Assembly (NCBI GenBank): GCA_020544565.1
Contig: CP078014.1
Coordinates: forward strand, 2,048,016 to 2,112,015
DNA length: 64,000 nt
Direction: 5' to 3'
Source of the DNA: Bradyrhizobiaceae bacterium
GTDB lineage: Bacteria > Pseudomonadota > Alphaproteobacteria > Rhizobiales > Xanthobacteraceae
Each line of letters opens with the position of its first letter. Positions within the stretch are counted from its first letter, which is position 1. The translations under genes and the position numbers were made by a program. Under the pieces are notes generated by a model, which was given only the letters and a program-made list of their open reading frames with translations, did not search any database and was not told the origin of the DNA. Below are positions 1-64,000 of this stretch, piece after piece.

Positions 1-312
1 GTTGCCAAGGCCGCCGCGGCGGTTCTTGAAGAACTCCTCGAAGAACTCGTTGAACGGCGAATCCGGCGGCAGTTGCGGCGTCGCACCGCGCCTGCCGTTC
101 TTGCCGCCGCTGTCGGCGTCGCCGTCGATGCCGCCCTTGGCCTCCACGGTCTGCGACGTCGAGATGTTCACCACCGCATCGATCACCTTTTCGGCGACGT
201 CGGCGATGCCGTCGGGGCCGCGGGCGAAGGCGGGCGTGGCAGCGATCGCGAGGCCCACCGCGGCAGCCAGCGGCAGGATGCGGCGGCTCAATGCTTGAAG
301 CGCATCGGACAT
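1..312 (-). CDS. DegP/HtrA-like periplasmic serine protease, N-terminal part (cut by window edge)
   Basis: The ORF starts at 312 and runs off the left edge, so only the first 104 codons are visible. Residues 1-30 look like a signal peptide (SRR, then a hydrophobic Ala-rich core ending TPAFA), giving periplasmic export. The mature start, with AEKVIDAVVNISTSQ and a later PFNEFFEEFF block, is typical of Do/DegP-type S1C proteases ahead of the trypsin-like domain. The catalytic triad and PDZ domains lie outside the window, so protease activity is inferred. It follows hflK-hflC-DUF2065 on the same strand, a common alphaproteobacterial arrangement that groups envelope proteolysis functions. The gap of about 260 bp to DUF2065 holds a dispersed repeat and probably a separate promoter. 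Confidence 0.82.
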   Translation of the reverse strand, partial: MSDALQALSRRILPLAAAVGLAIAATPAFARGPDGIADVAEKVIDAVVNISTSQTVEAKGGIDGDADSGGKNGRRGATPQLPPDSPFNEFFEEFFKNRRGGLGN

Positions 313-481
313 GGTCGAAAAGTCTCCTGAAAGGAAGCGGATCATCTGTTCTCAATGTGCGCCCGAACAGGACGGACGCGCAAGCACGGACAACCGGCCG
401 GATGGCCGGCGATCATCGCGCCGATTGCGGCGAAAAGCCGGCTTTTGCCCCGTATGGATCGCGCGCCGGCTCGGGTTATTT

Positions 482-574
482 CCGTTCCGATCAAATCGGA
501 ACGGGGCTCTCGCTCGTTGTTTTGACGCGTTTTCCTGACGCGAACCGGTAACCACTTCGCTCGGAAACGCTCTA
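482..574. repeat. Dispersed intergenic palindromic repeat with two hairpins
   Basis: The element holds a perfect 10-bp inverted repeat (CCGTTCCGAT at 482-491, ATCGGAACGG at 495-504, 3-nt loop) and a second imperfect stem (GCGTTTTCC at 527-535 against GGAAACGC at 563-570). It ends on the stop codon of the DUF2065 gene. From memory, this two-hairpin layout resembles abundant intergenic repeats of Bradyrhizobium/Rhodopseudomonas genomes; I could not search for copies, and saw only one in this window. The first hairpin may end transcription between DUF2065 and the degP-like gene, but it has no clear T-tract. Confidence 0.6.
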
Positions 575-772
575 ATGGCGCACCAGCCAGATCAGGATCA
601 GGCCGGCGATCGCCGAGACGAGGCCGACCACGCGCAGGATATTGTCCGGCGATTCCAGCGCACTTTTCATGGCGGAGCGCATCCAGTGAGGGCTCGCCGT
701 AAACAGCAGTCCTTCCAGGACCAGCACCATTCCGAGCCCGACGAGGAAATCGCCGAATCCAACTGACCTCAT
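572..772 (-). CDS. DUF2065 family small inner-membrane protein
   Basis: This 66-residue protein has two hydrophobic segments (about residues 6-25 and 45-64) separated by a short loop containing SPHWMRSAMKSALESPDN. That pattern and the operon position after hflC match the DUF2065 (YjeT-like) family, whose function is not established. It starts 39 bp downstream of the hflC stop, so it is probably co-transcribed with hflKC. A link to membrane proteolysis is suggested only by this position. Confidence 0.8.
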   Translation of the reverse strand: MRSVGFGDFLVGLGMVLVLEGLLFTASPHWMRSAMKSALESPDNILRVVGLVSAIAGLILIWLVRH

Positions 773-811
773 CAGACGCTCCCCCCTGCCCGACCGCTTG
801 CGTCCCTTATA

Positions 812-1729
812 TCAACGCTGGGACGCCGCCGCACCGGGCGCCGGCGCGGGCGCCGCCGCCTTGCCGTTGGGGTTGTCGAAGAAGCGGAAGAACTCCGAGT
901 CCGGACGCAGCAGATAACGCGTTTCGTTATGCTTGAGACTGTTTTCGTAGGCAGCCATCGAGCGATAGAACGCGAAGAAATCCGGATCCTTGCCATAGGC
1001 TTCCGCGAACAGGCGGTTGCGCTCGGCGTCGCCCTCGCCGCGGATCTTGTCCGACGACGAATTGGCTTCGGCGACGATGACGGTGGCCTCGCGATCGGCC
1101 CGCGAGCGGATCTCCTGCGCCCGTTCGCCGCCGCGGGCGCGGAACTCGGCGGCCTCGCGCTGACGCTCGGTCTGCATGCGCTGATAGACCGCCTGGCTGT
1201 TCTGCTCGGGCAGATCGGCGCGGCGGATGCGCACGTCGATCACCGCGATGCCGTAGCTCGCCGCTTCCCGGTCGAGCTGTTCGCGAATCCGGGCCATCAG
1301 CACGTCGCGTTCGTCGCGCACCACCTGGATGAAGGTGACCTCGCCGAGCACGCGGCGCAGCGCCGCGTTGAGCAGCGTGGTGAGCTGGATGTTGGCCGCC
1401 TGGATCGAACCGAGGGTCTGATAGAACCGCAGCGGATCGGTGATACGATAGCGCGCGAACGCATCGACCACGAGGCGCTTCTGATCGGAGGCGATGACTT
1501 CCTGCGCCGGATTCTCGAGATCGAGGATCCGCTTGTCGATGCTGATGACCGTGTCGATGAACGGCACCTTGAAGTTCAGGCCGGGCTGCTGCACGGCGCG
1601 CACCGGATCGCCGAGTCGCACCACCAGCGCCTGCTCGGTCTGGCTCACGGTGAACACCGAGCTGTAGCCGACGATGGCGACGATCAGCACGACGAAGAGA
1701 GTAACGATACCTGCGATGCCGGATTTCAT
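812..1729 (-). CDS. hflC: HflC, SPFH-domain regulator of the FtsH protease
   Basis: The 305-residue product has one N-terminal membrane anchor (about residues 5-25), an SPFH/band-7 domain beginning FTVSQTEQALVVRLGDP, and a charged coiled-coil stretch rich in Arg/Glu near residues 180-230. HflC and HflK are known to form a periplasm-facing complex that surrounds the membrane AAA protease FtsH and limits its access to substrates. The start codon overlaps the hflK stop by the ATGA tetranucleotide at 1726-1729, showing translational coupling. The C-terminus ends in an Ala/Pro-rich tail that is probably disordered. Length is normal for the family. Confidence 0.95.
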   Translation of the reverse strand: MKSGIAGIVTLFVVLIVAIVGYSSVFTVSQTEQALVVRLGDPVRAVQQPGLNFKVPFIDTVISIDKRILDLENPAQEVIASDQKRLVVDAFARYRITDPLRFYQTLGSIQAANIQLTTLLNAALRRVLGEVTFIQVVRDERDVLMARIREQLDREAASYGIAVIDVRIRRADLPEQNSQAVYQRMQTERQREAAEFRARGGERAQEIRSRADREATVIVAEANSSSDKIRGEGDAERNRLFAEAYGKDPDFFAFYRSMAAYENSLKHNETRYLLRPDSEFFRFFDNPNGKAAAPAPAPGAAASQR

Positions 1730-2868
1730 CGGGTGGTCCCGCCCTGTTGCGGCGCAGCCGGGGGCGTGCGACGGTTGAGCTCAGTAAGCGGCAGGTACGG
1801 CACCACGCCGGGTGACGTCGCCGTTGCGCCCTGATCGAGCACGAGCTTGTCGGCTCCGCCCAGAACCTTTTCCATGGTTTCGAGGAAGATACGCTCGCGC
1901 GTCACACCTGGCGCCTTCTTGTATTCGTCATAGACGCTGAGGAAGCGCGCGCTCTGGCCTCGCGCGTCGGCGATGGCCTGCTCGCGATAGCCTTCGGCGG
2001 TCTGAAGGATCTGCGCGGCGCGGCCGCGCGCATCGGGCACCACGCGATTGGCATAGGTCTGCGCCTCGTTCTGCAGCCGCTCGAAGTCGGCGCGGGCCGC
2101 CTGCACGTCGCGGAACGAATCGATCACCTGCGAAGGCGGATCGACCTTCTGCATCTGCACCTGCTGGATCAGGATGCCGGCGCCGTAGGAGTCGAGGGTC
2201 TTCTGCATCAGTTCGAGCACCGCGGCCTCGATGGTGGTGCGCGCGCCGGTCAGCACCGGCTGGATGTTGGAGCGGCCGATGATGTCGCGCATCGCGCTCT
2301 CCGCCACCGCTTTCACCGTGCCTTCCGGATTCTGGATGTTGAACAGGAAGTCGCCGACGCCGTCGGGCTTGATGCGCCACAGCACCGTGAAGTCGACGTC
2401 GACGATGTTCTCGTCGCCGGTCAGCATCAGGCTTTCCTCGGGCACATCGCGGATGGTGGTGCCGCCGCCGCGGCGCGAATCGTCGATGATGCGCATGCCG
2501 ATGCTCAGCGTCGAGACGCGCAGCGCCTTCGGCAGCAGCGCGGTCTCGATCGGATACGGCAGATGATAGTTCAGGCCGGGCTGCACCGTGCGCACATGCT
2601 TGCCGAAACGCAGCACGACGCCGAGTTCGTCCGGCTGCACGCGGAAGAAGCCCGACAGGCCCCAGATCGCCAGCGCCGCGACCAGCAGCAGCGCGATGCC
2701 CATGCCGCTCAGATTGCCGCCGGGCAGGATGGTCTGCAGCTTGTCCTGCCCGCGCCGCAGCAGGTCCTCGAGATCGGGCGGCCTCGGGCCGGGCGCTTGC
2801 GGCCCGGACCCCCACGGCCCCTTCGGGCCGGAGCCCCACGGCCCACCGCCTTGATTCTTCCACGGCAT
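1726..2868 (-). CDS. hflK: HflK, SPFH-domain partner of HflC
   Basis: The 380-residue protein has a Gly/Pro/Trp-rich cytoplasmic N-terminus (residues 1-35, with repeated PWGSGP units), a transmembrane segment near residues 55-74, and an SPFH domain starting FFRVQPDELGVVLRFG. The rest is the coiled-coil region typical of HflK. It is the first gene of the run hflK-hflC-DUF2065-degP. A purine-rich stretch just upstream of the ATG (GGAGGA when read on the minus strand) is a good ribosome-binding site. The 187-bp gap upstream, towards folA, should carry the operon promoter, but no convincing -35/-10 pair stood out. Confidence 0.95.
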   Translation of the reverse strand: MPWKNQGGGPWGSGPKGPWGSGPQAPGPRPPDLEDLLRRGQDKLQTILPGGNLSGMGIALLLVAALAIWGLSGFFRVQPDELGVVLRFGKHVRTVQPGLNYHLPYPIETALLPKALRVSTLSIGMRIIDDSRRGGGTTIRDVPEESLMLTGDENIVDVDFTVLWRIKPDGVGDFLFNIQNPEGTVKAVAESAMRDIIGRSNIQPVLTGARTTIEAAVLELMQKTLDSYGAGILIQQVQMQKVDPPSQVIDSFRDVQAARADFERLQNEAQTYANRVVPDARGRAAQILQTAEGYREQAIADARGQSARFLSVYDEYKKAPGVTRERIFLETMEKVLGGADKLVLDQGATATSPGVVPYLPLTELNRRTPPAAPQQGGTTR

Positions 2869-3055
2869 CGTCGATCTCCTCCGCGCGGGCGCCGCGCGCT
2901 CCGAAACTGCTGCATGGCCTTATAGGGGACGCGCCCGGTCGTTACAACGCGGGGCAAAGGCTCTTGAGAGCTAGGGTGCGGAGCAAATTTGTCAATGTAA
3001 CCATCAGGGAACGGGGTTAATGCCGGCCGTGGCGGCCATCCAGCGCATGCGGTTT

Positions 3056-3592
3056 TCAGCCGCGGCGACGGTAGGTGACGTAGGAGAAATCGGACGTATC
3101 GCCCTCGCCCGCGGCGTGGCGGGTACGCGCGACTTCGTCCCATTCGGCGGCATCCACCGGTGCCAGCCAGGTGTCGCCTTCCGGAGCGGCGTGCACTTCC
3201 GTCACCTCCAGGCGATGGGCGCGATCGCGACCCTGCGCGAAAATCTCCGCGCCGCCGATCACCATGATCTCAGTGACCAAACGCCGCAGCGCGTCGCCAC
3301 GGGCGACGTCGTAAGCGGCCTCCAGCGACGGCGCGATCACCACCCCCCGCGCCTGAAACTCCTTGTCGCGCGTCACCACGATGTTGGTGCGGCCCGGCAG
3401 CGGCCTGCCGATGGACATGAACGTCTTGCGACCCATGATGACGGGCCGGTTCAGGGTGATGGCCTTGAAGCGCTTGAGATCGGAGCGCAGGTGCCACGGC
3501 AACGCATTGTCGCGGCCGATCACGCCGTTGTCCGCGACCGCCACGACAAACACGATCTGCGGAAACGCCGCCGCCGGCGACGGCGCGCTCAC
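3056..3592 (-). CDS. folA: Dihydrofolate reductase
   Basis: It reduces dihydrofolate to tetrahydrofolate with NADPH, regenerating the folate oxidised by thymidylate synthase. The sequence shows the core motifs: [20 protein letters not shown], the catalytic acid in [13 protein letters not shown] (D38 in this numbering, equivalent to E. coli D27), the NADPH-binding [15 protein letters not shown], and VIGGAEIF. The best start is GTG at 3592, two bases into the last codon and stop of thyA (GTGTGA), giving 178 residues and tight translational coupling. The open frame continues far upstream through thyA in another frame, but that extension is a shadow. Length and motifs are normal for a chromosomal FolA. 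Confidence 0.93.
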
Positions 3593-4383
3593 ACCGCGAC
3601 CTCGGCCTTGATGTGCGGATGCGGATCGTAGTTTTCGAGGGTGAAGTCCTCGTAGCTGAAGCCGAAGATATCCGTCACCGCCGGATTGAGCCGCATGGTC
3701 GGCAGCGGACGCGGCGACCGGGTCAGTTGCAGGCGCGCCTGATCGACATGGTTGGCGTAAAGATGGACGTCGCCGAACGTATGCACGAAATCGCCGGGCT
3801 TGAGCCCGGTCACCTGCGCCACCATCATGGTCAGCAACGCGTAGGACGCGATATTGAACGGCACACCGAGAAACACGTCGGCCGAGCGCTGATAGAGCTG
3901 GCACGACAGCCGACCTTTGGCGACATAGAACTGGAACAGGCAGTGGCACGGCGGCAGCGCCATCCTGTCCACCTCGGCCGGATTCCAGGCACTGACGATG
4001 AGACGCCGCGAATCCGGATTGCTGCGGATCATGGCGATGACGTTGGCGATCTGGTCGATATGGCGGCCGTCCGGCGCAGGCCACGAGCGCCACTGCGAGC
4101 CGTAGACCGGGCCAAGATCGCCATTGGCGTCGGCCCACTCGTCCCAGATGGTTACGCCGTGGTCGTTGAGATACTTGATGTTGGTGTCGCCGGCGAGGAA
4201 CCAGAGCACTTCGTGGATGATCGACTTCAGATGCAGCTTCTTGGTGGTGAGCAGCGGAAAGCCGTCGGCGAGATTGAAGCGCATCTGATGGCCGAACACC
4301 GATAGCGTGCCGGTGCCGGTGCGGTCGGCCTTCTCCGCGCCATCGGCCAGAATCCGCTCAAGCAGGTCGTGATATTGATGCAT
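3589..4383 (-). CDS. thyA: Thymidylate synthase
   Basis: ThyA methylates dUMP to dTMP using methylenetetrahydrofolate. The 264-residue protein starting [12 protein letters not shown] matches the length of E. coli ThyA. The active-site cysteine lies in [13 protein letters not shown], and the substrate-binding blocks [46 protein letters not shown] and HVYANH-like HLYANHVDQ are present. A longer frame runs upstream to 4533, but only the ATG at 4383 gives the conserved N-terminus. It is followed at once by folA, whose product recycles the dihydrofolate made here, so the pair forms a functional unit. Confidence 0.96.
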
Positions 4384-4498
4384 GGGCCTCGATGCTCTGT
4401 GCAGCCTCTGTTGTAGCCGCCGGGCCGCGCTCCGGCGCGCCGAATCAGCGCGCTGTCCACTGCAAATATAGCCTCCATATCGGCGCGGCGTCGCCAAC

Positions 4499-4530
4499 GA
4501 CAAGGGGCGGAACCTGCGTCCCGCCCCTGT
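4499..4530 (-). terminator. Hairpin terminator downstream of tctC
   Basis: GGGGCGG at 4504-4510 pairs with CCGCCCC at 4521-4527 around a 10-nt loop, and flanking ACA/TGT bases extend the stem. It lies 25 bp past the tctC stop on the minus strand. There is no strong T-tract, so efficiency is uncertain. It separates the tct operon from thyA-folA. Confidence 0.55.
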
Positions 4531-4554
4531 CAAATCCGCTGGATTTCGATGCGA

Positions 4555-5541
4555 TCAGTTCGCGAGCGGCTTCAGCACGCCCGACCATTTGACGATTTCG
4601 CTATCCACCAGCTTGCGCAGCGATTCCGGCGTGCGCTCCTCGGGCTTGGGAATGACGCTGCCCAGTTCGAGCAGGCGCTTGCGGACGCCCTCGTCATCCA
4701 GCGCCTTGACCAGCGCGGCGTTGAGCTTGGCGACGATCGGCGCCGGGGTGCCCTTGGGCGCGAAGATCGCATTCCAGGCCTGGGCCTGAAACTCCGGCAG
4801 GCCGGCTTCCGCGGTGGTCGGCACGTCCGGCAGCGACGGGTTCCGCTCCGGCGTGGCCACTGCATAAGCCTTGATGGTGCCGCCCTTGACCTGCGGAACG
4901 GCGTTGACGATCTGGTCGCACATGTAATCGACTTGGCCGGCGACCAGCGCGTTCATGGCCGGGCCGGTGCCGTTGAACGGAACGCCGGTCGGGTTGATGT
5001 TCAAGACCGAGTTAAGCAACTGGCACGAGGTGTAGGACACCGAGCCAACGCCGGCATGGGCGGCGTTGAGCTTGTCGGTGTTGGCCTTCACGTAGGCGAC
5101 GAATTCCTTGAGATCCTTCGGCGGGAAATCCTTGCGGGCGAGGATCAGGATCGGCGTGCCGGCGGCAAGCCCGATCGGCTCGAAATCCTTCGACGGATGA
5201 TAGGCCAGCTTCGGATACAGCGGCACCGCGGCGGCATGGGTGCCCATATGGCCGGTGATCAGCGTGTAGCCGTCCGGCGTGGCGCGCGCTGCGCGGGTGG
5301 AAGCAGTGGTGCCGCCGGCGCCGACCACGTTCTCGATGACGATGGTCTGGCCCAGGGTCTGCTGCATGTGGCCGGTCACGATACGCGCGATCACGTCCGT
5401 GGGACCGCCTGCCGCGAACGGTACGATCATGGTGATGTTGCGGGTGGGATAATCCTGCGCCTGGGCTGGCGCCATTACGACGCCGGACGCGGCCAGCGCG
5501 GTGATGCCGCAAGTCGCGAGCATGCGCTTAAACAGATTCAT
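4555..5541 (-). CDS. tctC: Tripartite tricarboxylate transporter substrate-binding protein (TctC/Bug family)
   Basis: This is the periplasmic receptor of a TTT-type transporter. The 328-residue product begins with a signal peptide (MNLFKRMLATCGITALAASG, cleaved near AQAQD) followed by YPTRNITMIVPFAAGGPTDVIAR, the hallmark of the Bug family. The chosen ATG has a GGGAGAA ribosome-binding site; the longer frame to 5661 lacks one. It follows tctB and tctA on the same strand with a 132-bp gap. The family binds carboxylates such as citrate, but many Bug proteins have other ligands, so the substrate here is unknown. Confidence 0.9.
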   Translation of the reverse strand: MNLFKRMLATCGITALAASGVVMAPAQAQDYPTRNITMIVPFAAGGPTDVIARIVTGHMQQTLGQTIVIENVVGAGGTTASTRAARATPDGYTLITGHMGTHAAAVPLYPKLAYHPSKDFEPIGLAAGTPILILARKDFPPKDLKEFVAYVKANTDKLNAAHAGVGSVSYTSCQLLNSVLNINPTGVPFNGTGPAMNALVAGQVDYMCDQIVNAVPQVKGGTIKAYAVATPERNPSLPDVPTTAEAGLPEFQAQAWNAIFAPKGTPAPIVAKLNAALVKALDDEGVRKRLLELGSVIPKPEERTPESLRKLVDSEIVKWSGVLKPLAN

Positions 5542-5673
5542 GAGGTTCTCCCGATATTTCTCATCCCTGCGGGCGGACAGCCAGCCCCGCAGTGTCAACA
5601 TCACCGCATCAGGCAAGTCCATTCGACTTGCCGCTAAAAGAGGCGCGGCGCAACGCCGCACCTCTTAATCCCC

Positions 5674-7188
5674 TCAGCTTTCGGACTCGACGAAGACCTC
5701 GTCGCGCTTCTTGCGCAGCGACGGCAGCACCGCCAGCACCAGCAGGAAAGCGGCCATCGCCATCAGGGTCGCCGACAGCGGCCGGGTGACGAACACCGAC
5801 CAGTCGCCGCGCGAGATCAGCAGCGCCCGGCGCAGGTTCTCTTCCATCAGCGGACCGAGCACCATGCCGAGCAACAGCGGCGCCGGCTCGAAATCGTGCT
5901 TCACCAGCCAGTAGCCGACAAGGCCGAAGGCGGCGGTCAGCACCACGTCCATCGGCGCGTTGTTCACCGAGTAGATGCCGATCGAGCAGAACACCACGAT
6001 GCACGGGAACAGCAGCCGGTAAGGCACGCGCAGCAGCCTGACCCAGACGCCGACCATCGGCAGGTTGATCACCAGCAGCATCAGGTTGCCGATCCACATC
6101 GAGGCGATCATGCCCCAGACCAACTCCGGCTGCTTCTGCATCACCTGCGGACCAGGCACGATGCCGTGGATGGTCATCGCGCCGACCATGAGCGCCATCA
6201 CCGCGTTGGGCGGAATGCCCAGCGTCAGCAGCGGAATGAACGAGGTCTGCGCCGCGGCGTTGTTGGCGGCTTCGGGCGCGGCGACGCCTTCGATGGCGCC
6301 GCGGCCGAAGCGCTCGGGATTCTTCGATATCTTCTTCTCGAAGGTGTAAGCAGCGAACGACGCGATCACCGCGCCGCCGCCCGGCAGAATGCCGAGGATC
6401 GACCCCAGCACCGTGCCGCGCATCACGGCCGGCGCCGAATCCTTCAGGTCCTTTTTGGTCGGCATCAGCCCGGTGATCTTCTGCTGCACCAGGCTGCGCT
6501 CCATATCGGCGCCGTGATCGAGATTGCGGATGATCTCGGCGAAACCGAACAGGCCCATCGCCACCGTGGCGAAGCCAAGGCCGTCGGCGAGTTCCGGAAT
6601 GTTGAACGACATGCGCGAGGCGCCGGTCTCGATATCGGAGCCGACCATCGACAGCAGCACGCCGAAGGCGATCATTGCGATGGCCTTGAGCACCGAGCCC
6701 TTCGCCAGCACCACCGCGAAGATCAGGCCGAGCACCATCAGCGAGAAATATTCCGCTGGTCCGAATGCGAGCGCGAGCTTGGTGAGCGGTGCGCCGAGTA
6801 GCGCGATCAGCACCGTGGCGACGCAGCCGGCGAAGAACGAGCCAATGGCGGCGATCGCCAGCGCCGGGCCGGCGCGGCCCTGCTTGGCCATCTGGAAGCC
6901 GTCGAGCGCGGTGACCACCGACCCCGCCTCGCCGGGAATGTTCACCAGGATCGAGGTAGTGGAGCCGCCATATTGCGCGCCATAGTAGATGCCGGCGAGC
7001 ATGATCAGCGCGCCGACCGGCGGCAGGCCAAAGGTGATCGGCAGCAGCATCGCCACCGTGGCGATGGTGCCGATGCCGGGCAGCACGCCGACCAGCGTGC
7101 CGACCAGGGCGCCGATCAGGCAGAGGCCGAGATTGATCGGCGAGAATGCGACGCCGAAGCCGAGGGCGAGATTGGAGAAGATATCCAT
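5674..7188 (-). CDS. tctA: Tripartite tricarboxylate transporter large membrane subunit (TctA)
   Basis: The 504-residue polytopic protein (about 12 hydrophobic segments) forms the translocation channel of the TTT transporter. Diagnostic TctA blocks are [23 protein letters not shown] near the N-terminus, the following [20 protein letters not shown], and [20 protein letters not shown] in the middle, where the two PGIG/PGGG motifs mark the duplicated half-repeats. It begins 8 bp after the tctB stop, with GAGG as ribosome-binding site, so tctB and tctA are translated from one message. The C-terminus ends in a basic/acidic cytoplasmic tail. Length is standard. Confidence 0.95.
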
Positions 7189-7195
7189 GACGACC

Positions 7196-7690
7196 TCAGC
7201 GCAGAATGCGGGGGAACAGGTCGAGCGGCAGCCCGAGACCGTAAGGGAACAGGAGCGCGCAGCCGATCGTCAGCACAATTCCCACGATGAGGGCTTCAGC
7301 CCATCGCGTCTCATGGCTTCCCATCGCCGCGATCATGAAGCTGACGAAGGCGGAGATGATCAGGCCGAATGGACGGATCGTGACCGAGAAGGTCAGAATC
7401 GCCAGCGTGACAAACAGCGGGCCGCGAATGCCGTAGCGTTGCAGCGGCGTCCCTTCCCACAAAAGCCCGGTGACCGAGACCGCCGCTCCGAGCCCGAGGA
7501 GGAGATAGGCGAACATCCGCGGCGCAGTGCCGGGACCGAATGAGAAGCCGTGCATGCCCTGCAGATCGCTGGAGGCCCACAACGCGAACAGGGCGAGTCC
7601 CACCAGCACGAGGCCGCCGTAAAAATCCTGAGGCCCCTTGATCGGCCCCCGCGCAATCTCTGCCGCGGCGCTGTTCGGCGCTTCGCTCAT
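7196..7690 (-). CDS. tctB: Tripartite tricarboxylate transporter small membrane subunit (TctB)
   Basis: This 164-residue protein has four predicted membrane segments (for example [18 protein letters not shown] and [19 protein letters not shown]) and the TctB-type loop with [15 protein letters not shown]. It is the first gene of the tctB-tctA-tctC operon and partners TctA in the membrane. A GGGGG stretch precedes the ATG at suitable distance. No adjacent regulator gene is present. The gene is recognised mainly by topology, the GTAPR-type motif and context. Confidence 0.88.
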
Positions 7691-7950
7691 TCGTCGTCCC
7701 CCCTTTAATCACGGACTTATGTCCGGTCTGCTCTTGATCACATCCAGGGATGCCCCCGATACCGCTCATTGCTTATCGACTTTCGTCCAGTGATGCCAGC
7801 AAAACTACAGGCTTCACGCGGCATTCCAAGCCTCGGACATCCGCAGAGCGAACAACATCGTTGGGCAAGCGCGGGCACGGCCGTCACACCCGGCTCGGAC
7901 AAAGCAACTTGCGGCGGCGCGAGGGTCTTTCGCCGGGGAATTTTGCCCCC

Positions 7951-7956
7951 TATATT
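7951..7956 (+). promoter_or_regulatory. Possible -10 box (TATATT) for the tmRNA gene
   Basis: TATATT lies 5-10 bp before the first tmRNA hairpin, a reasonable place for a -10 element. No good -35 hexamer is evident 16-18 bp upstream. The rest of the gap between tctB and the tmRNA (7691-7950) shows no gene. Confidence 0.3.
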
Positions 7957-7960
7957 GAGC

Positions 7961-8279
7961 AGGCCGGTTCGCCGGCTATGGAAATAAATGGCCGTCGCAA
8001 TAAACCATTCGGACCCGGGGGCAGCACCCGGCGCCTCCACCAGAGCCCGATCTCCCGCGTGACGGGCTCCGGCGGGGGCGAAACAGGATCGACGAGGGCG
8101 TAAAGGGCGTGTTTTTTCTCGGTATGGTTCCGCCGTTATCGGGCTACTCAATAGTTGCAAACGACAACTATGCTCCGGTTGCTCAGGCTGCGTAACGCAG
8201 TTTGAAATACCGACTTAAAGTCCTAGCGGAATAAGCCCCTCTAGGCGGGGTTCGGAGGCACCTGGCAACAGAAGCCTCC
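7961..8279 (+). ncRNA. ssrA: Transfer-messenger RNA, circularly permuted two-piece form
   Basis: tmRNA rescues stalled ribosomes and tags the unfinished protein. The gene is permuted as in alphaproteobacteria. The acceptor piece comes first and ends CGCCTCC-A-CCA at 8032-8042. A 31-nt intervening segment with a GAGCCCG/CGGGCTC hairpin follows. The coding piece then starts at 8074 with GGGGGCG, which pairs with the acceptor 3' strand. That pairing gives a G-U at the third base pair, the alanyl-tRNA synthetase identity element. The resume codon GCA is at 8157-8159, and the frame to TAA at 8193-8195 encodes the tag ANDNYAPVAQAA. A GGAGGC/GCCTCC hairpin (8254-8279) closes the RNA. The exact 5' end is estimated. 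The tag adaptor gene sspB follows at 8487. Confidence 0.93.
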
Positions 8280-8486
8280 ACTTCTTCCACCGCAGTCGCG
8301 TGAGTTCGCAACCTGTCATGGGACAGAGGTCGCGGACAGAGGCTGAGGAAATCCTGCAATCTGCGAGGCGCGGGTGCTGACCTGCGAGCCATGAGCGGGT
8401 AGCATGGGTCGAACGGCGAGTCGGAACATTCCACCCCGAAGCCGCTTTCGCTATTTATTGCATACGGCCACAGCACGGACACTGTC

Positions 8487-8987
8487 ATGGCGACCGACCA
8501 TATTCGTTACGATGTTCTCGCGCGGGACGCCCTGCGCGGCGTGCTGCGCCAGGTGCTGGCCGACGCGGCCGAACACGGTCTGCCGGGCGAGCACCATTTC
8601 TACATCACCTTCCTGTCCAAGGCCGACGGGGTGAAGATCTCCCCGCGCCTGCTGTCGCAGTATCCGCAGGAGATGACCATCATCCTGCAACACCAGTTCT
8701 GGGATCTGGTGGTGACCGACGACCGCTTCGAGGTGGGCCTGTCCTTCAACGGGATTCCCGAGCGCCTTGTGGTTCCCTTCAGCGCCATCAAGAGCTTCTT
8801 CGACCCCTCGGTGCAGTTTGGCCTGCAGTTCGAGCCGAGCGAGGAGGCTGCGGCCGCGCCGGCCACGCCTGCGGAAGACGCGCCCGCCCCCGCAGTGGCC
8901 GAAAAGGCCGCGGAGGCCGGCGACGAGCCGGCAAAGCAGAGCGAAGGCGCGGAAGTGGTGCGGCTCGATCGCTTCCGGAAGAAATAA
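8487..8987 (+). CDS. sspB: SspB, adaptor delivering ssrA-tagged proteins to ClpXP (alpha type)
   Basis: The 166-residue protein matches the alphaproteobacterial SspB family: an N-terminal fold starting IRYDVLARDALRGVLRQVL, a core with FYITFLSKADGVKISPRLL and MTIILQHQFWDL, an Ala/Pro/Glu-rich flexible linker (about residues 112-150) and a basic C-terminal ClpX-docking tail, EVVRLDRFRKK. SspB binds the ssrA tag and tethers cargo to ClpX. The tmRNA that encodes the tag lies 208 bp upstream on the same strand, so tag and adaptor are genetic neighbours. Length and domain order are normal. Confidence 0.92.
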   Translation: MATDHIRYDVLARDALRGVLRQVLADAAEHGLPGEHHFYITFLSKADGVKISPRLLSQYPQEMTIILQHQFWDLVVTDDRFEVGLSFNGIPERLVVPFSAIKSFFDPSVQFGLQFEPSEEAAAAPATPAEDAPAPAVAEKAAEAGDEPAKQSEGAEVVRLDRFRKK

Positions 8988-8995
8988 TCCGCCGC

Positions 8996-9014
8996 CCGGC
9001 CAGCGGCCGGTTTC
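8996..9014 (+). terminator. Weak hairpin terminator after sspB
   Basis: CCGGCC (8996-9001) and GGCCGG (9005-9010) form a 6-bp stem with a 3-nt loop, followed by TTTC, 8 bp past the sspB stop. The stem is short and the T-run brief, so this is a tentative call. Confidence 0.4.
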
Positions 9015-9158
9015 GACACGTTCCAGAAGATGCGCCGACCTGCGCGCCCGGTTCTCCCGGCGCGCCGGTTGTGTTCCGACGCGGCGAAGTCATAAGCTTC
9101 GCCGCGCTGCGGCGGATGCCGCGCGCTCGATCCACCGAAGCATGCACGGGACGACATC

Positions 9159-10562
9159 ATGGCCGTTTCAAAGAAGACCACGCGCACTGAAACCGACACG
9201 TTCGGGCCGATCGAGGTTCCCGCCGAGCGCTACTGGGGCGCGCAGACGGAGCGCTCCCGGCATAATTTCAGGATCGGCAACGAGCGCATGCCGGAGCCGA
9301 TCATCCGCGCGCTGGCCATCGTCAAGCTCGCCGCCGCCGAGACCAACCGCGACCTCGGCCTGCTCGACCAGCGCCGCGCCCGCGCCATCGTCCGCGCCGC
9401 CCGCGAGGTGATCGACGGCCAGCTCGACGGCAATTTTCCGCTGGTGGTCTGGCAGACCGGGTCCGGCACCCAGACCAACATGAACCTCAACGAGGTGATC
9501 GCCAATCGCGCCAGCGAGCTGCTCGGCGGTGTGCCCGGCACCAAGAAGCCGGTGCATCCCAACGATCACGTCAACATGAGCCAGTCGTCCAACGACTCGT
9601 TCCCGACCGCGATGCATATCGCGGCCGCCGAGCGCATCGTCCATGATCTCATCCCCTCTCTCGCCGTGCTGGCGAAGGCACTGCGCGCCAAGGAGAAGGC
9701 GTTCGCCAAGATCGTCAAGATCGGCCGCACCCATACCCAGGACGCCACGCCGCTGACGCTCGGCCAGGAATTCTCCGGCTACGCGGCGCAGGTGGAGAGC
9801 GGCATCGCCCGGCTGCGCAGCGCGGTGAAGGAGCTCTATCCGCTGGCGCAGGGCGGCACCGCAGTCGGCACCGGCCTCAACGCCAAGCCGCGCTTTGCCA
9901 AACTGTTCGCGAAGAAAGCGGCGGCGATCACCCGGCTGCCCTTCACCAGCGCGCCGAACAAGTTCGAGGCGCTGGCCGCGAACGACGCCTATGTGTCCGT
10001 ACACGGCGCGATCAATTCCGTCGCCACCGCCCTGTTCAAGATCGCCAACGACATCCGCCTGCTCGGCTCGGGGCCGCGCTCGGGGCTCGGCGAGTTGATC
10101 CTGCCGGAGAACGAGCCCGGCTCCTCGATCATGCCGGGCAAGGTCAACCCGACCCAGTGCGAGGCCATGACCATGGTGTGCTGCCAGATCTTCGGCAACC
10201 ACACCGCCATCACCGTTGCCGGCAGCCAGGGGCATTTCGAGCTGAATGTCTACAAGCCGGTGCTGGCGCATTGCATGCTGCAGTCGATCCGGTTGATGGC
10301 CGACGCCGCGCGTTCGTTCACCGAACGCTGCGTCAGCGGAATCCGCGCCGACCAGAAGCGCATCAAGGATTTGATGGAGCGCTCGCTGATGCTGGTCACG
10401 GCGCTGGCGCCGAAGATCGGCTACGACAACGCCGCCAAGGTCGCCAAGACCGCGCATGCCAACGGCACCACGCTGAAGGAAGAAGCGCTGCGCCTCGGCT
10501 TCGTCACCGAAGCCGAATTCGATCGGCTGGTGAGGCCCGACAAAATGACGCATCCGGGATAG
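9159..10562 (+). CDS. fumC: Class II fumarate hydratase
   Basis: FumC interconverts fumarate and malate in the TCA cycle and is the oxygen-stable, iron-independent type. The 467-residue sequence shows the N-terminal [19 protein letters not shown], the substrate-binding blocks [18 protein letters not shown] and [37 protein letters not shown], and the superfamily signature [11 protein letters not shown] at residues 321-331. It is a single gene with its own upstream gap of 171 bp. The start ([13 protein letters not shown]) is the only sensible ATG. Nothing unusual was seen. Confidence 0.97.
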
Positions 10563-10819
10563 GATAGAAACGCCGGATTTTGTTTGCTTGTACGCAAAGA
10601 GACATCTCGTCGCACCCCTGCGTTCAAGCGCTGATCGGCTACCCTCGACCCGGCATCGCATGCTAGTTTTTCGCCGGGTTCCTGCCTTGCGCGGGAGCGC
10701 AACGACAGCGACCGGGCCACGCGCAAGAACGGCTGCGGTGCGACGCGGAGAAGACGGCCACGCACGAAGACACATGTGCATGAGCCTGTCGAAAGCGTCG
10801 CGGAAGGATGGAGGTGTTG

Positions 10820-11008
10820 ATGGGCGACCTGATCAACCTGAAACAGGCGAAAAAGCGCATCGCGCGCGACGACGCCGCAAAGCAGGCCCAGGCGAACCGC
10901 GCCCGCTTCGGACGCACCAGGGACGAGCGCGCGCGCGACGATCGTCAGGCGCAGCGCGCCGACAACCATCTCGACCAGCATCGCATCGACAACGAGACTC
11001 CGGCATGA
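10820..11008 (+). CDS. DUF4169 family small charged protein
   Basis: The 62-residue product, MGDLINLKQAKKRIARDDAA onward, is almost entirely hydrophilic and rich in Arg, Asp and Ala, with long helical character. It fits the alphaproteobacterial DUF4169 family, of unknown function. An in-frame ATG exists at 10808, but GGAGG at 10810-10814 makes the ATG at 10820 the better start. Its stop overlaps the ATG of the next ribbon-helix-helix gene (ATGA at 11005-11008), so the two are translationally coupled and may act together. The 257-bp gap after fumC shows no other gene. Confidence 0.8.
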   Translation: MGDLINLKQAKKRIARDDAAKQAQANRARFGRTRDERARDDRQAQRADNHLDQHRIDNETPA

Positions 11009-11277
11009 AATCGCCCGTCGTTAAACGCTCCATCGTCGTCGCAGGTCACAAGACCAGCGTCAGCCTCGAAGAAGCCTTCTGGAATGGCATGAAGGAAATC
11101 GCCTCGTCGCGGGGACTCACCCTGTCGGAACTCGTCGGCGAAATCGACGGCGGCCGTCAGCAGGGCAATCTGTCCTCGGCGATCCGGCTGTTCGTGCTCG
11201 ATTACTTCCGCTCCCGCGCGGTGCCGTCGACCAGCGCCAGCCCCTCGCGCATGCACGTGGAAAGTCCGCATCCGTAG
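11005..11277 (+). CDS. Ribbon-helix-helix domain protein, first paralogue
   Basis: The 90-residue product carries an RHH_4-type ribbon-helix-helix domain: the strand VKRSIVVAGHKTSVSLEEAFW followed by helices containing MKEIASSRGLTLSELVGEID and NLSSAIRLFVLDYFR. Such proteins are presumed DNA-binding dimers; no target is known. It overlaps the DUF4169 gene by ATGA. A second copy of the same domain lies 272 bp downstream at 11550-11891, sharing the KRS-VV-GHKTSVSLE and GNLSSAIRLFVLD blocks, so the pair arose by tandem duplication. The C-terminal tail after the domain differs between them. Confidence 0.85.
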   Translation: MKSPVVKRSIVVAGHKTSVSLEEAFWNGMKEIASSRGLTLSELVGEIDGGRQQGNLSSAIRLFVLDYFRSRAVPSTSASPSRMHVESPHP

Positions 11278-11350
11278 ATCGCCGGATGCGGCACCTCCCA
11301 TGTTGATTCCGGGCTAGGTTTTCACCCGAATATTCCGCGTGACCTGGCCA

Positions 11351-11391
11351 AGGTACTATGTACCTGCGTCTCGAATCCGATCGATTCGAGA
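11351..11391. promoter_or_regulatory. Two adjacent palindromes upstream of the second RHH gene
   Basis: AGGTAC-TAT-GTACCT (11351-11365) and TCTCGAATC-CGATC-GATTCGAGA (11369-11391) are both perfect inverted repeats, three bases apart. They sit in the 272-bp gap between the two ribbon-helix-helix genes. Short palindromes are typical operators for RHH dimers, so autoregulation is a plausible inference. The second palindrome contains two GANTC sites, the target of the alphaproteobacterial methylase CcrM. It could instead be a terminator for the first RHH gene, but no T-tract follows. Confidence 0.45.
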
Positions 11392-11549
11392 GCGGCCGCA
11401 GAGTGAGGTGCGCGCGCAAGCGGGCGCAATCCTGATCGCTGCGGTGTGCTGATCTGATGTCACCCTCCACGTTCGGCGTCGCACGCCGGCGAGATGTTTC
11501 TCGCCGAATGCGGACGTGTGCCCGGACCAAAGAACAAAGGAGAAAATCG

Positions 11550-11891
11550 ATGCGCCACGAGATGATCGGAACGACCGGAAGCTCTGCAGACGCGACAACC
11601 CCGGCGCGCAACGTCAAGGAATTCGCCGTGGTGAAACGCTCGGTCGTGGTGGGCGGACACAAGACCAGCGTCAGTCTCGAGGATGCGTTCTGGGTCAGCC
11701 TGCGCGAGATCGCCAGCCGCCGGGGCATCACGCTGTCGACGCAGATCGACACCATCGACCGCAACCGCAGAACGGGTAACCTGTCGTCGGCGATCCGGCT
11801 GTTCGTGCTCGATCACTTCCGCACCCGCGCGGTGACGTCGATGTTCATCGGCGAACGGCAGCCGTCCCCGAGCATCGCGCCGGCGCAATAA
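11550..11891 (+). CDS. Ribbon-helix-helix domain protein, second paralogue
   Basis: The 113-residue product has an N-terminal extension of about 25 residues (MRHEMIGTTGSSADATTPAR) before the same RHH_4-type domain as its upstream neighbour: VVKRSVVVGGHKTSVSLEDA, then FWVSLREIASRRGITLSTQ and GNLSSAIRLFVLDHFR. The start is set by AAAGGAG seven bases upstream; the frame extends further, but without a ribosome-binding site. Its TAA ends at 11891, directly against the stop of the convergent asmA-like gene at 11892, so there is no intergenic DNA for a terminator. Confidence 0.85.
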   Translation: MRHEMIGTTGSSADATTPARNVKEFAVVKRSVVVGGHKTSVSLEDAFWVSLREIASRRGITLSTQIDTIDRNRRTGNLSSAIRLFVLDHFRTRAVTSMFIGERQPSPSIAPAQ

Positions 11892-14800
11892 TCAGAACGC
11901 TCCCGTCGCCGCAGGCGGCACCGCGGCGCGCGGCTTCGGAGCGCGCAGCGCGCCGGGCGCGGGGCGGATGTCGATCGGCGGCGGCAGCGGCGCAAGCGTC
12001 GCACCGCTCGCGGGCGGATCGGCGGGCCGCGCCGGCGGGGTCGAAGCCTGTGGCGCCGGCGCACGCGGCGGCGCCTTCGCAGCCGGCGCTTTGCGGCGCG
12101 GGTCGCGCGCAGGAACTTTTACCTGGGGTGCCGGAAGCGGCTCGGCACCGGGCAAGGGATCGTCCCACAACTGATCGCTCTCCGGCGCGGGCACCGCACC
12201 GCCGTGCTCGAGTTGATCGAGCCGACGCGTTTCGCGGTCGATGGCGCGCATCGCCAGCCACGACGACAGCGCCGCCACGTCGAGTGTGCGCGACAGCCGG
12301 TCCGGCGAGCCGTTGAGATCGATGCGGATCTCCGGGCGGCCGTTGAGCGGCTTCGTCGTCACCGGCGACATGATGGCGCGAAGGTCCATCTGGTCCGCCG
12401 GCAGATCGTAGCCTCCGGCGATGGCGATGCGGGCGCGCGGCGCCTCCAGCACCACGTTCTCGACGCGCAGGCGACCGTCGCGGATGGCGAACGGAATCTG
12501 CGCCGACGCCACCGTCACCGCGCCCGCGGACAGGACCGGCTCGACGATATCCTTCAGCCGAATGTCGTCGGTCGGCTGGCCGCTGTTGCCGGCGCGCAGC
12601 GCAACCTCGAAGGCGCGCGGATCGAGACCGGCGATGCGTGCGTCACTGAGCGTCAGCGTGCCCGCGCCGGACAACGCGCCAGCCAGTCCGGAAGCGCTGC
12701 GGCCCTGCCCCGCCAGCGTCATCTGCAACGCCACCTGCCCCGGCGGCATCGCGAGGCCGCGATAGCGCAACGCCGCGCCATCGACGCCGGACAATTGCAC
12801 GCGCGCCTTGAACGAGGTGCCGGCGCCGTCGTTCTGCGCGCTCTGCCGCGCATCGAGATCGATCGCGACCTCGCCGCCGCCGAGGCCGGCCCGGACGCCG
12901 TCGAGCACCAGCGACTGGCCGTCGCCCCTGATCGCACCGCGCACCGGGCGCAACTCGCCGCCACCGGGCAATACGCCGCGCGCGGCCTCGAAGGCGAGCC
13001 GCCCGCGCCAGCCGCGCAGCCAGCCGCGCGCCAGCGGAGCCGAGGGATCGCGGCCGGCCGCGCCGAAGGCGACCGCCGCGACGGGTGCGACATCCAGCGT
13101 ATCCATCGCAATCTCGCCATCGACGCCAGCCTCCTCGCCCCGCGTCAGCACCAGTCGCCCGTGCACACGGGATGCGCCCACCGCGCCATCGAGATCGTCG
13201 AAGGTGAAGACATTGCCGGCGATGCCGACCCGCGACGTGAAGGCCACGTCGCCCGCCGCCGCAGTGCCGGTCGTGAGCCCGAACAGCGGCGACAGATCGG
13301 CGCGGCGCAGCGTGGCGTTGAGTTTGGCCGCGAACGGATCGGCGGCGGGATCGATGGTGCCGCTCACATTGCCGTCGATGCCCGCGCCCATGACCGCCGC
13401 CGAGACCTGCAACGGCGTCCCCCACGCGCCTTTGAGGGAGGATTCGAACCACGCCGGGCCATTCGCCGCGGCAGCGACCCGATCGAGCCCGAGCAGCGCC
13501 AGCAGCGCGGCGGTCTGCTGCGCGGCCAGCCGGGTCTCCGCCTTCACCTCCGCGCGCCCGAGCGCGGCAAGATCGAAGGCGCGGATCGCGGCGGCGGGCG
13601 GCGACGCCGCCAACGTCACGCTGCCCTTGACCTGCGGCGCATCGATATCGACGACGCCGTGCAAATTGATGCTGTCCTGCGCGGCCGCCGCATCCGCCTG
13701 GAGCCGCAGGCGCGCCATGCCCTCGCCGCCCGGTGCAGTCAGCCGCTGCGCCAGCACCGGCGCGAACGGCGCGATGACGCTGCCGATCTGCGCCAGCGAC
13801 GGCGCCGCCGCCGTCATCGTCAGCTTGCCCCTGCTGCTGCCGCGATCGAACGAGCCCGCGCCGCTGATGCTGACGCCGGACCTGCCGTCGCCGATCGCAA
13901 GCCGGTCGAGCGACAGCGTCGTCGGGCTGTAGCTCACACTGAGCGCGGCGGGATGCACCTCCTGCCCGGCGATCACCGCGCGGTCGGCCTCCAGCGACAC
14001 CTGCGCGGCGTCCGGCCACGCCGATGGCGGCCCCGCCAGCGCGCCGGCGACAGCGGACAGGGCATCGAGATCGAGGCTTGCGGCCTTCAACGCCGCCTCG
14101 AACCGTGACGGACCGTCGGCGTTGCCGATCAGCGCCACCCGACCCTGCAGCACGCCGCCGGCGCCAGCGGCGTTCATGTCGTCGAGCGCGATGCGATCCG
14201 GCGCAAGGGTGGCGCGGCCGCTCAGGCGCAGCGGTTTCTGACTGCGATAGACCGCGTCGGCGCGCCCCTGCAGCCAGGCGATGAGCGCATCAGGGTCGAC
14301 GGAATCGATGCTGACCGGTCCGACAAACTGCGCCGGCGTCTCGGTCAGGTTCACGACGCCGCTGGCGGCGACCTGGGTCGCCCCCGGCGCGCGCATCGCG
14401 AACGCACCGAGCGTCCACGCGTTGTCGCTGGCGCTCACGTCGAGGGCGATATTCTGCAACGGGCGGCCGGCGAGCACGACCTGCTCCGCGCCCAGTTCGA
14501 ACCGCGCCGGCACCGGCAGCGCCGGCAGCGACGCCACCACCGTGCGCAGGGCCGGCAACATCCGCAGCGGCTCGGCATCCGCAGCAGCCTTGCCGAGCAG
14601 GCGGTCGGCATCGAACTGTCGCGCCGACAGCGCCAGTTGCAGCAATGGCGACGCGCCGAAGCGCATGCTGCCGCCACCGGTCAGCCGCAGCGCGCTGTCC
14701 TCCGGGCCATAGGCGGCTTCCATCTGCTCGAAGGTCGCAGCCGATGGCGTGGCCTTCACCCGCGACGACACTTTCCACGGCTGCCAGTCGCCCACCCCCT

Positions 14801-15539
14801 TGGCCTCCACCGGGCGCGCCAGCGTCAGCACGCCGTCGAGCAGCGGCACCGCATTGTCGAAGGTCAGCACGCCCTCGATGTCGGCGGACAGCGGACGCCC
14901 GCCGGGATCGGCAGTGAAGCGGACACGGGTGCCCTTGCCGTCGGCGCTTTGGCCCGACGACAGGCGGAACGGGATCCGCGCCCCGTGCCAGGTGAACGCG
15001 CCCTCGCCGCGCATGGTGCCCGCCTGCGGGCGCACATCGCCGCCGAACACGAGATCGTCGGCGCGCAGCGTGACGCCGCTTGCGGCATCGTGCAGCGAGA
15101 TGCGCCCGGCGACATTCATCCGGTCGATGGTCAGCGATCCGAGATTGACGCGGGCGGCCGACGACAGCCCGCTGAAACGGCCCTGCCGGTCGAGCCCGAG
15201 ATCGAGCGCGAAACCCGACAGCGACAATTCGCTGGCGCGCCATTCGCCGCGCAGCAGCGAGCCGAGGCTGAATTCGACGTCGAGCTTGTCGGCGCTCACC
15301 CGGACCGGATCGCTCGCTGCGCCGACCGTGACCGTGCGCAGCCGCAGTGCCGGGGTCGGCAGCAGCCGCGCATCGAGACCGCCGCCGACCCGCACCGGAG
15401 TACCCACAATGCGCGACGCCTCGGCCTCGAACTGCGGGCGGAACTGGTTCCAGTCGATGAAGTACGGACCGATCAACGCCGCCACCAGCGCGATGATGAA
15501 GGCAATGGCCAGTCCGAGCAGCGTGGTCTGCAAGGTCAT
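11892..15539 (-). CDS. AsmA family large envelope protein
   Basis: The 1215-residue protein has a single N-terminal membrane segment (residues 5-27, LLGLAIAFIIALVAALIGPYF) followed by DWNQFRPQFEAEASRIVGTPVRVGG, the recognisable AsmA start. The long remainder is made of repeating beta-strand units with an AsmA C-terminal domain near residues 800-1080. The last 110 residues are Pro/Ala-rich and low in complexity. AsmA-like proteins belong to the bridge-like lipid-transfer superfamily and are thought to help move phospholipid across the periplasm or shape outer-membrane assembly. It is a single gene, divergent from the Cfa-type gene. Confidence 0.88.
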   Translation of the reverse strand: MTLQTTLLGLAIAFIIALVAALIGPYFIDWNQFRPQFEAEASRIVGTPVRVGGGLDARLLPTPALRLRTVTVGAASDPVRVSADKLDVEFSLGSLLRGEWRASELSLSGFALDLGLDRQGRFSGLSSAARVNLGSLTIDRMNVAGRISLHDAASGVTLRADDLVFGGDVRPQAGTMRGEGAFTWHGARIPFRLSSGQSADGKGTRVRFTADPGGRPLSADIEGVLTFDNAVPLLDGVLTLARPVEAKGVGDWQPWKVSSRVKATPSAATFEQMEAAYGPEDSALRLTGGGSMRFGASPLLQLALSARQFDADRLLGKAAADAEPLRMLPALRTVVASLPALPVPARFELGAEQVVLAGRPLQNIALDVSASDNAWTLGAFAMRAPGATQVAASGVVNLTETPAQFVGPVSIDSVDPDALIAWLQGRADAVYRSQKPLRLSGRATLAPDRIALDDMNAAGAGGVLQGRVALIGNADGPSRFEAALKAASLDLDALSAVAGALAGPPSAWPDAAQVSLEADRAVIAGQEVHPAALSVSYSPTTLSLDRLAIGDGRSGVSISGAGSFDRGSSRGKLTMTAAAPSLAQIGSVIAPFAPVLAQRLTAPGGEGMARLRLQADAAAAQDSINLHGVVDIDAPQVKGSVTLAASPPAAAIRAFDLAALGRAEVKAETRLAAQQTAALLALLGLDRVAAAANGPAWFESSLKGAWGTPLQVSAAVMGAGIDGNVSGTIDPAADPFAAKLNATLRRADLSPLFGLTTGTAAAGDVAFTSRVGIAGNVFTFDDLDGAVGASRVHGRLVLTRGEEAGVDGEIAMDTLDVAPVAAVAFGAAGRDPSAPLARGWLRGWRGRLAFEAARGVLPGGGELRPVRGAIRGDGQSLVLDGVRAGLGGGEVAIDLDARQSAQNDGAGTSFKARVQLSGVDGAALRYRGLAMPPGQVALQMTLAGQGRSASGLAGALSGAGTLTLSDARIAGLDPRAFEVALRAGNSGQPTDDIRLKDIVEPVLSAGAVTVASAQIPFAIRDGRLRVENVVLEAPRARIAIAGGYDLPADQMDLRAIMSPVTTKPLNGRPEIRIDLNGSPDRLSRTLDVAALSSWLAMRAIDRETRRLDQLEHGGAVPAPESDQLWDDPLPGAEPLPAPQVKVPARDPRRKAPAAKAPPRAPAPQASTPPARPADPPASGATLAPLPPPIDIRPAPGALRAPKPRAAVPPAATGAF

Positions 15540-15664
15540 TCCTCGATGGAGCGCCGGACGGCCTCCTGCATCGTCGGACCGCTGTCCAACAATTGAACCG
15601 CCGGGCGGCGTGGAATATTAAGTTTAACAGGTTCCGTTCACAACCCTGCAAAGCAAGGGGTCCA

Positions 15665-16525
15665 ATGACCGACCAGAGCACGCGGCCCTCGGACAGAGCA
15701 GGCGCGTCGCCCGACGCGATCAAGTCTCATTACGACATGGGGAACGCGTTCTTCAAACTCGTGCTCGATCCCGAGATGATCTATTCCTGCGCCATGTTCG
15801 AGGCGGACGAGGATCTCGCCACCGCCCAGCGCCGCAAGCTCGATCACCACATCGCCGCAGCCCATGCCGCCAACGCTGGGCGGGTGCTCGACATCGGTTG
15901 CGGATGGGGCGCGATGCTGCGGCGGCTGGTCGATCACGCCGGCGTCGGCCATGCCGTCGGCCTCACGCTGAGCCCGGCGCAGGCGGAGTGGATTCGCAGC
16001 CACGGCCATCCGAAAATCGAGGTGCGGGAACAGGACTGGCGCGACCACAGGCCGGAGCACCGCTACGATGCCATCATCTCGGTGGGCGCGTTCGAGCATT
16101 TCGTGCAGAAAGGTCTCGATCCCAAGGTCAAGCTCGACGCCTATCGCGAATTCTTCGCCTATTGCGACAGCGTTCTGGTCCCCGGCAGGCGGCTGTCGCT
16201 GCAGACCATCGCCTATTCCGAACGCCACAAGGTGATGCCGCTTCTGGAGAAGACCTTTCCCGAGAGCGACCTGCCGCTGGAATGGGAGCCGATCGCGGCG
16301 GCCGAAGGCACCTTCAGCCTGATCGCCGCGCGCAACGACGCCGATCACTATTACCGGACACTGCGGATATGGGAGCGCAACCTGCTCGCGCATCACGACG
16401 AGGCCGTCGCGCTGGTTGGTGCGGCGCGCACCGACGAATTCCGCCGCTATCTGCGGCTTTCCGCCTCCGGCTTCAAGATCGGGATGGTCAGCCTGCTGCG
16501 CCTCAGCTTCGTGAAGAAATACTGA
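15665..16525 (+). CDS. Cyclopropane-fatty-acyl-phospholipid synthase-type SAM methyltransferase
   Basis: The 286-residue protein carries the Cfa/mycolic-acid methyltransferase core: SHYDMGNAFFKLVLDPEM, SCAMFE, the SAM-binding VLDIGCGWG (residues 74-82), SVGAFEHF, and a C-terminal YYRTLRIWERNLLAHHDEA block. Cfa enzymes add a methylene group across the double bond of membrane phospholipid acyl chains. It is shorter than E. coli Cfa (about 380 residues) because the N-terminal lipid-binding domain is missing, so a different lipid substrate is possible. The ATG at 15665 has AAGGGG upstream; the frame opens earlier at 15593. Confidence 0.85.
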   Translation: MTDQSTRPSDRAGASPDAIKSHYDMGNAFFKLVLDPEMIYSCAMFEADEDLATAQRRKLDHHIAAAHAANAGRVLDIGCGWGAMLRRLVDHAGVGHAVGLTLSPAQAEWIRSHGHPKIEVREQDWRDHRPEHRYDAIISVGAFEHFVQKGLDPKVKLDAYREFFAYCDSVLVPGRRLSLQTIAYSERHKVMPLLEKTFPESDLPLEWEPIAAAEGTFSLIAARNDADHYYRTLRIWERNLLAHHDEAVALVGAARTDEFRRYLRLSASGFKIGMVSLLRLSFVKKY

Positions 16526-16555
16526 CGCGCAGGCCGCCGCGACCGCTCGCTGCGC

Positions 16556-17968
16556 TCACGCCGGCAGGATCTTGCCCGGATTGAGAATGTTGTGCGGATC
16601 GAACGCCGCCTTCAGGGTGCGCATGGCCTGCACGGCTTCCGGCCCCAGCTCGCCTTCGAGATATTTCTGCTTGCCCTGGCCGATACCGTGCTCGCCGGTG
16701 CAGGTGCCGCCCATGGCCTGGGCGCGCTCGACCAGCCGATGCAGGAAGGCGTCGGCGCGCGCGACCTCGGCGGGATCGTCGACATCGAGCAGCAGCGAAC
16801 AATGGAAATTGCCGTCGCCGACATGGCCGACGATCGGCCCCTCGAGGCCGCTGCGGTTCATGTCGTCCTCGGTTTCGACCACGCAGTCGGCGAGCCGCGA
16901 GATCGGCACGCAGACGTCGGTGGCGATCCCCTGCGCGCCGGGACGCAGATTCTTCACCGCCCAGTAGGCGTCATGACGCGCCTGCCACAGCCGGGTGCGG
17001 TCCTCGGGCCGCGTCGCCCATTCGAACCCGCCGGCACCGCATTCGGAAGCGATCTCGCCGAACAGGCGCGACTGCTCGGCCACGTCGGCCTCGGTGCCGT
17101 GGAATTCCAGCAGCAGCAGCGGCGTCTCCGGCAGCGTCAGCTTGGAATAAGCGTTGCACGCCTTCACCTGTGCGGCGTTGAGCAGTTCGATGCGCGCCAC
17201 CGGGATGCCGGTCTGGATCGCCAGGATGGTGGCGTCGCAGGCACCCTTGACGGTCGCGAACGAGCAGGCGCCGGCGGCGATGCTCTGCGGAATGCCACGC
17301 AGCTTCAGCGTGATCTCCGCGATGATGCCGAGCGTGCCCTCGGCGCCGATGAACAGATGCGTGAGATCGTAACCGGCCGACGATTTCTTGGCGCGCGTGC
17401 CGGTGGTGATGATCTCGCCGTTCGCGCCGACCACCTTCAAGGCGAGGATGTTTTCGCGGATGGTGCCGTAACGCACCGCGTTGGTGCCGGAGGCGCGGGT
17501 GGAGGCCATGCCGCCGAGCGACGCGTCCGCGCCGGGATCGATCGGGAAGAACAGCCCCTGATCGCGCAGATGCTCGTTCAGCGCCTTGCGGGTGACGCCC
17601 GGCTCGATGACGCAATCAAGATCGTCGGCATGCACCGCGATGATCCGGTTCATCTCGCGCATGTCGACCGAGATGCCGCCTGCCGGCGCATTGACCTGGC
17701 CTTCCAGCGAGGTGCCGGTGCCGAACGGGATCACCGGCACGCGGTGCGCGGCGCAGATCCGCACCACGTCCTGAATATCGGCGGTGGTCTGGGCCATCAC
17801 CACCGCGTCCGGCGGCTGGGGCGGCAGCCAGCTCGTGGTATGGGCGTGCTGGTCACGCACCGCCTGCGAGGTGATGAGATGGTTGCCGAACCGCGCGGCG
17901 AGCGCTTCGAGCGCGCCGGACAGTGCGGCGGGGGCCGGTCGTGTCAGGGTGGTGTTGGAAAAGGCCAC
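16556..17968 (-). CDS. FAD-linked 2-hydroxyacid dehydrogenase (D-lactate dehydrogenase/GlcD type)
   Basis: The 470-residue flavoprotein has a PCMH-type FAD domain (PFGTGTSLEGQ at about 81-91, GADASLGGMASTRASGTNAVRYG, and GAEGTLGIIAEITLKLRG) and a C-terminal FAD-oxidase domain with IVGHVGDGNFH and CTGEHGIGQGK, whose histidines are expected metal or substrate ligands. Such enzymes oxidise D-lactate or glycolate and pass electrons to cytochrome c or quinone. The exact substrate cannot be read from sequence. I chose GTG at 17968 because GGCGAG precedes it; the alternative upstream start at 18013 is TTG. It converges on the Cfa-type gene. Confidence 0.88.
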   Translation of the reverse strand: MAFSNTTLTRPAPAALSGALEALAARFGNHLITSQAVRDQHAHTTSWLPPQPPDAVVMAQTTADIQDVVRICAAHRVPVIPFGTGTSLEGQVNAPAGGISVDMREMNRIIAVHADDLDCVIEPGVTRKALNEHLRDQGLFFPIDPGADASLGGMASTRASGTNAVRYGTIRENILALKVVGANGEIITTGTRAKKSSAGYDLTHLFIGAEGTLGIIAEITLKLRGIPQSIAAGACSFATVKGACDATILAIQTGIPVARIELLNAAQVKACNAYSKLTLPETPLLLLEFHGTEADVAEQSRLFGEIASECGAGGFEWATRPEDRTRLWQARHDAYWAVKNLRPGAQGIATDVCVPISRLADCVVETEDDMNRSGLEGPIVGHVGDGNFHCSLLLDVDDPAEVARADAFLHRLVERAQAMGGTCTGEHGIGQGKQKYLEGELGPEAVQAMRTLKAAFDPHNILNPGKILPA

Positions 17969-18083
17969 GGTGTCTCGCCTCGCCGGATGCTGGGATGGCG
18001 GGAACCGTGGCAAAGGATATCTGGCGGGTCAAGAGAGCGCGGCGGCGAGCAGACTCACCCTCCCCGCCGGACTACGTCAGGCG

Positions 18084-18257
18084 TCAGACGTTGCCGCGTC
18101 CCCGCGCCAGCCCCACCACGGCGGAGACCAGGAACAGCACCAGGGCGACAAAGAAGATGATCTTGGCGATTTCCATCGAGGCGCCGGCGATACCGCCGAA
18201 GCCGAGAACACCGGCGACCAGCGCGATGACCAGGAATGTAACCACCCAACTCAACAT
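18084..18257 (-). CDS. DUF1328 family small membrane protein
   Basis: The 57-residue protein ([20 protein letters not shown] onward) consists of two hydrophobic helices joined by [12 protein letters not shown], ending in a short basic tail. This is the DUF1328/YtjA signature; members are often stress-induced, but their function is unknown. AGGAG precedes the ATG at 18257, which is preferred over the in-frame start at 18320. It is a single gene, divergent from the helicase gene across a 283-bp gap in which I see no further gene. Confidence 0.85.
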
Positions 18258-18540
18258 GACACGCTCCTGCGTTGCGATTGGGAGCAACAGCGGCGCTGCG
18301 TGCTCCGGATGCAGGACCAATCCGAGGTGAAAGCGAAAGTTCCGACGGCCAAATCGGGGATAAACGTCAAAAAACGGCCTCCGTCAGGGAACAAATGAGG
18401 TGGACTGCCGCCGGCATGGGTTTTTCGGTGGGACAACGCGCTGTCGGTCGGCGCCGTCAATGCCTATATTCCCCGCAATCCTGATATGAAGCCTCCCCTC
18501 CGGGCCATCGCGGTGGCATCGTGGCCCAAAGACGAATCGC

Positions 18541-21045
18541 ATGACTGAACCGAACAAGCTTCCGCCCCTCCATGTGCCGAGCCACCAGCCTGCTGCCGGC
18601 GGCATCGCCGCCCGCGCGCGCGCGGCCGCAGCGCCTCAATATCTTGCCGGCCTCAACCCCGAGCAGCGCGAGGCGGTGGAGACGCTGGAAGGGCCGGTGC
18701 TCGTTCTCGCCGGCGCCGGCACCGGCAAGACGCGGGTGCTGACCACCCGCATCGCCCACATCCTGTCCACCGGGCGCGCCCGGCCCCACGAAATCCTCTC
18801 CGTCACCTTCACCAACAAGGCGGCGCGCGAGATGAAGGAGCGCCTCGGCCACATGCTCGGCCAGGCGGTGGAAGGCATGCCGTGGCTGGGCACCTTCCAT
18901 TCCATCGGCGGGCGCATCCTGCGTTTCCACGCCGAACTGGTGCAGCTCAAATCCAATTTCACCGTGCTCGACGTCGACGACCAGATCCGCCTGCTCAAGC
19001 AGTTGCTCGCCGCCGACAACATCGACGACAAGCGCTGGCCGGCGCGGATGCTGGCCGGGCAGATCGACGGCTGGAAGAATCGCGGCCTGACGCCGGCACA
19101 GGTGCCCGCCGGCGAAGCGGCCGCGTTCGGCAACGGCCGGGGCGGCAAGCTCTACGCCGCCTATCAGGAACGGCTGAAGATCCTCAACGCGGCTGATTTC
19201 GGCGACCTGCTGCTGGAGAACATCCGCCTGTTCCGCGAGCACCCCGACGTGCTGCGCCAGTACCAGACCCGCTTCAAGTACATCCTGGTGGACGAATATC
19301 AGGACACCAACGTCGCGCAGTATCTGTGGCTGCGGCTCCTGGCGCAGGCGCCGTCGCAGTCCCCCGTCATTCCGGCGCGCACCGAAGGCGCCCACCCGGA
19401 ATCTCCGGGACAACCACTTCTGGATTCCGTGTCTGGGCCTGCGGCGCATCCCGGAATGACGAAACTCAAAAACATCTGCTGTGTCGGCGACGACGACCAG
19501 TCGATCTATGGCTGGCGCGGCGCGGAGGTCGACAACATCCTGCGCTTCGAGCACGACTTCCCCGGCGCGAAGGTGATCCGCCTCGAGCGCAACTACCGCT
19601 CCACCGGCCATATCCTCGCCGCCGCCGCGCATCTGATCGCCCACAACGAAGGCCGTCTCGGCAAGACGCTGCACACCGAAGACGTCGACGGCGAGAAGGT
19701 CACCGTCACCGGCGCGTGGGATTCCGAGGAGGAAGCCCGCGCCATCGGCGAGGAGATCGAGCAGTTGCAGCGCCACGGCCACGCGCTCAACGAGATCGCC
19801 ATTCTGGTGCGCGCCTCGTTCCAGATGCGCGAGTTCGAAGACCGCTTCGTCACGCTCGGCCTGAATTATCGCGTGATCGGCGGCCCGCGCTTCTACGAGC
19901 GCGCGGAAATCCGCGACGCGCTGGCCTATCTGCGCGTCATCAATTCGCCCGCCGACGACCTCGCCTTCGAGCGCATCGTGAACGTGCCCAAGCGCGGCCT
20001 CGGCGACGCCACCGTGCAACTGCTGCACGATATCGGCCGCAAGCGCCGCGTTCCGCTGACCGAGGCGGCGCGTCAGGTGATCGAAACCGACGAGCTGAAG
20101 CCGAAAGCGCGCGGCAGCCTGCGCGACGTCATCGCCAATTTCGACCGCTGGCGCGCCCAGCGCGACCTCGTTCCGCACACCCAACTGGCCGAGATCGTGC
20201 TGGACGAGTCCGGCTACACCGAGATGTGGCAGAAGGACCGCTCCGCCGACGCCGCCGGCCGCCTCGAAAACCTCAAGGAACTGGTCCGCTCCATGGAGGA
20301 GTTCGAGAACCTGCAGGGCTTCCTCGAACACATCTCGCTGGTGATGGACCGCGACGGCGGCGCCAACGAGGACGCGGTGTCGCTGATGACGCTGCATTCC
20401 GCCAAGGGTCTCGAATTCGATACCGTGTTCCTGCCGGGCTGGGAGGAAGGGCTGTTCCCGCACCAGCGCGCGCTGGACGAACAGGGCCGCGCCGGCCTCG
20501 AGGAGGAACGCCGCCTCGCCCATGTCGGCATCACCCGCGCCCGCAAGCGCGCCAAGCTCTACTTCGCCACCAACCGCCGCATCCACGGCTCGTGGACCAC
20601 CACCATCCCCTCGCGCTTCCTCGACGAACTGCCGGCGGACGATGTCGAGATCACCGAGTCAAAAGGCGGCTCCGGCTGGGGCGGCGCGGGCGGCTACGGC
20701 ACGTCGCGCTTCGACAACATCGAGACCTTCGGATCGAGCTACTCCACGCCGGGCTGGCAGCGCGCGCAGGCGTCGCGCGCCCGCGGCGGCAATCGCTTCG
20801 ACGAGACCGGCGCGCGCTACGACGCCGGCGGCCGCGGCGGATTCAGCCGCAAGGCCACGGTGATCGAAGGCGAGCTGATCGCGAAATCCACCGGCACAAA
20901 TTCGGAGTACGCCATCGGCGACCGCGTGTTCCACCAGAAATTCGGTTACGGCCGCGTCGCCAAGGTGGACGGCAACAAGCTCACCATCGCCTTCGACAAG
21001 GCCGGCGAGAAGAAGGTGGTCGACAGCTTCGTGACGCGGGCGTGA
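18541..21045 (+). CDS. uvrD: UvrD/PcrA-family superfamily 1 DNA helicase with an in-frame repeat insertion
   Basis: A 3'-5' helicase of nucleotide excision and mismatch repair. In the 834-residue product: Walker A GAGTGKT at 58-64, motif Ia TFTNKAAREMKERL, Walker B DEYQDT at 251-256, motif III GDDDQSIYGWRG at 316-327, motif IV LERNYRST, and LMTLHSAKGLEFDTVFLPG. The last 70 residues form a Tudor-like interaction domain (GDRVFHQKFGYGRVAKVDG). Between motifs II and III, residues 275-307 are encoded by a palindromic repeat (19365-19461) absent from typical family members. The frame is kept on both sides, so the gene is probably functional. Confidence 0.93.
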   Translation: MTEPNKLPPLHVPSHQPAAGGIAARARAAAAPQYLAGLNPEQREAVETLEGPVLVLAGAGTGKTRVLTTRIAHILSTGRARPHEILSVTFTNKAAREMKERLGHMLGQAVEGMPWLGTFHSIGGRILRFHAELVQLKSNFTVLDVDDQIRLLKQLLAADNIDDKRWPARMLAGQIDGWKNRGLTPAQVPAGEAAAFGNGRGGKLYAAYQERLKILNAADFGDLLLENIRLFREHPDVLRQYQTRFKYILVDEYQDTNVAQYLWLRLLAQAPSQSPVIPARTEGAHPESPGQPLLDSVSGPAAHPGMTKLKNICCVGDDDQSIYGWRGAEVDNILRFEHDFPGAKVIRLERNYRSTGHILAAAAHLIAHNEGRLGKTLHTEDVDGEKVTVTGAWDSEEEARAIGEEIEQLQRHGHALNEIAILVRASFQMREFEDRFVTLGLNYRVIGGPRFYERAEIRDALAYLRVINSPADDLAFERIVNVPKRGLGDATVQLLHDIGRKRRVPLTEAARQVIETDELKPKARGSLRDVIANFDRWRAQRDLVPHTQLAEIVLDESGYTEMWQKDRSADAAGRLENLKELVRSMEEFENLQGFLEHISLVMDRDGGANEDAVSLMTLHSAKGLEFDTVFLPGWEEGLFPHQRALDEQGRAGLEEERRLAHVGITRARKRAKLYFATNRRIHGSWTTTIPSRFLDELPADDVEITESKGGSGWGGAGGYGTSRFDNIETFGSSYSTPGWQRAQASRARGGNRFDETGARYDAGGRGGFSRKATVIEGELIAKSTGTNSEYAIGDRVFHQKFGYGRVAKVDGNKLTIAFDKAGEKKVVDSFVTRA
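19365..19461. repeat. CGTCATTCCGG palindromic repeat inside uvrD
   Basis: The 97-bp element has terminal inverted repeats CGTCATTCCGG (19365-19375) and CCGGAATGACG (19451-19461). The same ends bound intergenic elements at 35495-35577 and 52968-53066. In the uvrD frame it encodes roughly VIPARTEGAHPESPG and HPGMT segments with no stop codon. It is read through in frame between helicase motifs II and III. Confidence 0.8.
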
Positions 21046-21100
21046 GCCGGGAAATTGTGCGGCGAGATGGTTGACGGCACTGTTGCGGTCTTAGGATCGT

Positions 21101-21122
21101 GTCACCTCGAATCACAGGTGAC
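21101..21122. promoter_or_regulatory. Palindrome overlapping the hicA ribosome-binding site
   Basis: GTCACCT (21101-21107) and AGGTGAC (21116-21122) are perfect inverted arms with an 8-nt spacer. The right arm contains the AGGTGA ribosome-binding site of hicA (ATG at 21125). It could be an operator, or a message hairpin that hides the ribosome-binding site. HicB proteins normally repress their own operon, which favours an operator role by inference. Confidence 0.45.
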
Positions 21123-21124
21123 CC

Positions 21125-21319
21125 ATGCTGACCAACAGCCGCGACATCATCCGCCGCCTGCAAAAGGAAGGCTGGTCGCTGGAGCGCATCACGGGCTCGC
21201 ACCACGTTTTCAAAAACCCCGTTTCCGGCGAGACGATGGTGGTTCCGCACCCCAAGAAGGACTTGGGAAAGGGCCTCATCCATGCCATTTATAAGGGAGC
21301 GGGCTGGAAGCCCGATTGA
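21125..21319 (+). CDS. hicA: HicA family mRNA interferase toxin
   Basis: The 64-residue protein has the HicA double-stranded-RNA-binding-like fold: SRDIIRRLQKEGWSLERITG, then SHHVFKNP, where the first or second histidine is the expected catalytic residue, and MVVPHPKKDLGKGLIHAIYK. HicA toxins cleave mRNA and stop translation. The gene is followed immediately by hicB (stop at 21319, hicB ATG at 21328). Toxin-first order is usual for hicAB. Codon choice is somewhat less GC-biased than in uvrD, consistent with lateral acquisition. Confidence 0.88.
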   Translation: MLTNSRDIIRRLQKEGWSLERITGSHHVFKNPVSGETMVVPHPKKDLGKGLIHAIYKGAGWKPD

Positions 21320-21327
21320 GGCATGGC

Positions 21328-21618
21328 ATGATTCACTACATTGCCATTATCGAGGATGCAGGACCGGACCGCGCCGTGGGCGTATGGTTTCCGGACCTTC
21401 CCGGCTGCACCTCTGCCGGCGACGATATTGACGAGGCCCTGCGCAATGCGCCCGAAGCGCTGGAGCTTTACCTTGAGGATTACATTACCGCAGGCAAGCC
21501 GCTCCCAGCCTCCCGCTCACTGACCGAGTTGAAGAACGATCCAGGCGTCGCCGAGGATATCAAGAATTACATGGTCGCGGTGATCTCGCTGCCGTCCCGG
21601 GCTCACGCCGCCGAATAG
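21328..21618 (+). CDS. hicB: HicB family antitoxin lacking an obvious DNA-binding domain
   Basis: The 96-residue product has the HicB partial RNase-H-like fold: MIHYIAIIEDAGPDRAVGVW, then FPDLPGCTSAGDDIDEALRN and a helix with ALELYLEDYITAGKPLPASR. That domain binds and neutralises HicA. Most HicB proteins continue into a C-terminal ribbon-helix-helix or helix-turn-helix domain. Here the chain stops soon after MVAVISLPSRAHAAE, so no DNA-binding module is visible, and the downstream sequence does not encode one in the frame I inspected. It may be a natural short form or a decayed one. The frame opens at TTG 21316, but the ATG is better. Confidence 0.82.
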   Translation: MIHYIAIIEDAGPDRAVGVWFPDLPGCTSAGDDIDEALRNAPEALELYLEDYITAGKPLPASRSLTELKNDPGVAEDIKNYMVAVISLPSRAHAAE

Positions 21619-21700
21619 GCGCCATGCGTTGCGCTGAAGGGCCGGGACGCCTATGTCATGCTCCCGCCCGAACAGCTCGCGCCCGGACAGATCGCACTCC

Positions 21701-22621
21701 ATGTCCCCCATCATCTCCGTCAAGAACGTCTCGAAGACCTACGCCACCGGCTTCACGGCGCTGAAGACGATCGATCTCGACATCCGCAAGGGCGAGATCT
21801 TCGCGCTGCTCGGCCCCAACGGCGCGGGCAAGACGACGCTGATCGGCATCATCTGCGGCCTCGTGACGGCGAGCACCGGCACGGTGAGCGTCGGCGGCCA
21901 TGACAACGTGCGGGACTACCGCGCCGCCCGCGCGATGATCGGGCTGGTGCCGCAGGAACTGCACACCGACGCCTGGGAATCGCCGCGCTCCACCGCCTCG
22001 TTCAGCCGCGGCCTGTTCGGCAAAGCCAGCAACCCCGCGCACATCGACAGGGTGCTGAAAGACCTGTCGCTGTGGGACAAGCGCAACAGCCAGATCATCA
22101 CCCTGTCCGGCGGCATGAAGCGCCGGGTGATGATCGCCAAGGCGCTGGCGCACGAGCCGCAGATCCTGTTTCTCGACGAACCGACGGCGGGCGTCGACGT
22201 CGAACTGCGCAAGTCGATGTGGGAGGTGGTGCGCGCCCTGCGCGACGCCGGCGTCACCATCATCCTCACCACCCACTACATCGAGGAAGCCGAGGAGATG
22301 GCCGACCGCGTCGGCGTCATCAACAAGGGCGAGATCGTGCTGGTGGAAGAGAAGGCCAAGCTGATGCGCAAGCTCGGCCGCAAGCAACTCAAACTGCATC
22401 TGCAGGACGCCCTCGCCGCCATTCCGCCCGCCCTCGCCGCCCATCGCCTGGAACTGGCGGCCGACGGCAGGGAACTGATCTACACCTACGACACCAAAGG
22501 CGAGCGCACCGGCATCACCAGCCTTCTTAACGACCTCGGCGCCGCCGGCGTGCGCTTCAACGATCTCAACACCACCCAAAGCTCGCTGGAAGACATCTTC
22601 GTCAGCCTGGTGCATCAGTAA
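21701..22621 (+). CDS. ABC transporter ATP-binding subunit (ABC-2 exporter type)
   Basis: The 306-residue ATPase has Walker [10 protein letters not shown] at 38-46, the signature [19 protein letters not shown], Walker [12 protein letters not shown], and the switch histidine in [17 protein letters not shown]-terminal extension of about 90 residues ([10 protein letters not shown] at the end) resembles the drug/lipid exporter (DrrA/NodI-like) subgroup. It is followed one base later by its permease gene. Together they should export a lipid, polysaccharide or drug-like substrate; the cargo is not identifiable. The ATG at 21701 begins the conserved [14 protein letters not shown]; the earlier in-frame start adds unrelated residues. 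Confidence 0.93.
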
Positions 22622-22622
22622 C

Positions 22623-23384
22623 ATGAACTTCCACGCCATCCTCGCCATCTACAAATACGAAATGGCGCGCACCTTCCGCACGCTGCTGCAAAGCGTCGTG
22701 TCGCCGGTGATCTCCACCTCGCTGTATTTCGTGGTGTTCGGCGCGGCGATCGGCTCGCGCATCACCGAGATCGACGGCATCAGCTACGGCACCTTCATCG
22801 TGCCCGGCCTCATCATGCTGTCGCTGTTGACCCAGAGCATCACCAACGCCGCGTTCGGCATCTATTTCCCGAAGTTCACCGGCACCATCTACGAACTGCT
22901 GTCGGCGCCGGTATCGTCGTTCGAGGCGGTGGTGGGCTATGTCGGCGCCGCCGCCACCAAATCGATCATCCTCGGCCTCATCATCCTGGCTACAGCCTGG
23001 CTGTTCGTGCCGCTGAAGATCGCGCATCCGCTGGTGATGGTGACGTTTCTGGTGCTGACCGCGGTGACCTTCAGCCTGTTCGGCTTCATCATCGGCATCT
23101 GGGCCGACGGCTTCGAGAAACTGCAGGTGGTCCCGCTGCTGATCATCACACCGCTGACGTTCCTCGGCGGCAGCTTCTATTCCATCCACATGCTGCCACC
23201 GATCTGGCAGAAGGTGACGCTGTTCAACCCGGTGGTCTATCTGGTCAGCGGCTTCCGCTGGAGCTTCTTCGAGATCGCCGACGTCAGCGTCGGCATCAGC
23301 CTCGCCATGACGCTGGCATTTCTCGCAGCGTGCCTGATCACGGTGTGGTGGATTTTCCGCACCGGCTACAGGCTCAAGACCTGA
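22623..23384 (+). CDS. ABC-2 type transporter permease
   Basis: The 253-residue membrane protein has six predicted helices and the ABC-2 pattern: an N-terminal amphipathic segment ([20 protein letters not shown]), [19 protein letters not shown], and the late motif [20 protein letters not shown] followed by [13 protein letters not shown]. It starts one base after the ATPase stop, so the pair is translationally coupled and forms a half-transporter that should work as a dimer. The topology resembles NodJ-like exporters. It ends convergently with a small glycine-rich protein gene. Confidence 0.92.
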
Positions 23385-23411
23385 GCCGCGCAGGCCGCGC
23401 GGCGCGCCGCC

Positions 23412-23708
23412 CTAATGGCTGGTTTTGGGCTTGGACTTCTTCCGCGGCTTGTTGTCGATGCCGAGCACGCCGTTGACGCCGCCGACCACTCCGCCGACGC
23501 CCGCGCCCACCGCACCGCCGACGGCACCACCGACCGGGCCCGCGGCCTTGTTGCCCTTGCGCGAACCGTCCGCGGCGCCCTGCTCCGCGCCCTTGATCAC
23601 GCCCTGGGCGTGGGCGGCCATCGGCAACGCGAGAGCGGCCAGCGCCGCCGCCACAAAGAGGAAGCGCCGGGACGCGGTATCGAACACGAACACAGCTGGC
23701 GTCGTCAT
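23412..23708 (-). CDS. Small exported glycine-zipper protein of unknown function
   Basis: The 98-residue product has a signal peptide (hydrophobic FLFVAAALAALALPMAAHA, cleavage expected after residue 34). A short mature region follows, with a Gly/Val/Ala-rich run (GGAVGGAVGAGVGGVVGGV) and a basic tail (KPRKKSKPKTSH). The glycine pattern resembles glycine-zipper segments that pack in membranes. No family was recognised with confidence. GGGGAG precedes the ATG at 23708, which is preferred over the upstream start at 23810. It is divergent from the L,D-transpeptidase gene, with which it may share an envelope role by proximity only. Confidence 0.65.
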   Translation of the reverse strand: MTTPAVFVFDTASRRFLFVAAALAALALPMAAHAQGVIKGAEQGAADGSRKGNKAAGPVGGAVGGAVGAGVGGVVGGVNGVLGIDNKPRKKSKPKTSH

Positions 23709-23923
23709 GTCGAAAATCTCCCCACAGGCGAAAAAGACCCTGTTTTCAACTCCATCAGGACAAAAAGGTCGCGTCAAGTCCGGCGGAAATGCGCGAACGC
23801 GTCGGACCATTCACGAAAGCGTATGCCGCCCGCCTGCAACCTTACGGCGAAGACACTGTTAGAACAGCCGGTTTTCGTGCTTTAGTGGGGCGGGCCGAGG
23901 GGGCAGAGACGAGGCGGACAGTG

Positions 23924-24736
23924 ATGCGTTTTATCGTGACTTCGGTGGCCGGCCTGATGCTGCTCACCGGCAGCGCGCAGGCGGCGGTGTCCATCGTCGT
24001 GGACAAGAATAACCAGCAGATGACCGTCTCGGTCGATGGCGTGACGCGCTACACCTGGCCGGTCTCGAGCGGCAACCCGTCTCACGAAACCCCGAACGGC
24101 ACGTTCAGGGCGTTCCGCATGGAGCAGGATCACTACTCCAAGGAATTCGACGACGCGCCGATGCCGAACGCGATCTTCTTCACCAAGCAGGGCCACGCCA
24201 TCCACGGCACGGATTCGGTCAGCCGCCTCGGCTCCCCCGCCTCCCATGGCTGCGTGCGGCTGTCCCGCGGCAATGCCCTGAAGCTGTGGGACATCGTCAA
24301 GGCCGAGGGCCTGCTCAACACCACCGTCACCCTCACGGGCTCGGCGCAGGTGGCGCTGGCCCGCAGCGGGCGGGGGCGTACCAATGTCGCGCGCGGCGGC
24401 GTCGATGCCGATGGCCAGCCGCTGGAGCTCGCGCCGCGCCGGGGGCAGGACGTGTATGAGGAAAGCCTCGACGCCAATTCCCGCGCCCGGCAAGCTTCGC
24501 AGGATCGCGTCTACCGCAATCCGTATTATCGGGAAGACCGCGCCTATTACTACGGCTCGCCCTCATCCGGCTCTGCCTATGAGTCCGCGGGGCCGATGCA
24601 GCGCCGCGTCTATGGCGCGCGGCCGGCGGTTCCGCAGGCGCTTCCGCCAAGCGGCTATGCTTATTCTGAACAGGATGCCCGCCAGGACACCCGCTACGTC
24701 CGGCCGCGCTATTACTATGGACCGGGCGGCTACTGA
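23924..24736 (+). CDS. L,D-transpeptidase (YkuD domain)
   Basis: The 270-residue exported protein has a signal peptide (residues 1-20, ending SAQA) and a YkuD domain. The catalytic block has H94 in HAIHGTD and the nucleophile C110 in SHGCVRL, matching the HX(14-17)[ST]HGC pattern. Such enzymes make 3-3 peptidoglycan cross-links or attach proteins to the wall. The C-terminal 90 residues are unusual: Tyr/Arg/Pro-rich and low in complexity (for example YRNPYYREDRAYYYG and RYYYGPGGY), probably a disordered wall- or membrane-interacting tail. The ATG at 23924 fits the signal peptide; GTG at 23921 is also possible. Confidence 0.9.
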   Translation: MRFIVTSVAGLMLLTGSAQAAVSIVVDKNNQQMTVSVDGVTRYTWPVSSGNPSHETPNGTFRAFRMEQDHYSKEFDDAPMPNAIFFTKQGHAIHGTDSVSRLGSPASHGCVRLSRGNALKLWDIVKAEGLLNTTVTLTGSAQVALARSGRGRTNVARGGVDADGQPLELAPRRGQDVYEESLDANSRARQASQDRVYRNPYYREDRAYYYGSPSSGSAYESAGPMQRRVYGARPAVPQALPPSGYAYSEQDARQDTRYVRPRYYYGPGGY

Positions 24737-24745
24737 ACCGTCGCG

Positions 24746-27019
24746 CTATTCGTCGGGCTTCACCAGCCGCCGCCACACCGCGCCGAGCACGTTGGAATAG
24801 TCGTCGGTCCACACCCGCTGGCCCTCGGTCGCCTCGGTGAAAGCCCATTTCGGGTCCGATGCGATCCGGCCGACATCAGCCTCCTCGCGGGCCGAGATCA
24901 CCACGTCGGTGGTGAAGATGTATTCGGCGTCGCGTCCGGAATCCTCGTTGTAGACCCAGCTCTTGAGGTCGTTCTCCTCGGCGATGCCGACCGCCACGCT
25001 CTCCAGGTCGAGATGGCGATTGGAGACATGCATCACCACCGCGCCCTGCGGCGCGAGCTTGGCCTTGTAGATCGCCATCGCCTCCTCGGTCGCGAGATGG
25101 ATGGGGATGGCGTCGGAGGAATAGGCATCGACGACGATCAGGTCATAGGCGCCGTCGGGCTCCTTGGCGAAGGTCAGCCGGGCGTCGCCGATCACCGGCT
25201 TCATGTTGGGCTCGCACGCGCTGATGAAGGTGAAATAGCGCGGGTCGCGCGCGGTATCGACCATGGTCTGGTCGATCTCGAAGAAGGTCCAGTCCTCGCC
25301 GGGCTGCGACTGGCACGCCAGCGAGCCCGAGCCGAGGCCGATCACCGCCACGCGGATCGGGCCGCCCTTGCGCTCGCGGATGGCGGCAATGGCGCGGCCG
25401 ATGCCGCCGTCCTTGTGGTAATAGCTGATCGGCTCCGGCCGCCCCTGCACCGGCGAGCCGTCGTCGTTGAGGAATTTCTCGGCGCCATGGATCGTCGTGC
25501 CGTGCATCAGCACATGGTACTGCCCGTCCGGCGTCACCACGATCTTGTGCACGCCGAAGAAGCTGCGCACGGTTTCAACCCGGCCATTGTCGGCCGGATA
25601 GACACGCAATAGCACGAGGCCCAGCGCCACCACGGCGGCGAAGCGCCAGCGGTCGGTTCGCAAAAACAGCGCCAGCGCCGCGGCCGCGACCGCAATCGCG
25701 CTGATGACCCAGACGCGCTCGCTTTCCAGAAATTCCGTGATCGCGCCGGTTCTGAACGACAATCCGATCAACGCCAGCGCGGCGAGCACGACCAGCAGCC
25801 ACACCACGGCATTGCCGCGGACCGTCGAGGTGTGCGGCGGCCGGCACAGCGCCGCCAGCGCCAGCAGGATCGGGTATTCGGCGATCCACGAGAAGGCGTA
25901 GGGCGCGATCAGGCCGGCGAACAGGCCGCCCACCATGCCGCCGAACGACAGCGCCACATAGAACCCGGTCAGATAGCGGGCCGCCGGCCGCGTCCGCGCC
26001 AGTTCGCCGTGGCAGGCCATGGCGATGATGAAGAAGCACAGTTGATGGCCGCCCAGCGTCAGCAGCAGGTTCTGCTCGCCGCCGATCGCCAGCAGCACGA
26101 TAACGCCGGCGATCGCCAGCGGCTGCAGCGCCAGCATCCAGCGATGCGGCAGCAGCGGCCGCGACTGGAACACCAGCACCCAGGTCAGGAGATAGAGCGA
26201 AAGCGGCAGCACCCACAGCAACGGCGCGGCGGCGACGTCGGTGGAAATATGCGCCGTCACCGCAATCAGGAGGCCCGAGGGCACCGCGGCGAGGAAGATC
26301 CAGCGCAGCCGCAGCGGCCAGGACGGCGCGGGCGCATGGTCGTCGCCTGCGGCGTTTGCGACAACCATCGGCGGCGAGCGCAGCAGCAGCGCCCCGCAGG
26401 CCGCGATCAGCACGATCAGCACGCCATAGCCCCAGGTCCAGATCAGGTTCTGGGTCCGCAGCGTGAACACCGGCTCCAGCAGCACCGGATAGGACAGCAG
26501 CGCGAGGAAGCTGCCGATGTTCGACGAGGCATAAAGGAAATAGGGATCGGGCCCGTCGGGATGGCCGGTGCGCACGAACCACGCCTGCAGCATCGGGTTG
26601 TTGGCGGCGAGCGCGAAGAACGGCAGGCCGATCGACACCGCGAACAGGCCGAGCAGCCAGACCGCGTAACCGCTCGCCGGCGGCTCGCCCCATCCGCCGG
26701 CGATCGACAGCGGCAGCGTCAGCAGCGCGACCACCAAGAGCGCCAGATGGATCGCAATTGGCGCGACCCGGCTTTTCAGCGTCATCAGATAGTGCGCGTA
26801 GGCGTAGCCGCCGAGCAGCAGCGACTGGAAGAACACCATTGCCACCGACCACACCGCCGGCGATCCGCCAAGGCGCGGCAGCACCATTTTCGTGAACAGC
26901 GGCTGCACCGAGAACAGCAGCAGCGCACTGGTGAAGATCGCAGCGGTGTAGACCGACAGCACGAGCGCGTTCCGCGCGCCGGACAACTGGCCCGTGGTCT
27001 CCGATGGCATCGAATTCAT
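24746..27019 (-). CDS. Fused membrane transporter-like/spermidine synthase-like protein
   Basis: The 757-residue product joins an N-terminal half with about 12-14 hydrophobic segments (starting LVLSVYTAAIFTSALLLFSV) to a C-terminal spermidine-synthase-type Rossmann domain. That domain has VAVIGLGSGSLACQ (near residue 555), TFFEIDQTMVDTARDPRYF, and IVVDAYSSDAIPIHLATEEA. Proteins of this architecture are widespread, but their reaction is not established; polyamine synthesis should not be assumed. The ATG at 27019 has GGAG upstream. The longer frame to 27148 lacks support. It converges with the L,D-transpeptidase gene, with 9 bp between stops. Confidence 0.85.
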   Translation of the reverse strand: MNSMPSETTGQLSGARNALVLSVYTAAIFTSALLLFSVQPLFTKMVLPRLGGSPAVWSVAMVFFQSLLLGGYAYAHYLMTLKSRVAPIAIHLALLVVALLTLPLSIAGGWGEPPASGYAVWLLGLFAVSIGLPFFALAANNPMLQAWFVRTGHPDGPDPYFLYASSNIGSFLALLSYPVLLEPVFTLRTQNLIWTWGYGVLIVLIAACGALLLRSPPMVVANAAGDDHAPAPSWPLRLRWIFLAAVPSGLLIAVTAHISTDVAAAPLLWVLPLSLYLLTWVLVFQSRPLLPHRWMLALQPLAIAGVIVLLAIGGEQNLLLTLGGHQLCFFIIAMACHGELARTRPAARYLTGFYVALSFGGMVGGLFAGLIAPYAFSWIAEYPILLALAALCRPPHTSTVRGNAVVWLLVVLAALALIGLSFRTGAITEFLESERVWVISAIAVAAAALALFLRTDRWRFAAVVALGLVLLRVYPADNGRVETVRSFFGVHKIVVTPDGQYHVLMHGTTIHGAEKFLNDDGSPVQGRPEPISYYHKDGGIGRAIAAIRERKGGPIRVAVIGLGSGSLACQSQPGEDWTFFEIDQTMVDTARDPRYFTFISACEPNMKPVIGDARLTFAKEPDGAYDLIVVDAYSSDAIPIHLATEEAMAIYKAKLAPQGAVVMHVSNRHLDLESVAVGIAEENDLKSWVYNEDSGRDAEYIFTTDVVISAREEADVGRIASDPKWAFTEATEGQRVWTDDYSNVLGAVWRRLVKPDE

Positions 27020-27156
27020 GAAAGCTCCGGTCTCATCCCGGCGATCGACCGGACGCGGCCGGAGTGGATCACAGCCGCCGCCACCGGGCAATAACATGCG
27101 CGTGATAATGCATTTTCGTTTCGAGTTGAATCGGATCTGTCGCAGCATTGATCCTT

Positions 27157-27313
27157 CACCTCTCCACCAAAAGGGCGTCTACGCCCGTCTTTGACGGGCT
27201 ATGGGGAGAGGTCGGAGGCGAGAGCAATAGCGAACGCCTCCGGGTGAGGGCGTAGAATCCATCGATAGATTTAGAGACCCTCACCCCACCCCTCTCCCCA
27301 CCGGGGAGAGGGG
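27157..27313. repeat. CCCCTCTCCCC/GGGGAGAGGGG intergenic repeat
   Basis: This lies in the 384-bp gap between the fused spermidine-synthase-like gene and the oxidoreductase gene. The core is a perfect 11-bp palindrome, CCCCTCTCCCC (27289-27299) with GGGGAGAGGGG (27303-27313). An additional CACCTCTCC/GGGGAGAGGT pair stands at 27157-27212, with a GGGTGAGGG/CCCTCACCC-like pair between them. A related element occurs at 57135-57247. The rest of the gap (27020-27156 and 27314-27403) shows no gene. Confidence 0.7.
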
Positions 27314-27403
27314 GCGTATCGCGCATGCCGCACTATTTTCATCAAAAGGGGAACGCTCCAGAAATCACTCGCGCGCGATGGCGGCTGCGATTATGACTGC
27401 CCG

Positions 27404-29005
27404 ATGTCCGATTACGATGCCCTCATCATCGGCGCGGGCCACAACGGCCTCGTCTGCGCGGCCTATCTCGCGATGAACGGCCTGCGGGTGAAGGTGGTCG
27501 ATCGCCGCAAGGTGGTCGGCGGCGCGGCGGTGACCGAGGAATTTCATCCCGGCTTCCGCAACTCGGTGGCGTCCTACACCGTGAGCCTGCTCAATCCCAA
27601 GGTGATCGCCGATCTGCGCCTGCACGATCACGGCCTGCGCATCGTCGAGCGCCGCGCGCAGAATTTCCTGCCCGCACCCGACGACCGCTATCTGCTCACC
27701 GGCGAGGGCCGCACCCATGCCTCCGTCGCGGCGCTGAGCGAACGCGACGCCGCGCGGATCGACGGCTTCAACCGCGAACTGGAGATCATTGCCGACGTGC
27801 TGCGGGCCTTCGTGCTGCGCGCGCCGCCGGACGTGGTCGAAGGCTTCGGCGTGGCCGCGATCCGCGAGGCGATCAATGCGCTCGGCAGCGCCAACATCCT
27901 GCGCGCCCTGCCGCTGGAGAGCCAGCGCCTGCTGCTGGACCTGTTCACGCGCTCGGCCGGCGACATGCTCGACGACCGCTTCGAGACCGATCTGGTCAAG
28001 GCGCTGTACGGCTTCGACGCCATCGTCGGCAATTACGCCAGCCCCTACGCGGCCGGCTCCGCCTATGTGATGCTGCACCATGCCTTCGGGGAGGTGAACG
28101 GCCGCAAGGGGCTGTGGGGCCATGCGCTCGGCGGCATGGGCGCGATCACGCAGGCCATGGCGGCGGCGGCGCGCGGCCATGGCGCGGAGATCGAGACCGG
28201 CGCCGGCGTGCGCGAGGTGATCGTGGAAGCTGGCCGCGCCGCCGGGGTCGTCCTCGACAACGGCGCGACGATCCGCGCAGCCACCATCGCCTCCAGCGTC
28301 AATCCGAAGCTGCTCTACACCCGGCTGATCCCGCCGGACGCCCTGCCCGCGCCGTTCCTCGACCGCATCCGGACATGGCGCAACGGCTCCGGCACCTTCC
28401 GCATGAACGTGGCGCTGGCCGAGCTGCCGTCGTTCACCGCTTTGCCCGGCGGCGGCGACCACCTCACTGCCGGCATCATCCTCGCCCCGAGCCTCGGCTA
28501 CATGGACCGCGCGTGGCTCGACGCGCGCCACCACGGCTGGAGCCGCGAGCCGGTGGTGGAGGTGCTGATCCCCTCCACCCTCGATGACGGGCTGGCTCCG
28601 CCGGGCCGGCACGTCGCCAGCCTGTTCTGCCAGCACGTCGCCCCGCAACTGCCGGACGGCCGCTCCTGGGACGACGCCCGCGACGAGGTCGCCGATTTGA
28701 TGATCGCCACCGTGGACCGCTATGCGCCGGGCTTCGCCAGAAGCGTGATCGGTCGGCAGGCGCTGTCGCCGCTCGATCTCGAACGCGAGTTCGGCCTCAT
28801 CGGCGGTGACATCTTCCACGGCGCGCTGACGCTCAACCAGCTGTTCTCGGCCCGGCCGATGCTCGGCCATGGCGGCTATCGCGGCCCGCTCAAAGGGCTC
28901 TATCACTGCGGCTCGGGCGCCCACCCGGGCGGCGGCGTCACCGGCGCGCCGGGCCACAACGCGGCCGCCATCATCCTGCGTGACCACCGCCGCCTGTTCA
29001 CCTGA
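27404..29005 (+). CDS. Phytoene desaturase/PYROXD2-like FAD oxidoreductase
   Basis: The 533-residue flavoprotein begins with an ADP-binding fold, DALIIGAGHNGLVCAAYLA (residues 5-23), then VDRRKVVGGAAVTEEFHPGF, and has the C-terminal COG1233-type motif LYHCGSGAHPGGGVTGAPGHNAA that closes the FAD site. The family includes carotenoid desaturases and the less-understood PYROXD2 group. The absence of neighbouring crt genes argues against a carotenoid role. The substrate is unknown. It stands alone between two long intergenic regions, so it is probably expressed from its own promoter. Confidence 0.85.
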   Translation: MSDYDALIIGAGHNGLVCAAYLAMNGLRVKVVDRRKVVGGAAVTEEFHPGFRNSVASYTVSLLNPKVIADLRLHDHGLRIVERRAQNFLPAPDDRYLLTGEGRTHASVAALSERDAARIDGFNRELEIIADVLRAFVLRAPPDVVEGFGVAAIREAINALGSANILRALPLESQRLLLDLFTRSAGDMLDDRFETDLVKALYGFDAIVGNYASPYAAGSAYVMLHHAFGEVNGRKGLWGHALGGMGAITQAMAAAARGHGAEIETGAGVREVIVEAGRAAGVVLDNGATIRAATIASSVNPKLLYTRLIPPDALPAPFLDRIRTWRNGSGTFRMNVALAELPSFTALPGGGDHLTAGIILAPSLGYMDRAWLDARHHGWSREPVVEVLIPSTLDDGLAPPGRHVASLFCQHVAPQLPDGRSWDDARDEVADLMIATVDRYAPGFARSVIGRQALSPLDLEREFGLIGGDIFHGALTLNQLFSARPMLGHGGYRGPLKGLYHCGSGAHPGGGVTGAPGHNAAAIILRDHRRLFT

Positions 29006-29043
29006 AGCGCCCTTGCAAGAACGCCGCACGGCTGTTGAGAACC

Positions 29044-29166
29044 TGTGGATAACCTTGTGAACAAGCTGTGGATTTCTGCGCGGTTAAGGTTTTGGTAGGC
29101 TGTGGAAAACCCCGGTTAACGAGATGTTAACAGGCGGAGGACAGGTCTCGCATAAGGTGTGGACAG
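29044..29166. promoter_or_regulatory. Cluster of DnaA-box-like sites with a full CtrA-type site upstream of prmA
   Basis: TGTGGATAA at 29044-29052 is a perfect DnaA box (TTATCCACA on the other strand). TGTGGATTT (29067-29075), TGTGGAAAA (29101-29109) and TGTGGACAG (29158-29166) are near matches, all in the same direction. Among them, TTAA-CGAGATG-TTAAC (29116-29131) matches the CtrA consensus TTAA-N7-TTAAC exactly. The whole cluster lies in the 228-bp gap before prmA. Binding is inferred from sequence only. Confidence 0.55.
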
Positions 29167-29233
29167 GCTGTAGGGAAATGGGCGATGCAGTCAGCGGTTT
29201 CAGCCCTCTGTTCAGCCTTTGGACCTCGATCCC

Positions 29234-30127
29234 GTGAACGCACCGCCCTCTCCTCCCGCGACGCAGGCGACCTTCGCCATCGGCGACGAACGCACCGCCA
29301 GCCGCGTTGTGGATATCCTCACCGAGAGCTATCCGGAGCAGGACGTCGCGATCGCCGCCTTCGAGACGCCGGGCGGGCGCTGGGACGTCACCATGCATTT
29401 CGCCGAGCCGCCGGACCACGACCAGATCCATGCGCTGGTGACGGCAACAGCGGGCGAGGCGGCGGCACAGTCCATCGTCTTCACCACGGTGGAAACCAAG
29501 GACTGGGTCCAGGCCAGCCTCGCAGACCTCGTGCCGGTCAGCGCCGGGCGCTACGTCGTCCACGGCAGCCACGACCGCGACCGCATCGCGCCGAACAAGA
29601 TCGGCATCGAGATCGAGGCCGCGCTGGCGTTCGGCACCGGCCATCACGGCACCACCCGCGGCTGCCTGCTGCTGCTCGACCGGGTGCTGAAACAGCGCAC
29701 GCCGCGGCGCGTGCTCGACCTCGGCACCGGCACCGGCGTGCTGGCCATCGCCGCCGCCCGGACCCTGCGCCGCCGGGTGCTGGCGACTGACATCGACCCC
29801 CGCTCCGTGGTGGTGGCGCGGGAGAACGCGATCTTCAACCGCGCCGGCGATCTGGTGGAGGCCGTCCACGCCACCGGCTTTCACGCGCCGCAGTTCGCCG
29901 CCCGCGGGCCGTTCGAACTGGTGCTGGCGAATATCCTGGCCAATCCGCTGCGCCGGCTCGCGCCGGACATGGCGCGGCATCTGGCCCCCGGCGCGTTCGT
30001 CATCCTGTCGGGATTGCTGCCGCATCAGGCGGGCAGCGTGGTCGTGGCCTATTGTGGCGCGGGATTGAAGCTGATCCGGCGCATCGAGATCGACGGCTGG
30101 AGCAGCCTGCTGATGCAGAAGCGGTAG
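29234..30127 (+). CDS. prmA: Ribosomal protein L11 methyltransferase
   Basis: PrmA trimethylates ribosomal protein L11. The 297-residue product has an N-terminal L11-binding region and a SAM-binding domain with AFGTGHHGTTRGC (132-144), VLDLGTGTGVLAIAAA (from 160) and the LANILANPLRRLAP block equivalent to the N-P-[PL] catalytic-loop motif. The start is uncertain: GTG at 29234 or TTG at 29219, neither with a strong ribosome-binding site. I prefer GTG. The upstream gap carries DnaA- and CtrA-like sites, so expression may follow the cell cycle, which is inference. Confidence 0.92.
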   Translation: MNAPPSPPATQATFAIGDERTASRVVDILTESYPEQDVAIAAFETPGGRWDVTMHFAEPPDHDQIHALVTATAGEAAAQSIVFTTVETKDWVQASLADLVPVSAGRYVVHGSHDRDRIAPNKIGIEIEAALAFGTGHHGTTRGCLLLLDRVLKQRTPRRVLDLGTGTGVLAIAAARTLRRRVLATDIDPRSVVVARENAIFNRAGDLVEAVHATGFHAPQFAARGPFELVLANILANPLRRLAPDMARHLAPGAFVILSGLLPHQAGSVVVAYCGAGLKLIRRIEIDGWSSLLMQKR

Positions 30128-30183
30128 CCGCCCATTCCGGCATCGCAATTGTCGGCCCCGCCCCGCTCTCCTAAGGTCGCGCG

Positions 30184-32019
30184 ATGTTCGAAGCTCAATT
30201 CCAGACATTCGAGGACCCCGAAGGCGGGGTGGCGCTGACGGCCCGGCTGTCGGCGTTCCGCGAGGAGCTGCTGCGCCGGCAGTTGACCGGCTTCGTCATT
30301 CCCCGCGCCGACAGCCAGCAGAACGAATACGTCGCCCCGTCCGAGGAGCGGCTGGCGTGGCTCACCGGCTTCACCGGATCGGCGGGGCTGGCCGTGGTTC
30401 TTCTCGGCGAGGCCGCCGTGTTCGTGGACGGGCGCTACACCCTGCAGGCCGCCCGGCAGGTGGACACCGCCGCCTGGGCGGTGGAATCCTTGATCGAGCC
30501 GCCACCGGAAAGCTGGCTCGCGAGCCATCTCAAGCCCGACGACCGCCTCGGATTCGACCCGTGGCTGCACACCTCCGCGGCCGCCGAGCGCCTCGCCAAG
30601 GCCTGCGCGCGGGCCGGCGCGGAGCTGGTGGCGGTGGACGGCAATCCGGTCGATACGATCTGGAGCGAGCGCCCCGCGCCGCCGCTCGGCCCGGTGACAA
30701 TCCATCCGGCCGCCTTCGCCGGCGAAAGCGAGGGCGACAAGCTCGCGCGCATCGCCAAGGAGATCGCGCGGCTCGATGTCGATGCGCTGGTGCTGTCGGA
30801 TTCCCACGCGGTGGCATGGACCTTCAACATCCGCGGCGCGGATGTCGCCCATACGCCGCTGCCGCTGTCCTACGCGCTGGTGCCGAAAGACGGCCGCGCC
30901 ACCATCTTCATCGATCACCGCAAGCTGTCGAACAGCGTGCGCGACCACCTCGAACGCAGCGCCGCGGTGGAAGACCCCGAGGCGCTGACGGCGCGACTCG
31001 CGGAGCTTGCCGCCACCGGAGCCGCGATCGGCCTCGATACCACGACCGCCGCCGACGCGCTGTCGCGCCTGATCGCGGCGCAGGGCGGCAAACCGGTGCG
31101 GCTGACCGATCCGGTAGCCTTGCTGAAGGCGGTCAAGAATCCCGCGGAGATCGCGGGCGCGCGCGCCGCCCACAGGCGCGACGGCGCGGCGCTGGCGCGG
31201 TTTCTGGCGTGGATCGACCGCGAGGCGCCGGACGGCCATCTGACCGAGATCGACGCGGTGGAGGCGCTCGAGACCTTCCGCCGCGACACCGGCGCGCTCA
31301 AGGACGTCTCCTTCCCCACCATCGCCGGCACCGGCCCCAACGGCGCCATCGTGCATTATCGCGTCACCCGCAAATCGAACCGCCGCATCGCGCCGGACGA
31401 CCTGCTGCTGATCGACTCCGGCGCGCAATACGAGGACGGCACCACCGACGTCACCCGCACCATCGCCATCGGCGAGCCGACGGCGGAGATGCGCGACCGC
31501 TTCACCCGCGTGCTGCGCGGCCATATCGCCATCGCCCGCGCCGCGTTTCCCGACGGCACCAGCGGCGCGCAGATCGACGTGCTGGCGCGCCAGTTCCTGT
31601 GGCAGGCCGGCATCGATTTCGAGCACGGCACCGGCCACGGCGTCGGCAGCTACCTCTCGGTGCACGAAGGCCCGGCGCGCATTTCCAAGCTCGGCACCAC
31701 GCCGCTCAAGCGCGGCATGATCCTGTCCAACGAGCCGGGCTACTACAAGACCGACGCCTTCGGCATCCGCATCGAGAATCTCGAACTGGTGGTCGAGAAG
31801 GTCATCGACGGCGCGGAAAAGCCGATGAACGGCTTCGAGACGCTGACGCTTGCGCCGATCGACCGCCGGCTCATCAATGCCAACCGCATCAGCAAGCAGG
31901 AGCTGGCGTGGGTCAACGCCTATCATGCCCGCGTGCGCGAGGAGATCCGCCCGTTGCTGGACGAGGCGACGCGGGTCTGGCTCGACGCCGCCACCGCACC
32001 ACTGGCCCCAGTCGACTGA
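30184..32019 (+). CDS. Xaa-Pro aminopeptidase (aminopeptidase P family, M24B)
   Basis: It removes an N-terminal residue preceding proline, using two metal ions. The 611-residue protein is the long three-domain type similar to the eukaryotic XPNPEP1 group. It has two creatinase-like N-terminal domains (SQQNEYVAPSEERLAWLTGF near the start) and a pita-bread catalytic domain. Metal ligands are seen in LLIDSGAQYEDGTTDVTRT (two Asp), GTGHGVGSYLSVHEGP (His) and the two later glutamates in NEPGYYKTDAFGIRIENLE. AAGG precedes the ATG. The next gene starts 34 bp downstream, so an operon is likely. Confidence 0.93.
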   Translation: MFEAQFQTFEDPEGGVALTARLSAFREELLRRQLTGFVIPRADSQQNEYVAPSEERLAWLTGFTGSAGLAVVLLGEAAVFVDGRYTLQAARQVDTAAWAVESLIEPPPESWLASHLKPDDRLGFDPWLHTSAAAERLAKACARAGAELVAVDGNPVDTIWSERPAPPLGPVTIHPAAFAGESEGDKLARIAKEIARLDVDALVLSDSHAVAWTFNIRGADVAHTPLPLSYALVPKDGRATIFIDHRKLSNSVRDHLERSAAVEDPEALTARLAELAATGAAIGLDTTTAADALSRLIAAQGGKPVRLTDPVALLKAVKNPAEIAGARAAHRRDGAALARFLAWIDREAPDGHLTEIDAVEALETFRRDTGALKDVSFPTIAGTGPNGAIVHYRVTRKSNRRIAPDDLLLIDSGAQYEDGTTDVTRTIAIGEPTAEMRDRFTRVLRGHIAIARAAFPDGTSGAQIDVLARQFLWQAGIDFEHGTGHGVGSYLSVHEGPARISKLGTTPLKRGMILSNEPGYYKTDAFGIRIENLELVVEKVIDGAEKPMNGFETLTLAPIDRRLINANRISKQELAWVNAYHARVREEIRPLLDEATRVWLDAATAPLAPVD

Positions 32020-32053
32020 CCGGGGCCAGCAACGACACAAGAGTCCGGACAAC

Positions 32054-33315
32054 GTGACCGATCCCACCCCCGACAGCACCCCCGCGCAGGCCGCGCCTCG
32101 CGCCACATGGAAGATCCTGCTTCTGCTCGTGGTGACGAACGGCCTCGCGCCGATATCGCTCTACATCCTGGTCCCGGCGCTCCCCCGCCTCACCACCATC
32201 TTCGCCAGCGACGTCTCCACCGTTCAGCTCAACGTCTCACTGTTCATGGTGGGGCTCGCGCTCTCGCAACTGATCGCCGGACCGCTGTCGGACCGGTTCG
32301 GTCGACGGCCGGTGCTGCTCGGCGGGTTTACGCTCACCGCCATCGCCACCGTCGGGGCCATGCTCGCCGAAACCCTGCCGCAACTGATCGCGGCGCGCGT
32401 GCTGCAGGCGGTCGGCAGCGCCAGCGGCATGGTGCTGGCCCGCGCCATCGTCCGCGATCTCTATCCGCGCGAGCGCGTCGGCGGCATGATCAGCCTGGTG
32501 ATCGCGGTGATGATGATCGCGCAATTGCTGAGCCCGCTGATCGGCGGCCTGATCGAGACCGCGTTCGGCTGGCGCGCGATCTTCCACGTCATGGCCGCGG
32601 TGTCGATCGCGATCACCATCGCCATCGCGCTCGGCCTGCCGGAAACGCGCCGTCGCGACGCCGGCGGCGAGAAAAGCAGCTTCGTCACCGATATCCGCGC
32701 GCTCGCCACCACGCCCGCCTTCATCGGCTACGTGCTGTGCCAGATGCTGGCCTCGGCCATCATCTTCACCTTCGCCGGCGGCGGCCCCTATGTGGTGGTG
32801 AACCAGATGGGCCGCTCCACCGCCGAATACGGCGTCTGGTTCGCGACCTCCGGCTTCGCCTACCTGATCGGCAACCTGATCTCGGTGCGGCTGTCGCCGC
32901 GCTACGGCATCGACCGCACCATCTGGGTCGGCCTGACACTGCAGATCGCCGGCGCGATCCTGAACACGATCTGGGGCGTCAGTGGCCTCAACATGGATCC
33001 GGCGTGGCTGTTCGGCACCCACATGATCATCATGACCGGCAATGCGCTGGCGATGTCCAATGCCTCGGCCGGCGCGATCAGCATCCGCCCGCAGGCGGCG
33101 GGCACCGCGTCGGGCGCGATGGGATTCCTGCAGATGGGATTCGGTTCGCTGTGCTCGCAGCTCGGCGCGTGGCTCGGCGGCGCATTCGCGACCCCGCTGC
33201 CGCTGAACATCGCGCTTCTCGCGATTTCCTGCGCCTGCGCCACCGCGATCTTTGCGCTGGTGCCGCGCGGGCGCAAGCGTGCCGCCGCAGCCGACGATCA
33301 GGACCCCCGCCTGCT

Positions 33316-33319
<4 letters not shown>
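32054..33319 (+). CDS. Bcr/CflA family drug-resistance MFS transporter
   Basis: The 421-residue protein has 12 predicted membrane segments and the DHA1 motif A GPLSDRFGRRPVLLGG between helices 2 and 3. It also has RVLQAVGSASGMVLARAIVRDLY, diagnostic of the Bcr/CflA subgroup of proton-driven exporters. The start is GTG at 32054, which places the short polar N-terminus (TDPTPDSTPAQAAP) before helix 1; the open frame begins earlier inside the aminopeptidase gene. The substrate cannot be inferred. It converges with ligA, with 9 bp between the two stops. Confidence 0.9.
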
Positions 33320-35479
<2,160 letters not shown>

Positions 35480-35494
35480 TTACCATTCAAAAAA

Positions 35495-35577
35495 CGTCAT
35501 TCCGGGATGGTCGCGCATCCAGTGCTGCACGATCGGGATTCCGGGTTCACTCGCTTCGCTCGTGCCCCGGAATGACG
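35495..35577. repeat. CGTCATTCCGGG palindromic repeat between recN and ligA
   Basis: The 83-bp element has 12-bp perfect inverted ends (CGTCATTCCGGG at 35495-35506, CCCGGAATGACG at 35566-35577) and an internal TCGCTTCGCTCG stretch. It is the same family as the elements at 19365-19461 and 52968-53066. It occupies most of the 144-bp recN-ligA gap and begins 19 bp before the ligA start. Confidence 0.75.
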
Positions 35578-35620
35578 ACCTCACCCCCTCGCGCTTGAAT
35601 TCAATTCAATGTCAATCTCA

Positions 35621-37294
35621 TCACGCCGTCGCCGCCTTGAGCAGCCGCTCCGCGGCCGCGCGCGCCTCGGCGGTGATTTCCGCACCGGCCAGCATGCGGG
35701 CGATCTCCTCGCGGCGGTGATCCTTGGCCAGCGTCGCGACGCGGGTGGCGACGCGCTTGCCCTTGTCGAGCGCATCCTTGGAGATCAGGAGATGCTGGTC
35801 GGCGCGCGCCGCCACCTGCGGCGCATGAGTCACCGCCATCACCTGCACCTTCTCGGCCAATCGCGCCAGTCGCGCGCCGATGGCGTCGGCCACCGCGCCG
35901 CCCACCCCGGTGTCGATCTCGTCGAACACCAGCGTCGGCGCCGAGCCGCGATCCGACAGCACCACCTTCAGCGCCAGCAGGAAGCGCGACAGCTCGCCGC
36001 CGGAGGCGACCTTCATCAGTGGCCCCGGCCGCGTGCCGGGATTGGTCTGCACCCAGAATTCGACGCGGTCGAAGCCCTGCGGCCCCGGCGCGGACGGATC
36101 GGATTCGATCTGCGTGGTGAATTTCGCGCGCTCCAGCTTGAGCGGGCCAAGCTCGGCATTGACCGCCTTGTTGAGCTTGTCGGCGGCCTTGCCGCGGGCG
36201 GCGGACAGCTTCGCCGCGGCGGCGTCATAGGCCCGGTCGGCGTCGGCCACCGCCTTGTCCAGCGTCTTCAGACGCTCGGCCCCGGCGTCGATCAAGGCCA
36301 CATCCGAGGCGAAGCGCTGCGCCAGCGCCGCCAGCCCGTCCACCGGCGTCGCGTATTTGCGCGCCGCCGCGCGCAGAGCGAACAGGCGTTCCTCGATGCG
36401 TTCGAGTTCGTGCGGATCGAAATCGGCGGCGAGCAGCGCCGCGTTGAGATGCTGGTCGGCTTCCTCCAGCGCGTTGATCGCGGCGTCCATCGCCTGCACC
36501 GCCGGCTCGATCAGGGCCGGGGCGCTGCCGGCGCGACGTTCCAGCCGGCGCACCGCGGCAGCCAGCGACGACACCGGCGATTGCGGGCCGCCGACCGCGG
36601 CCTGCGCCTCGCGCAGATCCTCCGCGATCTTCTCGCCCTGCATCATCGCGGTGCGGCGCTCCGCCAGCGCGGTTTCCTCGCCGTCCTGCGGCTTGAGCTT
36701 TGTCAGTTCGTCGCACGCATGGCGCAGATAGTCGGCCTCGCGGGCGGCGCGCTCCATGCCGGCGCGGTGCTCGTCGAGCGCGGCGCGGGCGCTGCGGCGC
36801 GCGTCCCACAGCACCTCGATGGCGACGACGTCCTTGTCGAGGGCGGCGAAGGCGTCCAGCAGGCGGCGATGGGTCGCCGTATCCACCAGCGCGCGCTCGT
36901 CGTGCTGGCCATGGATTTCCACCAGCGTGGCGCCCAGCGCTTTCAGGGTCTGCACGCTGATCGACTGATCGTTGAGAAAGGCGCGGGTGCGCCCGTCGGC
37001 GAACTGCACCCGCCGCAGGATCATCTCGCCGGTGTCGTCGAGACCGTTGTCGCGCAGGATGGCGCTGGCCGGATGTTTCTTCGGCACCTCGAACACCGCC
37101 GTCACCTGGCCCTGCTCGGCGCCATGGCGGACCAGGCTGGCGTCGCCGCGCCCGCCCAGCGCCAGCGCGAAGGCATCGAGCAGGATGGATTTGCCCGCGC
37201 CGGTTTCGCCGGTGAGCACGGCCAGACCCGTGAGGAAATCGATATCGAGCCGCTCGATCAGGACGATGTCACGGATCGAAAGACGGGCGAGCAT
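35621..37294 (-). CDS. recN: DNA repair protein RecN (SMC-like ATPase)
   Basis: RecN acts in recombinational repair of double-strand breaks. The 557-residue protein has an SMC-type layout: N-terminal Walker A GETGAGKS at 29-36, central coiled-coil arms with the zinc-free hinge, and C-terminal signature GGELSRFLLALKVVL plus Walker B LVFDEIDTGVGGAVADAIG. It starts MLARLSIRDIVLIERLDIDF, the conserved beginning. It follows bamD after a 131-bp gap in which I see no gene. The combination bamD-recN-ligA is common in Rhizobiales. Confidence 0.95.
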   Translation of the reverse strand: MLARLSIRDIVLIERLDIDFLTGLAVLTGETGAGKSILLDAFALALGGRGDASLVRHGAEQGQVTAVFEVPKKHPASAILRDNGLDDTGEMILRRVQFADGRTRAFLNDQSISVQTLKALGATLVEIHGQHDERALVDTATHRRLLDAFAALDKDVVAIEVLWDARRSARAALDEHRAGMERAAREADYLRHACDELTKLKPQDGEETALAERRTAMMQGEKIAEDLREAQAAVGGPQSPVSSLAAAVRRLERRAGSAPALIEPAVQAMDAAINALEEADQHLNAALLAADFDPHELERIEERLFALRAAARKYATPVDGLAALAQRFASDVALIDAGAERLKTLDKAVADADRAYDAAAAKLSAARGKAADKLNKAVNAELGPLKLERAKFTTQIESDPSAPGPQGFDRVEFWVQTNPGTRPGPLMKVASGGELSRFLLALKVVLSDRGSAPTLVFDEIDTGVGGAVADAIGARLARLAEKVQVMAVTHAPQVAARADQHLLISKDALDKGKRVATRVATLAKDHRREEIARMLAGAEITAEARAAAERLLKAATA

Positions 37295-37425
37295 GCGGAA
37301 TAGGTCCTGAGGCGCGAGAGGTGTCCGGCGGCACGGAATCCCGATCGCCGCAGCAAATCACTCTAGCCAAGAATCGGCGCAGGTTCTAACCGCAAAATCA
37401 CGCCCGCCACAGCGGACCGTGCAGG

Positions 37426-38316
37426 TCAGCCGAGGCCGACCTTCTTGAACGCCCGGCTGATCCAGGAACCCTTGTTCTCGGTCGGTTCGGAACCGCCGGA
37501 CCTCACGAGATTGTAGGCGTCCTTGTACCAGGCGCTGTCCGGGAAGTTGTGGCCGAGCACGGCGGCGGCGGTCTGCGCCTCCGGAACGATGCCGATGGCC
37601 ACATAGGCCTCGGTGAGACGGTACAGCGCCTCCTCGACATGGCGCGTGGTCTGATACTGCGTCACCACCACCTTGAAGCGGTTGATCGCGGCGGTGTAGT
37701 CCTTCTTGTTCATGTAGTAACGGCCGACATTCATCTCGCGGCCGGCGAGCTGGTCGCGCGCGGCCTCGATCTTCTTGCGGGCGGTGGTGGCGTATTCCGA
37801 GCTCGGATATTTGCGGACCACTTCCTCGAGCGCGGCAATGGCCTTCTCGGTACGGGTCTGGTCGCGGCTGATGTCGGGAATCTGGTCGAAATTCGCCGCC
37901 GCGATCAGATACTGCGCATAGGCAGCGTCGGGGCTGCCGGGATGCAGCGCGACATAGCGGTTGGCGGAGGAAATGCATTCGTCGTAATCGCCCTGCTCGT
38001 AAGCCGCATAGGCCGACATCAGCAGCGACTTGCGCGCCCAATCGGAATACGGGTGCTGGCGGTCGACTTCCTCGAACTTCTTGAGAGCGGCCTTGCGGTC
38101 GCTCTTCTGGTTCAGCAGGTACAGACCTTCATTGTAGAGCTTGTCGGCGGGCTCATCGACGAACACTTCCTCCTTGGCGAAGTACTTGTCCCACAGCGCG
38201 CCGGTGCCGCAGCCGCCGAGCGGCGCGGCCAGGACCACCAGCCCGAGCGCGAGACAAAGCCGGCGGCCGATGCCGCCGCCGGAGAAATCAGGAAGCTTTC
38301 GCGTTGCAAGCGTCAT
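37426..38316 (-). CDS. bamD: Outer-membrane assembly lipoprotein BamD
   Basis: BamD is an essential lipoprotein of the beta-barrel assembly machine. The 296-residue precursor has a signal sequence with lipobox LGGC at 33-36 (lipidated Cys36). The mature part is a series of tetratricopeptide-like helices: DKLYNEGLYLLNQKSDRKAA, RKSLLMSAYAAYEQGDYDEC, AAANFDQIPDISRDQTRTEKA and MNVGRYYMNKKDYTAAINRF. The length is typical for alphaproteobacteria. It stands between lpxC and recN on the same strand. The 275-bp gap upstream should carry its promoter and contains paired TTAACCAAAC motifs. Confidence 0.94.
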   Translation of the reverse strand: MTLATRKLPDFSGGGIGRRLCLALGLVVLAAPLGGCGTGALWDKYFAKEEVFVDEPADKLYNEGLYLLNQKSDRKAALKKFEEVDRQHPYSDWARKSLLMSAYAAYEQGDYDECISSANRYVALHPGSPDAAYAQYLIAAANFDQIPDISRDQTRTEKAIAALEEVVRKYPSSEYATTARKKIEAARDQLAGREMNVGRYYMNKKDYTAAINRFKVVVTQYQTTRHVEEALYRLTEAYVAIGIVPEAQTAAAVLGHNFPDSAWYKDAYNLVRSGGSEPTENKGSWISRAFKKVGLG

Positions 38317-38462
38317 ACGTCGTGGCCGCCCCGAATGGGAAACATGATCCGGCCCCTGCCGTTATCAAACATTCCCGCTGCCGATAAGCCCAAGACCGCC
38401 GCTGGCCGCCGCTGCGGCGCAAGCGGCCCTGCGAGATCGCCTATCTAGCTGAAAAAGATATC

Positions 38463-38535
38463 TTAACCAAACGGATAGGCAGACATTTCGCCCGGATTAA
38501 GGCGGCGCTCCCGGCCCGAATACTGGTTTGGTTAA
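38463..38535. promoter_or_regulatory. Divergent TTAACCAAAC motifs between lpxC and bamD
   Basis: TTAACCAAAC (38463-38472) and its exact reverse complement GTTTGGTTAA (38526-38535) are separated by 53 bp in the 275-bp gap upstream of bamD. TTAACC matches the CtrA half-site. The layout could be a regulatory inverted repeat or a long stem; its role is unproven. No gene is seen in the gap. Confidence 0.35.
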
Positions 38536-38591
38536 AGCCGTCGCCTGTCCACCGTCGGATACCGACGCCGGTCCGATCGCAATGTGGCGGT

Positions 38592-39566
38592 TCAGGACAC
38601 ATCCGGTCCATAGGCCACGGCCACCATGCCGCCGGCGACATCGGCATGGCCGCGTGCGCGCCGCGCCACCACCGGGCGTTCCGCCACCACCGGCTCGATC
38701 GCCTCGACAATGCGCCAGGCATGGCGATCCGCCAGCAACGCCGTCAGCACGGCGTGGTTGAGCTTGTGGCCGCCGCGCACCGAGCGATAGAGACCGAGCA
38801 GCGGCAGGCCGGCCAGCGCCAGATCGCCGACCACGTCGAGCACCTTGTGGCGGACGCATTCGTCGGCATAGCGCAGACCCTCGGCATTCATGATGCGGGT
38901 GTCGTCGAACACCACCGAGTTCTCCAGCGACGCGCCGAGCGCATAGCCCGCGCTCCACAGTTTGTTGACGTCGGCCACGCAGCCGAAGGTGCGCGCCCGG
39001 CAGATGTCGCGGCGGAAGCTCGCCGGCTCGAGATCGAAGGCATAAGCCTGCCGGCCGATCAGCGGATTGGCGAAGGAGATTTCGAGCTCGGCACGGAAAC
39101 CGCCGGCATAGGGGCGCAACTCGCCGACCGAATCGCCCTGCACCACCCGGATCGGCTTGAGAATTTCGATGAAACGGCGGGGCGCGGCCTGCTGCACGAT
39201 CCCGGCGCGCTCAATCGCCTCGACGAAGGGGGCGGCGCTGCCGTCCATGATCGGAACTTCGGGACCATCGACCTCGATGGTGGCGTTGTCGACGCCCATG
39301 CCGCGCAGCGCGGCGAGAATGTGTTCCGCGGTGGATACCAGCGGACCGTCTTGATCGCCGAGAACCGTCGCAAGCTCGGTGGCGACGACCGCGGCCGCAA
39401 CGGCGCGAATCTCGCGTTCCGCGCCATCTGTCCCGGTACGGGTGAAAACGAAGCCGGCATTGACGTCGGCGGGTCCGAGGGTGATGGTCGCGGCCGAGCC
39501 GGAATGCACGCCAATTCCCGTCACGGTCACATGCGACCGGAGCGTCGTTTGCCGACTGGATTTCAT
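38592..39566 (-). CDS. lpxC: UDP-3-O-acyl-N-acetylglucosamine deacetylase
   Basis: LpxC catalyses the committed step of lipid A synthesis and is a zinc enzyme. In the 324-residue sequence the zinc ligands are H82 (in TAEHILAALRGMG), H240 and D244 (in RHKVLDVVGD), with E81 as general base and H267 in RGGHKLNHA as the catalytic histidine. The starting GIGVHSG motif is also present. It lies just downstream of ftsZ but is separated by a strong terminator, so it is transcribed from its own promoter in the 337-bp gap. A large hairpin in its leader (39593-39638) may matter for control. Confidence 0.96.
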   Translation of the reverse strand: MKSSRQTTLRSHVTVTGIGVHSGSAATITLGPADVNAGFVFTRTGTDGAEREIRAVAAAVVATELATVLGDQDGPLVSTAEHILAALRGMGVDNATIEVDGPEVPIMDGSAAPFVEAIERAGIVQQAAPRRFIEILKPIRVVQGDSVGELRPYAGGFRAELEISFANPLIGRQAYAFDLEPASFRRDICRARTFGCVADVNKLWSAGYALGASLENSVVFDDTRIMNAEGLRYADECVRHKVLDVVGDLALAGLPLLGLYRSVRGGHKLNHAVLTALLADRHAWRIVEAIEPVVAERPVVARRARGHADVAGGMVAVAYGPDVS

Positions 39567-39592
39567 ACCCGCAAGTCCACTGGCTTGACCTT

Positions 39593-39638
39593 ATCGAAAG
39601 GTGGGCGGCCTGTGTGGCCGACACCCTCGCCTTTCGAT
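39593..39638 (-). promoter_or_regulatory. Structured leader hairpin upstream of lpxC
   Basis: ATCGAAAGG (39593-39601) pairs perfectly with CCTTTCGAT (39630-39638). The interior GGCC/GGCC stem adds pairing. The hairpin ends 26 nt before the lpxC ATG on the minus strand. It could stabilise the message or gate translation. No known riboswitch class was recognised. Between it and the ftsZ terminator (39639-39844) I see no gene. Confidence 0.4.
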
Positions 39639-39836
39639 TCCCCAAGGTTGCGTGAATCTTAGCTCCTGCAGCACGGAGCGCCACTCACGCTTGTTTACAG
39701 ATTATTACCCCAAACCCGCCGTATTCATGCCGCCGGCCCGGCCAAATTCGCGACGCGCCCGGCGCTGTCAAGGGCACGGGGATCGCGCATTTTTCAATAT
39801 AAAAACAGTAACTTACATATCGCCTGCGATCGTTAA

Positions 39837-39875
39837 TAAAAAGCAAACGCCCCGGCCTGAAAAGCCGGGGCGTTT
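39837..39875 (-). terminator. Rho-independent terminator of ftsZ
   Basis: On the minus strand a perfect 12-bp stem (AAACGCCCCGGC at 39864-39875, GCCGGGGCGTTT at 39845-39856) with a 7-nt loop is followed by GCTTTTTATT. It lies 29 bp after the ftsZ stop and is the clearest intrinsic terminator in the window. It marks the end of the dcw transcript before lpxC. Confidence 0.93.
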
Positions 39876-39903
39876 ATTTTGTGATCGCGAATTGTAACAG
39901 ACC

Positions 39904-41667
39904 TCAGTTGGCCTGCCGCCGCAGGAAGGCCGGAATGTCGAGATGGTCCTCGCTGGTGCCCTGAGGGGCCACCGGGGCCGGACGGCCGTGGGCATCGAGG
40001 CCCTGCGGCGCGGGCGCCGGACGGCGCGCATACTCCGATACCGGATCGCCGCCATACTGTGCGGGGTTCGGCCGCTGCGGCTTGCGCTCCGGCAGCGGCG
40101 GCATCTGCGCCATGGCCGGTCCCTCGCTGCGGGCCGCGATCGGCGGCTCGCTGTCCTCGTCGCGGCGGCCGAGGCCGACATTGGCCAGGCGCTGCAGCAG
40201 CGAGATGCGGGTCTTCTGCGGATGCTCCTCGGCAGTCTCCCCGCGGGCGCGGCGGATCTGGTTCTGCGCCGGCACCGGCAGTTCGTCGAACTGCGGCATG
40301 CGCGGGGCACGCATCGGCATGCGCTCGGCCTGCTGCGGGATGAAGGCAGCCGGCGGCGGAGCCTCGTTCAGGCTCATCGGCTCCTCCTGGTCGGGGAACA
40401 GCGACGGCTTGGGCGGGATCGGACGAACGCTGACGTCGCCGTAAGCCGCCGGCTGCAACAGCTCGGGAGCCGGAGCGACCGGAGCCGCCGGCGACACCGC
40501 CTCGGCGATCGCCGCCAGCGCGGCGCGGTCGATCTGGTCGGCGCTGGCGCGCGCCGGCGCGGGCGCGGCCGCCGCCTGCTTCTGCTGCTGGGAGGCGCGC
40601 TCCTGCATGCGCTGGTTGTCGGCGCGCAGGCGGGCGGTGAGTTCGGCGAGGCGGCCTTCCGGCCCGACCGAAGCGGCCGGCGTCGGCAGGGCAGCGCGGG
40701 CGACGGCGTCGATGCCGGTGGCGACCACCGAGACGCGGATGACGCCATCGAGGCTCTCGTCGAAGGTCGCGCCGACGATGATGTTGGCGTCGTTGTCGAC
40801 CTCCTCGCGGATGCGGGTCGCGGCTTCATCGACCTCGAACAGGGTCAGGTCCTTGCCGCCGGTGATGGAGATCAGCAGGCCGCGCGCGCCCTTCATCGAG
40901 GAATCGTCGATCAGCGGGTTGGCGATCGCGGCTTCGGCGGCGGCCAGCGCGCGCTTCTCGCCGGTCGATTCGCCGGTGCCCATCATCGCCTTGCCCATCT
41001 CCTTCATCACCGCGCGGACGTCGGCGAAATCGAGGTTGATGAGACCTTCCTTGACCATCAGGTCGGTGATGCAGGCGACGCCGGAATACAGCACCTGGTC
41101 GGCCATCGCGAAGGCGTCGGCGAAGGTGGTCTTCTCGTTGGCGACCCGGAACAGGTTCTGGTTCGGGATGATCAGCAGCGTATCGACCACCTTCTGAAGC
41201 TCGGTGATGCCGGCCTCGGCGGTGCGCATGCGGCGCTGGCCCTCGAAGTGGAACGGCTTGGTGACCACGCCGACGGTGAGGATGCCCATGTCGCGCGCGG
41301 TGGCGGCGATCACGGGGGCCGCGCCGGTGCCGGTGCCGCCGCCCATGCCGGCGGTGACGAACACCATGTTGGCGCCGCTGAGATGATCCTTGATCTCGTC
41401 GATGACTTCCTGCGCCGCCGCCGCGCCGACATCAGGCTGCGAGCCCGCGCCGAGGCCCTGGGTGACCTGGGTGCCCATCTGCACGATGCGCTCGGCCTTC
41501 GACATGGTCAGGGCCTGCGCGTCGGTATTGGCGACGACGAAATCGACGCCTTCAAGACCGGCGGTGATCATGTTGTTGACGGCGTTGCCGCCCGCGCCGC
41601 CGACGCCGAACACGGTAATGCGCGGCCTCAGCTCGCGAACATCAGGGGGAGTGAGATTGATGGTCAT
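39904..41667 (-). CDS. ftsZ: Cell division protein FtsZ with long C-terminal linker
   Basis: FtsZ is the tubulin-like GTPase that forms the division ring. In the 587-residue protein, [15 protein letters not shown] starts the GTP-binding domain and the tubulin signature GGGTGTG is at 109-115. The T7 loop DFADVRAVM follows. Residues from about 320 to 570 form a very long, Pro/Ala/Gln-rich linker. The extreme C-terminus [15 protein letters not shown] is the conserved peptide that binds FtsA and other partners. E. coli FtsZ has 383 residues; long linkers are typical of alphaproteobacteria. It follows ftsA by 87 bp and ends at a strong terminator. Confidence 0.97.
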
Positions 41668-41754
41668 GGTTGCCTCTCGATTACGCGGGCGCGTGGGGGC
41701 TTGGGCTGCTCGCCGAAGCAGTTGATGGAATGGTCCGATCCGGTGTTGAGATCA

Positions 41755-43077
41755 TCAGAAGCCCTCCCGGAGCCATCGTCCGACCTTTCCGAAATAGCCG
41801 TGGGTCCCTGTCATGGGGTGCCGCGTATGCCGCGGTTCGACGTGTTCAAGATGGGCGAATTGCGGATAGACCAGCAGGCCCGTGGGCACCGCGAAGGATG
41901 CGCTCTTGGCCTCGTTGGGCAGGCGGCCGAAGCCGAGCGGCCGTCCGATCCGGACCGGCCGGCCGAGGATGCGGCCGGCAAGCTCGGGGATTCCCGTGAG
42001 CTGCGAGGCTCCGCCGGTCAGCACCACTCGCGCCCGCGGATCTGCCGCAAAGGGGGAATCCGCGAGCCGGTCGCGCACCATCTCGAAAGTCTCCTCAACC
42101 CGCTGGCGGACGATGTTCGCGATCGTCGCGCGGGAGACGATCTGCGGCGCATCGCGCTCGTGATCGTCCGCCGTCGGCACGCTCATCAGTTCGCGCGCGT
42201 CCGAGCCCCCCGTCAGCACCGTGCCATATAACGTCTTGATTCGCTCGGCATCCGCAATGCAGGCGCCGAGGCCGCGCGCCAGATCCATGGTGACGTGATG
42301 GCCGCCGAGCGCGAAGCCGCTCGCATGCACGCACTGGCCGGCGGAATAGGTCGAGATCGTCGTGGTGCCCGCGCCCATTTCGACGACGGCGGCACCGAGA
42401 TCGAGTTCGTCGTCGGTCAGCACCGACAGCCCGGCCGCATAAGGCCCCGCCGCCATTGCCTCGACGTTGAGATGGCAGCGCTCCACCACCAGCATAAGGT
42501 TCTTGGCCGCGGTCGCATCGGTCGTGACCACGTTCATGTCGATGCCGAACTGCCGCGCCACCATGCCGGAGGGATCGCGCACGCCCTTGACGCCGTCGAG
42601 CGAGTAGCCGACCGGCAGCGCATGGAGCACGGTGCGCCCTTGCGGGGTGGCGTGATACATGCCGGCGCTGACCACGCGGCTCATGTCGGCGGGGGTGACC
42701 GCGCCGCCGCGCAATTCCGATGAGGCTTCGATCAGTTCGCCCTTGAGGCGGCCCGCCGACACCGACAACAGCACCGATTCGACGCGCACCTTGGCCATGC
42801 GCTCGGCCAGCGCCACCGCCTGACGCACCGCCTGTTCGCACTCGTTGAGATTGACCACCGCGCCGGCCTTGACGCCGCGCGACTGGATATGGCTGAGCCC
42901 GATCAGTTCGACCGCATGGGTGCGCCCGCGCAGCGTCTCGCCCGGCGGGCGCGGCTTCAGCCGCGCGATCAGGCAGGCGATCTTGCTCGTGCCGATGTCG
43001 AGCGCCGCCACCAGCGCCGTCTTGTTCGCCGGCATCTGGCGGGTTTTCGGGGTCTGCACGCCATCGAGACCGGTCAT
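41755..43077 (-). CDS. ftsA: Cell division protein FtsA
   Basis: FtsA is an actin-like ATPase that tethers FtsZ to the membrane. The 440-residue product shows VAALDIGTSKIACLIA (phosphate 1), VVEMGAGTTTISTY (phosphate 2), the adenosine motif LTGGASQLTG, and a C-terminal amphipathic helix, GKVGRWLREGF, that serves as the membrane anchor. The start at 43077 overlaps the ftsQ stop through ATGA (43074-43077), so ftsQ and ftsA are translationally coupled. A second in-frame ATG 14 codons later (MPANKTALVA) is also possible. The open frame extends upstream through ftsQ, but that is a shadow. Confidence 0.96.
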   Translation of the reverse strand: MTGLDGVQTPKTRQMPANKTALVAALDIGTSKIACLIARLKPRPPGETLRGRTHAVELIGLSHIQSRGVKAGAVVNLNECEQAVRQAVALAERMAKVRVESVLLSVSAGRLKGELIEASSELRGGAVTPADMSRVVSAGMYHATPQGRTVLHALPVGYSLDGVKGVRDPSGMVARQFGIDMNVVTTDATAAKNLMLVVERCHLNVEAMAAGPYAAGLSVLTDDELDLGAAVVEMGAGTTTISTYSAGQCVHASGFALGGHHVTMDLARGLGACIADAERIKTLYGTVLTGGSDARELMSVPTADDHERDAPQIVSRATIANIVRQRVEETFEMVRDRLADSPFAADPRARVVLTGGASQLTGIPELAGRILGRPVRIGRPLGFGRLPNEAKSASFAVPTGLLVYPQFAHLEHVEPRHTRHPMTGTHGYFGKVGRWLREGF

Positions 43078-44033
43078 GCGCTGCCAGCCTTCTTCGGTTT
43101 CTTGTCTTTGAGCAGTTCGTCGCGCGCCTTCGCCGCCGTTTCCGACAGCCGCACCGTCAGCCGGTCCGGCAGCCGCATGTCGATGGCGGTGATGTCGCGG
43201 GAGAACAGGCCGGTTTCCTTGTCCATCTTCGACAGGGTCGCCAGCGCCTTCTCCACGTCGGTCTCGGGCAGCCGGACGTCGATGCCGTCGGCCAGGCGCA
43301 GATTCCAGCGCCGCTCGCCGACGAACACCACCGCCTTCACGGCGGAGCGGACCTGCGGATAGCGCGCCAGCAGGTTGAGGAAATCCTTGGCGCGGGTTTC
43401 GGCGCCCTTGCCGACCACCAGCGGCAGCGTCACGAACCGCCGCGCCACGTAGGGCTCCAGCACCGTGCCATCTTCCGCGATCACGGAGACGCGGCCGTTC
43501 TCCTGCCACAGCGCATAGGGCGCGCGCTCGGTGATGTCGATCTGCAGCCGGCCCGGATAGAGCTTCTGCACGGTGGCGTCGGCGATCCACGGATCGGCCT
43601 TGAGCTTGTCGCGCGCCGCCGCGGCATTGAGGAAGAGCAGCGACGAGCGGCCGTTGACGCCGCCGATGGCGAGCACTTCGTCCTGAGTGAGCTGCTTGCG
43701 GCCGGAAATCGCCACGCTGGTGATGCGGAAGCCGACCGAATTGGCGGCGGCGTTGCGCGCGTCGCTCAGCGCGCCGAGCACGTCGTCGCTATGGCCGCCC
43801 TTGACGACGCCGAACACCGCGGCGCCCATCAGCAGAACGACCGTCGCCGCCAGGCCAAAGCCGCGCGGGCGGCGGCGCTCCAGCCAGACGATCCAGCGAT
43901 GCGCGGCGGCATTGTGATAGGCGGAACCGGAAAAAACACGGCGGAACAGGCCGGACGCAGCCGCGCGCGGTCCCGGACCCGCTTGGGGTCCCGTCCGTCC
44001 TAGCGACCGAGGGAGGCGTGCTCCACCGTCCAT
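43074..44033 (-). CDS. ftsQ: Cell division protein FtsQ
   Basis: FtsQ is a bitopic protein that scaffolds the divisome with FtsL and FtsB. The 319-residue chain has a cytoplasmic N-terminus of about 55 residues with Gly/Pro/Arg-rich sequence, a transmembrane helix (GFGLAATVVLLMGAAVFGVV) and a periplasmic POTRA domain starting FRITSVAISGRKQLTQDEVL, followed by the beta domain with ITERAPYALWQENG. Its stop overlaps ftsA. The 234-bp gap to ddl upstream contains a GTTAACCAT half-site and no gene, and it is the likely site of the ftsQA promoter. Confidence 0.93.
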   Translation of the reverse strand: MDGGARLPRSLGRTGPQAGPGPRAAASGLFRRVFSGSAYHNAAAHRWIVWLERRRPRGFGLAATVVLLMGAAVFGVVKGGHSDDVLGALSDARNAAANSVGFRITSVAISGRKQLTQDEVLAIGGVNGRSSLLFLNAAAARDKLKADPWIADATVQKLYPGRLQIDITERAPYALWQENGRVSVIAEDGTVLEPYVARRFVTLPLVVGKGAETRAKDFLNLLARYPQVRSAVKAVVFVGERRWNLRLADGIDVRLPETDVEKALATLSKMDKETGLFSRDITAIDMRLPDRLTVRLSETAAKARDELLKDKKPKKAGSA

Positions 44034-44117
44034 TGCACCAGCTCGTCAAATGTTGAGGCCGCCACGGACATCCGCGCGACTCACGTTGCGGCGGCCAAGC
44101 GCCCGTGCGCCGCCGGC

Positions 44118-44126
44118 GTTAACCAT
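44118..44126. promoter_or_regulatory. CtrA-type half-site (GTTAACCAT) upstream of ftsQ
   Basis: GTTAACCAT at 44118-44126 matches the TTAACCAT half-site seen at CtrA-controlled promoters, about 90 bp before the ftsQ start. The second half (TTAA after 7 bases) is not present, so binding would be weak. In Caulobacter, ftsQA is a known CtrA target. The rest of this gap (44034-44267) shows no gene. Confidence 0.3.
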
Positions 44127-44267
44127 CGGACGTCCTGGTAAACAAAGGGTAAAAGTGACCCGGCCCGGAGAGAATTTGGCGCGCCGGAGAAAGGGGTTGC
44201 GCCGCGATCCGTCGCATTTGACGGAACGGCGGCCGCCTCGGCGCAAGCGCGGACCTGCCGCCGGGCC

Positions 44268-45257
44268 TCAGGTCCGGGCGCGGCGCTCCGCCAACGCGAT
44301 CTGGTCGTGGAGGAAATCGACGAAGGCGATGCCCTGCGCCTTCAGCGCCTTCGGATACAGCGACGCCGCGGTGAGGCCGGGCAGCGTGTTGGTTTCGAGA
44401 TAGACCGGGCCGCCATCGGCGACGATGAAATCCGAGCGCGAATAGCCGCGGCACGACAGCGCGCGATGCGCCCTCAGCGCCTGCTCCATGATCAGCGCGT
44501 TGACCTGCGGCGCAAAGCGCGCCGGGCAGATTTCCTGCGTCGAGGCGGCGAGATACTTGGCCTCGTAATCGAAGCCGCCCGCCGCGGGAATGATCTCGAC
44601 CGGCGGCAGCGCGATCACCGCGCCATCGGATTTTTCCAGCACGCCGCAGGTGGCCTCGACCCCGGTGACGAAAGGCTCGATCAGATAATCCTCGGTCGCC
44701 GCGGCGTTGCGCACCGCGACCAGATCCTGCGCCGCATTGACGAAGATCAGACCGTAGCTCGATCCGTCGCGCGCCGGCTTGGCGATCAGCTTGCCGTAGG
44801 TCGCCAGCGCCGCCTCGGCATCCGCAAGGTCGATGCCCGACGGCGAGGTCACCCCGGCATAGGCCGCGAAGCGCTTGGCCGCGACCTTGTCGAACGCGAG
44901 ATGCGACGCCGCCGAGCCCGAGCCGGTGAACGGCACGCCGCGCGCCTCGCACATCGCCTGCAATTCGCCGTTCTCGGCGATGCCGCCGTGCAGCCCGAGC
45001 ACCAGCAGGCGGCCGTCGTCGCGGGCGAGATCGAGCGCCTCGGCGATGCCGCCGATCGCCGCCGCGCCCGGCTGAAACGGGGTCTCGAACGGCTTGGCGT
45101 GTTCCAGCAAGGTCTTCGACTGCACCGGATAGACGGCATTGTCGACGTTCCAGAACCACAGTTCGGCTTCCGGCAACGCCCGGTGCAGCGCCTGCGCGCT
45201 CGCCACCGACACCAGCCGCTCCTTGCTGGTGCCGCCGAACAGGATGGTGATCTTCAT
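44268..45257 (-). CDS. ddl: D-alanine-D-alanine ligase
   Basis: Ddl joins two D-alanines for the peptidoglycan stem peptide and is an ATP-grasp enzyme. The 329-residue product begins MKITILFGGTSKERLVSVAS (the Glu aligns with the active-site Glu15 of E. coli DdlB). It continues with GLHGGIAENGELQAMCEARG, IAKPARDGSSYG, DYEAKYLAASTQEICPA and YLETNTLPGLTAASLYPKA, whose Glu and Asn bind magnesium. GGAG precedes the ATG at 45257; an upstream in-frame start at 45290 is less good. It fits its expected place between murB and ftsQ, though murB is now separated by a plus-strand gene. Confidence 0.92.
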   Translation of the reverse strand: MKITILFGGTSKERLVSVASAQALHRALPEAELWFWNVDNAVYPVQSKTLLEHAKPFETPFQPGAAAIGGIAEALDLARDDGRLLVLGLHGGIAENGELQAMCEARGVPFTGSGSAASHLAFDKVAAKRFAAYAGVTSPSGIDLADAEAALATYGKLIAKPARDGSSYGLIFVNAAQDLVAVRNAAATEDYLIEPFVTGVEATCGVLEKSDGAVIALPPVEIIPAAGGFDYEAKYLAASTQEICPARFAPQVNALIMEQALRAHRALSCRGYSRSDFIVADGGPVYLETNTLPGLTAASLYPKALKAQGIAFVDFLHDQIALAERRART

Positions 45258-45401
45258 GCCGCGCTCCGCCCGGTCCGCTTGATACCCCATGGCAGCTACC
45301 TACGCTGATTTGCGGTAGGCTCCAAGAGCGGCAAACTCGACAATCGAGGTGCTCGAAACGAAAATATGCGACACATCGCGGCGACTTGAACGAGGCCCAC
45401 C

Positions 45402-46175
45402 ATGATCAGAACCTGGCTGGATCTGTCCGCCCCCGGCATCTTCGCCGTGCTCTGCGTGCTCTATTTCGGCGTGGCGCTGCTGCTGACCGTCGTGGTGTTT
45501 CATTCGCCGCTCACGGGCTTCATGCGATCGCTCAACGGTATCGTTGCGCCCTTTTTCGGCTCGGTCGCGGTGCTGTTTGCGCTGCTGACCGGGTTCCTCG
45601 CCGCCGATGTCAGCGACAGAAGCCGGCAGGCCGTGCGCGCGATTCAGGCCGAGGCCGGGGAATTGCGCAATGTCTATATGCTCAGCGTGGCGTCGGCCCC
45701 GGACATGAGCCCCATTCGCACCAGGTGGAAGACTTACGTGGACCTGGTCGTGTCCCAGGAATGGCCGGCGATGGCGCAAGGCCATCTGTCCCCGCAGACC
45801 TACGCCGCTTACGACGATCTGCTCAAGGAAGTGAGCAATCCCGCCATCGGCAAAAGCGCGGGACAGGCCGTCAGCACTGCGCTTCTGGGCGCGGCGGTGC
45901 GTGTCGGCACCGCGCGCAGCGAGCGCCTTGCCCTGTCGTCGGATGCCACCAGCGATCTGAAATGGGTCGTCGTCATCGTGCTCGGCATCTTCACCCAGAT
46001 CGCGATCGCGCTGGTCCATCTGGAACGCCAGCGCGCTTTCGTCGCGACGCTGGTGGTGTTCTCCAGCGCCGCGATCGTGGCGCTCGGCATCATCGCGCTG
46101 CAGGAATATCCGTTCTACGGCCCGCTGCAGATTTCACCGGGGCCGATCGCAGCACTGCGATCGCTGGGAGAGTGA
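45402..46175 (+). CDS. DUF4239-like membrane protein inserted in the dcw cluster
   Basis: The 257-residue protein has two N-terminal membrane segments (FAVLCVLYFGVALLLTVVVF and a second near residues 45-65, FFGSVAVLFALLTGFLAADV), a soluble middle of about 110 residues, and two C-terminal segments (LKWVVVIVLGIFTQIAIALV; FVATLVVFSSAAIVALGIIA). The pattern, with AADVSDRSRQAVRAIQAEAG after helix 2, resembles the bestrophin-like DUF4239 family. Its function is unknown. It is transcribed against the surrounding mur/fts genes, between ddl and murB, so it is probably a later insertion; codon use is similar to its neighbours. Confidence 0.75.
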   Translation: MIRTWLDLSAPGIFAVLCVLYFGVALLLTVVVFHSPLTGFMRSLNGIVAPFFGSVAVLFALLTGFLAADVSDRSRQAVRAIQAEAGELRNVYMLSVASAPDMSPIRTRWKTYVDLVVSQEWPAMAQGHLSPQTYAAYDDLLKEVSNPAIGKSAGQAVSTALLGAAVRVGTARSERLALSSDATSDLKWVVVIVLGIFTQIAIALVHLERQRAFVATLVVFSSAAIVALGIIALQEYPFYGPLQISPGPIAALRSLGE

Positions 46176-46190
46176 GGCCGGCGCGCCGTT

Positions 46191-47114
46191 TCAGTGCGAC
46201 GGGATCCCGATCCGCTTGATTTCCCATTGCAGCTCGATGCCGGAATTGTCCTTGACCCGCGCCCGTACGGTCTCGCCCAGCGTCTCGATGTCGTGGGCAG
46301 TCGCATCGCCGGTGTTGATGAGGAAATTGCAGTGCATTTCCGACACCTGCGCGCCGCCGACCTTGAGACCGCGGCAGCCGGCGGCATCGATCAGCTTCCA
46401 CGAACTGTGTCCCGGCGGATTCTTGAAGGTGGAGCCGCCGGTCTTCTCGCGGATCGGCTGCGCGCGCTCGCGATGGGCCTGCACCTCGGCCATCCGCGCC
46501 CGGATGGTCTCCGCATCGGCCGGCACGCCGCGATAGAGCGCGGAGGTGAAGATCACGGAGGTGTCCACGCCGCAATTGCGATAGACGAATTTCATCTCGG
46601 CGTTGGAGAAGGCGACGCGCGCGCCGGCGCGGGTGACGCCCCTCGCCTCCACCAGCACGTCCTTGGTCTCGCCGCCATTGGCGCCGGCGTTCATGCGCAG
46701 CGCGCCGCCGATCGAGCCGGGAATACCGAAATAGAATTCGAGCCCGGAGAGATTGGCCGCGGCCGCCGCTTCCGCCACGCGCTTGTCGAGGGCGGCGGTG
46801 CCGGCGCGCACCGTGTCGCCCGCGACCTCGATCGCGCCGAAACCGCGCGGCGACAGGCGGATCACCACGCCCGGCACGCCACCGTCGCGCACGATCAGGT
46901 TGGAGCCGACGCCGATGGTGTAAACGGCAATCTCGCTTGGCAGCTTCGACAGGAAATAGGCCAGATCGTCTTCGTCGGCCGGCGTGAACAGCACCTGCGC
47001 CGGACCGCCGACGCGAAACCACGTCAGCGGGCCGAGCGGCTCATTGGCGAGCAGACGCCCGCGCAGATCGGGCATTGCGGATTTCAGCGATGCAGAAATA
47101 TCGGGAAATGTCAT
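46191..47114 (-). CDS. murB: UDP-N-acetylenolpyruvoylglucosamine reductase
   Basis: MurB reduces UDP-GlcNAc-enolpyruvate to UDP-MurNAc with NADPH and bound FAD. The 307-residue type IIb-like protein has [20 protein letters not shown], the FAD motif [35 protein letters not shown], and the catalytic serine in GGSTFKNP. The final QWEIKRIG holds the conserved Glu. Its start codon is 7 bp from a repeat arm (47121 onward), with GAGG at the boundary as ribosome-binding site. The inserted nuclease element separates it from murC, so its transcription may depend on read-through. Confidence 0.95.
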
Positions 47115-47120
47115 TTGACC

Positions 47121-47497
47121 TCGTCATGGCCGGGCTTGTCCCGGCCATCCACGTCTTTCATTATTGCCCCATGGCAGGCGGATATGTCTACTTTCTGACC
47201 AACAAACCAAACGGGATCCTGTATGTCGGTGTAACGAATGATCTTGTTCGCCGCATCCACGAGCATCGCTCAGGAGAGGTCGAAGGCTTTACCCGCCGAT
47301 ATGGATTGAAGCGCCTCGTCTATTTCGAAAGATTCGACGATATCCGCGACGCTCTTCAACGCGAACACAATATCAAGCATTGGTCCCGTTCCTGGAAAGT
47401 CAGAAAGATAGCCATCGACAATCCCGATTGGAACGATCTCTACGAAACACTTTTATAGCCAAGACGTGGATGGCCGGGACAAGCCCGGCCATGACGA
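47121..47497. mobile_element. REP-like inverted-repeat element carrying a GIY-YIG nuclease gene
   Basis: The 377-bp unit is bounded by a perfect 37-bp inverted repeat: left arm 47121-47157, right arm 47461-47497. Each arm is itself a hairpin, GGCCGGG-CTTGT-CCCGGCC in the left arm. The right arm begins two bases after the nuclease stop codon. It sits between murB and murC, 7 bp from the murB start. The same arms occur without a gene at 51464-51552. Mobility is inferred from structure; target duplications are not evident. Confidence 0.65.
47171..47458 (+). CDS. Single-domain GIY-YIG nuclease
   Basis: The 95-residue product is almost only the GIY-YIG domain: GGYVYFLTNKPNGILYVGVT gives the two signature strands, NDLVRRIHEH holds the catalytic Arg, and ALQREHNIKHWSR holds the metal-binding Glu. 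All key residues appear present, so it should be an active nuclease of the UPF0213/YhbQ-like group, whose targets are largely unknown. An in-frame upstream ATG within the repeat arm (47125) would add the peptide MAGLVPAIHV; the ATG at 47171 begins the conserved domain. Base composition is clearly lower in GC than in the flanking mur genes, suggesting foreign origin. Confidence 0.85.
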   Translation: MAGGYVYFLTNKPNGILYVGVTNDLVRRIHEHRSGEVEGFTRRYGLKRLVYFERFDDIRDALQREHNIKHWSRSWKVRKIAIDNPDWNDLYETLL

Positions 47498-47517
47498 TCA
47501 AACTTTGCACTGGTCTC

Positions 47518-48924
47518 TCACTTATCCAACGCCTGCAATTCGCCCGGCAGCGCGTAGGCCCATTGCGAGATGCTGCCGGCGCCGAGGCAGATGACGAAAT
47601 CGTCGGGCTGCGCGATGGTGCGCACGATTTCGGCGAGCTTGTCCGCGCCCGGCAGCGGAACCACCTCGCGATGGCCGTGGGCGCGCAGGCCGAGCACGAA
47701 GGAATCGCGGTCGATGCCCGGGATCGGCGCCTCGCCCGCCGCATAGACATCGGCGACGATCACCGTATCGGCGTCGTTGAAGCAGGTGCAGAATTCCTCG
47801 AACAGCGATTGCAGGCGGGTGTAGCGATGCGGCTGCACCACGGCGATGACTTTACCCTTCGTCGAATCGCGCGCCGCCTTGAGCACCGCGGCGATCTCCA
47901 CCGGATGGTGGCCGTAGTCGTCGATGACGGTGACCCCGTTCCATTCGCCGGTGCGGGTGAAGCGCCGCTTGACGCCGCCGAAACCGGCGATCGCCCTGCG
48001 GATCGCTTCGTCGGAAATGCCGATCTCGTGCGCCACCGCGATCGCCGCCGTGGCGTTGAGCGCATTGTGGCGGCCGGGCATCGGCAGCACCAGATCGGCA
48101 ATCTCGTGGACTGCATGGCCCTTGCGATGCTGGAACGCCACCTTGAACGTCGAGCCGCCCTTGAACGGCGCGAGATCGACCAGCCGCGCGTCGGCCTGCG
48201 GGTTCTCGCCATAGGTGATGATGCGGCGATCCTCGATCTTGCCGACCAGCGCCTGCACCACCGGATGATCGATGCACATCACCGCGAAGCCGTAGAACGG
48301 CACATTCTCGACGAAATTCCGGAAGGCGTCCTGCACCGCCTCGAACGTCTTGAAATGATCGAGGTGCTCGGGATCGACATTGGTGACGATGGCGACGTCG
48401 GTCGGCAGCTTGAGGAAGGTGCCGTCGCTCTCGTCGGCCTCCACCACCATCCACTCGCCGGCGCCGAGCCGCGCGTTGGTGCCGTAGGCATTGATGATGC
48501 CGCCGTTGATGACGGTGGGATCGAGGTTGCCGGCGTCGAGCAGCGTCGCCACCATCGAGGTGGTGGTGGTCTTGCCGTGGGTGCCGGCGATGGCGATACA
48601 GCTTTTCAGCCGCATCAATTCTGCCAGCATCTCGGCGCGGCGCACCACCGGAATGCGCTGGCTCCGCGCCGCCATCAATTCCGGATTGTCGCGCTTGATC
48701 GCGGTGGACACCACCAGCACGTCGGCGCCGTTGACGTTCTCGGCCCTGTGGCCGACGCTGATCCTGATGCCCTTGGCACGCAGGCGGGCGACGTTGGCGT
48801 TCTCGGAAGCGTCGGAGCCCTGCACGGTATAGCCGAGATTGCACAGCACCTCGGCGATGCCGCTCATGCCGATGCCGCCGATTCCGACGAAGTGAATGGG
48901 TCCGATCTCGCGCGGCAGTCTCAT
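47518..48924 (-). CDS. murC: UDP-N-acetylmuramate-L-alanine ligase
   Basis: MurC adds L-alanine to UDP-MurNAc, the first amino acid of the stem peptide. The 468-residue protein has the N-terminal UDP-binding fold [19 protein letters not shown], the ATP loop [16 protein letters not shown], the central [10 protein letters not shown] and [10 protein letters not shown] motifs, and [13 protein letters not shown] in the C-terminal domain. The conserved start is [12 protein letters not shown] at 48924; the open frame runs up to 48972. It lies between a decayed repeat (towards murG) and the GIY-YIG element (towards murB). Confidence 0.96.
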
Positions 48925-48966
48925 GAGGGAGAACCTGTTGGTTGGCGTCAGGCCCGCGCGGATCGC

Positions 48967-49044
48967 GGACATCCGTCTTTTAACTGATTCAGACGGGATT
49001 GGGGGAAGGCGTGAACAGCCGGAACAAGTCCGGCCATGACGACG
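48967..49044. repeat. Degenerate copy of the GIY-YIG-associated inverted repeat
   Basis: The right half keeps CCGGAACAAGTCCGGCCATG and GACGACG, close to the arm consensus, with the small hairpin GCCGGA-ACAAG-TCCGGC. A weakly matching left half (ATCCGTCTTT at 48971-48980) precedes it. It fills most of the murG-murC gap and appears to be a decayed, gene-less pair. Confidence 0.5.
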
Positions 49045-49047
49045 CTG

Positions 49048-50163
49048 TCAAGGCGAATCCGCCGACAATCCGGCCACTTTCATCACCAGATCGGCGAGCC
49101 GTTCGGCGGCGTCGAGCCGGCCGACGCCGTGGGCGCCGGCCGCCATGGCGGTCAGGCGCGCAGGCGCGGCGGCGAGCGCGGACAGTTCCGCCGCGAGACG
49201 CTCAGGTGTGAATTCGGCCTGCGCAATGCGGATCGCGCCCTGGGCCTGCACCAGCACGCCGGCATTGGCGAACTGGTCCTGATCGATGGCCCCGGGCAGC
49301 GGCACCAGGATCGAGGGGCGGCCGATCGCCGCCAGTTCCGCCACGGTGCCCGCCCCCGAGCGCGAGATCACCAGATGGCTCGCCGCCAGCCGGGCCGGCA
49401 GATCGGGAAAGAACGGCGCAAGTTCGACTTCGATCTTCAACCTGTCGTAGACCGCGCGGACCCGCGCCATGTCCTCCTCGCGCACCTGCTGCACCAGGCC
49501 GAGCCTGCGCCACAGCGCCGGCTCCAGCCGCTCGATGGCGGCAGGCACGATGTCCGACATGATGCGCGCGCCCTGGCTGCCGCCAGTGACGAGCAGGCGC
49601 AGCCGCTCGCCCTCCGCCGGCAGGCTGAACGGAACGGAGGCTGCGACAACCACCGCCGGGCGCATCGGGGTGCCGGTCACCGTGGCCTTATTGGCCAGCG
49701 CCGGATCGCGGTCGAAGACGCCGGGCAGCGAGGTGGCGATGGCGCTGACCCGTCGCGACAGCAGGCGGTTGGCGCGGCCGAGCACCGCGTTGGAATCGTG
49801 GATCACGGTGGGCATGCCGAGCAGCCGCGCCGCCATCAGCGGCGGCAGCGTCGGATAGCCGCCGAAACCGATCACGGCCTTGGGCCGATGCCGCAGCAGC
49901 AGCGCGAGCGCCCTCGCCCCGCCGGCCGCGAGCACCGCAGCCGTCCGCGCCAGCGCCCATGGCGAACGCCCGCGCACGGTTTCGCTCGGCACCACGTCCA
50001 TCATGTCACGTGTAAAAAATCCGCCATAGCGCACCGCGCGATGGTCGGTCATCAGCCGCACGCGCAGGCCGCGCTTCGCCAGCGCGACGCCGAGCGCCTC
50101 GGCCGGGAACAGATGGCCGCCCGTCCCGCCTGCCGCCAGCACGATGAGAGGCGCGTCAGCCAT
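49048..50163 (-). CDS. murG: MurG, lipid II-forming GlcNAc transferase
   Basis: MurG transfers GlcNAc to lipid I at the inner face of the membrane, giving lipid II. The 371-residue GT28 protein has the G-loops AAGGTGGHLFPA (GGTGGH at 12-17) and VIGFGGYPTLPPL in the N-terminal acceptor domain, and LVTGGSQGARIMSD, SRSGAGTVAELAA and PLPGAIDQDQFANA in the C-terminal UDP-GlcNAc domain. The start is 15 bp after the ftsW stop, so both are in one transcript. The length is normal. Confidence 0.96.
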   Translation of the reverse strand: MADAPLIVLAAGGTGGHLFPAEALGVALAKRGLRVRLMTDHRAVRYGGFFTRDMMDVVPSETVRGRSPWALARTAAVLAAGGARALALLLRHRPKAVIGFGGYPTLPPLMAARLLGMPTVIHDSNAVLGRANRLLSRRVSAIATSLPGVFDRDPALANKATVTGTPMRPAVVVAASVPFSLPAEGERLRLLVTGGSQGARIMSDIVPAAIERLEPALWRRLGLVQQVREEDMARVRAVYDRLKIEVELAPFFPDLPARLAASHLVISRSGAGTVAELAAIGRPSILVPLPGAIDQDQFANAGVLVQAQGAIRIAQAEFTPERLAAELSALAAAPARLTAMAAGAHGVGRLDAAERLADLVMKVAGLSADSP

Positions 50164-50178
50164 GGCGAGGCCCGCGCA

Positions 50179-51330
50179 TCACGCGAAGGAGTGAGCGACG
50201 TTGGCCGCGCCGATGGATTCCATCTCGACGCGCGGACGCTGCCGCGTCACCGCCAGCAGCATGCCGACGCCATAGGCCAGCGACACCATCGACGATCCGC
50301 CATAGGAGATGAACGGCAGCGTCATGCCCTTGGCCGGCATCAGATGCAAGTTCACCGCCATGTTGATCGAGGCCTGGATGCCGAACATGATGGCGAGGCC
50401 GGCGGCGGCGAAGCGCGAGAACAGGTCCTCGCTCTGATAGGCCCGCGTCAGCGAGCGGATGACGATGAAGGCGAACAGCGCCAGCAGCATCAGGCACAGC
50501 AGGATGCCGAACTCCTCCGCCGCCACCGCGAACACGAAGTCGGTGTGGCTGTCGGGCAGGATGCGCTTCACCGTGCCCTCGCCCGGGCCCTGTCCGAACC
50601 AGCCGCCGCGGCTGAAGGATTCCATCGCCATGTCGACCTGGAAGGTGTCGCCGGAGGCCGGATCCATGAAGCGTTTGATGCGCGCGGCGACGTGCGGCAC
50701 CATCATGTAGGCGCCGAACAGGCCGACCACGCCGGCGCCCATCAGCCCGAACACCCAGATGATGCGCATGCCGGCGATGAAGAACAGCGTTCCCCACACC
50801 ATCAGCAGCAGCATGGTCTGGCCGAAATCCGGCTCCAGCACCAGAAGCGTGACCGTCATCAGCACGAGGACCAGCGCCATCGACGTCGCCGGCATTTCCG
50901 GCCGCTTGGCCGATTCCGAAAACAGCCACGCCACCAGCACGACGAAGGCAGGTTTCAGGGATTCCGACGCCTGAATATTGACGCCGAGAATGGTGATCCA
51001 GCGCCGCGCGCCCTTCACCTCGGCGCCGAACAGCAGCGTCGCCACGATCAGCACCACGCTGACGGCGAACACGACCAGCGCACTGCGGCGCACCTGCCGC
51101 GGCGACAGGAACGACACCGCGACCATCACCACCATGGATGGCACCAGGAACAGGACGTGGCGGTTGAAGAAGTGGAACGGGTCGAGGCCGATGCGCGCCG
51201 CCACCGGCGGGCTCGCGGCCAGCGACAGGATGACACCGGCAAGCATCAGCGTCATGAACGCGGCCAGCAGCAGCCGGTCCACCGTCCACCACCATTCGCT
51301 GAAAGGGGTGCGCTGCTCGCGGGAAATCAT
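50179..51330 (-). CDS. ftsW: FtsW, SEDS-family septal peptidoglycan polymerase
   Basis: FtsW polymerises lipid II at the septum together with FtsI. The 383-residue protein has about ten membrane segments and SEDS motifs: FNRHVLFLVPSMVVM, KPAFVVLVAWLF, LVLEPDFGQTMLLLMVWGTL (the conserved Asp region), FSRGGWFGQGPGEGTVKRILPDSHTDF, and PAKGMTLPFISYGGSSM near the end. It follows murD after a 228-bp gap that contains a gene-less inverted repeat pair at 51464-51552. Nothing is unusual in the protein. Confidence 0.96.
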   Translation of the reverse strand: MISREQRTPFSEWWWTVDRLLLAAFMTLMLAGVILSLAASPPVAARIGLDPFHFFNRHVLFLVPSMVVMVAVSFLSPRQVRRSALVVFAVSVVLIVATLLFGAEVKGARRWITILGVNIQASESLKPAFVVLVAWLFSESAKRPEMPATSMALVLVLMTVTLLVLEPDFGQTMLLLMVWGTLFFIAGMRIIWVFGLMGAGVVGLFGAYMMVPHVAARIKRFMDPASGDTFQVDMAMESFSRGGWFGQGPGEGTVKRILPDSHTDFVFAVAAEEFGILLCLMLLALFAFIVIRSLTRAYQSEDLFSRFAAAGLAIMFGIQASINMAVNLHLMPAKGMTLPFISYGGSSMVSLAYGVGMLLAVTRQRPRVEMESIGAANVAHSFA

Positions 51331-51463
51331 GGGCGCTCCTGCGCTAAAGATTAACGGGGTATTGCTCCCGCATCATGGTTTCCGGAGAGTTAAGGATCGG
51401 CAAATTCGGCAAATAATCTCGTCAAAATGTAGCGGAGGTGCATGGCGCCGAGATATTTGATGC

Positions 51464-51552
51464 CGTCATGCGCGGGCTTGACCCGCGCATCCACGTCTTG
51501 GCGATCTCCCAACAAGAAGACGTGGATGGCCGGGGCGAGCCCGGCCATGACG
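51464..51552. repeat. Gene-less pair of the GIY-YIG-associated inverted repeat
   Basis: The left arm 51464-51499 and right arm 51517-51552 are 36 bp each and imperfectly complementary. The right arm matches the arms of the 47121-47497 element except for a few bases. Only 17 bp lie between them, so this looks like a non-autonomous or internally deleted version. It lies in the murD-ftsW gap, 6 bp from the murD stop. Confidence 0.75.
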
Positions 51553-51558
51553 AAAAAA

Positions 51559-52956
51559 TCACGGAGGCGTCAGCCCGCCCGGCAGCGCGCGGGCGATGTC
51601 GCGGAAGCGGTCGCCGCGCTTCTCGAAATTCGGGAACTGGTCGAACGAGGCGCAGGCCGGCGACAGCAGCACCACCGGAGCGGCCAGCCCGGAGGCTTCC
51701 GCGTCGCGCACGGCCGCGGGCAGCGCCTGCTCCAGCGTGCCGCTGAGGACGTGCGGCACGTCCTTGAGCGTCGCGGCGAAATCCTGCGCCGCCTCGCCGA
51801 TCAGATAGGCCTTGCGGATGCGGGGGAAGAACTCGCGCAGCGACTCGATGCCGCCGGTCTTGGGCTTGCCGCCGGCGATCCAGAAGATATCGCCGAACGA
51901 CGACAGCGCCCGCGCCGCCGCGTCGGCATTGGTGGCCTTGGAATCGTTGACGATCAGCACCCGGCCGTTGCGACCGAGCTGCTCCATGCGATGGGCAAGA
52001 CCGGGAAAGCTCCGCAAGCCCTGTTGCAGCACGTCGGGCGCGACGCCGAGCGCACGCGCGGCCAGCGATGCGAACGCCGCGTTCTGGGCGTTGTGCAGCC
52101 CGCGCAGCGCGCCGATGTTGCCGATGTCGGCGACCGGTTCGCGCACATCGCTATCGACGCGGACGATGGTATCGCCGTCGAGGCACACACCCTTCGCCAG
52201 CGGCCGCTTCACCGAAACGCGGACCACGCTTCGCCCGGCCCGCTCGATCCGGTCGGCGATGGCCGCGCAAAAATCGTCGTCGACGCCGACAAGAGCGGTG
52301 CCGCCGCGCTGCACGCCAGCCACCAGCCGCTCCTTCACGGCGGCGTAGTGGTCGATGCTGCCGTGGCGGTCGAGATGATCCTCGGTGACGTTGAGCAGGA
52401 TGCCGACGCTGGGATCGAGCGAGGGCGTGAGATCGATCTGGAACGACGACATCTCGACCACATGGACACGCCCCATGGCCGGCGGCTCGAGCGACAGGAT
52501 CGCGGTGCCGATATTGCCGCCCATCTGGGTGTCGAAGCCGGCCGCGCGCATGAGATGCGCGATCAGCGCCGTGGTGGTGGACTTGCCGTTGGTGCCGGTG
52601 ATGGCGACGAACGGCGCGTCCGGCGCGAGACGCCGGCGCTCGCGGCAGAACAGTTCGATATCGCCGATCACCTCGACGCCGGCGGCGCGGGCGGCGAGCA
52701 CGCTCCAGTGCGGCTGCGGATGGGTCAGCGGCACGCCGGGCGTCAGCACCAGCGCCGCGATCTCGTTCCACGCGACGTTGCGCAGATCGGCGGTGACGAA
52801 GCCGGCGCTGGCGGTTTCCGCGAGCTTCGCGGCGTTGTCGTCGGAGGCGATGACCTGCGCGCCGCCGGCCTTCAGGGCGTGGCAGCTCGCCAGTCCCGAG
52901 CCGCCGAGGCCGAACACCGCGACGGTCTTGTTGGCGAAAGTGGTAACGGGGATCAT
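51559..52956 (-). CDS. murD: UDP-N-acetylmuramoyl-L-alanine-D-glutamate ligase
   Basis: MurD adds D-glutamate to the growing stem peptide. The 465-residue protein has the N-terminal Rossmann-like [19 protein letters not shown], the ATP loop [56 protein letters not shown] and [19 protein letters not shown] near the end. The conserved start is [12 protein letters not shown] at 52956; the frame upstream (to 52989) is derived from a palindromic repeat and should not be included. It lies after mraY with a 129-bp repeat-filled gap. Confidence 0.96.
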
Positions 52957-52967
52957 GCGACCTGCTC

Positions 52968-53066
52968 CGTCATTCCGGGGCGCTCGCATCGCGAGCGAAC
53001 CCGAAATCTTTCTCGATCCGACTGAAAGAGATTCCGGATAGCCGCCACGCGGCTTCCGGAATGACG
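52968..53066. repeat. CGTCATTCCGG palindromic repeat between mraY and murD
   Basis: The 99-bp element has ends CGTCATTCCGG (52968-52978) and CCGGAATGACG (53056-53066), as in uvrD and the recN-ligA gap. An internal GCTCGCATCGCGAGC stem and GCCGCCACGCGGC stem are also present. It begins 12 bp upstream of the murD start. Confidence 0.75.
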
Positions 53067-53085
53067 ATGGCTGGAAGCATGCCGA

Positions 53086-54171
53086 TCACCGCAGCTTCAG
53101 CGTGGACAGGCCGACCAGCGCCAGCATCACCGACACGATCCAGAACCGGATCACGATCTGCGGCTCGGTCCAGCCCTTCTGCTCGTAGTGATGATGGATC
53201 GGCGCCATGCGGAAGAAGCGCTTGCCGGTAAGCTTGAACGAGGCCACCTGCACGATGACCGACAGCGCCTCGACCACGAACAGGCCGCCGATCACCGCCA
53301 GCACGATCTCGTGCTTGGTCGCGACCGCAATGGCGCCGAGCATGCCGCCGAGCGCGAGCGAGCCGGTGTCGCCCATGAAGATCGAGGCCGGCGGCGCGTT
53401 GAACCAGAGGAAGCCGAGGCCGGCGCCGAGCACCGCGCCGCACAGCACCGCCAGTTCGCCGGTGCCGGGCACGTAACGGATCTGCAGATATTCGGCGAAC
53501 ACCGCGTTGCCGACCAGATAGGCGATCATGCCGAAACTGGCGGCGGCGATCATCACCGGCACAATGGCGAGGCCGTCGAGGCCGTCGGTGAGGTTCACGG
53601 CGTTGCCTGCGCCGACGACGATGAACATCGCGAACAGCACGTAGAACCAGCCGAGATGAAGCAGGAATTCCTTGACGAAGGGAATGGACACCGCCGTCAC
53701 CGTGGCGTCGCGGCCGAACCAGACGATGCAGGCGCAGGCGAGCGCGGCGATCAATCCTTCGACCGCAAGGCGCGAGCGTCCTGAGAAACCCTTGTGGGTT
53801 TGCTTGGAGACCTTCAGGTAATCGTCGTAGAAGCCGACCAGGCCGAAGCCGAGGGTGACGAACAGCACGATCCAGACATAGGCGTTGCGCAGGTTGGCCC
53901 ATAGCAGGGTCGCGACCACGAGGCCCGACAGGATCATCAGGCCGCCCATGGTGGGCGTGCCCTTCTTGGTGACGAGGTGGGTCGGCGGGCCGTCGGCGCG
54001 GATCGGCTGGCCCTTGCCCTGCGCCAGGCGGAGATGGGCGATGATCCACGGCCCGAACAGAAACACGAACAGCGCGCTCGTCACCATCGCGCCGCCGGTG
54101 CGGAACGTGATGTAGCGGAACACGTTGATGCCCGGGATGGTGCCTGCGAGCTCGGTCAACCAATAAAACAT
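53086..54171 (-). CDS. mraY: MraY, lipid I-forming translocase
   Basis: MraY transfers phospho-MurNAc-pentapeptide to undecaprenyl phosphate. The 361-residue integral membrane protein has ten predicted helices and the family motifs [28 protein letters not shown] (the Asp-Asp pair), [30 protein letters not shown] and the active-site loop [12 protein letters not shown]. It starts 25 bp after the murF stop. Length is as expected. Confidence 0.97.
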
Positions 54172-54195
54172 TCAAACCGCCTTATGCGCCGGACG

Positions 54196-55632
54196 TCAGA
54201 CGATGATGTCGTCCAGCGCGTCTTGAACAGGAAAGCGCTTCTCGAGCGCGGTCACAATCAGTTTCATCCGCGAGCCCAGCGATCCCTTGACCATGATCGC
54301 ATCGCCGGGCCCGATCGTCTCAATCACCAAAGGCGCGAGCGCCACTGAGGTCTCGGCATAGCCGCCCTTCTTCGCCGACGGAAGGGCCTCCCACAGATGG
54401 CGCATCAGCGGACCACAGCAAAATACGCTGTCGATGCCGTTGCTCTCGATCGCCGCGCCGAGGCCGCGATGCAGGTCGGGGCTGCGCACGCCAAGCTCGA
54501 GCATGTCGCCCAGCACCGAGATGCGTCGCCCGCGCGGGCCGACGCCGGCCTGACCGAGCACCGCGATCGCCGCCGCCATCGACGCCGGGTTGGCGTTGTA
54601 GCTTTCGTCGATCAGGGTGGCGGTGCCGTCCGCAACCCCGAGGTGATGACGCACGCCGCGCCCGGCCGCGGGCTTGAGCCGCGACAAGGCCAGCGCCGAC
54701 ACCGCGAGATCGGCGCCGGCGAGCGTCGCCGCCGCCAGCACCGCGAGCGAATTCATCACCATGTGGCGGCCCGGCATGGCGATCTTGTAGGTGACGTCGT
54801 GGCCGAGAATATTCGCGCGCACGGCGGAGCACGCCGGATGCAGCGCGGCGTCGATCAGCCGCGCATCGGCGCGCGCATCCGCGCCGAACGACACCACGCG
54901 GGCGACGCCCGCTTTGTCCGCGCACGCTTTGAGCCGGGTGAACTGCGGATTGTCGATGTTGAGCACCGCGGCGCCGCCCGGCTCGAGCCCGAGGAAAATC
55001 TCCGCCTTGGCGTCGGCGATGGCCTCGACGCCGGAGAAGAATTCCAGATGCACCGGCTCCACCGTGGTGATGATCGCCACATGCGGGCGCACCATCTTGA
55101 CCAGCGGCGTGATCTCCCCGGCATGGTTCATGCCGATCTCGAACACGGCGAATTGGGCCGAGGCCGGACAGCGCGCCAGCGTCAGCGGTACGCCCCAATG
55201 GTTGTTGAAGGAGGCGACCGAGGCATGGGTCTCGCCCTGCGCACCGAGCACCGCGCGCAACGCTTCCTTGGTCGAGGTCTTGCCGACCGATCCGGTGACG
55301 GCGATGACCTTGCCCGTCAGCCGCGCGCGCGCGGCACGGCCGAGCGCGACAAGGCCGGCCAGCACGTCGTCGACGATCAGGAGCCGCGCGTCCGGCGCGA
55401 AATTGTCCGCCTGCGCGGTCGCCACCACCGCCAGCGCCGCGCCATTGGCGAGCGCCGCCTCGACGAAGGCATGGCCGTCATGCACGTCGCCCTTGATGGC
55501 GAAATAGGCTTCGCCCGGCGTCAGGGTGCGGCTGTCGATGGAGATGCCGGTGACATCATTGGGCAGCGCGCCGCGCGTGGTGGCCTGCATTGCCTGCGCC
55601 ATCGCGGCGCTGGTCCACAATGGCTGGCTCAT
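54196..55632 (-). CDS. murF: UDP-N-acetylmuramoyl-tripeptide-D-alanyl-D-alanine ligase
   Basis: MurF adds the D-Ala-D-Ala made by Ddl to the tripeptide. The 478-residue protein has an N-terminal SIDSRTLTPGEAYFAIKGDV-type uridine domain (SIDSRT is the substrate motif), the ATP loop AVTGSVGKTSTKEALRAVL, the central FEIGMNHAGEI and PVHLEFF, LIDESYNANPASM and VLGDMLELG. Its ATG overlaps the murE stop (ATGA at 55629-55632), giving translational coupling. Complete and typical. Confidence 0.96.
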   Translation of the reverse strand: MSQPLWTSAAMAQAMQATTRGALPNDVTGISIDSRTLTPGEAYFAIKGDVHDGHAFVEAALANGAALAVVATAQADNFAPDARLLIVDDVLAGLVALGRAARARLTGKVIAVTGSVGKTSTKEALRAVLGAQGETHASVASFNNHWGVPLTLARCPASAQFAVFEIGMNHAGEITPLVKMVRPHVAIITTVEPVHLEFFSGVEAIADAKAEIFLGLEPGGAAVLNIDNPQFTRLKACADKAGVARVVSFGADARADARLIDAALHPACSAVRANILGHDVTYKIAMPGRHMVMNSLAVLAAATLAGADLAVSALALSRLKPAAGRGVRHHLGVADGTATLIDESYNANPASMAAAIAVLGQAGVGPRGRRISVLGDMLELGVRSPDLHRGLGAAIESNGIDSVFCCGPLMRHLWEALPSAKKGGYAETSVALAPLVIETIGPGDAIMVKGSLGSRMKLIVTALEKRFPVQDALDDIIV

Positions 55633-57077
55633 GCGGCGTGCTCCGCTAGCGCTGCAAGCGCGGCGTCGTGATCGCTGAACGGCAAAACCCTGTCTCCGAT
55701 GATCTGTCCGGTCTCGTGACCCTTGCCCGCGATCAAGAGCGCATCGCCCGCCTGCAATCCCGCCACCGCGGCGCGGATCGCCTGCGCGCGGTCGCCGATT
55801 TCCGTCGCGTTCGGGACCGCGGCCAGGATCGCCGCGCGGATCGTCGCCGGATTTTCCGAGCGCGGATTATCGTCGGTGACGATCACGGTATCGGCATTCT
55901 GCGCGGCGATCGCGCCCATCAGCGCGCGCTTGCCAGCGTCGCGGTCGCCGCCGGCGCCGAACACGACGACGAGCCTGCGCATGGTGTAGGGCCGCAGCGC
56001 CTCCAGCGCCTTGGCCAGCGCATCGGGCTTGTGGGCATAATCCACGAACACCGGCGCGCCGTTGCGCGCGCCGACCAGTTCGAGACGTCCCGGCGCGCCT
56101 TCGAGCTTCTCCAGCGCGGCGAACACCGCCGCAGGATCGCCGCCGGTGGCGATGACGAGGCCGGCGGCGACCAGCGCATTCTCGATCTGGAACGCGCCGA
56201 CCAGCGGCAAGCGCACACGATAGGTCGTGCCGTCATGATCGAGCGTCAGCGTCTGCGCGAAACCTTCGACCGCGACGTCGCGCAGCCGGATGCCGTCACC
56301 ATGGCGGCCCACGGTCATGACGCGCAGCCCGCGCCGGCGCGCCGCATCGATCACCGCCTGCGCGTGTTCGTGGTCGGCCGCGATCACCGCCGCGCCGCCT
56401 TCGACCACGAGGTCGGTGAACAGCCGCAGCTTGGCGGCGAGATAGTGCTCCACCGTCGGATGATAATCCATGTGGTCGCGCGACAGGTTGGTGAAGCCGC
56501 CGGCGCTGACGCGCACGCCGTCGAGCCGGTACTGGTCGAGGCCGTGGGAGGACGCTTCGAACGCCAGATGGGTGACGCCTTCGTCGGCGAGTTCGGCAAG
56601 CGCGCGATGCAGCGCGATCGGATCGGGCGTGGTCAGCGAGCCGTAGACCGAGCGCGTCGGCGACACCAGCCCGATAGTGCCGATGCTGGCGGCGGCATGG
56701 CCGAGCCGCTGCCAGATCTGGCGCACGAACACGGCGACGGAGGTCTTGCCGCTGGTGCCGGTGACGGCGGCGATGGTGGCGGGCTGGCGCACGAACAACT
56801 TCGCCGCGGCCAGCGCCAGCGCGCGGCGCGGATTGGCGACGGTGACGAACGGAACGCCGGCCCATTGTTCGGGCCGCCGCTCGCCGGCGACCGCCACCGC
56901 CCCCGCGGCGATGGCCTGGTCGATAAAGCGCGCGCCGTCGGTCCTGGTGCCGGAAAGGGCGAAGAACACGTCGCCGGGCCTGACCACGCGGCTGTCCATG
57001 GCGAGGCCGGTGACGGCGAGGCCGGCGTCGTTCGCCGCCATCCCCGCATCGCCGCTGAAAAGGTCGCCCAGCTTCAT
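55629..57077 (-). CDS. murE: UDP-MurNAc-tripeptide synthetase, meso-diaminopimelate type
   Basis: MurE adds the third residue of the stem peptide. The 482-residue protein has VTGLAMDSRVVRPGDVFFAL, the ATP loop AVTGTSGKTSVAVFVRQIW, SSHGLDQYRLDGV, LSRDHMDYHPTVEHY (the carbamylated-lysine region follows), and DDNPRSENP. The DNPR motif indicates meso-diaminopimelate as substrate, as expected in Gram-negative bacteria. The correct start is MKLGDLFSGD at 57077 with GAGAA upstream. The open frame continues to 57206 through a CCCTCTCCCC repeat, so longer predicted N-termini would be artefacts. Confidence 0.96.
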   Translation of the reverse strand: MKLGDLFSGDAGMAANDAGLAVTGLAMDSRVVRPGDVFFALSGTRTDGARFIDQAIAAGAVAVAGERRPEQWAGVPFVTVANPRRALALAAAKLFVRQPATIAAVTGTSGKTSVAVFVRQIWQRLGHAAASIGTIGLVSPTRSVYGSLTTPDPIALHRALAELADEGVTHLAFEASSHGLDQYRLDGVRVSAGGFTNLSRDHMDYHPTVEHYLAAKLRLFTDLVVEGGAAVIAADHEHAQAVIDAARRRGLRVMTVGRHGDGIRLRDVAVEGFAQTLTLDHDGTTYRVRLPLVGAFQIENALVAAGLVIATGGDPAAVFAALEKLEGAPGRLELVGARNGAPVFVDYAHKPDALAKALEALRPYTMRRLVVVFGAGGDRDAGKRALMGAIAAQNADTVIVTDDNPRSENPATIRAAILAAVPNATEIGDRAQAIRAAVAGLQAGDALLIAGKGHETGQIIGDRVLPFSDHDAALAALAEHAA

Positions 57078-57134
57078 TTCTCTTTCAAACCCGGCCAAAC
57101 GAAGGATCGAATCCAACACCAGCACGATAGAATC

Positions 57135-57247
57135 CCCTCTCCCCGTTGGGGAGAGGGTTAGGGTGAGGGGCGCTGGATGTTGAAGCTGAAATTCGAGCCC
57201 CCTCACCCGCTCGCTTCGCTCGCGACCTCTCCCCCACGGGGAGAGGT
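57135..57247. repeat. CCCTCTCCCC repeat between ftsI and murE
   Basis: Two hairpins in tandem: CCCTCTCCCC/GGGGAGAGGG (57135-57157, 3-nt loop) and ACCTCTCCCC/GGGGAGAGGT (57225-57247, 3-nt spacer), joined by GGGTGAGGGG and CCCCTCACCC stretches that pair at longer range. The element is related to that at 27157-27313. It fills the 182-bp ftsI-murE gap and could attenuate transcription into murE. Confidence 0.75.
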
Positions 57248-57259
57248 AAAGAGTGGCGC

Positions 57260-59008
57260 TTACCGGCCATCCCTCGATGACGCAAGAATAAGGCGCTCGG
57301 ACGGCGGCAGATCGAACCGCGGCGTGACGCCGAGCAGCGGCGCGATGCGCTCGATCACCCGCCCGCCGGTCGGCACCGCGTTCCAGCCCGAGGTGATGAA
57401 GCCGTGGGTCTCCGGCAGCGACTGCGGTTCGTCCAGCATCACCAGAAGCTGATAGCGCGGATTGTCAGCCGGCAGGATCGCCGTGAACGAGTTCAGCACC
57501 CGCTTCTTGGCGTAGCGGCCGTTGATGACCTTCTCGGAGGTTCCGGTCTTGCCGCCGATATAATAGCCCTTGACGTCGGCCTTGCGTGCGGTGCCGATCT
57601 CGGCGTTGAGCCGCATCAGGAAGCGCATCTTCTCGCTGGTGTCGGCGCGGATCACCCGCTTGGCCACCGCCATCGCTTCCTTCTCGCTGCGCTTGAGGAA
57701 GGTCGGCGGAATGAGATAGCCGCCATTGACCAGCGCGTTGATGCCCATCACCGCCTGCAGCGGCGCCACCGCCATGCCGTGGCCGAACGAGATCGTCACC
57801 GTGTTGAGTTCGCCCCAGCGCTTCGGCACCAGCGGCGAGGCGCTTTCCGGCAGTTCGGTGCGCAGCCGCGTGGTCTGCCCCATCTTGGCCAGGAACGCCT
57901 TGTGCGCCTCGACGCCCTGCCCGAGCGCGATGCGCGCCGCGCCGACGTTCGAAGAGTAAGTGAACACTTCCTTGGTGTTGATGAAGCGCCCCATCGGATG
58001 GTCGTCGTGGATCTTGAACCTGCCGTAGTGCAGCGGCCCGCGCGCGTCCCACAGCGAATTCAGCGTCGCCTTGCCGGAATCGAGCGCCATCGCCAGCGTG
58101 AACGCCTTGAAGGTCGAGCCCATTTCATACACGCCGGTGGTCAGGCGGTTGATGCGGTCGGGATCGTGCACTTCCTTGGGATTGTTCGGGTCGAAGTCCG
58201 GCAGCGACACCATCGCGATCACCTCGCCGGTGCGCACGTCGCTGACGATGCCCGAGGCCGCCTTGGCGCGGAACTTCTCCTTCGCCTTCATCAGTTCGTC
58301 GCGCAGCGCATGTTCGACCCGAAGGTCGACGGCGAGTTCCACCGGCGCCTGCTGCCGATCGGTGGCGAAGCCTGCACGATGCAGATCGGCGAGGCCGTTG
58401 CCGTCGAGCCACTTCTCGATGCCGGCGATGCCCTGGTTGTCGATGTTGACGAGGCCGATCAGATGCGACACGTCCACGCCGCTCGGATAGACACGCTTGT
58501 TCTCGCGCAGGAAGCCGATGCCGGGAAGGCCGAGGCGGTAGATGTCCTTCTGCTGCTGCGGAGTGATTTCGCGCTTGAGCCAGACGAAGCCTTTCTTGGA
58601 GGACAGGCGGTCGCGCACTTCGCCGGCGTCGATGTCCGGCATGGTCGCGGTCAGAAGTTCGATCGCCTCGTCCTTGTCGATCAGGCGGCGCGGCTCGCCG
58701 AACAGCGACGGCATCTTGACGTCGGTGGCGAGGATCGCGCCGTTGCGGTCGAGAATGTCCGGGCGCGCCGTAGCGATGGCGTCCTGCGAGGCGGTGCGCC
58801 GCGCGCCGTGGCCGTCGTCTCCCACGGCGAACATGACGAGGCGCGCCGCGATCACCACATAGACCGCGCCGAACGCGATCATCGCCAGGCCGACACGGGC
58901 GCGCGCCTTGGCCGAGCGATCGACATTGCGGCCGTAGAGCAGCGTGCGGATCATCCGCTGCCGCCATGGCTCCGCCGGCCTCGCCACCTCAAGCGCCTGA
59001 TCGGTCAT
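57260..59008 (-). CDS. ftsI: FtsI/PBP3, septal peptidoglycan transpeptidase
   Basis: FtsI cross-links septal peptidoglycan and works with FtsW. The 582-residue class B PBP has a short cytoplasmic start, a membrane anchor (VGLAMIAFGAVYVVIAARLV), a PBP-dimer domain (RPDILDRNGAILATDVKMPS) and a transpeptidase domain. The active-site serine is in GSTFKAFTLA (SxxK), with SSNVGAAR (SxN) and GGKTGTSEK (KTG). Its ATG overlaps the ftsL stop (ATGA at 59005-59008). The open frame to 59257 lies within ftsL and is a shadow. Confidence 0.96.
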   Translation of the reverse strand: MTDQALEVARPAEPWRQRMIRTLLYGRNVDRSAKARARVGLAMIAFGAVYVVIAARLVMFAVGDDGHGARRTASQDAIATARPDILDRNGAILATDVKMPSLFGEPRRLIDKDEAIELLTATMPDIDAGEVRDRLSSKKGFVWLKREITPQQQKDIYRLGLPGIGFLRENKRVYPSGVDVSHLIGLVNIDNQGIAGIEKWLDGNGLADLHRAGFATDRQQAPVELAVDLRVEHALRDELMKAKEKFRAKAASGIVSDVRTGEVIAMVSLPDFDPNNPKEVHDPDRINRLTTGVYEMGSTFKAFTLAMALDSGKATLNSLWDARGPLHYGRFKIHDDHPMGRFINTKEVFTYSSNVGAARIALGQGVEAHKAFLAKMGQTTRLRTELPESASPLVPKRWGELNTVTISFGHGMAVAPLQAVMGINALVNGGYLIPPTFLKRSEKEAMAVAKRVIRADTSEKMRFLMRLNAEIGTARKADVKGYYIGGKTGTSEKVINGRYAKKRVLNSFTAILPADNPRYQLLVMLDEPQSLPETHGFITSGWNAVPTGGRVIERIAPLLGVTPRFDLPPSERLILASSRDGR

Positions 59009-59415
59009 TGCGCACCCTCCGGCGCCGGCACCGAACCGGTCACCGTCTCCTGATCCTGCGACGCCGAGGCCAGCGCTTCCTGATCGACGCTCTCGATCAT
59101 GGTGCCGATCGGATCGGGGTCGCCCGGCTTGACGAAGCTCGGCGGCCGCGGCGGCAGGTTCTTCAGCGTGTCGTATTGCGTGGCCTCGATCGGCCGCAGC
59201 GACAGATGGCGCGCGGCGATACCCTGCAGCCGCCGGGGCGACTCGAGCTTGGCCCATTCCGCCTTGAGGCTGGCGATGGCGTCGCGCTGCTCGCGGATGT
59301 CGGCACGCAGCCGGATCACGCGCTCGGTCCGCACCGTGGACTCCATCTTGATGCGGTAGACATAGGCGGCGGCGAACACCAGCGCGCAGATGACGAAGAG
59401 GTGGACGATGCGCAC
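59005..59415 (-). CDS. ftsL: Cell division protein FtsL
   Basis: FtsL is a small bitopic divisome protein that forms a coiled coil with FtsB and binds FtsQ. The 136-residue product starts with GTG at 59415, has an N-terminal membrane segment (VHLFVICALVFAAAYVYRI) and a coiled-coil stretch (RVIRLRADIREQRDAIASLK), then a Pro-rich C-terminal tail of about 60 residues that is longer than in E. coli FtsL. It lies between rsmH (one base upstream) and ftsI (overlap), the usual position. The sequence is poorly conserved in the family, so position and topology carry the call. Confidence 0.88.
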   Translation of the reverse strand: MRIVHLFVICALVFAAAYVYRIKMESTVRTERVIRLRADIREQRDAIASLKAEWAKLESPRRLQGIAARHLSLRPIEATQYDTLKNLPPRPPSFVKPGDPDPIGTMIESVDQEALASASQDQETVTGSVPAPEGAQ

Positions 59416-59416
59416 G

Positions 59417-60418
59417 TCAGGTCCCTCTCATCACGTCGGCCAGTTGCGGCCAGTCGAAGGCGGCGGTCTCGGGCCGGGCCGGCGCGGCTGTCCGCGCGGC
59501 GGCGCGCAGTTTGGCCGAACGCGCCCGCGGATTGGCGGCGACCTCGTCGTCATCGGCCACCACCGGACGCCGGGTGAGGATCTCGAAGCTCGGCAGCGCC
59601 TGATCGACCTCGGGCAGATGCCGCGAGCCGCTCGCGCGGCGGCCGCGCTCGTTGAGAAAGTTCTTGACGATGCGGTCTTCCAGCGAATGGAACGACACCA
59701 CCGCGAGGCGGCCGCCGGGCTTCAGCATCTGCTCGGCCGCGACCAGCGCCGCGTGCAGTTCGTCCAGCTCCTCGTTGACGAAAATCCGCAGCGCCTGGAA
59801 GGTGCGGGTGGCGGGATGGATTTCGTTCGGCTTGGCGCGCACCACCCGCGCGACGATGTCGGCGAGCGCGCGCGTCGTCGTGATCGGGGCCTCGCGGCGG
59901 GCAGCAACGATGGCGCGGGCGACGGCGCGGGAGTGCCGCTCCTCGCCGAAAATGTAGATGATGTTGGCGAGATCAGTTTCGGACGCCTTGGCCACCACGT
60001 CGGCGGCGCTGGGGCCATCGTGACCCATCCGCATGTCGAGCGGCCCGTTGAGGCGGAACGAGAAGCCGCGCGCGGCCTGGTCGAGCTGCATGGACGAGAC
60101 GCCGACATCCATGACGATGCCGTCCACCGCGTCGAGGCCCTGCGCCTCGCAGACCTCGGCGAGACGGGAGAACCTGTCCTCCACCAGCGTGAGGCGGCCG
60201 TCGGACGCCTCCACCAGATCGAACCCGCCGGCGATGGCGGTGCGGTCGCGGTCGATGGCGATGACGCGAGTGCCGGGCGTTTGCAGGATCATGCGACTGT
60301 AGCCGCCGGCGCCGAAGGTGGCGTCGACATAGACGCCGCCGGCATGCGGGGCGAGCGCGTCCACCGCCTCGCGGCCGAGCACCGGAACATGACGGACGGG
60401 CGCGTCATCGGACGGCAT
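59417..60418 (-). CDS. rsmH: 16S rRNA (cytosine-1402-N4) methyltransferase
   Basis: RsmH (MraW) methylates C1402 of 16S rRNA. The 333-residue product has [20 protein letters not shown], the SAM motif [34 protein letters not shown], and the family block [35 protein letters not shown] and [15 protein letters not shown] close the domain. It is the first gene of the dcw cluster here; mraZ is not found upstream. The start at 60418 is preferred; the frame continues to 60595. A CtrA-like site lies about 245 bp upstream. Confidence 0.95.
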
Positions 60419-60939
60419 GGCGATCCCCCACGCCGCGCACGCGGCCCCATGCCGCGCGGACCGATTCCCACTGACCCGACCGAAGCCGGCGTATTCCGCC
60501 GCCCAGATCGCCCGGACCGCGGAGGCGCTCGCGATGACACGTCGCAAATTCGAAGTTCCGCATGGGATCTTGTGGCCAGCCATGGGCTTTTGCACATCGA
60601 TGAAACCGCAACCGCCCCGTTTCAGGCGCGGCTCTTGATCCTCCAGTAGCGGCCGTTATCGTTAAGGAATGGTTGACGCTCGGGATTGATTTCGAGGGGC
60701 TTCCGGCGCAACCGTGCCATGCGCGCTCTTCTGGGGGTAAAAGGCCGCCGCGCCGCCGTCGCGGATTGCACTGGCGTGGCCGCGCCCCGACATTGTCCGG
60801 CTCCCCGCCCCTCCTGCCCTGCTCCTGCCCGTTTTCGCGTTTTGAAGTACCCTGAACAATGACCCACGGACCGTTTGAGTTGGCCGACCACGTTGCCAGG
60901 CGTCAGCGTCCCGTTCCGCCATCGGGAGTGACCGCCGAC
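60419..60939. other. Divergent intergenic region between rsmH and the amidase gene
   Basis: About 520 bp with no convincing gene apart from a possible N-terminal extension of the amidase (ATG at 60859). It should carry the promoter of the whole dcw transcript on the minus strand and that of the amidase on the plus strand. The only recognisable motif is the CtrA-like site at 60661-60676. No MraZ-type direct repeats were seen. Confidence 0.5.
60661..60676 (-). promoter_or_regulatory. CtrA-like site upstream of rsmH
   Basis: On the minus strand TCAA-CCATTCC-TTAAC matches the CtrA consensus TTAA-N7-TTAAC in all but one base. It lies about 243 bp before the rsmH start, in the region where the dcw promoter should be. 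Cell-cycle control is inferred from this match. Confidence 0.4.
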
Positions 60940-61716
60940 ATGCTGACCTTTCTGCCGGATTCGTCCGTCGTTTCCACCGTGACGCCGTCGCCCAATTTCG
61001 GCGAGCGCAAGGGTGTGCTGTCGCCGGACCTGATCGTGCTGCACTATACCGGCATGTCGGATGCGGCGAGCGCCATCGTGCGGCTGTGCACGGCCGGCAC
61101 CGAGGTCTCGGCGCATTATGTCGTGCTGGAAGACGGCAACATCGTGCAATGCGTGCGCGAGGCGGATCGCGCCTGGCACGCCGGCGCGTCGTCCTGGGCC
61201 GGCGAGACCGACATCAATTCGCGCTCGATCGGGATCGAGATCGTCAACCGCGGCCACGACCTCGGCTATCCCGCGTTTCCGCTGCGGCAGATCGCGGCGG
61301 TGATCGCGCTGTGCAAGGGCATCATGATCCGGCGCGACATTCCGCAACACCGCATCGTCGGCCATTCGGACGTCGCACCGAGCCGCAAGAAGGACCCGGG
61401 CGAGAAGTTTCCCTGGCGCCTGCTGGCCGATTCCGGCGTCGGCCTGTGGGTCGAACCCGAGCCTATCGCCGGTGGCGAGCAGACCATGCTCGGCGCCTCC
61501 GGCGACGACGTGCTGGCGTTGCAGCAGGCGCTGGCCAGCTTCGGCTACGGCGTCCCGCTTAACGGGCAGTACGACGCCGCCACCATGGACGTGGTGGTGG
61601 CGTTCCAGCGCCGCTTCCGGCCGGAGCGGATCGACGGCATCGCCGATCATTCGACCTTGAGCACCCTCGGCAATCTGCTGACGCTGATGCCGCAGGATCT
61701 CGCCCTCACCTCTTGA
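60940..61716 (+). CDS. N-acetylmuramoyl-L-alanine amidase with peptidoglycan-binding domain
   Basis: The 258-residue protein has an Amidase_2 zinc domain: LIVLHYTGM (first zinc His), VSAHYVVLEDGNIVQCV, SIGIEIVNRG and IVGHSDVAPSRKKDPGEKFP (second His and catalytic Lys/Asp region). A C-terminal PG_binding_1 domain follows (DVLALQQALASFGYGVPLNG). This is the AmiD/AmpD-like layout, which releases stem peptides from muropeptides or anhydro-sugars. No signal peptide is evident. The start is uncertain: ATG 60940 follows GGGAG, while ATG 60859 would add 27 residues of less typical codon use. It is divergent from the dcw cluster. Confidence 0.88.
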   Translation: MLTFLPDSSVVSTVTPSPNFGERKGVLSPDLIVLHYTGMSDAASAIVRLCTAGTEVSAHYVVLEDGNIVQCVREADRAWHAGASSWAGETDINSRSIGIEIVNRGHDLGYPAFPLRQIAAVIALCKGIMIRRDIPQHRIVGHSDVAPSRKKDPGEKFPWRLLADSGVGLWVEPEPIAGGEQTMLGASGDDVLALQQALASFGYGVPLNGQYDAATMDVVVAFQRRFRPERIDGIADHSTLSTLGNLLTLMPQDLALTS

Positions 61717-61747
61717 CCTTGCCGCCCGCCATGGCCATCACTGCGGC

Positions 61748-62180
61748 ATCAGTCGGCCGGGCGGCCGCTCCGGCAGGGACCGAAAGGTCGCCGGGGAGGA
61801 AAGTCCGGGCTCCATTGACACGCGGTGCCGGATAACGTCCGGCGGGGGCGACCCCAGGGAAAGTGCCACAGAGAACGAACCGCCACGTCTACGGACGCGG
61901 CAAGGGTGAAAAGGTGCGGTAAGAGCGCACCGCGTTTCCGGCAACGGAGACGGCATGGCAAACCCCACCGGGAGCAAAACCGAATAGGGACGGCATGGCG
62001 GACAGTTCGCTTCCGGAACGCGTTTCCGGGGCGATAACTCCGCGGGGCGCGATGTCAGGCCCGCTGTCCGGGTAGGTTGCTCGAGGCGCAAGGCGACTTG
62101 CGTCCCAGAGGAATGGCCGCCACGTCCGGAGGGTGCGAACCGTCCGGGCCCTACAGAACCCGGCTTACAGGCCGGCTGAT
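61748..62180 (+). ncRNA. rnpB: RNase P RNA, bacterial type A
   Basis: The catalytic RNA that trims the 5' end of tRNA precursors. The universal 5' core GAGGAAAGTCCGGGCTCC is seen at about 61797-61814, along with CCACAGAGA-type CR-II/III sequence (GTGCCACAGAGAACGAACCG), the GGTAAGAGCGCACCG block and the 3' core ending ACAGAACCCGGCTTAC. The P1 ends ATCAGTCGGCC and GGCCGGCTGAT pair, which sets the boundaries within a few bases. The length of about 433 nt fits alphaproteobacterial rnpB. Confidence 0.95.
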
Positions 62181-62221
62181 ACTTTTACCTGCGCCTCTTG
62201 TGACGCGCATGGAATCAACGG

Positions 62222-62248
62222 GGGGCTCGGCGCAATCCGCCGGGCCCC
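62222..62248. terminator. Hairpin between rnpB and the convergent emrB-like gene
   Basis: GGGGCTCGGCG (62222-62232) pairs with CGCCGGGCCCC (62238-62248) with one G-U wobble and a 5-nt loop. It lies 41 bp after rnpB and 22 bp from the stop of the convergent efflux gene, so it can serve both. No long T-tract follows. Confidence 0.6.
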
Positions 62249-62269
62249 TCGCCATGTGGGGGGGGCGCG

Positions 62270-63859
62270 TCAATGCGCGTCGGCGACGGGGCCGGCCATG
62301 TTCGGCTTTTCGACGAAGATCACCAGCACGCTCAACGCCAGATAGAAAATGGTGAGGATATAGAACGCATCACCGTAGCTCATCACCACGGCCTGGCGGT
62401 GGACGATCTGCGACAACTGCTTCAGCGCCATCAGCGAGGCGTCGCCCATGCCCTGAAATTTCTGGGTCAGCATGTTGAGGGTTTCGACCGCGGTGGCGTT
62501 GCCCCAGTTCACCTTCTCATGCAGCCGGGCGATGTGCAGGTCGGTGCGGCTGTCGAGCACGGTGTTGATGACGGCGAGGCCGACCGCGCCGCCGAGATTG
62601 CGCGTCAGGTTGAACAAGCCGGAGGCGTTCTTCATGCGCTCCGGCGGCAGCGTGCCGAGCGCGATGTTGTTGACGGGCACCATCGCCATCATGATGCCGA
62701 CGCCGCGCAGGATCTGCGGGATCAGCAATTCATTGAAATCGTAATCGCGGGTGATCCACGTCATCTGCCACGATCCCAGGGCGAAGATGACGAGGCCCAG
62801 CGCGATCATGATGCGCAGATCGACCTTGGTCGTCATCCGCCCGACGATCGGCGCGGCCACGAACATCGCCGCGCCCGAGACGAACATGGTCTCGCCGATC
62901 ATCATCGCGCTGTAGCCGCGCACCTCGGCGAGATAGCGCGGATAGATATAGGTCAGGCCATAGAGACCGATGCCGATGCAGAACGAGAACGTGCTGCCGA
63001 TGGCGAAGTTACGGTCGGAGAACGCGCGGATGTCCACGATCGGCTCCTTGGTGGTCAGCACCCGCCAGAAGAAGAAGCCGGCCGACACCACGCAGACGAT
63101 GCCGAGCAGGAACACGGTCTCGTCCTGGAACCAGTCGTATTGCGGCCCTTCCTCCAGCACGTATTCCAGCGCGCCGAGAAAACCCGCCATGAACAACAGT
63201 CCCCACCAGTCAAAATGGTCGAGCAGCTTGAAGTTCGGCTTGTCGAAATCCACCAGCGCCAGCACGCCGAGGGTGATGCCGATGCCCGGCACCACGTTGA
63301 TGAAGAACAGCCAGTGCCACGACATCACCTCGGTGATGTAGCCGCCCACCGTCGGCCCGATGGTCGGCGCCAGCGTCGCCACCAGCCCGATGATCGGGGC
63401 CACCAGCGGCAGCTTGCTGCGCGGGAAGATGGTGTAGGCGGAGGCGAACACGGTAGGGATCATGCCCGCGCCGAGAAAGCCCTGCACGGCGCGCCACAGG
63501 ATCATCTGCTCGATGGTCGAGGTCAGGCCGCACATCAAGCTTGCGCCGGTGAAGCCGGCTGCGGAAATCGCGAACAGCAGCCGCGTGCCCAACGCGCGCG
63601 ACAGGAAACCGGACAGCGGGATCGCGATCACTTCCGCGATCAGATAGGCGGTCTGGACCCACGACACTTCGCTGTAGCTAGCCGACAGGCCGGCCTGGAT
63701 TTCCGACAGCGACGCCGAGACGATCTGGATGTCCAGGATGGACATGAACATCCCGAATACCATGATGAGGAACGCGAACAGCCGGCGCGGCTGAATGGTC
63801 TCCTCCGGCAGCGCCGGGGCGGCCGGAATGCCATCCATGGTGGTCGATGCGCCGGCCAT
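62270..63859 (-). CDS. DHA2-family (EmrB-type) multidrug efflux permease
   Basis: The 529-residue protein has 14 predicted membrane segments and DHA2 features: FMSILDIQIVSASLSEIQAG in helix 1, WVQTAYLIAEVIAIPLSGFL, motif C-like PTIGPTVGGYITEVMSWHWL and FFINVVPGIGITLGVLALV. It is the inner-membrane exporter of an EmrAB-type proton-driven system. The start at 63859 is supported by GAG upstream and by the gap to the preceding gene, the HlyD-type partner at 63884. The substrate is unknown. Confidence 0.92.
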   Translation of the reverse strand: MAGASTTMDGIPAAPALPEETIQPRRLFAFLIMVFGMFMSILDIQIVSASLSEIQAGLSASYSEVSWVQTAYLIAEVIAIPLSGFLSRALGTRLLFAISAAGFTGASLMCGLTSTIEQMILWRAVQGFLGAGMIPTVFASAYTIFPRSKLPLVAPIIGLVATLAPTIGPTVGGYITEVMSWHWLFFINVVPGIGITLGVLALVDFDKPNFKLLDHFDWWGLLFMAGFLGALEYVLEEGPQYDWFQDETVFLLGIVCVVSAGFFFWRVLTTKEPIVDIRAFSDRNFAIGSTFSFCIGIGLYGLTYIYPRYLAEVRGYSAMMIGETMFVSGAAMFVAAPIVGRMTTKVDLRIMIALGLVIFALGSWQMTWITRDYDFNELLIPQILRGVGIMMAMVPVNNIALGTLPPERMKNASGLFNLTRNLGGAVGLAVINTVLDSRTDLHIARLHEKVNWGNATAVETLNMLTQKFQGMGDASLMALKQLSQIVHRQAVVMSYGDAFYILTIFYLALSVLVIFVEKPNMAGPVADAH

Positions 63860-63883
63860 CGCGTGACTCTCGGGATTGCGCCG

Positions 63884-64000
63884 TTACCGCGCCGCTACCG
63901 GCACGGCGCCGTCGGCCGCGGGCTTGGTGTTGATCGTGGTGACGACCGACATGCCCGGCCGCAGCAGGTTTTCGCGCGCCACCGACGCCGGCACGCGGAT
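63884..64000 (-). CDS. HlyD/EmrA-type membrane fusion protein, C-terminal end (cut by window edge)
   Basis: Only the last 38 codons are in the window. They read IRVPASVARENLLRPGMSVV then TTINTKPAADGAVPVAAR and a TAA stop. The LRPGMSVVTTI stretch is typical of the end of EmrA-type periplasmic adaptor proteins. It lies 24 bp upstream of the EmrB-type permease on the same strand, the normal emrA-emrB order, so the two should form one efflux pump with an outer-membrane channel. Confidence 0.8.
   Translation of the reverse strand: MRVPASVARENLLRPGMSVVTTINTKPAADGAVPVAAR

Follow-up and report, generated by a model that had tools for sequence, protein, structure and literature searches.

The window, that is the whole stretch of 64,000 nucleotides analysed here, belongs to a genome of 4.13 Mb that is present as a single contig and is 98% complete. 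Between murB and murC, it holds a small unit in which a gene for a GIY-YIG nuclease, on the strand opposite to both neighbours, is enclosed by two copies of a palindromic repeat:

46191..47114, reverse strand: murB, neighbouring host gene
47121..47497, no strand: the whole unit, a head-to-head pair of CGTC-tagged REPs (REPIN-like) with a GIY-YIG gene replacing the usual spacer of about 25 nt
47121..47157, forward strand: left REP arm, with outward CGTC tag, stem ATGGCCGGG, loop CTTGT, tail CCA and extension CGTCTT
47171..47458, forward strand: gene for a single-domain GIY-YIG nuclease of 95 aa with an ATG start and conserved Y7, Y18, R28, H32 and E65
47461..47497, reverse strand: right REP arm, identical to the left arm in inverted orientation, with its tag outward
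47518..48972, reverse strand: murC, neighbouring host gene
49012..49040, reverse strand: lone REP from the family of the arms, degenerate with 3 mismatches
51465..51551, no strand: ordinary head-to-head pair without a gene, from the REP superfamily to which the arms belong

An earlier note on this DNA had described the two arms as perfect inverted copies that each form a hairpin, and had placed the right arm two bases behind the stop codon of a nuclease frame poorer in GC than the mur genes. Our analysis bears out this description: the arms are 37 nt each, 100% complementary and separated by 303 nt, and the isolated arm folds as DNA into a hairpin with a 9-bp stem, a 5-nt loop and a 3-bp foot, the latter being part of the CGTC tag paired with the inner extension. 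The fold energies of the arms are -13.2 and -14.0 kcal/mol (z about -6), and none of 200 shuffled sequences was equally stable. The right arm does begin two bases after the stop of the frame at 47171-47458, and the GC content of this frame is 0.486 as compared to 0.668 for murB, 0.656 for murC and 0.670 for the window. It is the only open reading frame between the arms, running from the ATG at 47171 to the stop at 47458, and it encodes one GIY-YIG domain (PF01541, profile match with E=1e-16). The longest version of the frame starts with a TTG at 47075 and runs through the left REP (47075-47158), with the peptide MAGLVPAIHV; since the ATG at 47171 agrees with the alignment of the family, longer annotated starts are likely wrong. 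A bestrophin-like gene (PF14023; 45402-46175, opposite strand) is located between ddl and murB, and a relative of it adjoins murB in many members of the genus.

The arms are CGTC-tagged REPs. According to PMC3733652 (Di Nocera, De Gregorio and Rocco 2013), these elements carry CGTC at one end, an 8-9 bp stem beginning with AT, a loop of 4-5 nt and a CCA tail, and the arm, which reads CGTC / ATGGCCGGG / CTTGT / CCCGGCCAT / CCA, has this organization. The published definition has an unpaired tag, whereas three tag bases are paired in the fold of the window arm. The repeat is abundant: the core and its near variants, with up to 3 mismatches, match the genome 165 times (89 forward, 76 reverse) as compared to 2 matches for the core read backwards, and in the window alone the 28-nt core occurs three times at the same tolerance. 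Since 0.00 occurrences were expected from 100 shuffles of the window, chance is excluded. A sample of 30 exact genome copies, the left arm of the window included, revealed a head-to-head partner with CGTC outside for 24 of them, again counting the window unit, so that the high copy number and the prevalence of head-to-head dimers that mark the superfamily are both found in the source genome. Measured between the CCACG tails, the spacers of these 24 pairs are 20-28 nt long in 22 cases; one further pair has 122 nt, and the window unit has 311 nt. Like the window arms, most ordinary pairs have the inner edges CCACGTCTT / AAGACGTGG or sequences close to them. Head-to-head pairing with short spacers and the similar inner edges lead us to regard the window unit as a REP pair (REPIN-like) that has the nuclease gene as its spacer. 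Ordinary pairs are mostly heterodimers in which only one half matches the nuclease-flanking arm, whereas the window unit is a perfect homodimer. In PMC3733652, CGTC REPs are stated to predominate in alphaproteobacteria, with Bradyrhizobium and R. palustris among the organisms named, and to have spacers mostly of 20-100 bp; they "apparently lack a dedicated transposase", and their mover is left open there.

The nuclease has its catalytic residues intact and is under purifying selection. Y7, Y18, R28, H32 and E65 are conserved to at least 98% among 51 site representatives, and both the fold and the conserved Tyr, Tyr, Arg and Glu residues of the GIY-YIG superfamily are present. In four sets of REP-linked nucleases, the median dN/dS ratios (pairs limited to dS between 0.05 and 1.5) are 0.055-0.10, with synonymous sites near saturation in some of them; at 0.115, the ratio of the unlinked FVYVLG set shows that purifying selection also acts outside the linked clades. 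The structure of the protein, a single domain of 95 aa, was modelled with confidence (pLDDT 91.4). The best PDB match of the model is the UPF0213 protein BH0048 (1ZG2; E=1.4e-4, 34% identity), to which the nuclease also has a profile match (E=5.3e-10), and there are weaker matches to Slx1 of the Slx1-Slx4 complex (best E 0.035). A search of NCBIfam with the nuclease gave only a weak match below threshold. Slx1 is described as a cutter of branched DNA, and an Slx1-like fold with such an activity would suit an enzyme that acts on REP hairpins or cruciforms. One clade (type C; L187 and L204), which is flanked by CGTCATTGCGAG...GAAGCAATCC repeats, is devoid of both Trp residues of an otherwise conserved K-x-W-x-R-x-W-K stretch, a candidate specificity region.

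The linkage between CGTC REPs and this subfamily of GIY-YIG nucleases is not confined to the window. For each nuclease gene, we scored the best ungapped inverted match between the 150 bp on either side, and windows shifted along the same loci, which are mostly coding sequence, served as controls. A score of at least 14 was reached in three sets of loci: (i) 61 of 80 loci of named genomes, which were taken from at least 484 relatives, as compared to 3/595 controls; (ii) 41 of 81 loci of close relatives and of the own genome (77 and 4 loci, respectively; frames of UvrC length and L002 were left out, as were a few matches that were weak, partial or at the end of a contig) as compared to 2/314 controls; and (iii) 44 of 69 loci across the Pseudomonadota as compared to 0/261 controls. 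The last set comprises 29 loci selected automatically and 40 selected by hand before the flanks were known (with E values of up to about 4e-30 and between one and three loci from each genome); in this phylum, the nuclease profile has matches in 100 of 299 genomes and in 55 of 154 genera. A test for hairpins alone discriminates less well: stems of at least 8 bp flank 43/69 Pseudomonadota loci and 40/261 controls, and for stems of at least 9 bp the figures are 9/69 and 17/261. The first two sets overlap by 3 loci, leaving 158 unique ones. Among these, inverted flanks are absent from other GIY-YIG subfamilies (FVYVLG type 0/16, MWYVYILRS type 0/6, a third small group 0/3) and present at 98 of the remaining 132 loci, with the long-branch row L188 left out; by the flank score, the other 34 loci of the linked subfamilies are devoid of them. 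The 98 scored arms are head-to-head or probably so in 83 cases and tail-to-tail or probably so in 6, and 9 are unclear. The earlier note had made its case depend on GIY-YIG genes elsewhere lying between such arms, and this expectation holds in all three sets.

These data also bear on the possibility that REP pairs accumulate by coincidence beside dispensable, low-GC genes. The nuclease gene is indeed of low GC for its window, and the shifted controls lie mostly in coding sequence; against this stand the near-absence of inverted flanks from the controls, their lack in the other GIY-YIG subfamilies of the same genomes and the type specificity described below. Coincidence was therefore disfavoured on account of the controls and of the other subfamilies, and we consider it next to negligible.

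The own genome has six matches to PF01541. Three of them, L001, L003 and L004, have inverted REP flanks with scores of 27, 37 and 21; L005 (score 11) is accompanied by another repeat in direct orientation, the core of which matches the genome 49 times; L002 has no type-A REPs in a scan that covered type A; and one match is of UvrC length (697 aa). Three phage records match the nuclease partially, and 34 records of a plasmid collection match it. Twelve of the latter were read with flanks of 200 bp and without controls: six score at least 14 (N. gonorrhoeae, Azospirillum, Novosphingobium, Shinella, Sphingobium and Neorhizobium) and six score less (Planktothrix, Spirosoma, Sinorhizobium, R. tumorigenes, Aeromonas and Subdoligranulum), and in the low-scoring records except that of Subdoligranulum a similar palindrome is seen by eye within 200 bp. 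The N. gonorrhoeae record, which is filed as a plasmid and is of chromosomal size, has a related GIY-YIG gene without listed annotation (L257, 1501-1758) among GTCATTCCCGC-type palindromes; the match that was scored is another repeat, outside the REP-like palindromes that adjoin the gene. On plasmid AZO_p3 of Azospirillum lipoferum 4B, a related GIY-YIG gene (L258, 1486-1779) flanked by REP-like palindromes lies between sufB and sufC, providing another core operon with such an insert. Finally, a Pseudolabrys metagenome-assembled genome (L140) has two GIY-YIG genes of the same family on opposite strands about 1 kb apart (1783-2064 and 3001-3282), perhaps a duplicated or nested unit.

The type of CGTC REP is specific for the clade of the nuclease that it flanks. 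By homology of their outer flanks, the 158 unique loci were reduced to 78 independent sites, 51 of which have arms. Three lines of evidence support the co-specificity. First, protein identity and arm similarity are correlated over the 51 sites with a Mantel rho of 0.60, the best of 2000 permutations reaching 0.23. The arm is shared (similarity of at least 18) in 87-100% of pairs, depending on the band, if the proteins are at least 60% identical, in 26% of pairs at 50-60% identity and in 0-4% below 50%. Second, on a nuclease tree built from 96 columns, in which many forks are open, the eight REP types of 40 rows require 9 changes of type as compared to at least 17 in 500 shuffles. Third, the contrast is found between paralogues of one and the same genome, which share the arm in 5 of 40 pairs below 60% identity and in 7 of 7 pairs at or above this value; between genomes, the corresponding figures for different sites are 73/558 and 59/75. 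Since the contrast holds inside single genomes, it cannot be explained by kinship of the hosts. The match of arm and nuclease phylogenies, which the earlier note had proposed as a check, is thus strong.

It has been hypothesised for GTAG REPs (PMC3733652) that they are moved by Y1 transposases of the RAYT type. If RAYT or IS200-type enzymes also moved the REPs studied here, the GIY-YIG gene would be a mere passenger. In the own genome, we detected no match to Y1_Tnp (PF01797), and in all, 17 of the 19 genus genomes gave none, whereas type-A REPs are found in each of the 19 (3 to 120 matches). Moreover, a passenger would not show specificity clade by clade. RAYT-driven REPs were disfavoured because of the lack of a Y1 transposase match in the own genome, and the passenger explanation appears very improbable to us.

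The copy number of the REPs is related to the presence of the nuclease. In a comparison of the 19 genomes, with clade presence assigned by hand and p values that ignore kinship, the median number of type-A REPs is 73 if the cognate nuclease (strict clade) is present and 37.5 if it is absent (p=0.009), and for type B/B2 REPs the medians are 72 and 12 (p=0.005); if the A2 clade is counted in for type A, significance is lost (p=0.07). There are also populations that seem to be orphans: in G018 (L196-L200), 205 type-B REP matches are not accompanied by any type-B nuclease found at its loci, and the same holds for type A in G004, G005 and G010, with 46-76 matches each. To account for the REPs of these four genomes, one would have to assume that the gene was lost in the past or overlooked, or that related types contribute, and a simple dependence of the REPs on the nuclease is only partly supported. 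The orphan population of G018 would be useful for testing this dependence.

The same data can be read in terms of a domesticated guardian, a nuclease that removes or processes REP cruciforms in repair or replication or to limit the REP load, and that is linked to the repeats by selection without any movement. The SLX1-related fold, the strong purifying selection and the occupation of the same site in many Bradyrhizobium relatives would fit such a function, but a guardian need not reside inside a repeat pair, nor would one nuclease clade per REP type be required, and the REP copies are higher, not lower, with the nuclease present. We therefore regard a guardian role as rather improbable.

How stable are the units and the gene-free pairs at their sites? 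The nuclease was not matched at the murB-murC junction in any of 17 other genus members in which this junction was read; the gap is at most 5 bp in 10 of them and contains other sequence in 7. The nearest congener, with murB 91% and murC 95% identical, is devoid of the gene there. In named genomes, 16 of the 80 loci lie between murB and murC (Bradyrhizobium, Rhodopseudomonas, Nitrobacter, Rhodoplanes and others); at two of these loci, murC is preceded by several hundred additional bases. In the wider family, the nuclease is present in 5 of 28 further junctions, which come from the best 30 of 79 genomes with a MurB match and some of which look like genomes of the named set (the figures are the same for L363/L120 and L356/L115). 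One family member (L362) has a bare head-to-head REP pair at this site. The interval thus varies among relatives, with empty sites and one bare pair; an interval identical in all of them would have spoken against the mobile unit proposed in the earlier note. The spacing from arm to arm is exactly 344 in 9 of 24 loci listed, as expected of an inherited locus. The murB-murC copy may go back to an ancient insertion that was passed on vertically and lost in some lineages, although transfer or a new insertion could also account for the copy of the own genome; the distribution is equally compatible with a unit of great age that was lost repeatedly and with arrivals on more than one occasion.

Turnover is also seen for gene-free pairs. 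A type-A pair of the own genome (L376, about 654-812) lies in an intergenic gap that we take, from the proteins, to be that between groES and groEL. Among the nine of ten congeners that were readable at this gap, seven have other or degraded repeats as judged by eye (L402-L408), and two have no pair, the gap measuring 52 nt in L401 and 71 nt in L409. Another REP pair that is present in the own genome is missing at the corresponding position in six congeners. These differing gaps indicate that such pairs are gained, lost or replaced: at orthologous sites, a REP pair may be present, absent or substituted by another. The difference to empty sites includes extra bases outside the CGTC tags; no target-site duplication was seen, the relatives being too divergent to give a clean boundary. 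The putative groES-groEL gap is a natural site for comparing insertion boundaries.

That genera differ in having a bare or a gene-bearing pair between murB and murC would also be expected of a homing endonuclease that parasitises REP pairs by cutting their spacer and being copied in during repair, the REPs spreading by other means. The gene occupies precisely the spacer of the pair, so that, like a homing gene, it would disrupt its own target by inserting there, and GIY-YIG is a domain of homing enzymes (PMC1564403). Efficient homing should, however, leave most pairs occupied, the reverse of the few gene-bearing pairs among tens to hundreds of REPs per genome; the protein of 95 aa has one domain and no separate DNA-binding domain; and no other REP enzyme is evident in the own genome, which was tested for Y1 transposases. 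Homing is in our opinion unlikely.

The most economical reading of these observations, drawn by analogy with the RAYT enzymes, is that the nuclease spreads the REPs. We propose that the elements probably constitute a REP system in which a dedicated SLX1-like GIY-YIG nuclease disseminates its own REPs, a counterpart of the RAYT systems with an unrelated enzyme. The window unit would be an enzyme-bearing member of a REP/REPIN population: The small SLX1-like endonuclease, whose gene forms the spacer of two head-to-head REPs, may recognise REPs of its own type as hairpins or cruciforms and cut them at or near the CGTC foot. If both REPs of a pair are cut, the intervening element could be freed or copied; in this way, gene-free pairs would be disseminated in trans, and the gene-bearing pair would be spread more rarely. 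The role comparable to that of the RAYT nucleases, which the earlier note had suggested for the protein, gains support from the linkage and the co-specificity, from which we infer binding, cleavage, the copying route and a causal part in mobilisation. On these grounds, the nuclease is a strong candidate for the enzyme, missing so far, behind the spread of CGTC REPs.

It is tempting to go one step further, and we incline slightly to the broader view that there is a distinct and widespread class of minimal mobile elements in which GIY-YIG nucleases rather than HUH transposases drive populations of palindromes. On this view, every REP family would have, or have had, a cognate SLX1-like nuclease encoded in the spacer of one of its pairs; the families of other proteobacterial classes would probably be among them, and perhaps also the Neisseria dRS3-like and the cyanobacterial or Bacteroidota TGTCAT repeats. 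For CGTC REPs, this enzyme would take the place of the missing 'transposase'. If this is true, GIY-YIG nucleases would in addition serve a DNA repeat system as its only enzyme, and palindrome populations that have an enzyme of their own would have originated two or more times, from unrelated nucleases. A type-specific nuclease linked to the repeats by its gene makes the mover of CGTC REPs directly testable.

Among the literature matches listed, a set with preprints and most subscription papers outside it, we found no report that joins a GIY-YIG nuclease with REPs. PMC1564403 places GIY-YIG nucleases in homing, restriction, repair and Penelope-like retroelements. With the homing endonucleases (I-TevI type, phage Seg), the protein shares the GIY-YIG catalytic core and possibly a selfish spread; unlike those described, it has no added DNA-binding domain, its gene occupies the spacer of a REP pair rather than an intron, an intein or a cognate allele, and the arms are genome-wide repeats. 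It is possible that it is a free-standing homing enzyme of another kind. The best matches in sequence and structure are the small UPF0213 or SLX1-like GIY-YIG proteins, with the same fold and size as BH0048; the 1ZG2 entry names no function, and the MWYVYILRS-type genes of the genomes studied here are without REP flanks. Palindromic repeats from the same bacterial group, Br-REP1 and Br-REP2 of Bradyrhizobium japonicum, have been described in PMC5082802; the Br-REP1 consensus given there differs from the window REP, and the word endonuclease is absent from the main text. The repeats themselves correspond to the CGTC-tagged REPs of PMC3733652 in the tag, a 9-bp stem starting with AT, a 5-nt loop, the CCA tail and the predominance of head-to-head dimers. 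In that paper, no transposase gene was found to be flanked by CGTC REPs, whereas here a GIY-YIG gene lies between them and the REP type follows its clade. It is the REP/REPIN-RAYT (TnpA-REP) system that offers the closest parallel in organization: in both cases, an enzyme gene is flanked by palindromes of its matching type, and few enzyme genes are accompanied by many gene-free pairs. RAYT is a Y1 HUH transposase acting with GTAG REPs, whereas in a genome without a match to PF01797 the putative counterpart for CGTC REPs would be a GIY-YIG nuclease (PF01541).
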